55,320 bases of DNA from Pirellulales bacterium. GTDB taxonomy: Bacteria; Planctomycetota; Planctomycetia; Pirellulales; JADZDJ01. This document shows, piece after piece, positions 1 through 55,320 of the stretch (positions within the stretch are counted from its first letter, which is position 1; each line of letters starts with the position of its first letter). The notes below the pieces were generated by a model. That model worked only from the letters and a program-made list of their open reading frames with translations. It was not told the DNA's origin and searched no databases. The stretch spans positions 1-55,320 of the forward strand of contig DASRSD010000008.1 of assembly GCA_035656635.1 (NCBI GenBank). The letters are read 5' to 3'. The position numbers were made by a program, and so were the translations under genes.

Positions 1-1
1 T

Positions 2-787
2 CGGCTGTCGATCGGCGCAACATTGGGCGTGGGCGTCAGCTATGCCGAGTTAGAAGGCCCCTACTTTTTGCAAGGCCCGACGCTGCCCGGCCCACTGACT
101 CAGTTGCATACGCACGATGAAGGCGCAGACTTAGTCTGGTCCGCCGCTTTGCAATATAAATTGACCGACGACACAACCTTTGGCGCCACCTATCAAAGCG
201 CCAGTCCGTTTACATTGCACGGCAACACATATATCAACGTGTTGGCGCCGCCTCTGGGTGCATCCACTTACGATTCCACACTGCACATGGTATGGCCGGA
301 ATCCGTGGCACTAGGAATTCGTCACGATTTGTGCCCGCATCGCAGCGTTGGGCTCGATGTCATTTGGTACGATTGGGAACACTCTTTTGACCAATTTTCG
401 CTGAACCTGCATAATCCCGGCACGCCCGGATTTCCGCCGCAAGTGAACGATCATCTTCCGCTGAACTGGCACGACAGCGTGTCGCTGCACATGGGTTACC
501 AACAGCAATGCGACAACGGCATGACCTTTCGAATCGGCTACATTTTCAATCCCAACCCAATTCCCGACAGCACGCTAACGCCGTTTCTCCAAGCATTTAT
601 GGAGCACGGCGTCACCGTGGGCGTGGGATGCAAGGTCTGCTGTTGGGATGTCGACTTAGGCTACGTGCACGAGTTCGGGCCCACACAGCACGTAGGCAAT
701 AGCGGCTTGATCGGCGGCGACTTCAGCGATAGTGCCCAGAGCGCATCGGTCGATGCCATCGTGCTGGACCTCATCCGACAGTTTTAA
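2..787 (+). CDS. FadL/OmpP1-type outer membrane protein (5' end cut by window)
   Basis: The frame is open from the first bases of the window, so the N-terminus lies upstream. The visible 261 residues have the alternating polar/hydrophobic pattern of an outer-membrane beta-barrel, and segments such as FGATYQSASPFTLHG and FRIGYIFNPNPIPDSTLTP resemble the FadL/OmpP1/TodX family, which takes up long-chain fatty acids or other hydrophobic compounds. The protein ends in an aromatic residue (IRQF), common for beta-barrel insertion signals. The first possible internal start (TTG at 23) falls inside a strand and is not a real start. The exact substrate cannot be read from the sequence. Confidence 0.75.
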   Translation, partial: RLSIGATLGVGVSYAELEGPYFLQGPTLPGPLTQLHTHDEGADLVWSAALQYKLTDDTTFGATYQSASPFTLHGNTYINVLAPPLGASTYDSTLHMVWPESVALGIRHDLCPHRSVGLDVIWYDWEHSFDQFSLNLHNPGTPGFPPQVNDHLPLNWHDSVSLHMGYQQQCDNGMTFRIGYIFNPNPIPDSTLTPFLQAFMEHGVTVGVGCKVCCWDVDLGYVHEFGPTQHVGNSGLIGGDFSDSAQSASVDAIVLDLIRQF

Positions 788-831
788 TCGTTAGCGGTTA
801 ACTCTCCGACGCGCCGCTAAACCCCATTTGC

Positions 832-1926
832 CTAGCTGCCGACGCTGTTTACCTGCTTCGCAACCTGGTCAACGTGTTGCGGAATTAACTTTTCTTCCGG
901 AGTGTCGATCCGGACTATCGCAGGAACTTTGTCGCGACAGATGAAGTTGATGATCACGCCAATCGGGTCACGCGTCATCGTTACACCGCTCATGTCGTAA
1001 CCAGCCGAGACAAATAGCTGCCGGCAATCGTCCGTGGTGCGCTGGAAGAAGTACCAATCAGCCAACCACTGATATTCAGTCTTATCGTACAGCTTCGTGT
1101 CTTTGAAGGCGACATACACCACCCCGCCCGGGTTTAATGACTCGCGCCAACCGGCCAACAGCGGAATCAGATATTCGTCGGGAATGTAATCGCACAGCCC
1201 GACGCTGTAGATTACATCGCTCCGTCCGAAGCGGCGGATATTCGATTCTGCCGACACCATCCGCAAGGCATTGTAGCGAATAAATCGCCCTGTAATGCCG
1301 CTATTGGCTAGCGCCGCTTGCGTTTGTGATTTGGCAAATTCGAGTGTTTCAGGATCGTTGTCGATGCAGGTGAAAGTTGTCTCTCGATCGGCGGATGGTT
1401 CGAATCCTCCTAAATACTCACGACATGAACCGCAGGCCACATCCATAACGTCGACTCGGCCACGACGCCGTCCTAACTCTTCCATGAGGAACCGTCGAGC
1501 TTCCCACATCCGGGCTGGAACCGCTCTACCCAGCGTGGTATTCAGAAAGTAGCGATCGAAGTATCCGCCAAGGCCCAGCGACTTCGCCACGCCGTCATAA
1601 ATTGCCGTTAGCAGCATTGCATCGCCAGGATAGCCACGTGGCTTGGTCAACGCTCGCTGCATGCACCAACTTTTACCGAACCAGGGCCAAATGGCTTCTC
1701 GGTATCGTCGTTGCACATCCTTCAAAACAAGCGGATCGGCAGCTTCGAGTTCTTTTTCAAATGCCGCACAAACCGCTAACGAATTGTTGATGCAATTGGT
1801 CAAATTTTCGAGTATTTGATCGGAGTGCGGCAACGCGTCGGGGGCAATTTGGCGATCGAATTCCTGCAGTTGCTGGGTGAAATGAGAAACGTGATCGGAA
1901 AAGAAGGCGGCAATTTTGCAATCCAT
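832..1926 (-). CDS. SAM-dependent methyltransferase, PhcB-like
   Basis: This 364-residue protein has a class I methyltransferase core: motif I is VMDVACGSCREYLGG (about residue 160), followed by an acidic residue at the end of strand 2 (CIDNDPE) and the late motif LNPGGVVYVAF. Upstream of the core it has an alpha-helical N-terminal region with the phrase KPRGYPGDAMLL, which I associate with the family of PhcB, the Ralstonia enzyme that makes the signal 3-hydroxypalmitate methyl ester. That assignment is from memory of the motif, not a search. It is divergent from the giant sensor kinase at 2578. No good ribosome-binding site precedes the ATG at 1926. A generic methyltransferase with another small-molecule substrate remains possible. 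Confidence 0.7.
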   Translation of the reverse strand: MDCKIAAFFSDHVSHFTQQLQEFDRQIAPDALPHSDQILENLTNCINNSLAVCAAFEKELEAADPLVLKDVQRRYREAIWPWFGKSWCMQRALTKPRGYPGDAMLLTAIYDGVAKSLGLGGYFDRYFLNTTLGRAVPARMWEARRFLMEELGRRRGRVDVMDVACGSCREYLGGFEPSADRETTFTCIDNDPETLEFAKSQTQAALANSGITGRFIRYNALRMVSAESNIRRFGRSDVIYSVGLCDYIPDEYLIPLLAGWRESLNPGGVVYVAFKDTKLYDKTEYQWLADWYFFQRTTDDCRQLFVSAGYDMSGVTMTRDPIGVIINFICRDKVPAIVRIDTPEEKLIPQHVDQVAKQVNSVGS

Positions 1927-2577
1927 GGCGACACCGTTTGGGCAGAAAAATTAGTGGAACCGGGGTGAGCGCTCGAATGTGCACAACCCCGAAACATCGT
2001 AAAGGTCCTTGGTTCGCTGGAACTGTTGAGAAAAGTACAGGTCTTGCGAGCCCTGCAATCGTTTATGCAAAATCAAGGCACACAATGCAAGCAAATTCAG
2101 AGTTTGCTTCTCCGAAATTGGAAAAAATTAATCGCTGCAATTCAGTTTGTAGGGTTGGCGTAAACTATGCGCCCACGATGGAGCAACAATTGGTACTCGT
2201 CTGCGGTTAACCGCAAAAAAATGTCTTTGTGCGGCGCACATTTGTGTTCTCTGCAGCACTTCTAAATCACACATCGCTACTTGCAATTTCCCCCATGTAG
2301 ACGGAGTAGGAAGACTTATCGTTAGAACACGTACATACATTCTTCATGATGGATCTAAATCTGTACATTGTTCGCGCGGCGCTCCGGTTCCACTCCTGAA
2401 ATATGACCTTGCAGTTGCTCCATCGGTGACGAATTCGCAGCGATAAACCTACATTTGTACAGGTATTTGCCTGTGCCAGGCTGTTCGCTGTGTGTGTGCA
2501 GAATCGGAACAGGACCGCAGTCAGTTCAGCGTGAACAATACACACGCGCTGTTGAATTATCTTTTCAGGAATATCGC
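1927..2577. other. Divergent intergenic region between methyltransferase and giant kinase
   Basis: About 650 bases with no convincing gene; the short reading frames here lack ribosome-binding sites or family resemblance. It should hold the promoters of both divergent genes. The only clear structured site I see is a perfect 14-bp palindrome at 2202-2215, listed separately. If the kinase started at the upstream TTG (2455), the last 123 bases would be coding. Confidence 0.6.
2202..2215. promoter_or_regulatory. Perfect 14-bp palindrome, candidate operator
   Basis: TGCGGTTAACCGCA is fully self-complementary and is followed by seven A residues on the plus strand. It lies roughly midway between the divergent methyltransferase and kinase genes. 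A dimeric regulator site is the natural reading. It is not a standard terminator, because neither strand has a T-run after the palindrome. No promoter could be anchored to it. Confidence 0.3.
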
Positions 2578-8585
<6,008 letters not shown>

Positions 8586-8604
<19 letters not shown>

Positions 8605-9419
8605 CGGAGAATGTACCAGAGCGCCTTTACTCCATCGCGCCAGCCGATTTTTTTGCCCTGCTGGTAGGTACGACCGGAGTAACTTACCGAAAGTTCAAAC
8701 ACCCGAAATTTCCGCCTGGCAATTTTTGCGGTTATTTCGGGCTCAATGCCAAATCGATTTTGCCGCAATGCCGGCAGCACCGCGGCCAATGCTTGCCGCG
8801 AAAAAACCTTGTACCCGGTTTCCATGTCGGTCAAGTTAAGGTTAGTAAAGCAATTGGATAGCAGAGTCAAAAGCCGGTTGCCCGCATAATGCCAAAAGTA
8901 CATCACCCGATGGGGCTGATCTCCCAAAAATCGGCTGCCGTACACAACGTCGGCTAGGTTTTCCACAATGGGCTGCAACAACCGCGGATAATCGGCCGGG
9001 TCATATTCCAAATCCGCATCTTGCACAATGACAACATCGCCGGTGGCGCGAGCGAATCCCGTTCGTAAGGCGGCTCCTTTTCCTTGGTTCTGATCATGCA
9101 GCAATACTAGCAGTCGATTATCGTGGTCTTCATTGTTCTCTTGTTGCAATTGCTGAAGAATATTGCGCGATCCATCGCTGCTGCCGTCATCGACCAAAAT
9201 AATTTCTTTCCGCAAGGGCGAATTTCTGACACGATCGACCAATGCGCGGATTGTTGCGGCCTCGTTGTACATGGGAATAACCACCGACAGCACAAAATTA
9301 GCCGGAAGCTCGTAAAAGCCGAGTTGCCGGCAGCCCGCCTCGCCCAACAAGCGCCGCAGATGTTCGTACCATTCCCGCGTGTATGGTTTACAATCCGAAA
9401 TAGGCAGATCCATGTGCAT
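8586..9419 (-). CDS. Family 2 glycosyltransferase (DPM1/GtrB-like)
   Basis: The 277-residue protein has a GT2 (GT-A) fold: [11 protein letters not shown], then [10 protein letters not shown] and the metal-binding region [13 protein letters not shown], followed by the acceptor-side DMETGYKVF. These are typical of transferases moving a sugar from a nucleotide to polyprenyl phosphate, or of related surface-glycan enzymes. No membrane helices are visible, as in the DPM1-type catalytic domain. A second Met two codons in (9413) is an equally possible start. The 3' end overlaps the end of the convergent giant kinase by 19 bases. Confidence 0.85.
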
Positions 9420-9708
9420 GCGGAGCAGCTCGGCTACAATCTCAAAACCGTCTCGGCAATCGGGGATTAGACAACTTTAATCATAGCTTATCGGTCGAAA
9501 GCTAAATGCGCGACAGCGGGAATAGTTTCCGCTTTTCAATGAAGTGCATCAAGTAGCAGAATTCAAGCAGAGCTGTCATGGTCGGCGCAGCATCGCTTTT
9601 CCACATTTTCCCGGCTGATTAGCCCATGCCTGTGATGTGCTGGTTGAAATTGCCGGCCTCCCACGCAACAATTCATCGAAACGTGACAATTCACAGGAGG
9701 ATGAAACA

Positions 9709-10815
9709 ATGGTCCGAGTACACGTCTTCAATCGAAATGGTGAGCTCGTTGGGCCGGTTGAATCTCCCAAGCTAATTCTAAGCGAAGCGCAATGGCGCCA
9801 GCGACTTAACCCGGAGCAATTCGAGGTGTTGCGCAGTTCATCCACGGAACGACCGTTTTGTGGCACGCTGCTAGATAATAAGATGAAAGGCGTTTACACC
9901 TGCGCAGGCTGCGGGTTGCCCTTGTTTTCGTCCGATGCCAAGTTTCACTCCGGCACCGGCTGGCCGAGTTTTTTTCAACCCATCGCCAAAGACAACGTCG
10001 CCGAAAAGTCTGATTACAGCTATGGCACGAGTCGTACGGAAATTAATTGTGCACGCTGCGACGGGCACTTGGGTCATGTATTCGACGATGGCCCCCGACC
10101 TACAGGCCTTCGGTTTTGCTTAAATTCGGCGTCGTTAAATTTCACCGCTAGCGAGAAGCTTGCCACGTTGGCCGATCCTTTAGCCTCGCAAATGGAAAAA
10201 CAAGATTTGGCCAGTAAGAACGATTTGCGTGAAGACGATTCACAGGGCTCAAATGAATCGGCCACTGCTGTATTCGCCGGTGGTTGTTTCTGGTGCACGG
10301 AAGCGGTATTTGAGCAACTCGATGGTGTTAGCGACGTGGAAAGCGGCTATTCCGGCGGCAAGCCAGAAACTGCCGACTACGAACAGGTTTGCGAGGGAAA
10401 TACCGGCCATGCCGAGGCAATTCGCATCACGTACGATCCGCGCCGCATCAGTTACGATCGTTTGCTCGATGTGTTTTTCGATGCCCACGATCCGACGCAG
10501 TTAAATCACCAGGGCAACGATTACGGCACGCAATATCGCTCGGCCATTTTTTATGCCGACGAGCAACAGAAGCAACTGGCCCATGCGAAAATCAAACAAT
10601 TGAGCGATGCGCATGCGTTTTCCAGGCCAATTGTCACTACGTTGGAGCCGCTCACAGCGTTTTATCCGGCGGAAGAATATCATCAAGATTATGCCCGCAA
10701 CAATCCTTTGCAACCTTACGTCCGAGCCGCAGCCATTCCGAAGGTTTGTAAAGTTCGCGATAAGCATCCGGGCCTGTTAAAAAAAGATTCGCTGGCCAGC
10801 GGTGCGAAAACGTAA
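9709..10815 (+). CDS. msrBA: Methionine sulfoxide reductase fusion, MsrB-MsrA
   Basis: The ATG at 9709 is preceded at 8 bases by a strong AGGAGG (9695-9700); a longer frame from GTG 9637 lacks this. Residues about 20-150 are MsrB, with zinc cysteines in CAGC and CARC and catalytic Cys137 in RFCLNSASL. Residues about 180-345 are MsrA, with catalytic Cys193 in GGCFWC and the GYSGG and YGTQYRS motifs. The two domains repair R- and S-methionine sulfoxide in proteins. The order B then A is a known fusion form. No signal peptide is seen, so it should act in the cytoplasm. Its 3' end overlaps the convergent PL4-type gene by 39 bases. Confidence 0.95.
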
Positions 10816-13338
10816 TGCCCACGGCGCCGCGCGGGCCCGTTTCCAAGCATAGCTCAACGCCAAAACGCTGCCGCCGAGGATTAGCAGCACAGCAGTGCCC
10901 GGCTCGGGAACTGGATTTGTGGAACCGCCTCCCGATAGCAACAAATTGAGAAGTGCTTGCAGATCGGCGTTGTTTACCGTTCCGGAATTATTCAAATCGC
11001 CGATGGTCAACATTTCGACGCTGGTGAGGCCGTGGGCCGATTGATAATTGGGCAAATTGACGAGTGCGTTTAGCATGGCGTTGATGTCACTCGCATCGAC
11101 GTGGCGGTCACCGTTGAAATCGCCCGGTAGGACATTGCCCGCCGTGTTGTTGGCATCGACTTGGGAATTCGACCCGGTAATGTATTCATAATCATGCCAG
11201 CCGGTAATGCTGGGATCGGCCGGTGTATTGGTAATTTCCATGCGCAAGGCATCGTACATCACGCCATCCGTTGTACTAACGCTAAACGTAAAAACATTGT
11301 CGCTGCCATTGGCATTCAAATCAGAGGTCGGGAATTGAAAAGCCAAAAACTGATAAACTCCCGCGTCGCCGCTGCGGGTCATGGCATCGGCAGAAACGGA
11401 AATGGGCGTGCCTGTCGCGCCGCCGGAGTGCCACGTTTCGGAATGGCCGTTAAGTGCGACCGTCAAACTGGCTTCCACCGAGGCCAACCCAACCGAAAGC
11501 ACTGCATATTGTCCTTGCGCTTTTTGGGTCGCGGTGGTGGTGAAATGTACTTCCCATGGTGAGCCTGTGTAAGTGCCTGGGCCGCCTCCGGCTGTGACAT
11601 ACGCCGGCGCAATTTTGGAGTAGTCATCGGTGGTCCCATTGCTCGAATCGTACAGTCCCGGATTGAATTTTTGCCATTGATTGGCAATCCACTTATTGGG
11701 GTCGTTCGTGGCCGGAGTGGAACCTACGGTCGTGGCGTAATACACCACCTTGCCGGGGTTGCCCAGTGCTTGTTCTTCCGCCCAATAATCGTAGGCGCCA
11801 TAGAATTGCCTCAGGTCCCCACCGGAAACGACGCCGGGGTTGGCGCTGGTGGCGTGGCCGTTCAGGAATTCATTAGCCGAGCGATTTGGCGTGCCGATGG
11901 TCCAAATGGGCGCGGCGGCGCCGAAGTTCTCTGGGGTAAACTTGATGCTGTTAGAAAGATTAAGCTGCTGGCTAGTTACTTGGATGTTGTCGTAGCGTGT
12001 TTCTCCCCACTGCCCTAATTCGTACAAAGATAACCGATATGTTCCCGGCACAATGCTGGAAATGCTCGCTGTACCACTGGCGGAAAGTTGTGCCCAGTAT
12101 TGATAGCCGGTCGTCGATTCTTGAAAGCTCTTTCCGGGATCCGCAAGCACAATCGTGTTGTTGTTGGCATTACTGCTCCAACCGGCCGCATTGGGAACCG
12201 CTACCTGCAGCTTGCCGCGCTGCGAAGTAGGAGTATAGCCCGTGCTAATGAGCTCCGAGTCGGTATCATAATCGGCCTGTAAGGTCGACATGCTGTTGAC
12301 GGCATCTTGATAAAGCTGAGCACCGTTCTCTCCACTGATCGGTGTAAAACGGAAGGCGTACGGTCCAAACAAACGTGTTGTATTGACTCCCTGGGTGGGC
12401 GTGTAGCCGTAATTTGGATCGCCCGTTCCGTAATGATTGGAAAGAAATTCGATCATGGAAATATTGTTGGTTAACATCAAGTTTTGCTTGGTCGGACCGC
12501 CGGTCATCGTGTCTTTCGAGGTGAATAGCGCCGAGACTGCGTATTGCGACCCATACTCGGTTGTGGCCTGCAAAAACTGCATGTAAGCGGAATAGTCGTA
12601 CTTGGTGTAACTGTTCGTTCCCCACGCGCCCGCTAAGCCGCTCCCAGTTAAATCGGTGGTGGCGTCTTGCACCGTCCGGCCAGCCTGCGCGCTGACCGTT
12701 TGCATGTTGGGGGAGCCGTCGGCGGGGTAAAAGGGCGGCAAGGTAGAAGTTTGCACGCCAATGTTGTTGGGACCCACGTTTACCTGATAAGTGTTATTAA
12801 ACAGCGAAGTGTTGACGCGTGCTAAAAACTGTCCTTGGCCAACGCCAGTGGCCGGGTCCGTGGAGGAATGATTCAGCACCTCGTAACACACAATGTCCGG
12901 ATCGTTGTTGAACATCACGTAATGAAACGAATACGTAATCGGATTTGTCGTGCCGGAAGACTGCGTGGTCGTCCAAAAATCGATGTAATTACTCGTTTGC
13001 TGAAAACTGGCCGTCGTGGGGCCCGAACCAAATGGCGTGCCGGCGAACTCCGGATAAAGCTTGGAGTTATTTGGGTCGAGAACGTTTCCGCTATTGCCGA
13101 TGGCCACGCTCGTGAGATTGGCGTTTGTCGAGTTAAACTTCACCGTTAAATCGCCGTTGGCAATGGTCCAGGTGGTGCCGCTGGTGCCCGAAATGCTGAT
13201 GGTTGCCCAACATGTGGAGGCCATCCCCACAACAACCAAGCCGAAGACAAATCCCCGGGCAAAAGCGATTTTGGGAAGCCAGCGCGCAAGAAGTCCCCGC
13301 GCGCAACTTAGAGTACATGCTTGGTTCCGGACGGTCAT
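10777..13338 (-). CDS. Secreted rhamnogalacturonan-lyase-like (PL4) enzyme with dockerin repeats and PEP-CTERM
   Basis: An 853-residue exported protein. A long signal peptide ends near Ala45 (STCWA). Residues 46-375 look like the PL4 catalytic beta-sandwich: [11 protein letters not shown] (Lys246) and SNHYG (His302) match the expected positions of the catalytic Lys and His of rhamnogalacturonan endolyase. A fibronectin-like domain (about 375-455) and a sugar-binding jelly-roll domain (about 475-705, starting [14 protein letters not shown] and ending [10 protein letters not shown]) follow, the usual PL4 domain order. Residues 738-800 hold two dockerin-type calcium loops ([13 protein letters not shown] and [13 protein letters not shown]). 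Residues 809-835 are a PEP-CTERM sorting tail (VPEPGT, hydrophobic stretch, KRAR). About 15 more residues follow the usual end of such a tail. A GGAGGAGGG site precedes the ATG. The family call is by domain layout and catalytic motifs, so it needs a profile search. Confidence 0.75.
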
Positions 13339-13483
13339 TGCCGTTCCCTCCTCCCGGCACTTTCAACCGTGACGCCTTAAAGATTGCAGACTCACGGTTT
13401 GGTCTTAGTATAAAGCCGCTGATCTTTGAGGTCCAGCAAATGTTTGCTACGGTTAGTTGAATTCAACCTTCCAAGTTATTTGA

Positions 13484-13790
13484 GCGCTACCTGCCAACAC
13501 GGCCGAGCCGAGTTTCCAACCGTTGTGGCTGGGTGTTGCAACACTCGATACTAGCGTCGGCTTCTGTCAAACCACCGGCGAAATTACCCACCACATTAGC
13601 TCCAATGTGGATGCCGAGCGAGACAAATTATTGAACGATTTGCAAACGGCCGGAGAAATTAGCTCGGTCGATTGGATCGACAATTTTCAACCGCAACACG
13701 AAGGCCGCAACGGCGGGGGGCGATCCTTACCATACCGACGGCCGCCTTGCGGTGGGAACGTTAACTGATTTGCCCAGTGGACACCCCTAG
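13484..13790 (+). pseudogene. LssY_C-domain gene remnant with +1 frameshift, 5' truncated
   Basis: The reading frame from about 13484 gives PLWLGVATLDTSVGF, then TGEITHHISSNVDAERD and EGRNGGG, the pattern I know from the C-terminal domain of LssY-type (PAP2-linked) proteins. At the run of six G (13715-13720) the frame breaks; reading one base fewer restores DPYHTDGRLAVGTLTDLPSG up to a TAG at 13788-13790, completing the expected domain end. A stop at 13481-13483 and no upstream homologous sequence mean the N-terminal part is gone. Seen directly: the two halves in adjacent frames. Inferred: it is a decayed gene fragment. A homopolymer sequencing error could explain the frameshift but not the missing 5' part. 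Confidence 0.65.
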
Positions 13791-13800
13791 CGAGCAAGCG

Positions 13801-13830
13801 TTGACCACTGCTGCGCGGGCACGATAAACT
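13801..13830 (+). promoter_or_regulatory. Sigma-70-like promoter, apparently leaderless, for the cytochrome/DUF1592 gene
   Basis: TTGACC (13801-13806), 18 bases, then TAAACT (13825-13830). Transcription would start about seven bases downstream, at or next to the A of the ATG at 13837. No ribosome-binding site lies before that ATG, which fits a leaderless message. Confidence 0.45.
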
Positions 13831-13836
13831 AGTAAT

Positions 13837-16203
13837 ATGCCCGGACGAATTCCCGCCTTTAGCCGCCATCTGCTGGCGGCGCCCGCCTATATTTTTTTGG
13901 CGCTAGCCGTTTCGCAGGCAGTTGCGGCTGATCTTCGCAGCGGACAGGATATTTACGCTACTACGTGTGCCAAGTGCCACGGCGCCGCCGGCGAAGGAAC
14001 AAAAGAGCATCACCCCGATCCGCTAGTGGGCGACCGTTCCGTTGCCGAATTGGCGCGGTTGATCGAAAAATCGATGCCGGAAGATCAGCCTGGAACGTGC
14101 ACCGGCGACGATGCCCACCAGGTTGCGGCCTACATTTACGATGCCTTTTACTCCCCGGCCGCCAGAGTTCGCAATCAGCCGGCCCGCATTGAATTGGCTC
14201 GTCTGACCGTCCGGCAGTATCAAAATGCGGTCACCGATTTGATCGCCAGCTTCCGTGGCCCAACGAAGATTAGCGAGCAGTACGGTTTGCGTGGCGAATA
14301 CTTCCGGTCGCGCAACTTTGACGAGAAAGATCGTCTGCTCGATCGCATCGATGCACAGGTGGCGTTTGATTTTGGCGATGCAAGCCCAGGCGGCGAAAAG
14401 TTCGACCCGCGGCAATTCTCCATTCGCTGGCAAGGCGCGCTGCTCGCGCCCGATACCGGCGATTACGAGTTCTTAATTGCCACCGATCACGCCGCGCGCC
14501 TGTGGGTAAACGATGCTCATCAACCCTTGATCGATGCCTGGGTGAAGTCGGGCAACGACACGGAATTTCGCGGCTCCATTCACTTGCTTGGCGGGCGTGC
14601 CTACCCGCTGCGGCTGGAGTTTTCCAAATCGAAGCAAGGCGTCGACGATTCTGACAAGAATAAGAACAAGCCACCGCAAAAAGCGTCCATTGCACTGCGC
14701 TGGAAATTGCCGCACCTGACGGAAGAAATCATTCCGCAGCGGTGCTTGTGGCCGACCCAAATGCCAGAAGTGTTTGTCGCAAGCGCCCCCTTTCCGCCGG
14801 ACGATCGCAGCACGGGTTATGAGCGCGGCACATCGATTTCCAAAGAATGGGATCGAGCTACCACTGAGGATGCAATCGAAACGGCCGATTACGTCGCGTC
14901 ACATTTGTACGATCTGGCCGACGTGAAGGAGTCGTCGCCCGAGCGTGCCGCAAAAATTCGTAACTTTTGCACACGTTTTGTGCAGCGCGCCTTTCGCCGG
15001 CCACTTACCGAGGAGCAGGCCGCGCGCTACATCGGCCATCAGTTCGAGCAGTCCGGCGACAATTTCGAATTTGCTGCCAAGCGCGTGGTGCTGCTGGCGC
15101 TTAAATCACCTTGGTTTTTGTATCGCGAAATCGGCGACGAAAATCCAAACACTTCCTACGATGTGGCCGCTCGGCTGGCATTTGGAATTTGGGATTCAAT
15201 TCCCGATCATGATTTGTCGCAATCGGCAAAAGCCGGGCAATTGGCCACGCACGAGCAGTTGGTGCATCAGGCTGAACGCATGTTGGCAGATGTGCGCGCC
15301 CATTCGAAACTGCGAGACTTTTTTCTGCAATGGCTGAAAGTCGACCAAATTCCCGACCTATCGAAAGACCCAACCCAGTATCCCGATTTCACTCCTGAAA
15401 TCGCCACCGATTTGCGCACTTCTTTGGAGTTGTGCATCAATCATGTGCTGGGGAGCGATTCCTCCGACTTCCGGCAACTGTTTTTAACCACTTCGATTCC
15501 GCTCAACGGGCGGCTGGCGAAATTCTTCGGCGTAGAACTGCCCGCCGATGCGCCGTTTCAAAACGTAGAGTTTGAGCCCGACCATCGCGCTGGATTGCTG
15601 ACGCATCCGTATTTGCTAGCCACCTTTGCCCACGCGCAAACCAGTTCTCCCATTCACCGCGGCGTGTTCATTTCGCGGAATTTGTTAGGCCGGGCTTTGC
15701 GGCCGCCTCCGGAGGCTATGATTCCGTTTGCGCCGGAATTGCATCCCGACCTGACTACCCGGCAACGGGTGGCGCTTCAGACCAATTCCCAATCGTGCAT
15801 GGTGTGCCATGCCACCATCAACCCGTTGGGATTTACGCTGGAAAACTTTGATGCTGTGGGACGGTTTCGCGCGGAGGAGCAAGGTAAGTCGATTGATGCC
15901 AGCGGTGGCTATGAAACGCGCGGCGGTGAAACAGAACAGTTTTCCGGTGTGCGGGATCTGGCGAAATTCCTGGCCGACAGTGACGAAACCCACGCGGCCT
16001 TCGTCGAACATCTGTTTCATTTTTTAATCAAGCAACCTGTTCGCGCTTACGGGCCAGAGGAGCTCGACCAGCTTACGGTTTCGTTCAAGCAAAACGACTT
16101 TAATATTCGCAAACTGGTAGCCGAAATTGTGGCCAGCGCGGCAGTGTTGCCCGGGTCGCGACCGGCGTCCAACACTGAACCGGAACAAACGGAAAAGCCT
16201 TGA
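13837..16203 (+). CDS. Planctomycete cytochrome c / PA14 / DUF1592-family protein
   Basis: 788 residues with an N-terminal signal peptide (cut near AVAA, residue 31). A heme-binding site CAKCH (Cys44, Cys47, His48) marks an N-terminal cytochrome c domain. A PA14-like beta domain follows (about 150-290, GLRGEYF to SIALRWKL), then the DUF1595/DUF1592/DUF1588/DUF1585 series: FVQRAFRRPLTEEQ, ARLAFGIWDSIPDHDL, GLLTHPYLLATFAH with SPIHRGVFISRNLLG. A second site CMVCH (654-658) sits before NPLGFTLENFD. Such proteins are abundant in planctomycetes and usually come with a DUF1552 partner, as here 12 bases downstream. The role is not established; envelope redox or polysaccharide-related work is suspected. 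PA14 suggests glycan binding. Confidence 0.9.
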   Translation: MPGRIPAFSRHLLAAPAYIFLALAVSQAVAADLRSGQDIYATTCAKCHGAAGEGTKEHHPDPLVGDRSVAELARLIEKSMPEDQPGTCTGDDAHQVAAYIYDAFYSPAARVRNQPARIELARLTVRQYQNAVTDLIASFRGPTKISEQYGLRGEYFRSRNFDEKDRLLDRIDAQVAFDFGDASPGGEKFDPRQFSIRWQGALLAPDTGDYEFLIATDHAARLWVNDAHQPLIDAWVKSGNDTEFRGSIHLLGGRAYPLRLEFSKSKQGVDDSDKNKNKPPQKASIALRWKLPHLTEEIIPQRCLWPTQMPEVFVASAPFPPDDRSTGYERGTSISKEWDRATTEDAIETADYVASHLYDLADVKESSPERAAKIRNFCTRFVQRAFRRPLTEEQAARYIGHQFEQSGDNFEFAAKRVVLLALKSPWFLYREIGDENPNTSYDVAARLAFGIWDSIPDHDLSQSAKAGQLATHEQLVHQAERMLADVRAHSKLRDFFLQWLKVDQIPDLSKDPTQYPDFTPEIATDLRTSLELCINHVLGSDSSDFRQLFLTTSIPLNGRLAKFFGVELPADAPFQNVEFEPDHRAGLLTHPYLLATFAHAQTSSPIHRGVFISRNLLGRALRPPPEAMIPFAPELHPDLTTRQRVALQTNSQSCMVCHATINPLGFTLENFDAVGRFRAEEQGKSIDASGGYETRGGETEQFSGVRDLAKFLADSDETHAAFVEHLFHFLIKQPVRAYGPEELDQLTVSFKQNDFNIRKLVAEIVASAAVLPGSRPASNTEPEQTEKP

Positions 16204-16215
16204 GGAATTACTGCA

Positions 16216-17532
16216 ATGACCAAGTTCAACTCGCGCCGCGAATTTCTGCGTCACTTGGGAATTAGCGCCGCCGCAATCCCCTTCGCCCTGAATTTGCCCA
16301 GCCTCTGCTGGGGTGGCCAATCCAACCCTAAGCAGCGGCTCATCATTATGTTCAGCCCCAATGGCATTGTTCCCGACACGTTTTGGCCGGACGAGGTCGG
16401 TGACGATTTTATTTTCAAGGAAAGCCTTACGCCGCTGGAAGGTTTGCGCGACCAAACGCTCCTGTTACATGGCGTGTGCGATAAAGTCCGGGGCGATGGC
16501 GATAATCACATGCGTGGCATCGGCTGCCTGCTCACGGGAACCGAATTGTTCCCGGGCAACATTCAAGGCGGGTCCGATACACCGGCGGGCTGGGCCAGCG
16601 GGCTGTCGATCGATCAGGAGATTAAAAACTTTCTGCAAGCCAATTCCGAAACGCGCACGCGCTTCGGCTCGCTGGAGTTTGGCGTAATGGTTCCCGACCA
16701 CGCTGATACGTGGACGCGCATGGTTTATTCTGGGCCGAATAAACCCATCACGCCCATCGACAATCCGTATCAAATGTTTGGCAAACTGTATGGGCGAATG
16801 AAAGATCAAGAAAGCCTGCGCAGCATTCTGGACGATTTGCAGGACGATTTCCACAAGCTCAGCTCCGCAGTCAGCGCTCCAGACCGGCGGCTGCTTGACG
16901 AACACGCGGCTTTCGTCCGCGATTTAGAACAAGAACTGCGTTCCGGCGATCAAAACGTCGGCCACGCCCTGCCCCAGTTGGAACCGGGCGTTAAGGAAGA
17001 AAACGACAACATGCCGCGGCTTAGCAAATTGCAAATCGATTTAATGGTCAACAGCTTCGCTGCCAATTTCGCCCGCATTGCTACGCTGCAATTTACCAAC
17101 TCAGTCGGTCAGGCAAAGATGCACTGGTTGGGAGTGGATGAGGGGCATCACGAGCTTTCGCATCACGAAGATGGCAAGCAGGAATCGCAAGATAAGCTCA
17201 CTCGCATTAACCGCTGGTATTGCGAGCAACTGGCATATCTTGCGCGACGGCTGGCAGATACACCTGAGCCCGGCGGCGACGGAAGCCTGCTCGATCACAC
17301 GCTCATCGTTTGGACCAATGAATTGGGGAAAGGGAACACGCACACGCTCGATAATATTCCTTTCGTGTTGGTCGGCGGCGCGCCGGGCTTCCGTATGGGC
17401 CGCAAGCTTGATTTTCCCCTCGTTCCGCACAACCGGCTGTGGCTATCGGTCGCCCATACGTTCGGCCACGAGCTCAAGCGCTTTGGCAATCCCGATTATT
17501 GCAGCAGCGGGCCGCTAACCGGTTTAACGTGA
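16216..17532 (+). CDS. DUF1552 protein, Tat-exported
   Basis: 438 residues starting with a twin-arginine-type signal ([20 protein letters not shown]). The rest matches the DUF1552 family: [40 protein letters not shown], and near the end [20 protein letters not shown], with His- and Asp-rich segments ([14 protein letters not shown]). A GAGGA element precedes the ATG. It is the standard downstream partner of DUF1592 proteins and forms a two-gene operon with the cytochrome gene. Its fold is related to the DUF1501/sulfatase-like group, but no reaction is established. Confidence 0.9.
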
Positions 17533-17540
17533 GTCCACGC

Positions 17541-20387
17541 TCAGCCTTGCCGCACCACAAAGTACGGCTGATTGCACAGCGTTTCGTCAAAGCCAGGAAA
17601 CTGCCAAGTGTGGCCATTCGCGCTGGTGAGCGCAAAGAAATACTGCAAAGGATACTGCGATTGCGTATACTCGCCAGGAATCATTGCTGCCCAACGATTG
17701 GCGTCGGCTTTCATCTCGGCGGTTTCATACTTTTCCGCTTGGTTAACATGGCGGTAATGTAAAGTCGACGATTGCAAATCATCGGCTTTCACAAGCGACG
17801 TGTAGCCCACCGTTAGCTTAATGGGAACTGCGTCACCAGGATGGAACTGCTTGGGCGGTTGATGAACGATTGAAATCGACGTAGGGTTAGCTGCATTTTT
17901 TGAATCGAGCAATTGGCGAATGCCGTCCCAGTCGGAGGATTTTTCAACTTGCACTGTGGCTGTTCCTTCCAGCAATTTTTTCATGCGCTGCACATCTTGA
18001 TCAATGGCCGCCAGCCGCTCCGACCAACAGCCGCGCAATTGCTTTTCTGGGCCGAAGGTAATGTCACTGACGTAAACGCCGTCAGCGCCTTGGGCAATTT
18101 TCGCCCAAGTGTCCCGCGCCGTTTGATACTGCTTAACCGCTTCTTCCAATCCGCGTCGATCTTTGCTTTGCTGATAAATGCCAAACAAGAGTGCCGATTC
18201 AATTTTTTGCGCAAAGAATTCCCCCAACCCAATTTGAATTTGCACGTCGGCGATCAAACGTTTCAGATCGGGATTGCTCTTCGCGCCTGCCTGCTGGGTT
18301 ATTTGCGTGAGATGCTTTCTGGTGTCTTCGACCAATCTATTTAACCAACTGATCACCTGCACCGGCGTATATTTTCCGGAGAACTTTTTGGCCACAATCT
18401 CCGCAGCGTATTCGTCGATGGTCGAAAACATTACTGGATCCAACGGACTGACGGTGCCGAACCGTTTGGGGCTGGGCGTATCGGAATACGGACTTCCCGC
18501 TGTGGCGTCGACAAGCGACATATTTGTGTAGATTTCCGGCCAATAATTGTTGTTGGCCGCCGAGGGAAGGTGGGCGCTTGTGATGAGCGGAATGATTCGA
18601 CTGGAATGCGCTAAAGCCTGTTCTGCCGACAAGGCTGCTGCGCCCCAATTCTTTTGCAGCATGCGACGCCAGACTTCTGGATCGGCATCGGGGTTGTACA
18701 ACAATCGTCCCCACAATCGGTATGTATACGCATATTTTTCCCAATCGGCGGCGGGCTTGAGGGCCTCATCTTGGTAAGCATTGCGACCGCCTGCCAGGCC
18801 GGAACCTTGTTTACCTTTGAACGACAGCGGCTCTTGGATTTCCATCCCCGTACTGCCGCAAAAACTGGCGTAGCGTCCCCAGGCGGCGGCCATGGCCGGG
18901 TCGCCCCAAAGCAGCAATTTCATCGAACCCGGCCACATGCGAAACATCACTCCATATTCGCGATTTTCGCGAAACAAATCGCCATAGCTGTAGCGCATGA
19001 ATCGCCGCTGGCCGTTGCTGAGTGCGAACAGGCTTTGATTGCTCGCTTTGCCGTCGGCATTGCGCTTGCTGTTGTCGCTTCCCGCGCCTTTGCTAGCCGT
19101 TTCGCTGCGCTGTGACGCCGGAGGCATTTCCAGCGAGCGAATGGCCGCCTGATGATACGGCAAGCCCGTGTGTTCGGCCCAGTACTTGGGCGAAACGTTA
19201 ATTGGCATGCCCGTGGCCAGCGCCCCTTCGATCATGCGCTGGTCGATTCCTTTGGCGTGCAAATCGATTTCTACTTTCCGCCCTGCCCCGGCCGCACCTT
19301 TAAAAATAGTTTCCCAAAATTCATAGCTACCTTCCGGCACCCCGCTTTCGCCATGCGTGCGAATGGTTACGCCGTGAATTGCCGGGCATGCCGAAAGCAG
19401 CTGCGTCAGCGCCTCGCGGCAATAGTTCGCATGGTTATCGGAATTCAGCCCGTCGATGGTGTAATTTGCCTGCGGACTGTCGGCCCAGCGATAGGCATGG
19501 GTCCACAATCCCAATTGAAAATCGAGGCCGCGCTTAGTGGCGGCCTCGCTGATCCATCGTAAAAGCAATAAATTTTCATCGCGCTCCGCATCCGGCAAGC
19601 CCGCTGCACGCACGTTATATCCCGGCACGGCCAGGAAAAATGGGTATGCAAAGTGAAAGTAACAATCGTGAATTTGGCGCGTGAAGTCGTAACCCAGGCC
19701 CAACGTAAGCGCAAAGCGGTTAAACCGCTCGGTCGACAACATCGTGAAATAATTTTCCCAAAACGATTTGTCCCGATACCACGGCAAATCTTCCACGTTG
19801 CTGACAAATAATCGAGCAATGCTGCGAATGGCATTGGCCGGTTGTTCTACGATCGGTTTTTGCGCTTCGATGGCGGCCAGCGGCGGATCGGAGTGCACCA
19901 CTCGATCGGCAACTTCCAGAATGGCGTACATTAGCCCCCGTTCGTCGCTCCCCACGGCAAAGAGCGCCGTTTTGTCTCCCAAGCCGGCTGAGGCCAATGC
20001 CAAGGTTTCCGGAGAATCGGGCAGTGTGATTTTCGCTTGCTCCAGTACTTCCTTAAGCCAAGACGATTTGGGGCTGGCAGCGACAATGCAAAATTCCGCG
20101 GCCCCAACATCGCCAATCCGTCGGCAGCGCCTGACTGTAATGCCCAAAGCCGTCAGAGCCTTGCTCAATTGATCTAATGCCCATTGCGGGGCTTTTGCCG
20201 CCGCGATGGCATCTGCCGGGTCGCACACCAAGGCGACAGTTTTGCCATGGTCGCCTGTGTGCCGAGGGGCATTTTGTGCCCCTTCCGCGCCGAATCCTGA
20301 TTTCACCAACAGGCCGGCCGCAGCCATTCCCGTGACCGCGCTGGTGCTGGATAAAAAAGTACGCCGCGAAATGGGCTGGCTGCTCAT
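17541..20387 (-). CDS. Large Tat-exported protein, putative glycoside hydrolase
   Basis: 948 residues. The N-terminus is a clear twin-arginine signal (SRRTFLSSTSAVTGMAAAG), and GGAGA sits 7 bases before the ATG. Residues about 45-170 look like the alpha/beta accessory domain that precedes the barrel in GH20/GH67-type enzymes (VGSDERGLMYAILEVADRV). The next part (LPWYRDKSFWENYFTMLSTERFNRFAL, with HGESGVPEGSYEFW) resembles a TIM barrel of such families. The last third has helical and beta segments of unknown type. I do not recognise a specific family or catalytic pair, so substrate is open; a uronic-acid-containing glycan would fit the nearby PL4 and pectinesterase-like genes. It ends 8 bases from the convergent DUF1552 gene. 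Confidence 0.6.
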   Translation of the reverse strand: MSSQPISRRTFLSSTSAVTGMAAAGLLVKSGFGAEGAQNAPRHTGDHGKTVALVCDPADAIAAAKAPQWALDQLSKALTALGITVRRCRRIGDVGAAEFCIVAASPKSSWLKEVLEQAKITLPDSPETLALASAGLGDKTALFAVGSDERGLMYAILEVADRVVHSDPPLAAIEAQKPIVEQPANAIRSIARLFVSNVEDLPWYRDKSFWENYFTMLSTERFNRFALTLGLGYDFTRQIHDCYFHFAYPFFLAVPGYNVRAAGLPDAERDENLLLLRWISEAATKRGLDFQLGLWTHAYRWADSPQANYTIDGLNSDNHANYCREALTQLLSACPAIHGVTIRTHGESGVPEGSYEFWETIFKGAAGAGRKVEIDLHAKGIDQRMIEGALATGMPINVSPKYWAEHTGLPYHQAAIRSLEMPPASQRSETASKGAGSDNSKRNADGKASNQSLFALSNGQRRFMRYSYGDLFRENREYGVMFRMWPGSMKLLLWGDPAMAAAWGRYASFCGSTGMEIQEPLSFKGKQGSGLAGGRNAYQDEALKPAADWEKYAYTYRLWGRLLYNPDADPEVWRRMLQKNWGAAALSAEQALAHSSRIIPLITSAHLPSAANNNYWPEIYTNMSLVDATAGSPYSDTPSPKRFGTVSPLDPVMFSTIDEYAAEIVAKKFSGKYTPVQVISWLNRLVEDTRKHLTQITQQAGAKSNPDLKRLIADVQIQIGLGEFFAQKIESALLFGIYQQSKDRRGLEEAVKQYQTARDTWAKIAQGADGVYVSDITFGPEKQLRGCWSERLAAIDQDVQRMKKLLEGTATVQVEKSSDWDGIRQLLDSKNAANPTSISIVHQPPKQFHPGDAVPIKLTVGYTSLVKADDLQSSTLHYRHVNQAEKYETAEMKADANRWAAMIPGEYTQSQYPLQYFFALTSANGHTWQFPGFDETLCNQPYFVVRQG

Positions 20388-20456
20388 GCTTTATTCTCCG
20401 GCGAATTCCCTAAAGGAGGCTGCTGCACTTGCGTTCTAGCTCTACTTCCAGAAAAA

Positions 20457-22265
20457 ATGCGAGGTATGGCCGCCGCTAAAAAATCGTCGAGTTCGAGCGT
20501 TGAAATCATCCCAGATCAGCCGGAAGGTTCTCAATGTTTGGATTCTCATCATCTGCCGACCGGAAGTCGCAACAGACCGCACGTGCATTGGGACGTGCTG
20601 GCTGGAATTGTAATCCTCGTGGTTGCCACCAGCCTTGCCTATCTTCCTGCCTGGAACGGCGGATTTATTCTCGATGACGACGGACTACTGTTGAACAACC
20701 CGTTGGTGCAGGCTCCCGATGGTTTGTATCGATTATGGTTTACGACGCAATCGCAAGACTACTGGCCGCTAACGTATACAACTTTTTGGCTGGAGTGGCG
20801 GTTATGGGGCAATCATCCAGCAGGGTATCACGCGGTCAATCTGGTGCTGCACATTGGCGAATCGCTGTTGATTTGGCTGATTATAAGTCGCCTATCGATT
20901 CCTGGCGGTTTTTTGGCCGCCGCTTTGTTCGCGCTGCATCCGGTCAACGTCGAATCAGTGGCTTGGATTTCGCAACGGAAGAACACGTTATCGCTGCTGT
21001 TCTTTCTGCTGTCGATTTTGTGGTATTTGAAGTCCGACCGATCGCTGACCAACCTGGGGGACGGCTCCGCCGATCCATTAGCGCAATCTACCCGGCCGGC
21101 GTCGCCGCGCAAAGCTGGTTGGTACCTGCTCAGTTTGTTTGCCTTTGTACTAGCCTGCCTCAGTAAAGGTTCCGTGGTCATTTTGCCGTTGATTCTGCTG
21201 GCGATTATTGCCTGGAAGCGGCCAGCTACGAAGCGGGACCTCATTCGGCTCATTCCCTTGGTCATCGTGGCGGTCGTGTTTGCGGCCTTGAATGTGTGGT
21301 TTCAGAAATTGGCCACACCCGGAGTGATCCGCACCGCCGGAATGGAAGAACGTACCTTGGGCGCCGGCGCGGCGGTCTGGTTCTACTTATATAAAGCGAT
21401 GTGGCCATTCGATTTGGCATTTATTTACCCGCTTTGGCAGATCGAACCGCAAGATTGGCAATGGTGGCTCCCGTTGATGGCAGCGGTGGCCGTCACTGCA
21501 ATTTTGGTTTTGAAACGAAGCACGGCCTGGGGGCGCGCTTTTTTATTGGCGTGGGTCTTCTTCTGCATTGCGCTGTTGCCGGTATTGGGTTTCACTGATG
21601 TTGGGTTTATGCGGTTCTCTTTAGTGGCCGACCATTATCAGCACGTAGCCATCATCGCGGTTGTGGCATTGGTCGCCGCCGGATGGAGCCGTTGGCGACA
21701 CTCATCTTCGGGGGCAACGATTCTCGCCGCTAATGCTGTTACCGCCGCAATATTGTGCACGCTGGCCTATTTAACGTGGCGACAAAGCAGTCTATATCGC
21801 GATGCACGAACCATTTATACTGCCGCCATCGAAAAAAATCCAAATTGCTGGATGCTGCATGGGAACCTGGGAGACGCTTTGCTCGATGAAGGCGAAACGG
21901 CCGCCGCCACCGAGCAATTGAACATCGCCTTGCAACTAAACCTCGATTCGTTCGATGCCCATTGCAACTTAGGCGTGGCTTTATTCAAGCTGCATCAACC
22001 TGCGGCGGCAATTCAGCACTTGCGGCGGGCGGTTGAACTGAAACCCACGATGCAGGAAGCATACCATCAACTGACTATGATTTACGTCGAAACCAACCAG
22101 CCCGAGTTAGCGCTGGCCACCGCCGAAAAGGCGTTGAGCACTGCGCGTTCTCTCGGGCAGGATTCCGTCGTGGCCGACATTACCGCTTGGGAACAAAAAT
22201 ATAAAGCACACCAGCCTAATCTGAAGAAACCGGTCGATCCCAAGTCGATTCAGATCGAGCATTAG
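20457..22265 (+). CDS. TMTC-like membrane glycosyltransferase with C-terminal TPRs
   Basis: 602 residues. After a polar N-terminus, about ten hydrophobic segments run from residue 50 to about 445. The first external loop carries FILDDDGLLLNNP and the next part HPVNVESVAWISQRKNTLSL, the hallmark phrases of bacterial proteins related to TMTC O-mannosyltransferases (GT-C fold, acidic DD pair in loop 1). The C-terminal 140 residues are three TPR units (WMLHGNLGDALLDEGE, DAHCNLGVALFKLHQP, EAYHQLTMIYVETNQ). The likely role is lipid-linked sugar transfer to exported proteins. A second Met at 20466 is an alternative start. It is divergent from the Tat glycosidase with 69 bases between. Confidence 0.8.
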   Translation: MRGMAAAKKSSSSSVEIIPDQPEGSQCLDSHHLPTGSRNRPHVHWDVLAGIVILVVATSLAYLPAWNGGFILDDDGLLLNNPLVQAPDGLYRLWFTTQSQDYWPLTYTTFWLEWRLWGNHPAGYHAVNLVLHIGESLLIWLIISRLSIPGGFLAAALFALHPVNVESVAWISQRKNTLSLLFFLLSILWYLKSDRSLTNLGDGSADPLAQSTRPASPRKAGWYLLSLFAFVLACLSKGSVVILPLILLAIIAWKRPATKRDLIRLIPLVIVAVVFAALNVWFQKLATPGVIRTAGMEERTLGAGAAVWFYLYKAMWPFDLAFIYPLWQIEPQDWQWWLPLMAAVAVTAILVLKRSTAWGRAFLLAWVFFCIALLPVLGFTDVGFMRFSLVADHYQHVAIIAVVALVAAGWSRWRHSSSGATILAANAVTAAILCTLAYLTWRQSSLYRDARTIYTAAIEKNPNCWMLHGNLGDALLDEGETAAATEQLNIALQLNLDSFDAHCNLGVALFKLHQPAAAIQHLRRAVELKPTMQEAYHQLTMIYVETNQPELALATAEKALSTARSLGQDSVVADITAWEQKYKAHQPNLKKPVDPKSIQIEH

Positions 22266-22379
22266 GGATACAATGCAATCATCAACGGCGGCTAGCCCCG
22301 CGTCGATTCTGTTGCTTGTCCAGCTTGAAAAAATTTCGCACACCCGCCAAAGTTACCGCAAACACTTTTCGACACTCTC

Positions 22380-23522
22380 ATGAGTGACACCGTTTCCAAT
22401 TTCGTGTGGCTCACCTGTCCGACTTGCCGTTGGCGACGGGAGTTCCCGCGGAATCAAGTACAGGGCACGCCGCGCTGTCGGCAATGCGGCGGCGCCGTTG
22501 TGGAAACAGCGTCGGCAATGCCGGCGATCGCCCCGACGATTTTTCCGGAGGAAGAATTAGCTTTGGAGCCGGTCGAGTTGCCGCCGGTTTCTGGCGTGCA
22601 GCACGTTTTGACTTCCAGCGAACCGGAAATTGGGCTCGCCCCAGCTCCGGTGGCGCGGCCCCCGCTTTTCGTTCGATCCGATGTGGCACGCGGATCGGTA
22701 TCGGAAGAAAAGCCGCGCGAGGATGTCATCACTCCGCCGCGCCGCGCTGGCCTGCAATGGGCATTTACCAACAACGTGTTGGGGTTCCCGTTCCAAAGAT
22801 ATGCGTTAGCGCAGTGGATTTGTGCATCCGTGGCATTAATTGTTGGCGACGAAGCAGCGCTATTAAGCATGATGGGTTTTATGAGCCACAGCATGGCCGG
22901 AGCGCTGCAAACCGGATGCTTTGGCATCGCTGCGTTTTTTGCGGTGCTATTCAGCCTTTCGTACCTTGCCGCTTGTTTCATGGACATCACCGTCAATGCA
23001 GCCTACAACATTGACAAAGCTCATGAGTGGCCAGATCCTAACTGGCGCGAACGAGTGCTGGTATTGGTGCGATTAATGTGGGTGGGAACGATAGTGGTTT
23101 TGCTTACGTCGGCAATGGCCGGCGTGTCCAGCTTTTTTGTAGATATTTTCCTGCCCACGTGCTTGGTACTCACCTTCCTGCTGTTTCCCATTGTTCTTCT
23201 TGGCGCATTGGAAGCAGATTCCTTTTTTTGGCCCGTCTCTGGGCCGGTTTTTCGCAGCCTGCGTACAGCGTGGCAAGCCTGGATACTGTTCTATTTTTTG
23301 ACGGCAATCTTGTGGGGCGCCAACGAGGTAATCACGCGAGTGCTGTTCGATGCCTCGCCGTTTCTCATGCCGCTGGTTGCCGGTCCATTGTTTGCCGCTG
23401 CCGTTTTTATTTATGGGAGGTTGCTGGGGCGCTTGGCTTGGTTTATTCTGCGTAAAACCGATACCGACCAAGATCACAAAGCCACCCAACGATCGCTCGA
23501 ACAACGCCGCTGGGAAATGTGA
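22380..23522 (+). CDS. Zinc-ribbon membrane protein, unknown function
   Basis: 380 residues. The N-terminus has a four-cysteine ribbon (CPTC ... CRQC) of the kind found at the start of many planctomycete proteins. A linker rich in Pro and Ala (about 45-120) is followed by about six hydrophobic segments (150-355). One loop contains AAYNIDKAHEWPDPNWRERV. I do not recognise a functional family. The stop is 15 bases before the pectinesterase-like start, so the two could be co-transcribed. Confidence 0.7.
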   Translation: MSDTVSNFVWLTCPTCRWRREFPRNQVQGTPRCRQCGGAVVETASAMPAIAPTIFPEEELALEPVELPPVSGVQHVLTSSEPEIGLAPAPVARPPLFVRSDVARGSVSEEKPREDVITPPRRAGLQWAFTNNVLGFPFQRYALAQWICASVALIVGDEAALLSMMGFMSHSMAGALQTGCFGIAAFFAVLFSLSYLAACFMDITVNAAYNIDKAHEWPDPNWRERVLVLVRLMWVGTIVVLLTSAMAGVSSFFVDIFLPTCLVLTFLLFPIVLLGALEADSFFWPVSGPVFRSLRTAWQAWILFYFLTAILWGANEVITRVLFDASPFLMPLVAGPLFAAAVFIYGRLLGRLAWFILRKTDTDQDHKATQRSLEQRRWEM

Positions 23523-23537
23523 CTAACTCCCACGCCA

Positions 23538-24935
23538 ATGCTTACAAAGTCGAATCGCATGAAAGCCGCCAGAGTACAACCGATATTGGAAAAATTTGTG
23601 CAGCGATTTCTTTTTTTAGCCAGCCTTGCGTTGCTTGCCTTTCTGAACCACGCCATGGCCGCAGAGCCGGAAACTGCATCGCCAAAAACCGGTACGGAGT
23701 TTTCACTGCCGCCTGATATTACCGTCGCCGCAGACGGCAGCGGCGATTTCCACACGGTTCAGGAAGCTGTCGCTTCGATTCCGCACAACAACCACGAGCG
23801 AAAAATTATTTCCATCAAGCCCGGCGTGTACAAAGAAAAAATCCGGGTGAATGCCGGCAACATTACTTTGCGCGGAGAAAATCGTAATAACACGCGGCTC
23901 GAATTTCCGCAATTGGCCGACGATTTCACCAGCCACCCCGATGACATTGGCCGCGGCGTTATTAACGTGCATGGCGATGATTTCGTGCTCGACAACCTTA
24001 CGGTGGCCAACACGGCCGGCGTCATCGGCAAGCATGCCTTTGCCATTTATGGCACGGCCGATCGAACGGTCATCGTCGACAGCGACGTGCTGAGCGAGGG
24101 GAACGACACGGTCTCGCTATGGAAAGGTCAAAGCGGACGATACTACCATGCGCGCTGCAATTTTCGCGGATCGGTCGATTTTGTTTGCCCGCGAGGTTGG
24201 TGTTACGTGACGGATTGCAGTTTCTATGAAGTCAAATCTACGGCCGCCGTGTGGCACGACGGCCACGTGAACGAAGACATGAAATACGTGTTGCACAATT
24301 GCAAATTCGACGGCGTGAAAGGCTGGTGCTTGGCCCGCCACCACGTCGATGCCCAGTTTTATTTTCTCGATTGCACATTTTCCAGCACGATGGCCGATCG
24401 ACCGCCGCGGCGAGTGATTTATCCGCTGGGCAGCGCGCCGGCCACCGATTCTGACAAGCAGCGCAATGCCGATTTAGATAAGCAAAACTTATGGGGCGAA
24501 CGGGCTTATTTTTTCAATTGCCATCGCGATGGCGGCGATTATGCGTGGTTTGCCGATAATTTATCCACCGCCGCCGGTTCTCCCAAGCCGGAACAAATTA
24601 CTGCGGCTTGGACCTTCAACAATACCTGGAATCCAGAACATCCTCAGCCCGCCGCGATCAAAGATTTTAAATCTATGGAAGGAAAAATTGCGGTTACATT
24701 CACGAGCGATGTCACCGTCAAAGGAAAGCCGCGCTTGGAGCTTAAGAGGAATGCATTTGCCGAGTACGCCTCCGGCAGCGGCAGTAACACGCTCCAATTT
24801 ACCCTTCCGGAAGGCGCCACGGATGTTCAAGTGGTTAAGTTCGATCTGAATGATGGTGCAATTATCAATTCCGAAGCCAGCGCGGCGCTAACCCCCGCCA
24901 ATCTCCAACTGGTGAAGGTCGACAATCAGAAATGA
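23538..24935 (+). CDS. Pectinesterase-like (CE8) secreted beta-helix protein
   Basis: 465 residues with a signal peptide (hydrophobic FLFLASLALLAFL, cut after AMA). The CE8 pattern begins ITVAADGSGDFHTVQEAVASIP, IKPGVYKEKI, then ITLRGENRNNT. The catalytic region reads SLWKGQSGRYYHARC then FRGSVDFVCPRGW: the nucleophile Asp of xVDFxxG is present, but the Gln-Asp pair of normal pectin methylesterases (GYQDTL) reads GQSG, so the general-acid Asp looks replaced. Arg in WGERAYFF may stand for the usual LGRPW Arg. The protein may be a divergent esterase or a binding protein. A start at Met 23559 is also possible. GH16 follows, overlapping or 47 bases away. Confidence 0.75.
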   Translation: MLTKSNRMKAARVQPILEKFVQRFLFLASLALLAFLNHAMAAEPETASPKTGTEFSLPPDITVAADGSGDFHTVQEAVASIPHNNHERKIISIKPGVYKEKIRVNAGNITLRGENRNNTRLEFPQLADDFTSHPDDIGRGVINVHGDDFVLDNLTVANTAGVIGKHAFAIYGTADRTVIVDSDVLSEGNDTVSLWKGQSGRYYHARCNFRGSVDFVCPRGWCYVTDCSFYEVKSTAAVWHDGHVNEDMKYVLHNCKFDGVKGWCLARHHVDAQFYFLDCTFSSTMADRPPRRVIYPLGSAPATDSDKQRNADLDKQNLWGERAYFFNCHRDGGDYAWFADNLSTAAGSPKPEQITAAWTFNNTWNPEHPQPAAIKDFKSMEGKIAVTFTSDVTVKGKPRLELKRNAFAEYASGSGSNTLQFTLPEGATDVQVVKFDLNDGAIINSEASAALTPANLQLVKVDNQK

Positions 24936-24982
24936 ACTATCGCATGAACCATTTACCATCGCGGGCAAAAGGGAACCGCATC

Positions 24983-26008
24983 ATGCCAAATCGCTTGGCC
25001 ATGTTGCTTGCTGGTTGCGCGGTTTTGCTGCTTGTGCCGCAGGCGCGCGCAGAAAATCCAACCTCCGAGTCGAGCAAATCGACCACAGCACCGCCATCCG
25101 CCGGCGCGTCGAACGAAAACAGAGCGCCGAGCGACAAAGCAGCAGAGTATCAACTGGTGTGGTCTGACGAATTCAATCAAGATGGCCGGCCTGATCCGAA
25201 AAACTGGACCTACGAGCACGGCTTTGTCCGCAACCATGAAGCCCAATGGTATCAGCCCGAAAACGCGCGCTGCGAAAACGGTTTATTGATTATCGAAGCC
25301 CGCCGCGAAAAGTTCAAAAATCCGAACTACGATGCCAGCGCTAATAGCCAGCGCTGGCAGCGCAGCCGCGAATACGCCGATTACACTTCCTGCAGCATGA
25401 CGACGCGCGGCCTGCACGAATGGACCTATGGCCGGTTCGAAATGCGCGGCCGCATCGACACCAGCGCCGGCTTGTGGCCCGCTTGGTGGACGCTGGGCCG
25501 CGGCCGTTGGCCGGCCGCCGGCGAAATCGACATCATGGAGTATTATCGGGGCATACTGAAGGCGAACATCGCTTGGGCTGGCGAACAAAATCGGGGCGGC
25601 GCCACCTGGAATTCCGCGGTCCGGCAAATTAGTCGCTTTCCGGCAGATTGGTCGTCGAAATTTCATATTTGGCGCATGGATTGGGACGAGAACGACATCA
25701 AGTTGTACGTGGATGATATGCTGCTCAACGACCAAGACCTGACGAAAACCATCGATAACGATGCTAGAAAAACCAATCCCTTTGTTGCCGCGCCGCAGTA
25801 CATGATTTTGAACGTGGCCGTCGGAGGCGACAACGGCGGCGATCCTTCGCAAACCACTTTTCCCTCCAAAATGGAAGTCGATTATGTCCGTGTCTACCAA
25901 AAGCATGCAGCCGATCGCATAAATCATGAAACTGGCGACAAAGGAACCAGCCAAAAAAATAACGGCCAAAAAACAGACAGCCCGAACAGCGACGATACAA
26001 AAGGTTAA
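24983..26008 (+). CDS. Secreted GH16 family glycoside hydrolase
   Basis: I start at ATG 24983, which has GGGA 8 bases upstream and begins a clean signal peptide (MPNRLAMLLAGCAVLLLVPQ, cut after ARA). The longer frame from 24932 overlaps the preceding stop by ATGA and would add 17 charged residues before the signal peptide. The GH16 core covers about 55-310: LVWSDEFNQDGRPDPKNWTYE, GLWPAWWTLG and the catalytic GEIDIMEYY (ExDxxE). The fold ends with EVDYVRVYQK. The C-terminus is a short hydrophilic Lys/Asn/Asp tail. GH16 enzymes cleave beta-1,3/1,4 glucans or marine galactans such as laminarin, agar or carrageenan; the subfamily cannot be fixed by eye. Confidence 0.9.
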   Translation: MPNRLAMLLAGCAVLLLVPQARAENPTSESSKSTTAPPSAGASNENRAPSDKAAEYQLVWSDEFNQDGRPDPKNWTYEHGFVRNHEAQWYQPENARCENGLLIIEARREKFKNPNYDASANSQRWQRSREYADYTSCSMTTRGLHEWTYGRFEMRGRIDTSAGLWPAWWTLGRGRWPAAGEIDIMEYYRGILKANIAWAGEQNRGGATWNSAVRQISRFPADWSSKFHIWRMDWDENDIKLYVDDMLLNDQDLTKTIDNDARKTNPFVAAPQYMILNVAVGGDNGGDPSQTTFPSKMEVDYVRVYQKHAADRINHETGDKGTSQKNNGQKTDSPNSDDTKG

Positions 26009-26071
26009 CAGCAACAGAACTGAAAATAATAAGCCCACACAAAAGCAGCGGCAAGAACGCAGCGGTGCCTG

Positions 26072-26746
26072 ATGAATCAATCCGAGGATCTTGTTTCTCC
26101 CCAGCGTTTGCGGACGTCGCAAATTATCGCCGGGGCCCTGCTGCTTGGCCTGCTTAATTTTTGTCTCATTACTTTGTGGCTGGTGCAAATCCAAAACCAA
26201 GGTCATGGTTTCATTGCCAACGCCGATTTCCCTGCAATCACTTGTGCCGCCCTCTTCATGGGAATGGTCAATGTGCCCCTGTCGTTTGTCATGCCCAATT
26301 TGACCACGCAGCGGGCAATTAAACAGATTGTCAGCGGTAAATGGGAGCAAAAACCGGCCGACAATTGTATTCCTTTATCACCGAACGGAATTATTTTCCA
26401 GCAACTGGCGCTGTATTTTCAGCGCAAAGCGGCAGCCAGCGGAAAAAACTTGCAAAAACCGACATCCATTCCAGATCAATTAACGATGACCTATCAAACG
26501 TCGCTAATCGTCGGTCTGGCCCTGCTGGAAGGCGCTGCCTTTCTGGCAGTCATGGCGTACTTGATGGAGGCTCACTGGCTCGCATTAGCGATGGTAGGCA
26601 TGATAACCATGGTGATGCTGATAAAATTCCCCACAGCCAACAAAGTTCGGGCTTGGCTGCTGGCGCAGGCCGATCAAATCGAACAATTACGCCAAACCAG
26701 TGGAACAAATACCGCTCAAGAGTTTCCCACGGCTTCCAAATTCTGA
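26072..26746 (+). CDS. Small membrane protein, unknown function
   Basis: 224 residues with four hydrophobic segments (about 20-42, 50-75, 145-165 and 170-190) separated by a polar loop of about 75 residues. No family recognised. It is 63 bases after the GH16 gene on the same strand and could be its last operon member. No strong ribosome-binding site is visible. The antisense strand across this region and the GH16 gene is also open over a long stretch, but this frame has the coherent membrane pattern. Confidence 0.6.
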   Translation: MNQSEDLVSPQRLRTSQIIAGALLLGLLNFCLITLWLVQIQNQGHGFIANADFPAITCAALFMGMVNVPLSFVMPNLTTQRAIKQIVSGKWEQKPADNCIPLSPNGIIFQQLALYFQRKAAASGKNLQKPTSIPDQLTMTYQTSLIVGLALLEGAAFLAVMAYLMEAHWLALAMVGMITMVMLIKFPTANKVRAWLLAQADQIEQLRQTSGTNTAQEFPTASKF

Positions 26747-26768
26747 GCCCATATCATACTTTCCTACT

Positions 26769-26800
26769 GCTGCTCTGTGTCTCTGCCTCTGCGTGGTGAA
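26769..26800 (+). repeat. CTCTG-phrased short repeat upstream of cytosine deaminase
   Basis: Three degenerate copies of an eight-base phrase (ctctgtgt, ctctgcct, ctgcgtgg) followed by TGAAAT. It lies in the 74-base gap between the small membrane protein and the deaminase. I recall similar phrases as common intergenic fillers in planctomycete-type genomes; this cannot be counted here. Confidence 0.35.
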
Positions 26801-26820
26801 ATTGCATTAGGAGCAACCAT

Positions 26821-27258
26821 ATGGACCCATTGATGCAGGCCGCCATTGCAGAAGCCGAGGCCGGCTATGCCGAAGGGGGCATTCCCATCGGCTCGGTGAT
26901 TGTGCATCAGGGTAAAATCATCGGCCGCGGGCACAATCGGCGGGTGCAAAAAGGAAGTGCAATCTTGCACGGCGAAATGGACGCCCTGGAAAACGCCGGG
27001 CGCCAACCGGCCCGGGTTTACCGCCAGTGTGTGTTGTATACCACTCTTTCCCCGTGCCCCATGTGCAGCGGCACGATTTTATTGTACGGCATTCCGCACG
27101 TCATCGTGGGCGAAAATCAAACGTTCATGGGGGAAGAAGAATTGCTGCGAGGCCGCGGCGTGAAAGTGGAAGTGCTGCAAGACCCGCGCTGCATCGAACT
27201 CATGCGCCGCTTCATCCGCGAGAAGCCCGAGCTGTGGAATGAGGATATTGGCGTGTGA
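26821..27258 (+). CDS. Cytosine deaminase, yeast Fcy1-type
   Basis: 145 residues in the zinc deaminase fold. The zinc site is HGEMDALEN and SPCPMCSGTI (His, then Cys-x2-Cys, with Glu as proton shuttle). The end, RFIREKPELWNEDIGV, and GENQTFMGEEELLRGRGV are the features that separate yeast-type cytosine deaminase (cytosine to uracil) from tRNA-adenosine deaminase TadA and guanine deaminase. Role: pyrimidine salvage. AGGAG sits 8 bases before the ATG. A single-gene unit. Confidence 0.85.
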   Translation: MDPLMQAAIAEAEAGYAEGGIPIGSVIVHQGKIIGRGHNRRVQKGSAILHGEMDALENAGRQPARVYRQCVLYTTLSPCPMCSGTILLYGIPHVIVGENQTFMGEEELLRGRGVKVEVLQDPRCIELMRRFIREKPELWNEDIGV

Positions 27259-27259
27259 T

Positions 27260-27292
27260 GGAATGGGGCATGCGGAATGGGGAATGGGGAAT
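27260..27292. repeat. GGGGAATG-phrased repeat
   Basis: Just after the deaminase stop: ggaatggggcatgcggaatggggaatggggaa. The reverse complement phrase (attccccattccgcattcc) occurs again at 51981-52008, 25 kb away, so the two sites belong to the same repeat class in opposite orientation. Confidence 0.5.
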
Positions 27293-27299
27293 ATAAAGC

Positions 27300-27316
27300 C
27301 GCGACCGGTGGTCGCG
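27300..27316. terminator. GC-rich hairpin between convergent genes
   Basis: CGCGACC-GGT-GGTCGCG: a perfect 7-bp stem with 3-base loop between the deaminase and the convergent ABC permease stops. No T-run follows on either strand, so it is a candidate bidirectional transcription end or mRNA 3' protection element, not a standard intrinsic terminator. Confidence 0.4.
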
Positions 27317-27343
27317 CTGGGGGCGTCGCAGGCCGTCGCTAAT

Positions 27344-28738
27344 TTACCCCAACTCCATCTGCATCCATCGCCGGTAGGCGTCCCACGTAATCAAAACGCC
27401 CGCGGCAACAATGCCCGGCGTAACCCAGACGAGCGCGCCCAGTGTTGCGGTTCGCCAATTAATAAACGGCTCAAGTATGAGCAATGCGGCTAAAAATATG
27501 ATCATCGCGGCCAAAAACGTGAACCAAGCATATCGCATCATCCAAATTGCCAGTCCGAAGGTTAACACTTGCAGCGCAGCTATCACCACCAATGCGCTGA
27601 GCGTCTGACTCCAATTCGGCGCGCCCGCCGCAAGCACATATGCCAGCGCACACCACGCAATATTCATCCGTACGCACTCCATTGCCGCTCGATAGGCATA
27701 GGTTAGCCCCCTCTCAATCAAAAATTGCGATCGCGTTATCGGTCGCAGCAATTCGATAGCTGCCATTTGGCGCTGCTGCTGCCACGTCATCGCCACGCTG
27801 AAAACAGGGGCAAACATGATGTAGAAGGCACCGATTGGCAGTACGCTTGGTCGCAGGTCGGGCGACTCCGTTGAGGCGATACCCCAGAAGCCCAAAAACA
27901 AGACGATCGCGGTCCCCCATCCGCCGTCGCTGCGCACCACATTCCACAGCCTGACGCGCTTCCACAGCGATCCTCGGGCCCATTGCCGCCACAACGGAAC
28001 TTGGCGCGCCGAAGGTGTCCCGAGACGGTACAGCCACGATGCCGTTCGTGGTCGCGCGCATGCAATGCTCAGCCCAAACTGTGAATAGCGTTTAGTTTCC
28101 CATAGCTCCATTAAGTCAATAAATCCTGCGTTTTCCTCGTTCATTCGTAACAGCCACACGAGCGTCGCTGCAATTCCGCAAACGCCCACGGCCAAAAGCG
28201 ACAAACCGAACGCTTCATGCCGCCCTTGGCAGAGCTGCTCCAGCCATTTTTGAACCGGAGAAAACCAAACAATGAAAACAAACGGGATGAATAACACTGT
28301 CCATGGCGTTGGGGACGTGAAAACGGCAAATGTCACTGCGGTCAGCGCGAGGATAAGACCCAGCACCCCCCAACTCCATGTGCGGATGGCCATGCTTGCC
28401 GCAGGAACAACCACTGCTAACAGAACCAAAAATCCCACCACGACAATCACATGGGCCGCCACCGCATTTGGAATCCGCCGCTTGTGAATCTGAATAACCT
28501 GCTGCTTGAAATGCGTTGCGACAAATGCCGAACCAAGGAACGCCGGACAGATCATCATCCCGATCGCAGCCAGGATGTGTTGCTGCTGCATCAGCGCAAT
28601 TTCTTTCGGTTCCACAGGTATTGCCGCCAAAGACCCAGCTATAGAGAACAGCAACAGGGAAACCGCTGCCATGGCAATTGGACCGGAAATCGCCCGTCGC
28701 CAATACGTCGCCAGTACCTGGTCAATTTGCGCCATCAT
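27344..28738 (-). CDS. ABC transporter permease (ABC-2-like)
   Basis: 464 residues with about eleven hydrophobic segments, arranged as two halves around a hydrophilic central part (ARPRTASWLYRLGTPSARQV). The start ATG overlaps the stop of the upstream ATPase gene by four bases (ATGA), so translation is likely coupled. With the GntR gene it forms an YtrA-YtrB-YtrC-like operon. Its pattern fits the membrane partner of a one-ATPase exporter; substrate unknown. Confidence 0.75.
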   Translation of the reverse strand: MMAQIDQVLATYWRRAISGPIAMAAVSLLLFSIAGSLAAIPVEPKEIALMQQQHILAAIGMMICPAFLGSAFVATHFKQQVIQIHKRRIPNAVAAHVIVVVGFLVLLAVVVPAASMAIRTWSWGVLGLILALTAVTFAVFTSPTPWTVLFIPFVFIVWFSPVQKWLEQLCQGRHEAFGLSLLAVGVCGIAATLVWLLRMNEENAGFIDLMELWETKRYSQFGLSIACARPRTASWLYRLGTPSARQVPLWRQWARGSLWKRVRLWNVVRSDGGWGTAIVLFLGFWGIASTESPDLRPSVLPIGAFYIMFAPVFSVAMTWQQQRQMAAIELLRPITRSQFLIERGLTYAYRAAMECVRMNIAWCALAYVLAAGAPNWSQTLSALVVIAALQVLTFGLAIWMMRYAWFTFLAAMIIFLAALLILEPFINWRTATLGALVWVTPGIVAAGVLITWDAYRRWMQMELG

Positions 28739-29664
28739 GGTTGGTGCATCTCCAGGAAAATCTCTTCCAGGCTCAAATCCTCAATCTGCACGTCAGCCTT
28801 CCATTGGTGACACAATGCCGAGATCAGCTCCGGCGACAAATCGCGCGTGGCCACCATGGCATGGTGGCCATCGATGCGCGTCGACAGCGCGCCGGGCACA
28901 ACGAAACTGCTTGGCAAAGGCGCCGCCGCCGAAAAATGCAGCCGCTTGATCGAATCTTTTAACTCGCCGAGCTCGCCGTGATATGCGATTTTTCCTTCCT
29001 TCAAAATCGCCACGGTGTCCGCCACGCGCTCCAGGTCGCTGGTAATGTGGGTGGAAAAAACGACCGTCCGATTCAGCTGATCGGCAATGTTCAGCACCTC
29101 GCTCAAAAACTCGCGCCGGGCCATTGGATCCAGGCTCGCGGCCGGTTCATCCAATATCAGCAGCTCGGGCTCATAGGCCAGCGACAGCACAATCGCCAGC
29201 CTTTGCTGCTGACCGACGGAAAGCATTCCAAAGAAATCGTCCAGCGGAATCTCCCAGCGCTGCACCAATTCTGCCCCCAATTCGGCGTTCCAATTCCGGT
29301 AGAATGCGGCCGTGTACGCCATCAAGTGCTTCACCTTCATCCAGGTATACAGTGTCACAACCTGCGGAACATATCCCAGCCGCTCCTTGGCTTGAGCCGA
29401 CAGGTCCCAGGCATTTTCCCCCAACAGCGTTGCCGATCCGTCGGTCGGCTTCAGCAAACCGAGCAGGCACTTGATGAGGGTCGTTTTGCCGGCGCCGTTT
29501 TTGCCCAAGAGGCCCAGCACCGTTCCCCGCGGAACCTCCAGGTTCACTCCGCGCAGTACTTCCTTGCCCTGTTTGAACTGCTTTCGCAAGCCGCTCACGT
29601 CGATTAGTAGTTCGGTCGAGTCCCTGGCCGTCGTTGGCCGGCTCGCGGTTTCTAAATTACTCAC
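28735..29664 (-). CDS. ABC transporter ATP-binding protein (YtrB-like)
   Basis: 309 residues. Walker A is GKNGAGKTTL, the signature motif LSVGQQQRL, Walker B LLILDEP, and the switch His is in STHITSDLE. The C-terminal part (about 235-309) is the extra domain usual in exporters of this class. The start overlaps the end of the GntR regulator gene by 8 bases. The three genes are probably one transcript driven from the promoter at 30058-30086. Confidence 0.9.
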   Translation of the reverse strand: MSNLETASRPTTARDSTELLIDVSGLRKQFKQGKEVLRGVNLEVPRGTVLGLLGKNGAGKTTLIKCLLGLLKPTDGSATLLGENAWDLSAQAKERLGYVPQVVTLYTWMKVKHLMAYTAAFYRNWNAELGAELVQRWEIPLDDFFGMLSVGQQQRLAIVLSLAYEPELLILDEPAASLDPMARREFLSEVLNIADQLNRTVVFSTHITSDLERVADTVAILKEGKIAYHGELGELKDSIKRLHFSAAAPLPSSFVVPGALSTRIDGHHAMVATRDLSPELISALCHQWKADVQIEDLSLEEIFLEMHQP

Positions 29665-30049
29665 GATTGAGATCCTCCAGCATGGGTTCGAGCAATCGCA
29701 ATACGTCGCTGGGCGGCAGCGAAAGCTGATACGCCGTGGCAGCCACTTGTTCCAATAGTGGTTTGAGCGCTTGCCGCCTGTCGCGGATCGTTCCGTTGCC
29801 CGACGGCGTTTTTAAGCGCATGCCTTGGCCGCGCACGTTTTCCAGCACCCCTTCCCGCTCTAAAATCGAATAGGCCTTGGAAACAGTCATGGGATTAATT
29901 TGCAATTCCTGGGCGACTTGCCGCACCGAGGGCAAAAAATCGCTGGCTTGCACCCGCCCCGTGGCAGCGTGCCGGCGCACCTGATCGACCAATTGCCGAT
30001 ACAGCGGCACGCCGGAACCCGGAAAAGCCTGAAACAAGAAGCGTGACAT
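29657..30049 (-). CDS. GntR-family regulator, YtrA subfamily
   Basis: 130 residues: a GntR winged helix (about 15-85; PLYRQLVDQVRRHAATG, LPSVRQVAQELQINPMTVSKAY, LEREGVLENVRGQGM) with only a short helical C-terminal tail, which is the YtrA pattern. Such regulators repress their own ABC-transporter operon. A matching half-site pair overlaps the start (30050-30065). No ribosome-binding site precedes the ATG, and the promoter spacing predicts a leaderless message. Confidence 0.85.
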   Translation of the reverse strand: MSRFLFQAFPGSGVPLYRQLVDQVRRHAATGRVQASDFLPSVRQVAQELQINPMTVSKAYSILEREGVLENVRGQGMRLKTPSGNGTIRDRRQALKPLLEQVAATAYQLSLPPSDVLRLLEPMLEDLNRE

Positions 30050-30065
30050 AGTGTATCACTATACT
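30050..30065. promoter_or_regulatory. Candidate GntR/YtrA operator
   Basis: AGTGTA-TCAC-TATACT: two 6-base arms that match as an inverted repeat at five of six positions with a 4-base spacer. It covers the -10 element and the expected start of transcription of the GntR-ABC operon, the right place for an autorepressor. Binding by this GntR protein is inferred. Confidence 0.45.
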
Positions 30066-30086
30066 AATACGCTACCGGGCCGTCAA
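30058..30086 (-). promoter_or_regulatory. Sigma-70-type promoter of the GntR-ABC operon
   Basis: On the minus strand: TTGACG (30086-30081), 17 bases, TATAGT (30063-30058). Only 8 bases separate the -10 from the ATG at 30049, so the transcript should start at or within about two bases of the start codon. Confidence 0.6.
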
Positions 30087-30176
30087 GCCTCGCCTTGGCC
30101 CTCCCGACCGAATCGGTTAAGATGCTCCTCTCAGACTAAGGAATCCCATGCAATTCAATGATCACGGAGATGCACG

Positions 30177-30482
30177 ATGCGAATGCTGATTCGAGCCAAT
30201 TGCCCTAATGAGCCGTTTAATACGTTGGTGCGAAAAGGGACTGCCGGGAAGATCATGGGTAAAATTCTGGCAGCGATTAAGCCGGAATCCGTTTATTTCA
30301 CCGACATGGACGGCAAGCGGACGGCCCTATTGGTGGTGAATATGGAAAATGCATCCCAAATTCCGGCGTTGGCCGAACCGTTCTTTTTGAACTTTAACGC
30401 CGAATGCCATTTTCACCCCGTAATGACCTCCGACGATTTACAAAAAGCCGGCCTGGCCGAACTGGGCAAAAAATGGGGCTAA
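30177..30482 (+). CDS. Uncharacterised small protein
   Basis: 101 residues with a compact alpha/beta pattern: MRMLIRANCPNEPFNTLVRKG, a middle strand pair (ESVYFTDMDGKRTALLVVN) and a C-terminal FHPVMTSDDLQKAGL. I have seen similar short proteins annotated as hypothetical or, without good basis, as pantothenate-synthetase-like. It may belong to a dimeric ferredoxin-like group. GGAG lies 8 bases before the ATG. Monocistronic by layout. Confidence 0.7.
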   Translation: MRMLIRANCPNEPFNTLVRKGTAGKIMGKILAAIKPESVYFTDMDGKRTALLVVNMENASQIPALAEPFFLNFNAECHFHPVMTSDDLQKAGLAELGKKWG

Positions 30483-30527
30483 ACTGTATCGGAAAGCCGA
30501 TCACCACCAAATGCAGGTAACAACGCT

Positions 30528-30746
30528 GTGCCTACCATTCGTGGAATTCCCGGCCCGTACCGATTCTTTTTCTATAGTTTCGACTGCAATGAACCCCGGC
30601 ATGTTCATCGAGAATATAAAACCTGCAAATTTTGGCTTGATCAAGTATCACTGGCGGCAAACAATGGATTTGCGGCACATGAGCTGAGCCGAATTCGCCG
30701 CATTATTACAGATCATCTGGAACATTTCATCGAGGCCTTGGGATGA
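30528..30746 (+). CDS. DUF4160 protein, toxin-like partner of DUF2442
   Basis: 72 residues, GTG start. The segments PTIRGIPGPYRFFFYSFD and EPRHVHREYKTCKFWLD match DUF4160. This family nearly always sits directly before a DUF2442 gene; here the two overlap by ATGA. The pair is thought to be a toxin-antitoxin-like unit, but activity is not shown by the sequence. Confidence 0.75.
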   Translation: MPTIRGIPGPYRFFFYSFDCNEPRHVHREYKTCKFWLDQVSLAANNGFAAHELSRIRRIITDHLEHFIEALG

Positions 30747-31009
30747 GCACTGCGGCTAATGACGATCCCCGCATTCAAAGCGTCGAAGTGACCGCGGATT
30801 TGATTACAGCGCACTTGACCGATGGCCGCATCATCAGTGTGCCGCTGGTTTGGTCTTGGAGGCTGGCCAACGCCACGCCACAACAGCGAGCAGAATATGA
30901 AATTATCGGCCAAGGAGAAGGTGTCCATTGGCCACAACTTGATGAAGACATCGGCGCCCGAGGGATGTTGAGTGGCGTACCGGCTCGGCCACCCAAGCAA
31001 ACCGCGTAA
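30743..31009 (+). CDS. DUF2442 protein, antitoxin-like partner of DUF4160
   Basis: 88 residues. [24 protein letters not shown] and [21 protein letters not shown] are the DUF2442 pattern. The start overlaps the DUF4160 stop by four bases, so the pair is translationally coupled. ispG follows 44 bases downstream. Confidence 0.8.
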
Positions 31010-31053
31010 GGGCGGTTCCACCGAAGGCTTACTCGATTGATTTCAATTTACGA

Positions 31054-32196
31054 ATGATTGCCATTCAACGTAATCCAACTCGGGCGGTGCGAATCGGGTC
31101 GGTGACCATCGGCGCCGATCATCCCATCGCTGTGCAAAGCATGACGGCTACCGCCACACAGGACGTGGCCGCCACCGTGGCGCAAGTGCGCAATTTGGAG
31201 CAGGCCGGGGCCGATGTGGTGCGAATTGCCGTCGATAACCGCAAAGATGCCGAGGCGTTGGCTGAAATTCGCCGTCAAACGCGCGCGAATTTGGCGGTCG
31301 ATTTGCAAGAGAATTATCGCCTGGTAACTGATGTCGCTCCGCATGTGGACAAGGTGCGCTACAATCCCGGGCACTTGTACCATCACGAGCGTGAAAAGCC
31401 GTGGCAGGAAAAAGTGAAATTCATTGCCCAGGCCGCCGCCCAGCACGATTGCGCCATTCGCATTGGCGTGAATTGCGGCAGCGTCGATCCGGCGAAGAAG
31501 GAAAAGTACGATCCGGCCGATTCGATTACCCCCATGCTCGAAAGCGCCTGGGAACATTGCGACTTGCTGGACCAGCTCGGTTTCACTCGTTATTGCGTAT
31601 CGCTCAAAGATTCTGATCCGAAAAAGGTGATTGAAGTCAATCGCCGCTTTGCCGAGCGCCGGCCCGATGTGCCATTGCACCTGGGCGTAACCGAGGCAGG
31701 CCTGCCGCCCGATGGAATCATTAAAACCAGGATCGCGTTCGAGCAGCTCATCGGCCACGGCATTGGCGACACCATTCGGGTATCGCTCACGGTTCCCAAT
31801 CCACGGAAGGGGGAAGAAATTGCTGCGGGGCGTTCCATTCTAGCCGATATTGCCGCTGGCCGGGTACGCAGCGTGGTCGATTTCGGCTTGAAGACGCTGA
31901 ACATCATCAGTTGTCCAAGCTGTTCCCGAGTGGAAAACGAAGCGTTCGTGGAATTGGCCCAGCAAGTGAAAGAAATGACTCAATTTGCCGAAGATCACAG
32001 CATTACCATCGCCGTGATGGGTTGCCGCGTGAATGGTCCCGGCGAAACCGATGATGCCGACTTGGGCCTGTGGTGCGGTCCGAATTTTGTGAACCTCAAA
32101 CGCCGTAGCGAAGAACTGGGCGCGTTTCCGTACGACAAAATTTTACCCCGGCTGCGAGAAGAACTGGATGCTTTAATTGCAAATGGCGACAAGTAG
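31054..32196 (+). CDS. ispG: 4-hydroxy-3-methylbut-2-enyl-diphosphate synthase
   Basis: 380 residues. Converts methylerythritol cyclodiphosphate to HMBPP in the MEP isoprenoid pathway, using a [4Fe-4S] cluster. The cluster cysteines are visible: CPSC (Cys287, Cys290) and [10 protein letters not shown] (Cys324). The N-terminal TIM-barrel phrase [19 protein letters not shown] is typical, and the length fits the bacterial flavodoxin-dependent form without the large insert of plant enzymes. There is no clear ribosome-binding site. It stands between two toxin-antitoxin-like loci. Confidence 0.97.
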
Positions 32197-32238
32197 GACG
32201 CAACAAGATATAGGGCAATTCCTATCCATGAAATAGTG

Positions 32239-32270
32239 TAGAATTGAAGGGCTGACCCACACTTCAATTC
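32239..32270 (+). promoter_or_regulatory. Inverted repeat in the leader of the antitoxin-like gene
   Basis: GAATTGAAG (32241-32249) and CTTCAATTC (32262-32270) are perfectly complementary, 12 bases apart, with a GG/CC pair inside. The left arm overlaps a -10-like TAGAAT (32239-32244); the right arm abuts the GGGGGGAG ribosome-binding site. It could be an operator for autorepression or an RNA hairpin limiting translation. Confidence 0.45.
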
Positions 32271-32286
32271 GGGGGGAGTAGAAACG

Positions 32287-32505
32287 ATGTCTGAATCGGT
32301 CCATTTTGGCGAAGTTTTGGAGGCCGCTGATCAGCTCTCCGTTGACGAGAAGGAAGAGCTTATTGCGATTCTGCGTCGTCGTCTGGCGGAAGAAGGTCGC
32401 CGCCGGGTCATTGCCGACGTGGAAGAAGCTGGCAAAGAATTTAAGGCAGGAGCCTGCAAAGCAGTCAGCGTGGATGAGTTGATGCGCGAGATTCAGGACA
32501 ATTAA
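32287..32505 (+). CDS. Antitoxin-like small protein (addiction-module family)
   Basis: 72 residues, all helical and highly charged: FGEVLEAADQLSVDEKEELIAILRRRLAEEGR, then a flexible C-terminal VSVDELMREIQDN. This is the form of short addiction-module antitoxins that pair with RelE/ParE-type toxins. A strong GGGGGGAG lies 9 bases before the ATG. No toxin gene of normal size follows; the next 195 bases hold only a short membrane-type frame before hicB. It may be an orphan. Confidence 0.65.
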   Translation: MSESVHFGEVLEAADQLSVDEKEELIAILRRRLAEEGRRRVIADVEEAGKEFKAGACKAVSVDELMREIQDN

Positions 32506-32525
32506 TATTCAATTGGGATTTAAGT

Positions 32526-32705
32526 ATGAGCGGTATCGGCAATCTCATCGGGCTCTTGGCCGGCGGTTTATTTATGGGAATTAGCTGGTTAGTCGCGTTG
32601 AGCCGCACGACGAATAGAAGCCGAGGCCTTAGTGTCGCAGTATCGGCAACGTGGATGAACAAAGAAAACTCGAATTTTGCAAAGCCACTGTGGAAAAAGT
32701 CATGA
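32526..32705 (+). CDS. Possible 59-residue single-pass membrane peptide
   Basis: The frame starts MSGIGNLIGLLAGGLFMGIS with one strongly hydrophobic helix (residues 4-26) followed by a basic stretch (RTTNRSRG). The stop overlaps the hicB start by ATGA. The ribosome-binding site is poor. It fills the place where a toxin for the preceding antitoxin-like gene would be expected. I cannot tell a real small protein from chance. Confidence 0.3.
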   Translation: MSGIGNLIGLLAGGLFMGISWLVALSRTTNRSRGLSVAVSATWMNKENSNFAKPLWKKS

Positions 32706-32908
32706 AATTTTTCGTGAATATTGATCGGGATGAAGACGGCGTGTGGATTGTAGAATGCCCATCCATTCCCGGCTGCGTTAGCCAAGGAAAAACAAAGGAC
32801 GAGGCATTGGCTAATATTCAAGATGCCATCCGTTCATGCTTAGAGGTGCGTGCGGAAAAAGGTCTGCCCCTGACTATTGAAACTCGGCAAATCGAAGTGG
32901 AAGCATAA
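32702..32908 (+). CDS. hicB: HicB-family antitoxin
   Basis: 68 residues from ATG 32702. MKFFVNIDRDEDGVWIVECP and SIPGCVSQGKTKDEALANIQDAI form the HicB partial RNase-H-like fold. A longer frame from 32651 adds 17 residues not typical of the family. It has no separate C-terminal DNA-binding domain. The stop shares one base with the hicA start (TAATG). Expected role: binds and neutralises HicA. Confidence 0.85.
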   Translation: MKFFVNIDRDEDGVWIVECPSIPGCVSQGKTKDEALANIQDAIRSCLEVRAEKGLPLTIETRQIEVEA

Positions 32909-33132
32909 TGCCACGTCTGCCCATGCTGAGTGGTCGTCAGGTGGTTCGAGTTTTCGAGTCGCTTGGTTGGCAAGTGAATCGACAGAGCGGTAGCCACATC
33001 ATTCTTGTCAAAGAAGGCCATTTGGCCACTCTATCAGTGCCGGACCACCGCGAGGTTGCCCGTGGAACACTTCGAAGCTTGATCCGCGCCGCCGACTTAA
33101 CGGTCGCTGAATTTCTTAGTGCCGTCAAATAA
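32908..33132 (+). CDS. hicA: HicA-family mRNA interferase toxin
   Basis: 74 residues in the double-stranded-RNA-binding-like HicA fold: LSGRQVVRVFESLGWQVNRQ, then GSHIILVKEG with the catalytic His, and VPDHREVARGTLRSLIRAADL. It degrades mRNA when free of HicB. Here the antitoxin gene comes first, the less common hicBA order. Confidence 0.88.
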   Translation: MPRLPMLSGRQVVRVFESLGWQVNRQSGSHIILVKEGHLATLSVPDHREVARGTLRSLIRAADLTVAEFLSAVK

Positions 33133-33313
33133 AGCTAGCTGCCGGCCAGTTTGCTCTTTGTTCAATCGCCCGGCTTCGCTATCATTGCTCGCTTTTCATA
33201 GGGTCGGTTTGGGCCATTGGGTTCTGGCGCCGCGCATGTTGGTTTGATGCTCTTGCGGGCCGAGTCCAACAAACCGATTTTGCTCACATTTTTCCGGGTC
33301 ATGGAGGACCAGG

Positions 33314-34153
33314 ATGCACGTGGGGGCACCGCGGTTTCGTTTTCGATTCCTTTGCCGGCTGGCAGGAGCACTGGCGATTTGCGCCGCAGTTTGCGGCTGC
33401 GCTACATGGCACACTGCTCCCAAATCTAGCGCGGAGCTGCCCGAGCGGTTCACCGTGGCGCTGGACCAGTTGCTCATTCACAGCAATTTCGAAATTCCAA
33501 GCCAACACCGGCTGCTGCAGGAAATCAATGCGGAACGAGTGGACATTAGCAGCCAGCTGAACCTGCCCATCTCGGACGAAAAGATCCACGTTTACTTGTT
33601 CAAAGAGCCGGAACAGTTTTACGAATTCATCCGGCTAAAATATCCTAACTTTCCTGACCGCCGAGCGTTCTTCATCGAAACCGACACCAAGCTTTCGGTG
33701 TACGCTTACTGGGGCGATCGAGTGGCGGAAGACCTGCGCCACGAAGTGTGCCACGGCTATTTGCATTCAATGGTGCAAAACTTGCCGCTGTGGCTGGACG
33801 AGGGATTGGCCAAGTACTTCGAAGTGCCGCGCGGCACGCATGGGATGAATTCCACCTTGCTAGTCGAGCTGGACAAGCAAGCCAAGCAAGGACGGTGGCG
33901 GCCCGATATTCGTCGGCTGGAAGCGCTGCGCTCGCCGGCGGAAATGACTGAATGCGATTACGCCGAAGCCTGGTCTTGGGTGCACTGGTTGCTCGAAACC
34001 GACCCGGCACACAAATCCTTGTTGCAAGAATATCTAACCGACCTGCGCCGCACGGGCACGCCAACTCCGCTTTCGCTGTACGTGCGACGACTGCCGGGAG
34101 ACCCCGAACACCAGTTGTTCGATTACATTGTCCGGCTGCAAGGCGGACAATAA
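33314..34153 (+). CDS. Putative metallopeptidase lipoprotein (DUF1570-like)
   Basis: 279 residues. The signal peptide ends in AVCGC, a possible lipobox, so the protein may be lipid-anchored. HEVCH (in LRHEVCHGYLH) followed by LPLWLDEGLAKYFE is the HExxH zinc site plus third-ligand Glu of gluzincin-like peptidases; planctomycete DUF1570 proteins look like this. GGAGG precedes the ATG by about 7 bases. Substrate unknown. Confidence 0.75.
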   Translation: MHVGAPRFRFRFLCRLAGALAICAAVCGCATWHTAPKSSAELPERFTVALDQLLIHSNFEIPSQHRLLQEINAERVDISSQLNLPISDEKIHVYLFKEPEQFYEFIRLKYPNFPDRRAFFIETDTKLSVYAYWGDRVAEDLRHEVCHGYLHSMVQNLPLWLDEGLAKYFEVPRGTHGMNSTLLVELDKQAKQGRWRPDIRRLEALRSPAEMTECDYAEAWSWVHWLLETDPAHKSLLQEYLTDLRRTGTPTPLSLYVRRLPGDPEHQLFDYIVRLQGGQ

Positions 34154-34183
34154 CGCAGTGGCTCATGAACGCAGTGGCTCATG
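34152..34183. repeat. Perfect 16-bp tandem duplication
   Basis: AACGCAGTGGCTCATG is present twice in a row (34152-34167 and 34168-34183). It spans the stops of the two convergent genes, so the second copy supplies the last residues and stop of the GNAT gene. Confidence 0.9.
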
Positions 34184-35132
34184 TTTCTTTCCGAAACACA
34201 ACGCCGCTATCCACCTGCTGGAAGCCGAGCTTCGCATACATCGCTAGGGCCGGCGCATTCTGTTGCATGGTTTGCACTTCGATCAGGCCGTAACCTTGCT
34301 CGGCGGCTTGGCGCAAAATTTCGCCGACCAGCCATATGCCCATTCCCTGCCGGCGATACGGCTCTTCCACCCACACGTCAATCAGCCCTGCGGTTCGCGC
34401 GCCCCAGGCGTGGCTGAATGTTTCCATGTCCACCAGCGTGGTCATTCCGACGGGCTCGGCTTCATCTTTCAAATACAATCGGAATTGCAAGCGTGTGAAA
34501 TCTCCGAGCGTGCAGATTTCCCACCACGTCCGCAACGGCGGATCGCATGTGTATTCCACACGCACGCGCCGCCGCAGCAGCATTTGTTGCCGATCGACAA
34601 GCGGTCGAAAATCGGAGAGCTCTCGATGCAACACCACAGTGCGGTCAATTTCGCGGTAACCTGCGGCGCGAAAAAAGCTTTGATGCTGCGCGTCAGAGTC
34701 CAGTATGCCTGGCAATTCGCTGCCGCCGTACAGCCCGACATAAAACGCATTGAGCGGGCGAATGCCGCCGCCATAAATCAATTTCGCTCCGCTGTGGCAT
34801 AAATAGGCTTCGCTGCGAGCGATCAACTCCGCGGCAATTGTAGTTTCCTGCGGATGAGGCGCCACGATTGTCAAAATGGCTGCGCCCATTTCGTACGACA
34901 AGGCCGATTCATCTTCGACCGGGCCAAAGCCCGCGTGCGCAAAACCGATTGGCAGATCATCATCCGTGGCCAGCACGAGGCCGGCCGGATCGAAGTACAG
35001 CTTGGAAAGCACCAGCCGGTCAAGCAGCGTGATATTCATTGGCTGCACGTAACCCCGCAATCCGGAGCGCGTGCGCCAAATTTTGGCTAAGTGCGGCGGG
35101 TCGCTGTTACGAAAAGTACGAAAGCCAATCAA
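34179..35132 (-). CDS. Tandem GNAT acetyltransferase-like protein
   Basis: 317 residues with two GNAT-like halves. The second (about 160-315) has the acetyl-CoA loop YRRQGMGIWLVGEIL and the C-terminal APALAMYAKLGFQQ. The first (about 1-150) is degenerate (MIGFRTFRNSDPPHLAKIW; SGAKLIYGGGIRPLNAFYVGLYG) and lacks a clear Q/RxxGxG loop. Double-GNAT proteins are common in planctomycetes; the acceptor is unknown. Confidence 0.75.
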   Translation of the reverse strand: MIGFRTFRNSDPPHLAKIWRTRSGLRGYVQPMNITLLDRLVLSKLYFDPAGLVLATDDDLPIGFAHAGFGPVEDESALSYEMGAAILTIVAPHPQETTIAAELIARSEAYLCHSGAKLIYGGGIRPLNAFYVGLYGGSELPGILDSDAQHQSFFRAAGYREIDRTVVLHRELSDFRPLVDRQQMLLRRRVRVEYTCDPPLRTWWEICTLGDFTRLQFRLYLKDEAEPVGMTTLVDMETFSHAWGARTAGLIDVWVEEPYRRQGMGIWLVGEILRQAAEQGYGLIEVQTMQQNAPALAMYAKLGFQQVDSGVVFRKET

Positions 35133-35240
35133 AATGCCAACTCACGTAGGGCGGTTGCCGAATGTCATGCAAACACGATAGCAAAAAACGCCTATCCCAA
35201 ACAAGACGATGTCTGCTTTATCACAAAGATTGAGCATCGT

Positions 35241-35549
35241 TCATTCAGACACATTTACCCACACCGCGCCGGTTTCCACTTTGGTTTCCAAGCTCGGCTG
35301 CTGCAGGTTGCGGCTAAGTTGATGTTGCCCCGTGCGCACGTCGAACTGCCAGCCGTGCCAAGGGCAAGTGACGATGCAGCCGGTAAGTTCCCCTTCCGCC
35401 AGCGGCCCGCCTTGATGCGGGCACACGCCGTCGAGGGCAAAAAATTCGCCGGCCACATTAAACAATGCTATTACCCGATCGCCGGCGACCACTTCCAGGC
35501 TCTTTCCCGGCGGACAATTTTCCACGGCGGTAATTCGCTGCCAGGCCAT
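35241..35549 (-). CDS. Rieske [2Fe-2S] protein, NirD-like
   Basis: 102 residues from ATG 35549, which has a purine-rich GAGAGA upstream; an ATG at 35573 would overlap thiL by 14 bases. The cluster ligands are CPHQGG and CPWHGW. The short form with no catalytic domain is like the ferredoxin component of dioxygenases or NirD. The gene begins 10 bases after thiL, but no oxygenase or nitrite reductase partner lies nearby. Confidence 0.85.
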   Translation of the reverse strand: MAWQRITAVENCPPGKSLEVVAGDRVIALFNVAGEFFALDGVCPHQGGPLAEGELTGCIVTCPWHGWQFDVRTGQHQLSRNLQQPSLETKVETGAVWVNVSE

Positions 35550-35559
35550 GCGTCTCTCG

Positions 35560-36489
35560 TTAACTAAATACATGTTGAAAGCCGTGCGGCGCTAGCGGCG
35601 TAATTTGTCCAGCGGAATTTCGTGACAGCAGCCGCCTTGCGGCGATAAATTCACCCACATCTGTTAACCGCACGCCGTCCAGCGGTTGATCGACCAGCAT
35701 TTGCTCCGCCGCCGCGGGCGGAACAGCCAGAATTAATTCAAAATCTTCCCCATCGCTCAGCGCATGTTCGATGGCCGATACGCCGTCTTCGCGCTGTTTG
35801 GAAAGTTCGTGCGCAGCCGTGGCAATGGGAATTTTATCCAAGTCGATAATTGCCCCGCATCGGCTTTCTTCGCACACATGCCATAAATCGAGCGATAACC
35901 CATCGCTACAGTCGATTCCCGCCCGTAGTGGATACCGCTGATGCAATAGCAGCGCCTCCTCCACGCGCGGCGCGACATCTAAATGCCGCCCTAAAATGCT
36001 GCCGCCGAAAACGCCGGTGACAATAATTCTATCTCCCGCCGTAGCCCCGCTGCGGCAAAGGGGACCATCCAGCGTGGTTTCGCCCAGCACCGTTACGCTA
36101 ATTACTAGCCGGCCATCCCAACTGTTCGTGTCGCCGCCGGCCAAGGCAATGTGAAAACGCTCCGCCAGGGGCAGCATTCCCTCGTACAGCTTTTGTGCCA
36201 GTTCGCTGCCATTTTGCCGCGGCAAATTCAAGGCAATCACCGCCGCCAAGGGTTGGGCGGCCATCGCCGCTAAATCGCTGAGGTTAATTGCCAGCGCCTT
36301 GTGCCCAATCTGCTCGGGCGAATGAATTTTCAAATCGAAATCAACGCCGTCGGCGATTAAATCGGTGGTTACCACCACATCGTTTCGCCCTGCGGTTGCC
36401 AATACCGCGGCATCGTCGCCAATGCCTAACTTCAACAGCGGATGAGGAGGCAACTGCTGGCGCAACCAGCGCAGAAAATCAGTTTCCAT
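35560..36489 (-). CDS. thiL: Thiamine-monophosphate kinase
   Basis: 309 residues from ATG 36489; the frame could reach 36546, but family members begin close to METDFLRWLRQQLP. Phosphorylates thiamine monophosphate to the diphosphate cofactor. Motifs: GIGDDAAVL, TTDLIADGVDFD (metal-binding Asp), NLSDLAAMAAQP, GGDTNSWDG, GIDCSDGLSLDL and SDGEDFELILAVP, all ThiL hallmarks. It is co-directional with the Rieske gene. Confidence 0.93.
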   Translation of the reverse strand: METDFLRWLRQQLPPHPLLKLGIGDDAAVLATAGRNDVVVTTDLIADGVDFDLKIHSPEQIGHKALAINLSDLAAMAAQPLAAVIALNLPRQNGSELAQKLYEGMLPLAERFHIALAGGDTNSWDGRLVISVTVLGETTLDGPLCRSGATAGDRIIVTGVFGGSILGRHLDVAPRVEEALLLHQRYPLRAGIDCSDGLSLDLWHVCEESRCGAIIDLDKIPIATAAHELSKQREDGVSAIEHALSDGEDFELILAVPPAAAEQMLVDQPLDGVRLTDVGEFIAARRLLSRNSAGQITPLAPHGFQHVFS

Positions 36490-36560
36490 TCTCCGACCAT
36501 ATCGGCGCGTCCCCGCAGATGCAAGTAGCGATCGATCGCCCAGCAACCGTGCCCACGGCG

Positions 36561-37931
36561 TTATCGTCGTTCCAGCGACACCGGCAGATGGCCGTACAGC
36601 GTTTCGCTGCCGCGCAGAATGTAGAATTTGATCGGCTGAATGTCGGAAAAATCGGGCCGGTTGAGCACGTAATCGACGTTATCCAGGCTGACGGTTTCCC
36701 AAATATGCATCCCCACCAGCACGTCGCCGCGGCGAATTCCTTGCTTGGCGGCCGGACTATCAGGCCGTACTGCGGTGACGGTTAATCCGCCGTGATACCG
36801 CGATTGATACTGCTGGAACTGCTGCGACGAAATCGGCTGTAATTTCAACCCCAATACTTCCCAGGCGGCGTCGGCGGGGTTGCTTCCCCTTTTAGGCAAA
36901 TCGGTCAAGGCCAGCTTCAGTTCGACCGGCTGATTGTTGCGTCGCACCGTGACCGACGCATCTTGCTCGGCAGGCCGGCCCAACATCGCCCGTTCAAAAT
37001 CTTCCGATCTGGCCACCCGTTTGCTGTCGACAGACGTGATGACATCGCCCGACTTTAGTCCGCATTTGGCGGCCGGGCTGTCTTCTTCGACGGAGGTGAC
37101 CACCGCGCCATCCGGATGGCCGGGCGTATCGCCGGTTTTCGCGCCGTGCCATTTTCGCTCGACCCGTTCCACGCTCATCAACTTTGCCGCCACGATCATC
37201 GCTTTGTCGACCGGAATGGTAAACCCAATGCCTTGCGCTCCGGCCCGCACGGCAACGTTAATGCCAATCATCTCGCCGTCGATGTTCAACAGCGGCCCGC
37301 CGGAATTTCCGGGGTTGATGCTGGCGTCGGTTTGAATCAGGTCTTCGTAGCTTTGCGTATCGCTAATTTGCACATTGCGGTGCAAGGCGCTGACGATTCC
37401 CCGCGTAACCGTGTGCTCGTATCCGAAGGCGTTGCCCAGCGCGATGACCGTTTCGCCGACCATCAGGTCGCTGGAGGTGCCAATCGAAATCACCGGCAGT
37501 TTGCGTGGCAGGTCGATTTTCACGATCGCTAAATCATTTTTCGGATCGGTTGAAACCACCTGGCCCACGCAGGTGGTGCTGTCGGACAACGTCACTTCAA
37601 TTTTGGTGACGCCGTCGACCACGTGGAAATTGGTGATAATGTAACCGCGCTCGTCAATCACAATTCCGGTGCCCATCCCATTCACTTTGTGCGGCACATC
37701 GGGCCGGGCCAAAGGATCGTCGTCGCCAATCAGGGTTTTTTGCCCGCGGATGTTCACCACCGCGTCGCGCGCCCCTTCTACTGCTTGCACAATGGCGGTG
37801 CGACGGGCTTCGGAGGCTTGGCCGGAGCGGCACGTGCCAAGTTGGGCCAAGCTCACTAAGCCGCTGACTGCAATCCAGCACAACGTGCTCCGACAAAATC
37901 GAGGCACGCGACGGACAAGGCAATTAGTCAT
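36561..37931 (-). CDS. HtrA/DegP-like serine protease with two PDZ domains
   Basis: 456 residues from ATG 37931, chosen because a signal peptide follows (CRSTLCWIAVSGLVSLAQLG); 41 extra residues upstream look non-coding. Trypsin-like triad: His103 (TNFHVVDG), Asp133 (KNDLAIVKI), Ser210 (GNSGGPLL). Two PDZ domains follow (about 260-350 and 365-450; SPAAKCGLKSGDVI and SPAAKQGIRRGDVL). It acts outside the cytoplasm on misfolded envelope proteins. The stop is 71 bases from the thiL start. Confidence 0.9.
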   Translation of the reverse strand: MTNCLVRRVPRFCRSTLCWIAVSGLVSLAQLGTCRSGQASEARRTAIVQAVEGARDAVVNIRGQKTLIGDDDPLARPDVPHKVNGMGTGIVIDERGYIITNFHVVDGVTKIEVTLSDSTTCVGQVVSTDPKNDLAIVKIDLPRKLPVISIGTSSDLMVGETVIALGNAFGYEHTVTRGIVSALHRNVQISDTQSYEDLIQTDASINPGNSGGPLLNIDGEMIGINVAVRAGAQGIGFTIPVDKAMIVAAKLMSVERVERKWHGAKTGDTPGHPDGAVVTSVEEDSPAAKCGLKSGDVITSVDSKRVARSEDFERAMLGRPAEQDASVTVRRNNQPVELKLALTDLPKRGSNPADAAWEVLGLKLQPISSQQFQQYQSRYHGGLTVTAVRPDSPAAKQGIRRGDVLVGMHIWETVSLDNVDYVLNRPDFSDIQPIKFYILRGSETLYGHLPVSLERR

Positions 37932-38206
37932 GGCAGGCCGATGTGGACGTGAGGAAGCGTTGCGAAGATGCGCCCGGCACATGGCCGGATCGGTGGGAAA
38001 AAGCAATTCGCTGGGCAGGAAATGCACAGCGATACGCTGGTTAAATCGGTCCACCAGTTACAGGCGCTTAAAACGCTACGAAGCGGCCCGAATAGCTTGC
38101 CTGATTGCATCTTCCGGCACAAAAGATTGCCGGTTACTGGCCCGTTTTCCGCTCGCGTAAGATGTGCCGGTCCGGCAAACGTTGCCGAATCAGCAACGCG
38201 GAACGT

Positions 38207-38635
38207 CTATCGTCGCAAAGATGCCCCGCTGTTTGCACTTGCCGACCAGTCGGTTGAATCACTGGCACTGGCATTCGTAGCGCAAGCCGGCGAACTGTTG
38301 ATGTTCCGTGGCGGGTATTGAACTTCGCTGGCTGGCGTCGGAAGGGGAGCTATAGGCGCCGAAGGCATGCCGTTGTGATCCGGCCACGGTGTATAGATTC
38401 CAGGAATCGCCGCCGGGGGTGAAAACACTGGCCGCGTCGGCAACGGATGAAAATTCGCATGCGGCGGCACAATGCTCGGATCATTTTCCTCGCAAGTTTC
38501 GCTGGAAAAGCATCGGCATTGATGCATCATCGCGCGGTTGAATTCTGCGCCTCCCAGGGGTCCAACCGGCGCAGAGCAGCCTATTAGCGTTGCGGCTCCC
38601 AATCCAATAAACAGTGAAGAAACAAGTTTTTTCAC
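38207..38635 (-). CDS. Small Pro-rich lipoprotein
   Basis: 142 residues, GTG start with GGTGAG 6 bases upstream. A short signal peptide ends in the lipobox LIGC (Cys20), so it is a predicted lipoprotein. The rest is low complexity, rich in Pro, Ala and Ser, with a few cysteines (CRCFSSETC). No family recognised. Envelope location is the only safe statement. Confidence 0.65.
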   Translation of the reverse strand: MKKLVSSLFIGLGAATLIGCSAPVGPLGGAEFNRAMMHQCRCFSSETCEENDPSIVPPHANFHPLPTRPVFSPPAAIPGIYTPWPDHNGMPSAPIAPLPTPASEVQYPPRNINSSPACATNASASDSTDWSASANSGASLRR

Positions 38636-38832
38636 GAGCTCACCAAATTCACTAATCTACGCAAGACTCTCAGGCTATCGAGAGGCGATCTCTGCATAGA
38701 ATCCCGGGTCAATTCATCGGATCGACTAGGACACCAACTTGCGGATAACCGGCAAAGTTTGTGTAGACTACCGCCAGGCGGGCGTGTTAAGCGGGAGAGA
38801 ATGTTTAGCCAGCGAGAGCGAGGGGCCAGCCT

Positions 38833-40053
38833 TTAACGCCGCGATTCGTTGCCGCCTTTATCCTGCGTTTGTCGCGGCCTTCCAATGAATGCCAGTGGCT
38901 GGAGCAGCAAATAAAGCCCGCAGACAACAAGGAGCAGAATCGGCCAATGGTCCAGCAAATTTGCCAGCTTCCCCCAGCCTGCTTGCACAGCCAGCAAATG
39001 TAACAGAGCCACGACAACTACAAGGACCAACCCGGCCACCAGCAGCCCGCAGCCGATCGAGGTCATTGTTCCTTTGAACGTGCCAATATCGGTGAATTCT
39101 TCTTGATGCAGATCAATCGTGCGTCCCTTGGCCAGGCTGCGATCAATCGTCTCCGCCAGCTCCACGGTGCGAGAGGCCTGAGCCCAAGTCGGCTCAGTCT
39201 GTTCGCTTTGCATGGCAGCGGCGAGTTTTTCCAGGGCCATGGCGGCCGGATCCCAATGCGGGTCTTCCATGTTGGAGGTCCCGCGAACTTCCAACTGCCA
39301 GGCGCCACGATCGGGCATCTGCATCACGGCCTTTCCGTGTGCGCCGATGACCGTGAGCCGACTGCCGGAGCCAGCTTCCGCAGGAGAAACGCTCCATCGG
39401 CAAACCAGCCCTCGCGCAGATGTCATTTGCACCGTCAAATTCAAATATGGCCCAGCCGATTTTCCGGCTTCGGTTCCCAAAGCGTGCAGCTTGGTCGCCG
39501 GACCCGCGACAAATTGCAGCAAATCAGCATCCATGGCAAATTGTCGCAACACCGTTTCGCGATTTCGTACTGGCAAAAACCGCTCAAACACGATCTGTTC
39601 AATCGAACCGATTTCCGCGGAATCATCCTGTTCCACGAGCGATTGCAATTGAATTGCCGCCGGGTGCCATTGCGCTGGCAAATACGGCAGCACGACGCTG
39701 TGCGACTCCTCGCGAATCATTTCCAGCTCATAGCATTCCAGCATCGACAGGCTGATCGGATGCGAAACGATCAGCGGCATTCCAGCCTGAATGAGCCGGC
39801 GGAGTTGTTCAACTCTGATGTTCGAGGGCTCGCCCATTGGCTGATCGGCCGCCACCAACACGGCATCGAGCGAACTGGTATCTAGCGCGTTTTCCCAATT
39901 GGTCATCGGCCGGGCATTGCCGGCAATTGCTTTCGCTTCCGCTGCGCGGGATGCAGTGGCATCGATCAATGCAATTTCGTCGTGCCCGCCGCGCATTGCC
40001 GCTGCGGCCAGGGCAAGTGTGGCATCGTCGACGCCCAACATTGCTAGTCGCAT
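38833..40053 (-). CDS. Gfo/Idh/MocA-like Rossmann protein with C-terminal membrane anchor
   Basis: 406 residues from ATG 40053, where the Rossmann fold starts (MRLAMLGVDDATLALAAAAM). The following NWENALDTSSLDAVLVAADQP and AGMPLIVSHPISLS fit the oxidoreductase N-terminal and middle pattern, but the usual GxGxxG glycine set and EKP lysine motif are altered. Two hydrophobic helices close the C-terminus (about 325-350 and 365-390). It could be a non-catalytic, membrane-held relative. It starts 28 bases after the SDR stop; probably one operon. Confidence 0.65.
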   Translation of the reverse strand: MRLAMLGVDDATLALAAAAMRGGHDEIALIDATASRAAEAKAIAGNARPMTNWENALDTSSLDAVLVAADQPMGEPSNIRVEQLRRLIQAGMPLIVSHPISLSMLECYELEMIREESHSVVLPYLPAQWHPAAIQLQSLVEQDDSAEIGSIEQIVFERFLPVRNRETVLRQFAMDADLLQFVAGPATKLHALGTEAGKSAGPYLNLTVQMTSARGLVCRWSVSPAEAGSGSRLTVIGAHGKAVMQMPDRGAWQLEVRGTSNMEDPHWDPAAMALEKLAAAMQSEQTEPTWAQASRTVELAETIDRSLAKGRTIDLHQEEFTDIGTFKGTMTSIGCGLLVAGLVLVVVVALLHLLAVQAGWGKLANLLDHWPILLLVVCGLYLLLQPLAFIGRPRQTQDKGGNESRR

Positions 40054-40081
40054 AATGAGTTGATTGCTGATGACGGATTGC

Positions 40082-40852
40082 TTACAGTCGCCGAATGTGA
40101 AAACCGCCATCCACGTGAATTCGTTCCCCGGTGCTGAACGGAAACACATCGGCGACGATTGCCGACACGGCCTGCGCCACATCTTCCGGGCGTCCCCAGC
40201 GGCGAATAGGCGTTAACCCGCCGCTTATCAAGCGATCGTACTTTTCTTTCACCGCCGCGGTCATGTCGCTTTCAATAATGCCGGGACAAATTTCGAACAC
40301 GCCAATTTTCTCCTCCGCCAACCGCACCGCAAATAATTGCGTGAGCATCGGCAGCGCGGCTTTCGTCAGGCAATAGTCGCCACGGTCGGTCGAGACAGCG
40401 AATGCCGAGATTGACGAAATGTTGATGATTTTTCCTCCTGGCATTTTTCCAGCGCGGATGAGTTCCACCATTTTGTTCGCCGCCAACTGCGTCAGAAAAA
40501 AAGGGCCCTTCAAATTGGTGTTGAACACCTGGTCCCACGATGCTTCCGTCGCTTCCAACAAATCTTTTCGACCGGGTGACGTGATGCCCGCATTGTTGAC
40601 CAGCACATCCAATCGTCCGAATTGGCCGAGCATCGCCTCGACCAGCGCCGTCCGATCGGCCGCGAAGCCGACGTCTCCCTTCAATGCCACCGCCTGCCCG
40701 CCGCTATCGACAATTTCCTCAACCACTTTTTCTGCGCTGTCGGCCCGTGACGCGTAATTTACCCCAACGGCGTAGCCCGCGCGAGCCATTTCCCGGGCAA
40801 TGGCTCGGCCAATTCCGCGAGAACTGCCCGTCACTAACGCAGAAAGAGGCAT
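40082..40852 (-). CDS. Short-chain dehydrogenase/reductase, FabG-like
   Basis: 256 residues from ATG 40852 (a TTG at 40885 would add 11). NAD(P)-binding TGSSRGIG, NNAG, and the catalytic set Ser in ISSISAF and YCLTK (YxxxK) are all present. The end FSTGERIHVDGGFHI is classic for SDRs annotated as 3-ketoacyl-ACP reductase. The true substrate may be a sugar or ketone rather than an acyl chain. Confidence 0.88.
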   Translation of the reverse strand: MPLSALVTGSSRGIGRAIAREMARAGYAVGVNYASRADSAEKVVEEIVDSGGQAVALKGDVGFAADRTALVEAMLGQFGRLDVLVNNAGITSPGRKDLLEATEASWDQVFNTNLKGPFFLTQLAANKMVELIRAGKMPGGKIINISSISAFAVSTDRGDYCLTKAALPMLTQLFAVRLAEEKIGVFEICPGIIESDMTAAVKEKYDRLISGGLTPIRRWGRPEDVAQAVSAIVADVFPFSTGERIHVDGGFHIRRL

Positions 40853-41017
40853 AGAAATGCTGGATAAATCTGACGTTGTTGCCAAAAGCTAGCTTTGCTA
40901 TGCTAGCACGAAAGTGGCGGGCGCAAAAGAGACGGCGCTTGTTCGAACGACGACGGAGTTCGCTTCGTATTCGATGCAAGAAAGCCTGATGCAGCTTTTG
41001 ATCCAGGAGGGATGGCC

Positions 41018-41212
41018 ATGCTTGTATTATCGCGCCGGGCGGGTGAACGGATTCAAATTGGCGAGCAAATCGAGGTTACCGTCGTGCGGATTAGCGCAGG
41101 GGTGGTGCGCATCGGAGTGGAAGCGCCCGTCGAAATGACGGTGGTGCGCGAGGAAATTCGCGAGGGCTTTATACCCACGACCCGAGAGCGCCCCGTCGAA
41201 CAGCACGACTAG
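41018..41212 (+). CDS. csrA: Carbon storage regulator CsrA
   Basis: 64 residues from ATG 41018: MLVLSRRAGERIQIG, then VVRISAGVVRIGVEAP and VREEI, the complete five-strand CsrA fold. AGGAGG lies 7 bases upstream; an ATG at 41012 would be too close to it. CsrA binds GGA in mRNA leaders and controls translation. It is convergent with the ftsQ-like end of the mur cluster. Confidence 0.96.
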   Translation: MLVLSRRAGERIQIGEQIEVTVVRISAGVVRIGVEAPVEMTVVREEIREGFIPTTRERPVEQHD

Positions 41213-41243
41213 CCCGCTAACTATGTGTTGCCGCTGAGCTTGC

Positions 41244-42125
41244 TCAACGATTTGCCTGCCGCAGGTCGCGCTGCTTCGCCGGCACAGCATCCGGCGATTG
41301 AAATTCGACGAGCAAATTTTTCAGACGAACAAGTTTTTTGGCCGCCGGCGCTTCGTCGCCGCTTTCTTCGCCCGGCGGATCTCCCCATACAAACAAAGTT
41401 CCCTGGCGAGTGACAAGTTGCAATCCTGCTCCGGCAGGGTCGTCGCTACTCTCGGCACGCGGTGATTGAATGTGATGAAACCGCAGCATTGGCCAGGCAT
41501 CTTGCAGCACCGCGGCAAGCTTCGCACCTTGTTCTACGGCAGGATCTCCCCAGGGCGAGCCAATCATTCCTCGCGGACTGGTTTCGATGCCGGCAATGCG
41601 CGGATACTGGTGCGCTTCGTCAGCGGAAAAACCCGCCGTGGGTAGCAGCACGCCGGCGTCATCGATTGGCAACAGGCCGCCGGACACTTCCACCATGGCG
41701 ACGGGATGGCGGTAGACCAAATCGATCCGAATGTGCGCCGGATAAGAAGTGTGAACGCCCGACACGCGATCCACCCAAGGGCATAAGGCAAACGCTTCGG
41801 ACAATAGTTGCGGCGTGTGCTCGTCGAGGATGGATATTTTACTCAAACCGGCATCGCGAATCACTTCCGCCTTGAGATCGGTATGCACCCAGCTTGGCGG
41901 CGTCGTGATTTCCAAATCTTCGGCTGCCACCAAATATTCCGGCAGTTTCTCGACATGCGGGCGCACTCTCCGCCACACGCCCAGGGCCACCCCCACCCCC
42001 ACGCCACACACCACAATTGTCACTAGCGCCAGCCGGGCAGCCCGAGAGGAGCGAAACCACGCGATTGCAGTACTGAACAGCCCACGCCGCGCACCCCGCG
42101 ATTCTCTCTTGGCAACGGTGCTCAC
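41244..42125 (-). CDS. FtsQ/DivIB-like cell-division protein
   Basis: 293 residues: a short basic N-terminus, one membrane helix (about 32-52; LALVTIVVCGVGVGVALGV), then an extracytoplasmic part. The first periplasmic stretch (VHTDLKAEVIRDAGLSKIS, LLSEAFALCPWVDRVSGV) has the shape of a POTRA domain, and YRHPVAMVEVSGGLLPIDDAGVLLP matches the FtsQ beta domain. Position supports this: it overlaps ddl by ATGA, as ftsQ does in standard dcw clusters. Overall similarity is weak. Confidence 0.7.
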   Translation of the reverse strand: MSTVAKRESRGARRGLFSTAIAWFRSSRAARLALVTIVVCGVGVGVALGVWRRVRPHVEKLPEYLVAAEDLEITTPPSWVHTDLKAEVIRDAGLSKISILDEHTPQLLSEAFALCPWVDRVSGVHTSYPAHIRIDLVYRHPVAMVEVSGGLLPIDDAGVLLPTAGFSADEAHQYPRIAGIETSPRGMIGSPWGDPAVEQGAKLAAVLQDAWPMLRFHHIQSPRAESSDDPAGAGLQLVTRQGTLFVWGDPPGEESGDEAPAAKKLVRLKNLLVEFQSPDAVPAKQRDLRQANR

Positions 42126-43183
42126 ATGAGTGCCTGCTGGGTTCCACGTAGTTCAAATTCTGCATTCCTGCGGCGTGAGACGGGACGGCGGCGAAATCGC
42201 TGCCGGGCCTCGCGCACCATCCAATCGACCAGCGCCGGCATTTCCATTCCCGCCGCTTGGGCCGCCCGCGGCGACAGGCTTCGAACCGTCATGCCTGGAA
42301 TCGTATTCACTTCCAGCACCCACGGCCGGTGCTGGGCATCGAGCATTACGTCGACCCTCACTAACCCGGCGGTGCCTAGCGCCTCGGCAGCCATGACCGC
42401 GGCCCGATACAGCTGAGCCTCGACCGCCGCCGGCAGACCGGTATTCAACTGATATTCTGTTTTCGGACTGCAATACTTTGCCGAATAGGTAAACAAACGC
42501 TGCGGCGCCACTATTTCAATCATCGGCAAGGGGTCGCGTCCCAATAGCGAAATCGTGAATTCTCTCCCTGCCACGTACGGCTCGGCGATGATGCAATCGT
42601 CATATTCCGCCGCCGCACGCACGCCTGGCGACAGTTCGGCTGGATGAGCAGCGATGGAGATTCCCAAGCTGGAGCCCTGGCTTTCGGGCTTAATGACCAA
42701 GGGAAAGCCGAGAGATTGTAATTGCTGCCGCACGGCGGAAGCGGGGTGCGTGTTTTCGGCGTCCCGATATTCGCTCGCCGTGAATGCAATGCTCGGCAAG
42801 GTTGGCACGCCGTGGCTTTTGAATCGCAACTTCGCCGCCGATTTGTGCATTGCCAACCGGGAGGCAGCCGGCCCGCTCCCCGTGTAGGGAACACCCAGCG
42901 TTTCCAAGTGCTGCTGAATTTGCCCGTTTTCGCCGGGACCGCCGTGCAGCGCCAAGCAGCAAACATCGAACGACGGCCAGTCGATGGCCGATAAGCTTAT
43001 TTCGGCCGGATCGATCATGACTGGTGCATGGCCGGCCAGCGATAATGCCAAGGCCACTTGCCGCCCGCTGTGGAGACTGATTTCGCGCTCGGCAGAATCG
43101 CCACCGTATAACAGCGCAACACGAAAGCCAAATGCACCAGCGGCGCCATCCATGGCCATGCTCCCAATAACCCGCCCGTTCAA
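42122..43183 (-). CDS. ddl: D-alanine--D-alanine ligase
   Basis: 353 residues. Makes D-Ala-D-Ala for MurF using ATP. ATP-grasp features: LYGGDSAEREISLHSG at the N-terminus, HGGPGENGQIQ, PLVIKPESQGSSLG, VRVDVMLD and VLEVNTIPGMT. The C-terminal 25 residues are basic and extra. It overlaps the ftsQ-like gene by four bases and follows murB by 15 bases. Confidence 0.95.
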   Translation of the reverse strand: MNGRVIGSMAMDGAAGAFGFRVALLYGGDSAEREISLHSGRQVALALSLAGHAPVMIDPAEISLSAIDWPSFDVCCLALHGGPGENGQIQQHLETLGVPYTGSGPAASRLAMHKSAAKLRFKSHGVPTLPSIAFTASEYRDAENTHPASAVRQQLQSLGFPLVIKPESQGSSLGISIAAHPAELSPGVRAAAEYDDCIIAEPYVAGREFTISLLGRDPLPMIEIVAPQRLFTYSAKYCSPKTEYQLNTGLPAAVEAQLYRAAVMAAEALGTAGLVRVDVMLDAQHRPWVLEVNTIPGMTVRSLSPRAAQAAGMEMPALVDWMVREARQRFRRRPVSRRRNAEFELRGTQQALM

Positions 43184-43198
43184 TGGGCGGCAAGCGCT

Positions 43199-44092
43199 TC
43201 ACCAAATTTCAATTTCCAATTCCAGCTCCACGCCCAGGTGTTCTGCCACCCGGCTGCGCATCAGATCGATTAGTTGCAGCACATCGTGGCTGGAAGCGTT
43301 GCGATCGACCACCACAAAGTTTGCGTGCCGATCGCTGACCTCGGCCCCGCCCACGCGCGTGCCTTTCAAGCCGGCCTGATCGATCAGCATTCCGGCGCTG
43401 ATGCCGCGCGGGTTTTTGAAAATGCATCCGGCACTTTGATGCGCCAGCGGCTGTGCGGCCTTCTTAACGATCCATTGCTTTTGCATCCGCTTGGTCAATT
43501 CTTGTGGATCGTCCGTTTCCAATTGAAATTGCGCCGACAAAATGACCAACTCATCCAGACTGCTGTGGCGATAGGCAAATACCAGGTCTTCCCGTTGTCG
43601 GGAAATAATTTCGCCCTCGCGTGTTATCACGTCTGCCTGGCACGTCCATTGGCCAATATCTCCGCCGCTGGAGCCGGAGTTGCCATGCAAGGCGCCGCCA
43701 ATGGTGCCGGGAATGCCCACCATGGTTTCCAAGCCTCCTAGGCCGGAGCGCACCGCGGTGGAAATGACATGCCCTAATCGCGCTCCGCCGCCGGCAGAGA
43801 GCACTTGCTTTTCAACTTGAATTTCGTTGAATGCGGGCGCAGCCAAGCGCACCACGACGCCGGGCACGCCTTCGTCGCGCACCAGCAGGTTCGATCCGCC
43901 GCCCAGCAAGCGAATGGGCAAACCATCCCCGGCCGCACGGCGCACCAGTGCCTGTAGCTCGTCAACCGACCGCGGCTCCGCGAAAAATTCCGCGGCTCCC
44001 CCCAGGCCCATCCAGGTGAGTGGCGCCAAGGCCTCATGCGACCGCACAATTTCGTCGAAGCCGCTCGTGAAACTCGTAGAAGATTTTCCCAA
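43199..44092 (-). CDS. murB: UDP-N-acetylenolpyruvoylglucosamine reductase
   Basis: 297 residues. Reduces UDP-GlcNAc-enolpyruvate to UDP-MurNAc using FAD and NADPH. FAD motifs: RLLGGGSNLLV, VGIPGTIGGALHGNSG. The proton donor in AGCIFKNP is Cys, where the E. coli enzyme has Ser, as in many type II MurB. The ATG at 44092 overlaps the murC 3' end by 59 bases; family starts like SGFDEIVRSHEALAPLTW support it. Confidence 0.95.
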   Translation of the reverse strand: MGKSSTSFTSGFDEIVRSHEALAPLTWMGLGGAAEFFAEPRSVDELQALVRRAAGDGLPIRLLGGGSNLLVRDEGVPGVVVRLAAPAFNEIQVEKQVLSAGGGARLGHVISTAVRSGLGGLETMVGIPGTIGGALHGNSGSSGGDIGQWTCQADVITREGEIISRQREDLVFAYRHSSLDELVILSAQFQLETDDPQELTKRMQKQWIVKKAAQPLAHQSAGCIFKNPRGISAGMLIDQAGLKGTRVGGAEVSDRHANFVVVDRNASSHDVLQLIDLMRSRVAEHLGVELELEIEIW

Positions 44093-45560
44093 GATCGCCT
44101 GCTCCTATGGTCAAAAGCACGTCGCCGGGCTGCAATTCGTTGCTCAACCGCCTGGCAATGGCCGCCGGCTGATGCTCTTCCAGCACTTCGCTGCCGCCGG
44201 CTTCCAGTAAATTGGCTAAATCAGTCGCCGTGGCGGCTGCCGGTTCGGCTGTATTTTCCCGAGCCCGGTAAACCTCGGCGACCGCAATTCTATCGGCATT
44301 GTGCAAACTTGTGGCCGTTTCGTCTAGTAAGGCTGCCAGCCGCGAAGCCTGATGTGGCTGAAACACGCACCAAATTCGCCGCCGCGGAAACATTTGTCGC
44401 ACCGTCGTTAAGGCGGCTTTTACTTCGGTGGGATGATGGGCGTAATCGTCCATCCAGGGCACTCCGCCCCAGCGGCCGCGCATTTCCAAACGCCGTTTCA
44501 GCCCGCGAAAGGCCGCCAATCCTTGTGAAATATGTTGGGCCGAAACGCCGCAATGCCGCGCCAAACTGGCCGCCGCCACCGCATTGAGCACATTGTGCCG
44601 CCCGGTCACAGCCAAGGTTATGTGGGCCAGTTTGGAATCGTGTCGCACCAAATCGAAGCGATACCGCCCCAGCCGATGCTCCAAATTGGTCGCCCGCCAA
44701 TCGGCCGCGCGCGAAAACCCGAACGAGGCGACGTGCCTTCCCAACGCCACGGCAATTTCCTGGGTGAGGCTGCATTCTTGTGAAGCGACAATTAAACCGT
44801 CGTGCGCCGTTTGCTGTGTGAATTTTAGAAATGCCTCTCGCAATTGCGACGGCGAGTGGTAGTAATCGAAGTGATCCGGCTCAATGTTCAAAATGGCCGA
44901 TACGTTGGGTCGCAGCTGTAAAAAGTTTTCGCGGTATTCGCACGCTTCCACGACAAACAATTTTCCCTCGCCATGCCGGCCGCCGGTTGCGCCCAGCTTG
45001 CGAGAGCGCGCCGTTAGCGAAACTGTCGCCGGCGTGGCCTTGGAATCGGCGTGCGTGCCTCCCGGCGCCAACGCAGAGGCCCCGCAGATGACCGTGGGAT
45101 CGAGTCCGGCGCGAATCAAAATTTCCGCCGTCATTGCCGTGACCGTCGATTTGCCATGCGTTCCGGCAATGGCGATGGTTTGCCCTTCGGCGGCTTGAGT
45201 CTCGCCGGCTAACTGGGCCAGCATTTGCGCGTAACTCATTTGCGCAATGCCCCGTTGCTGGGCTTCCATGCGTTCCAGGTTATTCTCCGGCACGGCGTCG
45301 CTGTAAATTAGTAGCTGGGCCTCCGGCGGCAAATGGTTGCTAGCATGGCCCGAAAAAACATGCACGCCGCGCGCAGCAAGGCTGCCAGCCGCTTCGGGCC
45401 GCACATCGGACCCGCTAATCTTCCAGCCCCGGTCCAACAGCACGGTGGCCAAAGCGCGCATTCCTGAGCCGCCAATGCCCACCAAATGAGCATTGCGATT
45501 TTGCCCAGCGGGTCCGGTGCCTGGTCGGGTTGCCAATTCATGGATTCGATCAACACGCAT
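44034..45560 (-). CDS. murC: UDP-N-acetylmuramate--L-alanine ligase
   Basis: 508 residues. Adds L-Ala to UDP-MurNAc. N-terminal VGIGGSGMRALA binds UDP; P-loop is AGTHGKSTVTAM (near 125); NIEPDHFDYYH and DDYAHHPTEVKA are Mur-ligase markers. It lies 168 bases downstream of murG, with a palindrome at 45672-45690 in the gap. Confidence 0.96.
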   Translation of the reverse strand: MRVDRIHELATRPGTGPAGQNRNAHLVGIGGSGMRALATVLLDRGWKISGSDVRPEAAGSLAARGVHVFSGHASNHLPPEAQLLIYSDAVPENNLERMEAQQRGIAQMSYAQMLAQLAGETQAAEGQTIAIAGTHGKSTVTAMTAEILIRAGLDPTVICGASALAPGGTHADSKATPATVSLTARSRKLGATGGRHGEGKLFVVEACEYRENFLQLRPNVSAILNIEPDHFDYYHSPSQLREAFLKFTQQTAHDGLIVASQECSLTQEIAVALGRHVASFGFSRAADWRATNLEHRLGRYRFDLVRHDSKLAHITLAVTGRHNVLNAVAAASLARHCGVSAQHISQGLAAFRGLKRRLEMRGRWGGVPWMDDYAHHPTEVKAALTTVRQMFPRRRIWCVFQPHQASRLAALLDETATSLHNADRIAVAEVYRARENTAEPAAATATDLANLLEAGGSEVLEEHQPAAIARRLSNELQPGDVLLTIGAGDLGKIFYEFHERLRRNCAVA

Positions 45561-45671
45561 AGTTGTTCTGCCAGATGTTAAAAAATGATTGATTTCGTTT
45601 CACAATTCGCTCGATTGGGCTGCGGATCATACGAGCTGCCGCGCGCCACGGTCAATGCCGACAAGGCAAGC

Positions 45672-45690
45672 GTGCTGTCGACGACAGCAC
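45672..45690. repeat. 19-bp palindrome between murG and murC
   Basis: GTGCTGTCG-A-CGACAGCAC: perfect 9-bp arms about one central base. The site is in the 168-base murG-murC gap. With only one central base the RNA stem would need to open to form a loop. No T-run follows on the transcribed strand, so a protein-binding operator or an RNA stability element are the options. Confidence 0.5.
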
Positions 45691-45728
45691 AGCAAACAGA
45701 GTCCAGCGAACGGTGCAAACTCTAGCTC

Positions 45729-46871
45729 TCAAGCGGCTTTGCGCGCCGCAGCCTGAGTTGCCAGCTCGTACACCATGGTTGCCACTTGCCAGGCGGCGTC
45801 AGGCCGCGCCAAGCGCAACATGGCCGATGACATTTTATTTCGCGCGCCACCGTCGGCCAGCAAATCGACCAACGTGTCGGCCAGCGCATCATCAAAGGGC
45901 ACCCCCGGCTGGCGCTCGTCAATCAGGCGTGCAGCTCCGGCCGAGCGAAATAATTCCGCATTGAGCCGTTGATGATCTTGCGCTGCGTGCGGATATGGCG
46001 CCAACACCGCCGGCACGCCGGTGGCCGCCAGTTCCGCCAAGGTGGAGCCGCCGGCACGGCAAACCGCCAAATCGCTTTGCCGCAACACTTGCGGTAGGTT
46101 GCGCACAAAGGGCACGACGAGTGCCTCGATCATCAATTTGCGATACAACTCGTCGGTGGCTGCCGCCTCGTGCGCGCCGGCCTGGTGCACAATTTGCCAG
46201 CCGGAGAGTTGATCGCGCAGCTTATACAGCGCTGGGGGGACAAATTCGTTCAACGCGTGCGCGCCGCCGCTCCCGCCCAAAATCAGCAATCGATGCCGCC
46301 AACCGTGGCGCGTTGCACGCCGGGCACGGTGAGCAGAAGTTCGTGGCCGGAAGCCCGCTCGCAGTGGATTTCCCGTCACTCGCACGGGACACACGGCGCG
46401 AAAGTGTTGCCGCGAATTCGGCCACGCGGCACAAATTAAATCGGCCCCCGCGGCCAGCCATCGGTTGGTTTTGCCCGGCAATACATTTTGCTCCAACAGC
46501 ACCAGCGGAATTCCCATGCTCCGCGCCGCCACACCCACGGGCAGGCTAACGTAGCCACCTAAGCCGACCACGACGTTGTACTTTCGCCGCTGTAAAAGAC
46601 GCCGCGCCGTTTGAAAGCCCACCACGTTCTGACCGACGAATCGCCACATGCCGCGCCATCCACCTGCGGCCGGGGCACTGCGCAGCGAAAGGTATTCCAA
46701 GCCCGCCTCGGCTACTAAGCGTTGTTCCAAAGGCCGGCCGCTTCCGGCGAAGGTCATCGCCGGGGCATCCGCCAGCGCGGCCAACTGCGCAGCCACGGCC
46801 AGCCCGGGAAATAAATGTCCCGCGGTGCCGCCGCCGGCGAACAGAATGTTAACTTTACTTGGCTTGGACAT
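45729..46871 (-). CDS. murG: UDP-GlcNAc:lipid I GlcNAc-transferase
   Basis: 380 residues from ATG 46871 (a frame from 46901 adds 10). Converts lipid I to lipid II at the inner face of the membrane. GT-B motifs: FAGGGTAGHLFPG, LGGYVSLPVGVAA, LEQNVLPGKTNRWLA, LGGSGGAHALNEF and CRAGGSTLAELAATGVP. It overlaps mraY by 17 bases. Confidence 0.95.
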   Translation of the reverse strand: MSKPSKVNILFAGGGTAGHLFPGLAVAAQLAALADAPAMTFAGSGRPLEQRLVAEAGLEYLSLRSAPAAGGWRGMWRFVGQNVVGFQTARRLLQRRKYNVVVGLGGYVSLPVGVAARSMGIPLVLLEQNVLPGKTNRWLAAGADLICAAWPNSRQHFRAVCPVRVTGNPLRAGFRPRTSAHRARRATRHGWRHRLLILGGSGGAHALNEFVPPALYKLRDQLSGWQIVHQAGAHEAAATDELYRKLMIEALVVPFVRNLPQVLRQSDLAVCRAGGSTLAELAATGVPAVLAPYPHAAQDHQRLNAELFRSAGAARLIDERQPGVPFDDALADTLVDLLADGGARNKMSSAMLRLARPDAAWQVATMVYELATQAAARKAA

Positions 46872-48057
46872 CGCTTTCCACGACATGGTTTGCGAATCCA
46901 AGTTCGCGCGCCGCGATATTTTCGCCGGTCGATGGCGCTCGGGATTCCTCGCTGCGGTTCATTTTCATTACGCCCAGCGCCACCAGGGCGCACAGCATCG
47001 ACACAATCCAAAACCGCGTCACAATTTTGTTTTCCGCCCAGCCCACCAGTTGAAAGTGATGGTGCAGCGGCGCACAACGAAAAATACGCCGGCCGCGCAG
47101 GCGGCACGAAGCAACTTGCAGAATCACACTGCCTGCTTCGGCCACAAACACGGCCCCCACGATCAACAGCAGCAATTCCTGTCGGGCGACCACGGCCAGC
47201 AATCCCAAAGTGCCCCCCAGCGCCAGCGAGCCGGTATCGCCCATGAACACTTGCGCCGGTTGGCAATTGAACCACAAAAATCCCAGCGTTCCCCCGATCA
47301 TGGCGCCGGCAATGACAACGGTTTCCCCAGCGGCAGGAATATGTGCCACGCCCAAGTAACCGGCCCAATCGGCGTGACCGGCCACATAGGCCATGATGGC
47401 CATGGCCGCCGTCGTGGTGAGCAAGCATCCTCCGGCCAATCCATCCAGCCCGTCGGTCAAATTCACGGCGTTGGAACTGGCCACAATCACTAGCATGGTC
47501 AGCGGCACAAACCAAATACCTAGCGGCACACTTGCACACAGCAAGGGAATTTGTAAATCGGCGCCGCCGGGCACATCGTGCTGCACGGCATACATCCAGC
47601 AGGCGATCAATCCCGCCACGGCGAATTGCGCTGCCAATTTGGTGCGCGCGGTCAATCCACGGCCGGCGCCCGATAATTTTTTGAGATCGTCCAGCGCGCC
47701 AATCGTGGCCAAGGCGATTAAGTTCACGATCAAAATCGGCACGTAGCTGTTCTTCCAGTTGCCAAGCAAAACGGCGGCCGCCACAATGCCGGCGACTAAA
47801 AACAATCCACCCATGGTCGGCGTGGCGGCTTTGTGGCGATGCAACTGGCTCAGTTCGGCCGACCGTTGGTTGGGCGGCTCACGGAAGCGATTACGCAGCC
47901 AGGCAATGACGTGCGGTCCTAATAACACGGCCAGGATGAAGCTGGCCAAGGCTGCCAGCGCCGTGCGGAACGTGATTTTGCCAAACCCGGTTTGCATGGC
48001 GGACCACGGCGTTCCGGTCCACCAGGTTGCGAATTGATCGACGAGCCAAACGAGCAT
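46855..48057 (-). CDS. mraY: Phospho-MurNAc-pentapeptide transferase
   Basis: 400 residues, about ten membrane helices. Transfers phospho-MurNAc-pentapeptide to undecaprenyl phosphate, making lipid I. Active-site marks: HKAATPTMGGL, DDLKK (Asp pair), NAVNLTDGLDGLAGG, VFMGDTGSLALGG and APLHHHFQL. The C-terminal 35 residues are extra and polar. Upstream is the 522-base noncoding patch. Confidence 0.97.
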   Translation of the reverse strand: MLVWLVDQFATWWTGTPWSAMQTGFGKITFRTALAALASFILAVLLGPHVIAWLRNRFREPPNQRSAELSQLHRHKAATPTMGGLFLVAGIVAAAVLLGNWKNSYVPILIVNLIALATIGALDDLKKLSGAGRGLTARTKLAAQFAVAGLIACWMYAVQHDVPGGADLQIPLLCASVPLGIWFVPLTMLVIVASSNAVNLTDGLDGLAGGCLLTTTAAMAIMAYVAGHADWAGYLGVAHIPAAGETVVIAGAMIGGTLGFLWFNCQPAQVFMGDTGSLALGGTLGLLAVVARQELLLLIVGAVFVAEAGSVILQVASCRLRGRRIFRCAPLHHHFQLVGWAENKIVTRFWIVSMLCALVALGVMKMNRSEESRAPSTGENIAARELGFANHVVESDVQAK

Positions 48058-48090
48058 AATTCGTCATTTCATTCGTCATTTCAGCTGCCT

Positions 48091-48112
48091 CCGGAGGCAA
48101 GTGTGCCTCCGG
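48091..48112. repeat. Hairpin in the mraY leader
   Basis: CCGGAGGCA-AGTG-TGCCTCCGG: perfect 9-bp stem, 4-base loop, 34 bases upstream of the mraY ATG on the minus strand. The stem contains GGAGG on either strand, so it could mask or mimic a ribosome-binding site. Confidence 0.55.
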
Positions 48113-48138
48113 CTATCCGTAACCACTAATCTCTAGCC

Positions 48139-48194
48139 CTAGCCACTAACCCCTAGCCACTAACCCCTAGCCACTAACCGCTAGCCACTAACCG
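48139..48194. repeat. Four tandem copies of a 14-bp unit
   Basis: CTAGCCACTAACCC twice (48139-48152, 48153-48166), then CTAGCCACTAACCG twice (48167-48180, 48181-48194). A decayed copy precedes (48121-48138). No spacer is present, so it is not a CRISPR array. Confidence 0.95.
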
Positions 48195-48202
48195 CTTGTT
48201 CC

Positions 48203-48243
48203 CTGAGTCGTCGGAGCGGCGTTGCCGCCGCTCCGACGCTCAG
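48203..48243. repeat. Large GC-rich hairpin
   Basis: Core arms GTCGGAGCGGC (48210-48220) and GCCGCTCCGAC (48227-48237), extended by one pair and, past a one-base bulge at 48208, by CTGAG/CTCAG. About 17 pairs with a 6-base loop. It may be a transcript end after murF, but no T-run follows on the minus strand. Confidence 0.75.
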
Positions 48244-48246
48244 TCT

Positions 48247-48374
48247 TGGCTCCGTCGCGAAGCACTTGCCCGCGCAATTGACCCAGAAACTGCGCCAGAC
48301 AAGTTAATCACTCCTACCCAGGAGGGAGGGTAGCGCCTCGGTTCCCGCAAACTTTGGCGCAGCGGACGGAGCCA
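48247..48374. repeat. Nested inverted-repeat structure
   Basis: Outer arms GGCTCCGTC (48248-48256) and GACGGAGCC (48365-48373), plus one flanking pair; inner arms CTGCGCCA (48290-48297) and TGGCGCAG (48355-48362), continued by AAGTT/AACTT past a 3-base bulge; innermost CTACCC (48314-48319) and GGGTAG (48328-48333). All arms are collinear and nested, which supports one folded RNA or a small mobile-element-like unit. Confidence 0.55.
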
Positions 48375-48460
48375 CAACTTGGATTGTTCCTTCGAGGTGA
48401 AGAGATGGGGAAGTGAGAACTCACGCGCTCACTGCCTCATCTGTTCACCATTCACGTCAT

Positions 48461-48578
48461 CACTCGCTCAGCACCTCGCTCCGCTTGCGCGTCGCGGCTA
48501 AACATCGATTCACTCATCACCCGCTCATGTCTTCACTTGCTCAGCACCGCGCTCCGCTTGCGCGTCGCGGCTAAACAC
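48461..48578. repeat. Pair of 45-bp direct repeats
   Basis: 48461-48505 and 48534-48578 agree at 42 of 45 positions; the shared core is CGCTCCGCTTGCGCGTCGCG followed by GCTAAACA. The 28 bases between are rich in CTCA and TCAC phrases. Confidence 0.9.
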
Positions 48579-48579
48579 T

Positions 48580-49980
48580 TCACGCTGCGCGCCGCAAATT
48601 TTCACTACGAATCGCCTCCACCACGCGCTCCAAACCCATGGCCCGCGAACCCTTCACCAACACGGCACTGCCCGGCTGCGTGAGGTACTTGGCCAGCGAA
48701 ATGGTTTCTTCCATCGCCTGGCAGGCGGTTGCCCGCGCACTGGGCATGCCTGCGGCTCGGGCGGCAATTACCACGTCGTTGGCATGATCTCCGCAGGCGA
48801 TGAGCCGATCGGCCCCGCACCGCGTAACTACTTCCTCGCCAATCTGCCGGTGCCATTGCCGGCTGGCGGCGCCCAATTCCTTCATGTCGCCGCACACCAC
48901 CACCCGCTCTCCCGGCGCATCCACTTCGCGCAGCAGCTCCAGTGCCGCCCGCATGGCCGAGGGACTGGCGTTGTACGAATCGTCGATCACTTTCACGCCC
49001 GCTTCGTCGGTCACCTGGCAGCGCATGGAGGGTGGTTGAAAACCCGCCAGGGCGGCCGCAATTTCCGCGGGCGACATTCCGAATTCCAGTCCCACGGCAA
49101 TGGCCGCCAGTGCCGAAGTCAAATGATGCCGACCCCAAACGGCCACTTCGTAGTTCTGCCGATCGACACGAAATTGCAAACGGCCGCCGGCCGAGCGCAC
49201 CTCGGAGGCGGACAAATCACAATTCGGTCCACGGCCCGTCCAAACAACTCTTCCGGCGCAGCGGTGACGCATTTGTCGCTGCCACGGATCATCGCGGTTA
49301 AGCACCGCCAGGCCGTCCTGTGGCAGGGCTTCCAGCAATTCCGCCTTGGCGGCGGCCAATTGCTGCTGATTACCGAAGCCGCCCAAGTGGGCTTCGCCAA
49401 TTCGCGTGATGATGCCAATTTGCGGCCGGCACAGCTTGGCCAGCTCGGCAATTTCGCCTGGCGCACTAGCGCCCAGCTCTAAAGCGGCGTATTGGTGTTC
49501 GCGCTCCAGCCGCAGCAAGCTGAGCGGAACGCCAATGTTGTTGTTGTAGTTGTGCGGACTGGTCGTGCCGGAAAACTTGCTCTGCAGCACAGTGTCAATC
49601 ATCAGCCGGGTGGTCGTTTTTCCCACGCTGCCAGTAACGGCCACCACCTTTCCGACAAACTGCCGCCGCTGCCAGGCCGCCAGCGATTGCAGCGCTTTCA
49701 AGCCGTCTTCCACGCGCAACGACCAACGACCCGCCCACGGCTCCACGTTCCGGCCGGCCACCACCACGCCCGATGCGCCGCGCACCAGCGCATCTTCTGC
49801 GAAGCAAGAGCCGTCGAAGCGTGGGCCCGTTAAGCCCCAAAACACCATCTCGGCCTGGATCCGGCGACTATCGGTAACAATTGGACCCACGTGCGTCGTT
49901 TCGCCGTGGCGCGGCGGCATCGCCGCTAACCGCAGTTGGCCGCCGGTAATTTCTCGAAGTTGCGCCAGAGTTAATACCAT
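48580..49980 (-). CDS. murF: UDP-MurNAc-tripeptide--D-Ala-D-Ala ligase
   Basis: 466 residues from ATG 49980 (MVLTLAQLREITGG); the frame runs up to 50034, but those 18 residues are encoded by a 22-bp tandem repeat and are unlikely to be protein. Adds D-Ala-D-Ala to complete the pentapeptide. P-loop is TGSVGKTTT (near 117), then HNYNNNIGVP, ALELGASAPGEI, NRDDPW and DDSYNASPSAMRAAL. Confidence 0.95.
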   Translation of the reverse strand: MVLTLAQLREITGGQLRLAAMPPRHGETTHVGPIVTDSRRIQAEMVFWGLTGPRFDGSCFAEDALVRGASGVVVAGRNVEPWAGRWSLRVEDGLKALQSLAAWQRRQFVGKVVAVTGSVGKTTTRLMIDTVLQSKFSGTTSPHNYNNNIGVPLSLLRLEREHQYAALELGASAPGEIAELAKLCRPQIGIITRIGEAHLGGFGNQQQLAAAKAELLEALPQDGLAVLNRDDPWQRQMRHRCAGRVVWTGRGPNCDLSASEVRSAGGRLQFRVDRQNYEVAVWGRHHLTSALAAIAVGLEFGMSPAEIAAALAGFQPPSMRCQVTDEAGVKVIDDSYNASPSAMRAALELLREVDAPGERVVVCGDMKELGAASRQWHRQIGEEVVTRCGADRLIACGDHANDVVIAARAAGMPSARATACQAMEETISLAKYLTQPGSAVLVKGSRAMGLERVVEAIRSENLRRAA

Positions 49981-49988
49981 GATTTTTG

Positions 49989-50045
49989 ATCCATCAACTG
50001 CCGAAATCGCATCCATCAATTGCCGAAATCGCATCCATCAATTGC
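49989..50045. repeat. 22-bp tandem repeat before murF
   Basis: ATCCATCAACTGCCGAAATC+GC (49989-50010), a second copy with one change (50011-50032) and a 13-base partial copy (50033-50045). It fills most of the gap between the murE stop and the murF ATG. Confidence 0.93.
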
Positions 50046-50077
50046 TTAGCCCCGGCCGCCAGGCCGGGTTGATTTCC

Positions 50078-51607
50078 TCAGCCCGCGTTTGCTCTCCACA
50101 AAGACGCCAACGCCGGCGCGCCGGTCCGCGGCAAGGAAATATTTTCGTACAGCCAGCGGCGGGCAATTTCCCGATCGTCGAACCAATTCCGCTGGTTGCC
50201 GACAATTTGATAATCTTCGTGCCCTTTGCCGGCGATCAAAACGCAATCTCCCGCTTCGGCCTGCTCCAGCGTCCAAGCGATGGCCTCGGCCCGATCGGGC
50301 TTTACCACCACGGCATTGCTGTGCACGAACCCGCGCAAAATATCGCGACGAATTTTGGCCGGGTTTTCCCGACGTGGATTGTCGTCGGTCACAATCGCCA
50401 GGTCGGCGGCTTGCTCCACGGCCTGAGCCATGAGCGGACGCTTTTCTTTATCGCGCTGGCCACCTGCGCCGAACACGCACAGCAGCCGTCCTGGGGTGGT
50501 GGATCGCAGCGACCCGAGTACGCTGGCCAAGGCATCGGGCGTGTGGGCGTAATCGACAAACACGCTAAATGGCTGGCCGCATTCCACTCGTTCCAGACGG
50601 CCGGGAATTTTTTCCAACTGTTCCAACCCGCGCACGATGTCGGTCAGCGGAATGCCGTATAGCAGCCCAACCGCCGCGGCGGTAAGGCAGTTGTAAACGT
50701 GCCCTGTGCCAATGATTTTGGTGCGAACCGCAGCAGTATTGTGGCCGGCATGCAATAAAAACGTTTGCTCGCTGGCGTGCCGCTCGATGATGGTGGCCGT
50801 GAGCTCGGCGGAGTTTTCGAGGCCGATGGTCAGCGCCGCCCCGTTGAACGAAGTCACAAATTCGCGGCACACGGCATCGTCGGCATTCAGAACTGCAAAG
50901 CCGTCCGGGCTAATTTGCTCGAGCAACCGCCCTTTCGCCTGGCGATAATTTTCGATGGTATTGTGAAAATCGAGATGATCGCGCCGCACGTTGGTAATGC
51001 AGCCGGCGTCGAATTCGATTCCGGCCGTGCGTGATTGCGCCAAGGCATGGCTGGAAACTTCCAACACGGCGTGCGAGCAGCCGTTGGCGGCCATTCGCGC
51101 CAGCCAATCGGCCAGCATGGGCGCCGGGGGCGTGGTCATGTCGCTGGAATCGATGGCCAGGCCGTCGCTGTTGACAATGGTGCCGGTCAATCCGGCAGTG
51201 TAACCGGCCGCTTGCAGAACGCTGGCAATCAGCCAGCTGGTGCTCGTTTTGCCGTTGGTGCCGGTGACGCCAATCACTTTCAGCTTGCGGCTAGGATGGC
51301 CTGCCAGCGCCTGGCAAATTTCGCCAAAGGCGATACGGCTGTCGGGCACCACGCACACCGGAATGCCCGCGGCCGGCACATAGCGCTCCGACAAAATGGC
51401 CGCCGCCCCGCGTTGAACCGCTGCAGAAACGTATTCGTGGCCGTCGACGTGGCAGCCCACCAGCGCAGCAAACAAATCGCCGGGATGGCAAGTGCGCGAA
51501 TCGGCCGTGCAGGCTTGCACAACCACGTCGTCGGCTCCAAACAGCGTGGCCGCAGGCAATAATTGCCGCAAGCTGACGCCGCCAGCGCTAGAGGTAATGT
51601 CCCGCAT
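50078..51607 (-). CDS. murE: UDP-MurNAc-L-Ala-D-Glu--diamino acid ligase
   Basis: 509 residues from ATG 51607, with AAGGAGG about 10 bases upstream; an upstream start at 51649 would add 14 residues. Adds the third amino acid of the stem peptide. P-loop is TGTNGKTSTSW (116-123), then MTTPPAP, VSSHALAQSR, FVDYAHTPDAL. DDNPRRENP near residue 408 contains the DNPR signature of enzymes that use meso-diaminopimelate, so DAP-type peptidoglycan is predicted. First gene of the cluster. Confidence 0.96.
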   Translation of the reverse strand: MRDITSSAGGVSLRQLLPAATLFGADDVVVQACTADSRTCHPGDLFAALVGCHVDGHEYVSAAVQRGAAAILSERYVPAAGIPVCVVPDSRIAFGEICQALAGHPSRKLKVIGVTGTNGKTSTSWLIASVLQAAGYTAGLTGTIVNSDGLAIDSSDMTTPPAPMLADWLARMAANGCSHAVLEVSSHALAQSRTAGIEFDAGCITNVRRDHLDFHNTIENYRQAKGRLLEQISPDGFAVLNADDAVCREFVTSFNGAALTIGLENSAELTATIIERHASEQTFLLHAGHNTAAVRTKIIGTGHVYNCLTAAAVGLLYGIPLTDIVRGLEQLEKIPGRLERVECGQPFSVFVDYAHTPDALASVLGSLRSTTPGRLLCVFGAGGQRDKEKRPLMAQAVEQAADLAIVTDDNPRRENPAKIRRDILRGFVHSNAVVVKPDRAEAIAWTLEQAEAGDCVLIAGKGHEDYQIVGNQRNWFDDREIARRWLYENISLPRTGAPALASLWRANAG

Positions 51608-52026
51608 GTCGCAAGGCCTCCTTGCCCTGCTCGGCGGTGAGTGCGGCATCTGCCGCCTTCACAACCTGTCCCGTTGCCCCCGGAACTTGGTCGAGACGTA
51701 CAAACCGAAAAGCCAGCGGCCGCTTCCTTCCTGGTTACGGCGCGCTCGTGAAAAAGCGATCTCAATTGCACTGCAAACGGGGCCGAATTGTGGCGATTTC
51801 CGCATTCCTGTCAAGGCGATTTCGGCTGACTTTCAAACCCCTATTTTTTTGCTTGCACCGAGTGCGCATGCCTGCTGGCTTCTTCACCTTCTTACCTGCT
51901 CGCCTCCCTTACCTCATCAAGCTCCGCACCTTGCATTTTGCACTGCATTCAGCTACCTGCATTCCTCTCTCATCACCTCCGCATTCCCCATTCCGCATTC
52001 CCCATTTTGCCGTTACGCTATCACGC
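51608..52026. other. Divergent intergenic region murE / HTH-PTS gene
   Basis: About 420 bases. A reading frame is open from 51622 into the HTH-PTS gene but has no family resemblance before the Met at 52027. The right half (51880-52010) is pyrimidine-rich plus-strand sequence made of short recurring phrases (cttcacc, cttacctg, cattcc), like those at 48420-48540. It ends with two copies of GCATTCCCCATT. No clear promoter could be assigned. Confidence 0.5.
51981..52008. repeat. GCATTCCCCATT direct repeat
   Basis: gcattccccattcc (51981-51994) and gcattccccatttt (51995-52008). It is the reverse-complement counterpart of the GGGGAATG repeat at 27260-27292. Confidence 0.7.
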
Positions 52027-52737
52027 ATGGCAGAAGAAGATTTTGATTTGCAGCGGCTGGCTGTCTATTTGCATTTAACGCCGGCGCAAGTAAGCCGCCT
52101 GGCGGAGCGCGGCAAAATTCCGGGACGCAAAGTTCAGGAGCAATGGCGGTTTTCGCAAGCGGATGTGCATCACTGGCTGGAGAGCCGCATTGGATTGTCC
52201 GATCAGGAAGAGTTGCAGCAAATGGAAGCCATTGTTCGGCCGGCCGCAGGGCATTTGCTAGCTCCGGTGGGCATTAGCCAACTGCTGCCGCTGGCCGCAA
52301 TCGAAGTGCCTTTGCTGGCGAAAACGCGCAATTCGGTAATCACCGCTATGGCCGAAGTGGCTGCCCGCACCGGGCTGTTGTGGGACCCGCAAAAAATGGC
52401 CGAAGCGGTCCGTGCCCGGGAAGATATGCACCCAACGGCGCTGGAAATTGGCGTGGCGCTGATGCACCCGCGCCGGCCGACGACCAGCATTTTAGGCGAA
52501 GCGTTTTTAGCGTTTGGCCGAACGGAAAACAGCATTCCGTTTGGCGGACGCAGTGGTTTAATGACCGACTTGTTCTTTCTGATTTGCTCGACCGACGACC
52601 GTGGTCACTTGCAAACCTTGGCGCGCTTGAGTCGAATCATTGCCGAACCGGAATTGCTGGCCGCGCTGCGAGCCGCGCCAGATGCCGAAGCCGTCCGACA
52701 AGCAATTCAAACGGCCGAAGCAAAATTGAATGCGTAG
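52027..52737 (+). CDS. HTH / PTS-IIA fusion, putative regulator
   Basis: 236 residues from ATG 52027. Residues 1-62 are an excisionase/MerR-like helix-turn-helix (LHLTPAQVSRLAERGKIPGRK, WRFSQADVHHWL). Residues about 80-236 resemble a fructose/PtsN-type EIIA domain: phosphorylatable His147 in IGVALMHPRR, GRTENSIPFGG, FFLICSTDD and the terminal LARLSRIIAEPELLAALR. No sugar-transport partner is present, so it is probably a phospho-responsive DNA-binding protein. Confidence 0.8.
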   Translation: MAEEDFDLQRLAVYLHLTPAQVSRLAERGKIPGRKVQEQWRFSQADVHHWLESRIGLSDQEELQQMEAIVRPAAGHLLAPVGISQLLPLAAIEVPLLAKTRNSVITAMAEVAARTGLLWDPQKMAEAVRAREDMHPTALEIGVALMHPRRPTTSILGEAFLAFGRTENSIPFGGRSGLMTDLFFLICSTDDRGHLQTLARLSRIIAEPELLAALRAAPDAEAVRQAIQTAEAKLNA

Positions 52738-52746
52738 CGCACCTGC

Positions 52747-53604
52747 ATGAATCAAACTCTACCCACGTTGTGGATTGGCCCTACGGATCAAGCCGAATTC
52801 CGCGCGGCGGCCGCCTGGCTAATTGGCCGCGGGGCTTGGACAGCCGGCAATGTGCCTGCGGCGCTCCATTTGCTGACCGAGAAAGGCTTGGCTCCGGCGG
52901 TGATTGTTTTGGCAGAGTTTTCTCCGCCGCGCATCTCGAAAGGCCAGCTTGAAGCGTTGCACCAAGCGGCGCCGCTGGCCCGAATCGTGCGCCTGTTGGG
53001 GCCGTGGTTCGAGGGAGAAGTTCGCACTGGCCTGCCGCTGCCCGCCGCGCTGCGAATTTACTGGCATCAATGGCCGAGCCACTTGCCGCGGTTGGTTACG
53101 CCTGTGCCTGCCGATGGGGACCATGGCGAAACGGTTTTTAACCCCTGGCTGATCTCTCCTGCCACAGCGGCCGATGACGAACGGTTGCTGGCCTGCGACC
53201 CTTTGAATTCGGCGCGCTCCAATTCCTCGACCGCGCTCATTGCCGTGGTTTCGCCGCAGCGCGAAACAGGTCAAGCCTTGTGCGATGTCTGCTCGCTACG
53301 AGGATGGAAAACCGTTTGGCTTCGAACACCGCCGGTGGAAACGCCGTTGAAGGTCGACACCATTGTTTTTGATTCCAGTGCTTGCGCCCAGGCGGAGCTA
53401 GCCACGGTGGCCGCGCTGCAAGCAATTTCCGGCCACGCGCCGCTTGTGGTTCTCCAGGGCTTTCCGCGCAGCGAAGATATTGCCCAGTGGCACGCCGCCG
53501 GCGCTGCGGCAGTCGTCTCCAAGCCGTTTCTCGCCGCCGATTTACTGGGGCAAATTGCCCAATGTGTAGCGCGCCCGCCGCAGTGTGAAGGTGCTGGAGT
53601 GTGA
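52747..53604 (+). CDS. Protein with receiver-like halves, unknown function
   Basis: 285 residues. The C-terminal half (about 160-275) has the outline of a response-regulator receiver, ending GAAAVVSKPFLAADLLGQIAQ (the KPF lysine), but the usual acidic pocket and clear phospho-Asp are missing. The first half (1-110, VIVLAEFSPPRISKGQ) may be another, more degenerate copy. It starts 9 bases after the HTH-PTS gene and is probably in its operon. Confidence 0.6.
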   Translation: MNQTLPTLWIGPTDQAEFRAAAAWLIGRGAWTAGNVPAALHLLTEKGLAPAVIVLAEFSPPRISKGQLEALHQAAPLARIVRLLGPWFEGEVRTGLPLPAALRIYWHQWPSHLPRLVTPVPADGDHGETVFNPWLISPATAADDERLLACDPLNSARSNSSTALIAVVSPQRETGQALCDVCSLRGWKTVWLRTPPVETPLKVDTIVFDSSACAQAELATVAALQAISGHAPLVVLQGFPRSEDIAQWHAAGAAAVVSKPFLAADLLGQIAQCVARPPQCEGAGV

Positions 53605-53668
53605 TGTGCCGCAGTGCGATCGTGCCGCAGTGTTAACGAGACCAGTGTGAACGAGCCGGCGGGTCAAT

Positions 53669-54403
53669 TCAGAACTCGGCGAACTCGTCCACTTCGACGC
53701 GCACAATTTCCCGTTTCCAATCGGGCTCGTGAATCGGCCAAGCGCGAATGGCCGGCGGACCATCATCATAAACCGCTTGGCAAGTTTCGTGGGCCTGGCG
53801 ACGAGCCTGAAGTTCTCGCGCGCACGGCGGGGCCAGCCGATAGCCGGCATTGCTTTTTCGCCATGCAAGTTGGTTTTGATCGTATACCGATAAAATCACC
53901 GGCGGCGGAAAATCGAGCATCCGCCGGGCGATCAACTCGTGGCTGGCGGTGGTGTAAATTTCTTTCAACCGCAGCAAATCCCACTGGCACTCGTTCCCGG
54001 CGCGATGAAACGATTTGTGTGGCAACAACAATCGCGCCGCCATGCCGTTGGCGATGGTCTCGCGCGCCTGTTGCGGCACTAAATGAGGGTCGACCGCCAA
54101 TTGCGCAAACACTTTTTCCGCCAACGCTTCGCCAATTTCATGCGCCACGGCCCAATGCAGCCGTTCCGGGCGCGGGTCGTGCTTGACAAAAATCGATGCC
54201 GCGTTTCTCCCATTGGTCATGGCCAAATTGACCAGCCGTGCCCGCCCCTGTTGCCGATCGTCCCAGGCCACGGTCAGGCCCAGCCGCTGCGCCAAGGCGA
54301 CCGCATCGATCGGCGTCTTATCGCACCGTACGCTCCGCAGCGCACGGCGGGCCACTATATCTAGCGCTCCCGCTAATTCTTCCCGCGAAATTTCCGGCAG
54401 CAT
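53669..54403 (-). CDS. ImmA/IrrE-family protein
   Basis: 244 residues. TPIDAVALAQRLGLTV, then HWAVAHEIGEALAEK and ETIANGMAARLLLP, is the ImmA/IrrE layout (helix with HExxH, then E-x-x-A-N). Here the helix reads HEIGE, so the second zinc His is Glu; peptidase activity is therefore uncertain. Members cleave repressors, often next to an XRE regulator; none is adjacent. A near-consensus promoter lies upstream. Confidence 0.8.
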   Translation of the reverse strand: MLPEISREELAGALDIVARRALRSVRCDKTPIDAVALAQRLGLTVAWDDRQQGRARLVNLAMTNGRNAASIFVKHDPRPERLHWAVAHEIGEALAEKVFAQLAVDPHLVPQQARETIANGMAARLLLPHKSFHRAGNECQWDLLRLKEIYTTASHELIARRMLDFPPPVILSVYDQNQLAWRKSNAGYRLAPPCARELQARRQAHETCQAVYDDGPPAIRAWPIHEPDWKREIVRVEVDEFAEF

Positions 54404-54422
54404 GACGGCACCCAGTTAGTGT

Positions 54423-54458
54423 ACATATGTTTATATCATGCGGGTCGGTCCCTGTCAA
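54423..54458 (-). promoter_or_regulatory. Near-consensus sigma-70 promoter with 8-bp palindrome
   Basis: On the minus strand: TTGACA (54458-54453), exactly 17 bases, TATAAA (54435-54430). The palindrome ACATATGT (54423-54430) overlaps the expected start of transcription, a good operator position. The ImmA/IrrE ATG is 26 bases past the -10. Confidence 0.7.
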
Positions 54459-54586
54459 GCAATTGGTAAGCCGCCGGTTAGGCAGGCGAATTCGTTTTGA
54501 GCGGTCCACTCGTCAGCGCGCTGGGTTTCGGATAAGATGAAGAACCTGAACATTGCGCTCCATCATTCACTGATAAAGGCCCCCAT

Positions 54587-55320
54587 TTGTCCGCCATAGC
54601 CGAAAAACCCGCCCAAACCAATTGCAAAGGCACCTACGCTTTTGTCAGCCTCGGCTGCCCCAAAAACCTGGTCGATAGCGAACGCATGCTGGGCCTGCTG
54701 CAGCTCGATGGCTACCGCCTGGTGCACGAACCGCAGGGGGCAGATTTCGTCGTCGTCAACACGTGTGGCTTTATCGAGCGGGCCCGCGAAGAATCGTATT
54801 CCACCATTCACGAAATGCTGGAACTGAAGCGGAGTGGCGATATCCGGGGCGTCATTGTTTCTGGCTGCCTGGCGGAGCGCGAAAAAGAAGTGCTGCTGGA
54901 AAAATGCCCGGAGGTAGATTACATCGTCGGCGTGTTTGGCCGCGAGCAGGTAACGCAAGTGGCCGATCGTTTGGTCGGCCGGCTGGCGGAGCAACGCAGC
55001 GTGTTCCGGCCGGCGCCTTCGCGCCCATTTTCCGATCGTTCCCGGTTACGAATCACCCCGCGGCATTTTGCCTATTTGAAAATTTCCGAAGGCTGCGATC
55101 GCCTGTGTACGTTTTGCGCAATTCCCAAAATGCGCGGCAAGCACGCCACCAAGCCGATGGAAGAAGTGCTGGAGGAAGCCGCCGAGCTGGCGGCCGACGG
55201 CGTGCGCGAACTCATCATCGTGGCCCAAGATACCACGTATTACGGTCTCGATTTATACGGCCAGCCGCGCCTGGCGGAACTGCTGCGGAAACTGGTCAAA
55301 GTGCCCGGCCTGGATTGGAT
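54587..55320 (+). CDS. rimO: Ribosomal protein S12 methylthiotransferase (3' end outside window)
   Basis: 244 residues visible, running off the end. I start at TTG 54587, with AAAGG 7 bases upstream; no ATG lies before the conserved region. N-terminal MTTase domain: [28 protein letters not shown] and SGCLAERE hold the three auxiliary-cluster cysteines. The radical-SAM site is [11 protein letters not shown] (CxxxCxxC). [12 protein letters not shown] separates RimO from the tRNA enzyme MiaB. Modifies an Asp of S12. Confidence 0.93.

Follow-up and report, generated by a model that had tools for sequence, protein, structure and literature searches.

Bacterial small RNAs derived from 3′ untranslated regions form a general class of sRNAs located close behind coding genes. 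For an RNA set within a cell-wall gene cluster, the nearest precedent is UpsM of the Rhodobacteraceae, which passages of its report describe as an RNA of ~200 nt in the dcw cluster, with an intrinsic terminator and a reported action in trans (PMC5089854). From the Planctomycetes, the passages of a second report that deal with the Rhodopirellula-1 motif present a candidate structured RNA, marked with a question mark as an RNA, thought to be probably cis-regulatory, also present in Proteobacteria and given no Rfam number in the table (PMC2864571).

We analysed a 55,320-nucleotide stretch of a Pirellulales genome (the window), in which the mur genes all lie on the minus strand in the order murE, murF, gap, mraY, murG, murC, murB, ddl. 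The gap (48058-48579, 522 bases) is flanked by murF (48580-50034, minus strand; TIGR01143 murF, 389.9 bits for a cut-off of 288.6), directly upstream of the RNA described below, and by mraY (46855-48057, minus strand; TIGR00445 mraY, 326.3 bits for a cut-off of 192.05), downstream of it. This RNA resembles UpsM in being embedded in a cell-wall gene cluster; it differs in that UpsM, which has been demonstrated experimentally, is part of the 5′ leader ahead of mraZ, whereas the present RNA follows murE/murF and belongs to another phylum, the two being compared by description and not by sequence (PMC5089854). It resembles the 3′-UTR-derived sRNAs in its position close behind a coding gene, in the lack of a promoter signal in the mur-linked set and in the terminator-like hairpin that part of the loci carry, and differs from them in being a large multi-helix fold spread over at least two families, the release of which from the mRNA is a proposal. 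Rhodopirellula-1 shares with it the description as a candidate structured RNA from Planctomycetes and differs in its listing as probably cis-regulatory and as present in Proteobacteria too; it may or may not be the same RNA (PMC2864571).

No match to Rfam 15 was found in the window at the gathering score; relaxing the search to E <= 10 over 48000-48650 brought up 13 matches, none of which reached gathering, and 20 related loci gave none at E <= 1. Three candidates were rejected: 6S RNA (RF00013), which matches in 3 of 20 genomes on contigs other than that of the RNA and has no match in the window's own genome; SRP RNA (RF00169), with matches in 20 of 20 genomes, that of the window's genome being on another contig (C67); and tRNA or tmRNA, of which ARAGORN found none in the window. 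Searches of open-access papers yielded no description of the RNA, subscription papers, preprints and supplements being outside the scope of the search.

Fold, strand and distribution of the RNA

A sequence-only reading of the window had singled out the murF–mraY gap as a composite patch of five repeat types packed into 522 bases. All five are present, but they do not form a single class: the patch is two unlike things, a conserved RNA, to which two of the five types belong, and lineage-specific repeats. The same reading had the other mur genes overlapping or nearly touching, which is mostly the case, the exception seen being murG and murC, which are 168 bases apart. The murE–murF junction and the start of the murF open reading frame are spanned by a 22-bp tandem repeat (2.6 copies, 49989-50045), so the annotated murF start may be too far upstream.

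When the patch was searched against 57 genomes (its own included), a block at about positions 140-325 of the query was matched, typically at one place per genome, with an identity of 93% within the genus, 81% within the family and ~70-80% across numerous further families of the order; long cross-genome matches mostly end at the flanking repeats. The block corresponds to 48197-48373 of the window and contains both the hairpin and the nested inverted repeat. The earlier suggestion of a regulatory RNA region is borne out to the extent that a conserved RNA lies here; its regulatory role is putative.

The RNA (177 nt, minus strand; 171.1 bits with our covariance model R1) consists of a core domain, P1–P4, with near-invariant loops (48248-48373, coordinates mapped on the window copy), and a 3′ hairpin, P5 (48203-48243), all helices being on the minus strand. 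P1 (10 pairs, 48364-48373/48248-48257) closes a junction from which arise P2a (48357-48360/48333-48336) and P2b (48349-48353/48340-48344), P3 (48328-48331/48316-48319) and the long arm formed by the P4 helices (48288-48314/48259-48279). The nested inverted repeat, whose arms (48242-48256/48365-48379) are 87% complementary, turns out to be the closing helix of this branched fold. The 17-pair hairpin of the sequence-only reading is P5: it has 13-bp perfect arms (48209-48221/48226-48238) and a longer helix supported by covariation (48203-48220 with 48227-48243), with 16 covariation-tested pairs. P5 is missing or altered in some members of f21, a second family of the class. In the window copy, P3 carries the loop UCCCUCCU and P5 ends in CUCAGGGAACA; the P2 loop is GCGG, within UUGCGGGA, and that of P4 contains CUGGGUC. 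In a plain MAFFT alignment, all 25 sequences agree in the columns UGCGGG, CUCCUGGG and CUGGGUC. A CUCCU loop would, in sequence, complement ribosome-binding sites of the type AGGAG; it is absent from the f21 members examined and therefore cannot be the whole story.

The minus strand of the patch folds better than 100 of 100 dinucleotide shuffles (z -4.56). On the plain alignment (A1, 25 of 29 rows; a truncated sequence (L031), a near-duplicate (L042) and two divergent ones (L044 and L045) were omitted), RNAalifold predicted 59 pairs, 41 of which show at least one two-sided change. A larger alignment of 41 sequences was fitted to R1, which makes the plain one the more independent test; R1 itself gave 41 matches at E <= 1e-6 over 42 sources, with L104 outside the cut-off. 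Seven weak matches from another search, antisense to the main match, were set aside. In the 41-sequence alignment, 97.5% of the cells in the 59 pairs are standard pairs and 51 of the 59 pairs change on both sides; sliding the partners by 1-3 columns lowered the paired fraction to 39-44%, and none of 500 shuffles of this alignment reached any of five measures. The window copy forms 57 of the 59 consensus pairs. G-U cells greatly outnumber A-C cells in the paired columns (268 vs 18), which places the RNA on the murF strand. A protein-coding origin was rejected: the 41 relatives have lengths that fall into all three classes modulo 3 (14, 16 and 11), and hence there is no shared reading frame.

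The RNA has a single match in each of 89 of the 117 genomes of the order, that is about three quarters. The other 28 gave no match, and 20 of these, re-searched with looser filters, still gave none; nine of the 20 belong to one family (f8). In a sample of 39 genomes of the class, 17 matched (8 of 8 in the order, 8 of 9 in f21 and 1 of 3 in f113), and three further families gave 0 of 9, 0 of 9 and 0 of 1. A phylum sample of 294 genomes yielded nine matches, all within the class, its negatives being weak since nine candidates were scored per genome, and a pattern scan of a collection of species genomes returned 30 stretches, all from planctomycetes, several of them Pirellulales. In f21, all 11 genomes where the RNA was found have it between murF and mraY, and this position is therefore probably ancestral. 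Compensatory structure, a strand of its own and a single-copy gene, three of the marks expected of an independent sRNA, were found.

Repeats flanking the RNA

The remaining elements of the patch are of another kind. A 14-bp tandem array (48137-48193) has 4.1 copies with 97% matches (score 107), in agreement with the units first noticed; it is itself foldable (-22.3 kcal/mol). The two direct repeats described as 45 bp long are there, although a little longer: two copies of 53 nt (48452-48504 and 48525-48577), 92% identical. A 27-bp palindromic repeat beginning with GCCTCCGG occupies 48087-48113, and a 12-bp tandem repeat (2.1 copies, 48059-48083) adjoins the mraY start. By eye, a degenerate, RTGA-rich stretch of period 7/8 can also be seen on the minus strand at 48394-48450, between the RNA and the direct repeats.

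A BLAST search with the patch as query returned 43 matches in its own genome. The genome-wide search of the sub-repeats that had been suggested located the core of the direct repeats at 32 sites (<=3 mismatches; control 0) and a 26-mer of the 14-bp array at eight sites, three of them overlapping within the array (control 0); the exact palindrome is unique within 3 mismatches, and diverged relatives of it are present elsewhere. We read the array, the 53-bp repeats and the palindrome as dispersed repeats. The 53-bp repeat is short, dispersed and multicopy, as REP elements are. Many copies of this REP-like repeat (48452-48577) were also noticed in two relatives (G021 and G046), and the repeat family is thus not limited to the genus of the window.

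The flanking repeats resemble REP elements with RAYT transposases in being short, GC-rich and dispersed, in a genome with 13 matches to Y1_Tnp (IS200/RAYT-type transposase). They differ in that the motif lies within ~1.5 kb of just 1 of the 8 Y1 loci examined among these 13 places, a weak adjacency, and in that the conserved tetranucleotide is not established.

The patch had also been proposed to be a landing zone for miniature mobile elements. This holds for the flanks, with their 32 REP-like and eight array sites, and fails for the core (48197-48373). Extended to the whole patch, with the RNA-like part included, the proposal is extremely improbable: the core gives a single match in each matching genome, which led us to reject a mobile-element origin for it, and it is conserved and covarying across the order. 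Unique occurrence and unconserved arms, which would have refuted the sequence-only reading, were not what was observed, the arms being conserved and covarying. The tandem array and the REP-like repeats would be later insertions around the RNA, as part of an explanation that we hold, taken as a whole, to be moderately probable and that is set out in the next section.

Neighbouring genes and predicted transcript ends

The neighbours of the RNA were mapped for all 89 matching genomes of the order. Of the 88 genomes with enough upstream sequence, 73 carry murE or murF on the strand of the RNA, no more than 350 nt upstream, with a median gap of 97 nt (L260, with 92 bases upstream, was excluded from this count, and in L136 the upstream gene was set manually to murF, gap 91, which the overlap filter had hidden). 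The 15 exceptions without a nearby ligase are 14 genomes of one family, f16, and a weak match (L269). Family f16 thus keeps the RNA away from mur genes; in one of its genomes a murE match lies 2 kb away. Since the Mur ligase is the most constant neighbour, the RNA might act in cis, as part of the 3′ untranslated region, to protect the murE/murF mRNA or to process it. We consider this quite improbable: the 14 f16 genomes keep the RNA although the 350 nt upstream of it hold no Mur ligase gene, and the conserved core is perhaps larger than a stability element would need. As a separate observation, several f16 genomes carry, downstream of the moved RNA, relatives of a window gene located ~7 kb from the RNA (40082-40885); such relatives are found at L140, L252, L262, L265, L274 and L275, the first of which matches short-chain dehydrogenases.

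On the downstream side, the next gene is mraY (21), murG (22) or murB (5) in 48 of the 63 genomes that combine an adjacent ligase with 1 kb or more of downstream sequence (two of those labelled murG, L109 and L123, carry mraY in between). This is what a cis element predicts, and it counts against our own explanation: the RNA could be a riboswitch-like leader or attenuator that sets the expression of whichever of these genes comes next. The hairpin following P5 would then be its terminator, and the near-invariant loops, which resemble an aptamer core, are a further point in its favour. In the other 15 of the 63, the RNA is kept with no recognised peptidoglycan gene downstream, and several of them have a gene on the opposite strand next. 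Pfam searches of their downstream open reading frames identified GidB, an ABC transporter, a gene with a Mur-ligase domain, a GXGXG protein, an ATPase, an aminotransferase, a cytidylyltransferase and a transposase; some frames gave no Pfam match and could be a very divergent peptidoglycan gene. The control of lipid I synthesis originally envisaged is therefore one option only, as these 15 genomes and the displaced RNA of f16 both indicate.

The search for transcript ends bears on the same question. A terminator-like hairpin with a T-run lies within 85 nt behind the RNA in 17 of the 48 genomes with a downstream peptidoglycan gene (1.4 expected from shuffles), in 4 of the 15 with none recognised (0.6 expected) and in 11 of the 14 of the moved f16 set (0.7 expected); an earlier count on 52 loci had given 22. 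The window copy has no terminator-like hairpin behind the RNA; a relative of the same genus (L105) has one, and in the window the 14-bp array occupies its spot. At 72 mur-linked loci, no sigma-70-like promoter was found above shuffles (mean 7.85 vs 7.94), and high-scoring ones numbered 0 for 3.5 expected; these scores do not support a promoter in the mur-linked set. The RNA there probably rides the murE–murF transcript. In the f16 set, a pair of boxes can be aligned upstream, and promoter scores are modest (8.75 vs 8.32 for shuffles); in this family the RNA appears to be free-standing. The 45 nt upstream of the RNA show weak A-rich conservation at most (33 loci), and a conserved 5′ leader was accordingly rejected.

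A cis leader should decay after the loss of its downstream gene, yet the RNA is kept in 15 of 63 genomes and in f16, which makes a trans-acting RNA the better fit. Our preferred reading is therefore a trans-acting non-coding RNA released from the mur transcript, rather than a leader of mraY; a cis-acting leader in general we regard as possible but rather unlikely. The hairpins between RNA and gene, well above expectation, speak for the leader, and it counts against it that no antiterminator pairing was noticed, short of a systematic search for one. More precisely, we hold it moderately probable that the minus strand of 48197-48373 encodes a new Planctomycetota family of structured non-coding RNA of ~180 nt, freed from the mur transcript and acting in trans. 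In the usual arrangement, the RNA would be transcribed together with murE–murF; in some genomes the transcript would end close to an intrinsic terminator that immediately follows P5; and the RNA, once freed as a separate stable transcript, would act in trans on its partners through the near-invariant loops. Besides the downstream genes, other observations count against this explanation: the mur-linked set has no promoter signal above shuffles, the scores being modest even in f16, and carries terminator-like hairpins in a minority of genomes, the window not among them, and 28 of the 117 genomes of the order have no match.

The two modes could also be combined in a class-wide mur-operon RNA, the fold sensing a peptidoglycan intermediate and setting read-through into mraY/murG while the released RNA acts in trans. 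We give this dual reading a low probability; if true, the RNA would link the synthesis of cell-wall precursors with the rest of cell physiology.

Significance for the Planctomycetota

Planctomycetota divide in an unusual manner and have a cell wall that has long been disputed. Few sRNAs are annotated in their wider group: the relevant part of one account lists eight for the whole PVC group (PMC9029176). The RNA, strongly covarying, with one copy per matching genome, mur-linked in at least two families and with no match in Rfam 15, is a further RNA family for a group in which few have been annotated. A conserved RNA in a cell-wall operon offers a direct handle on the control of the peptidoglycan pathway in Planctomycetota.
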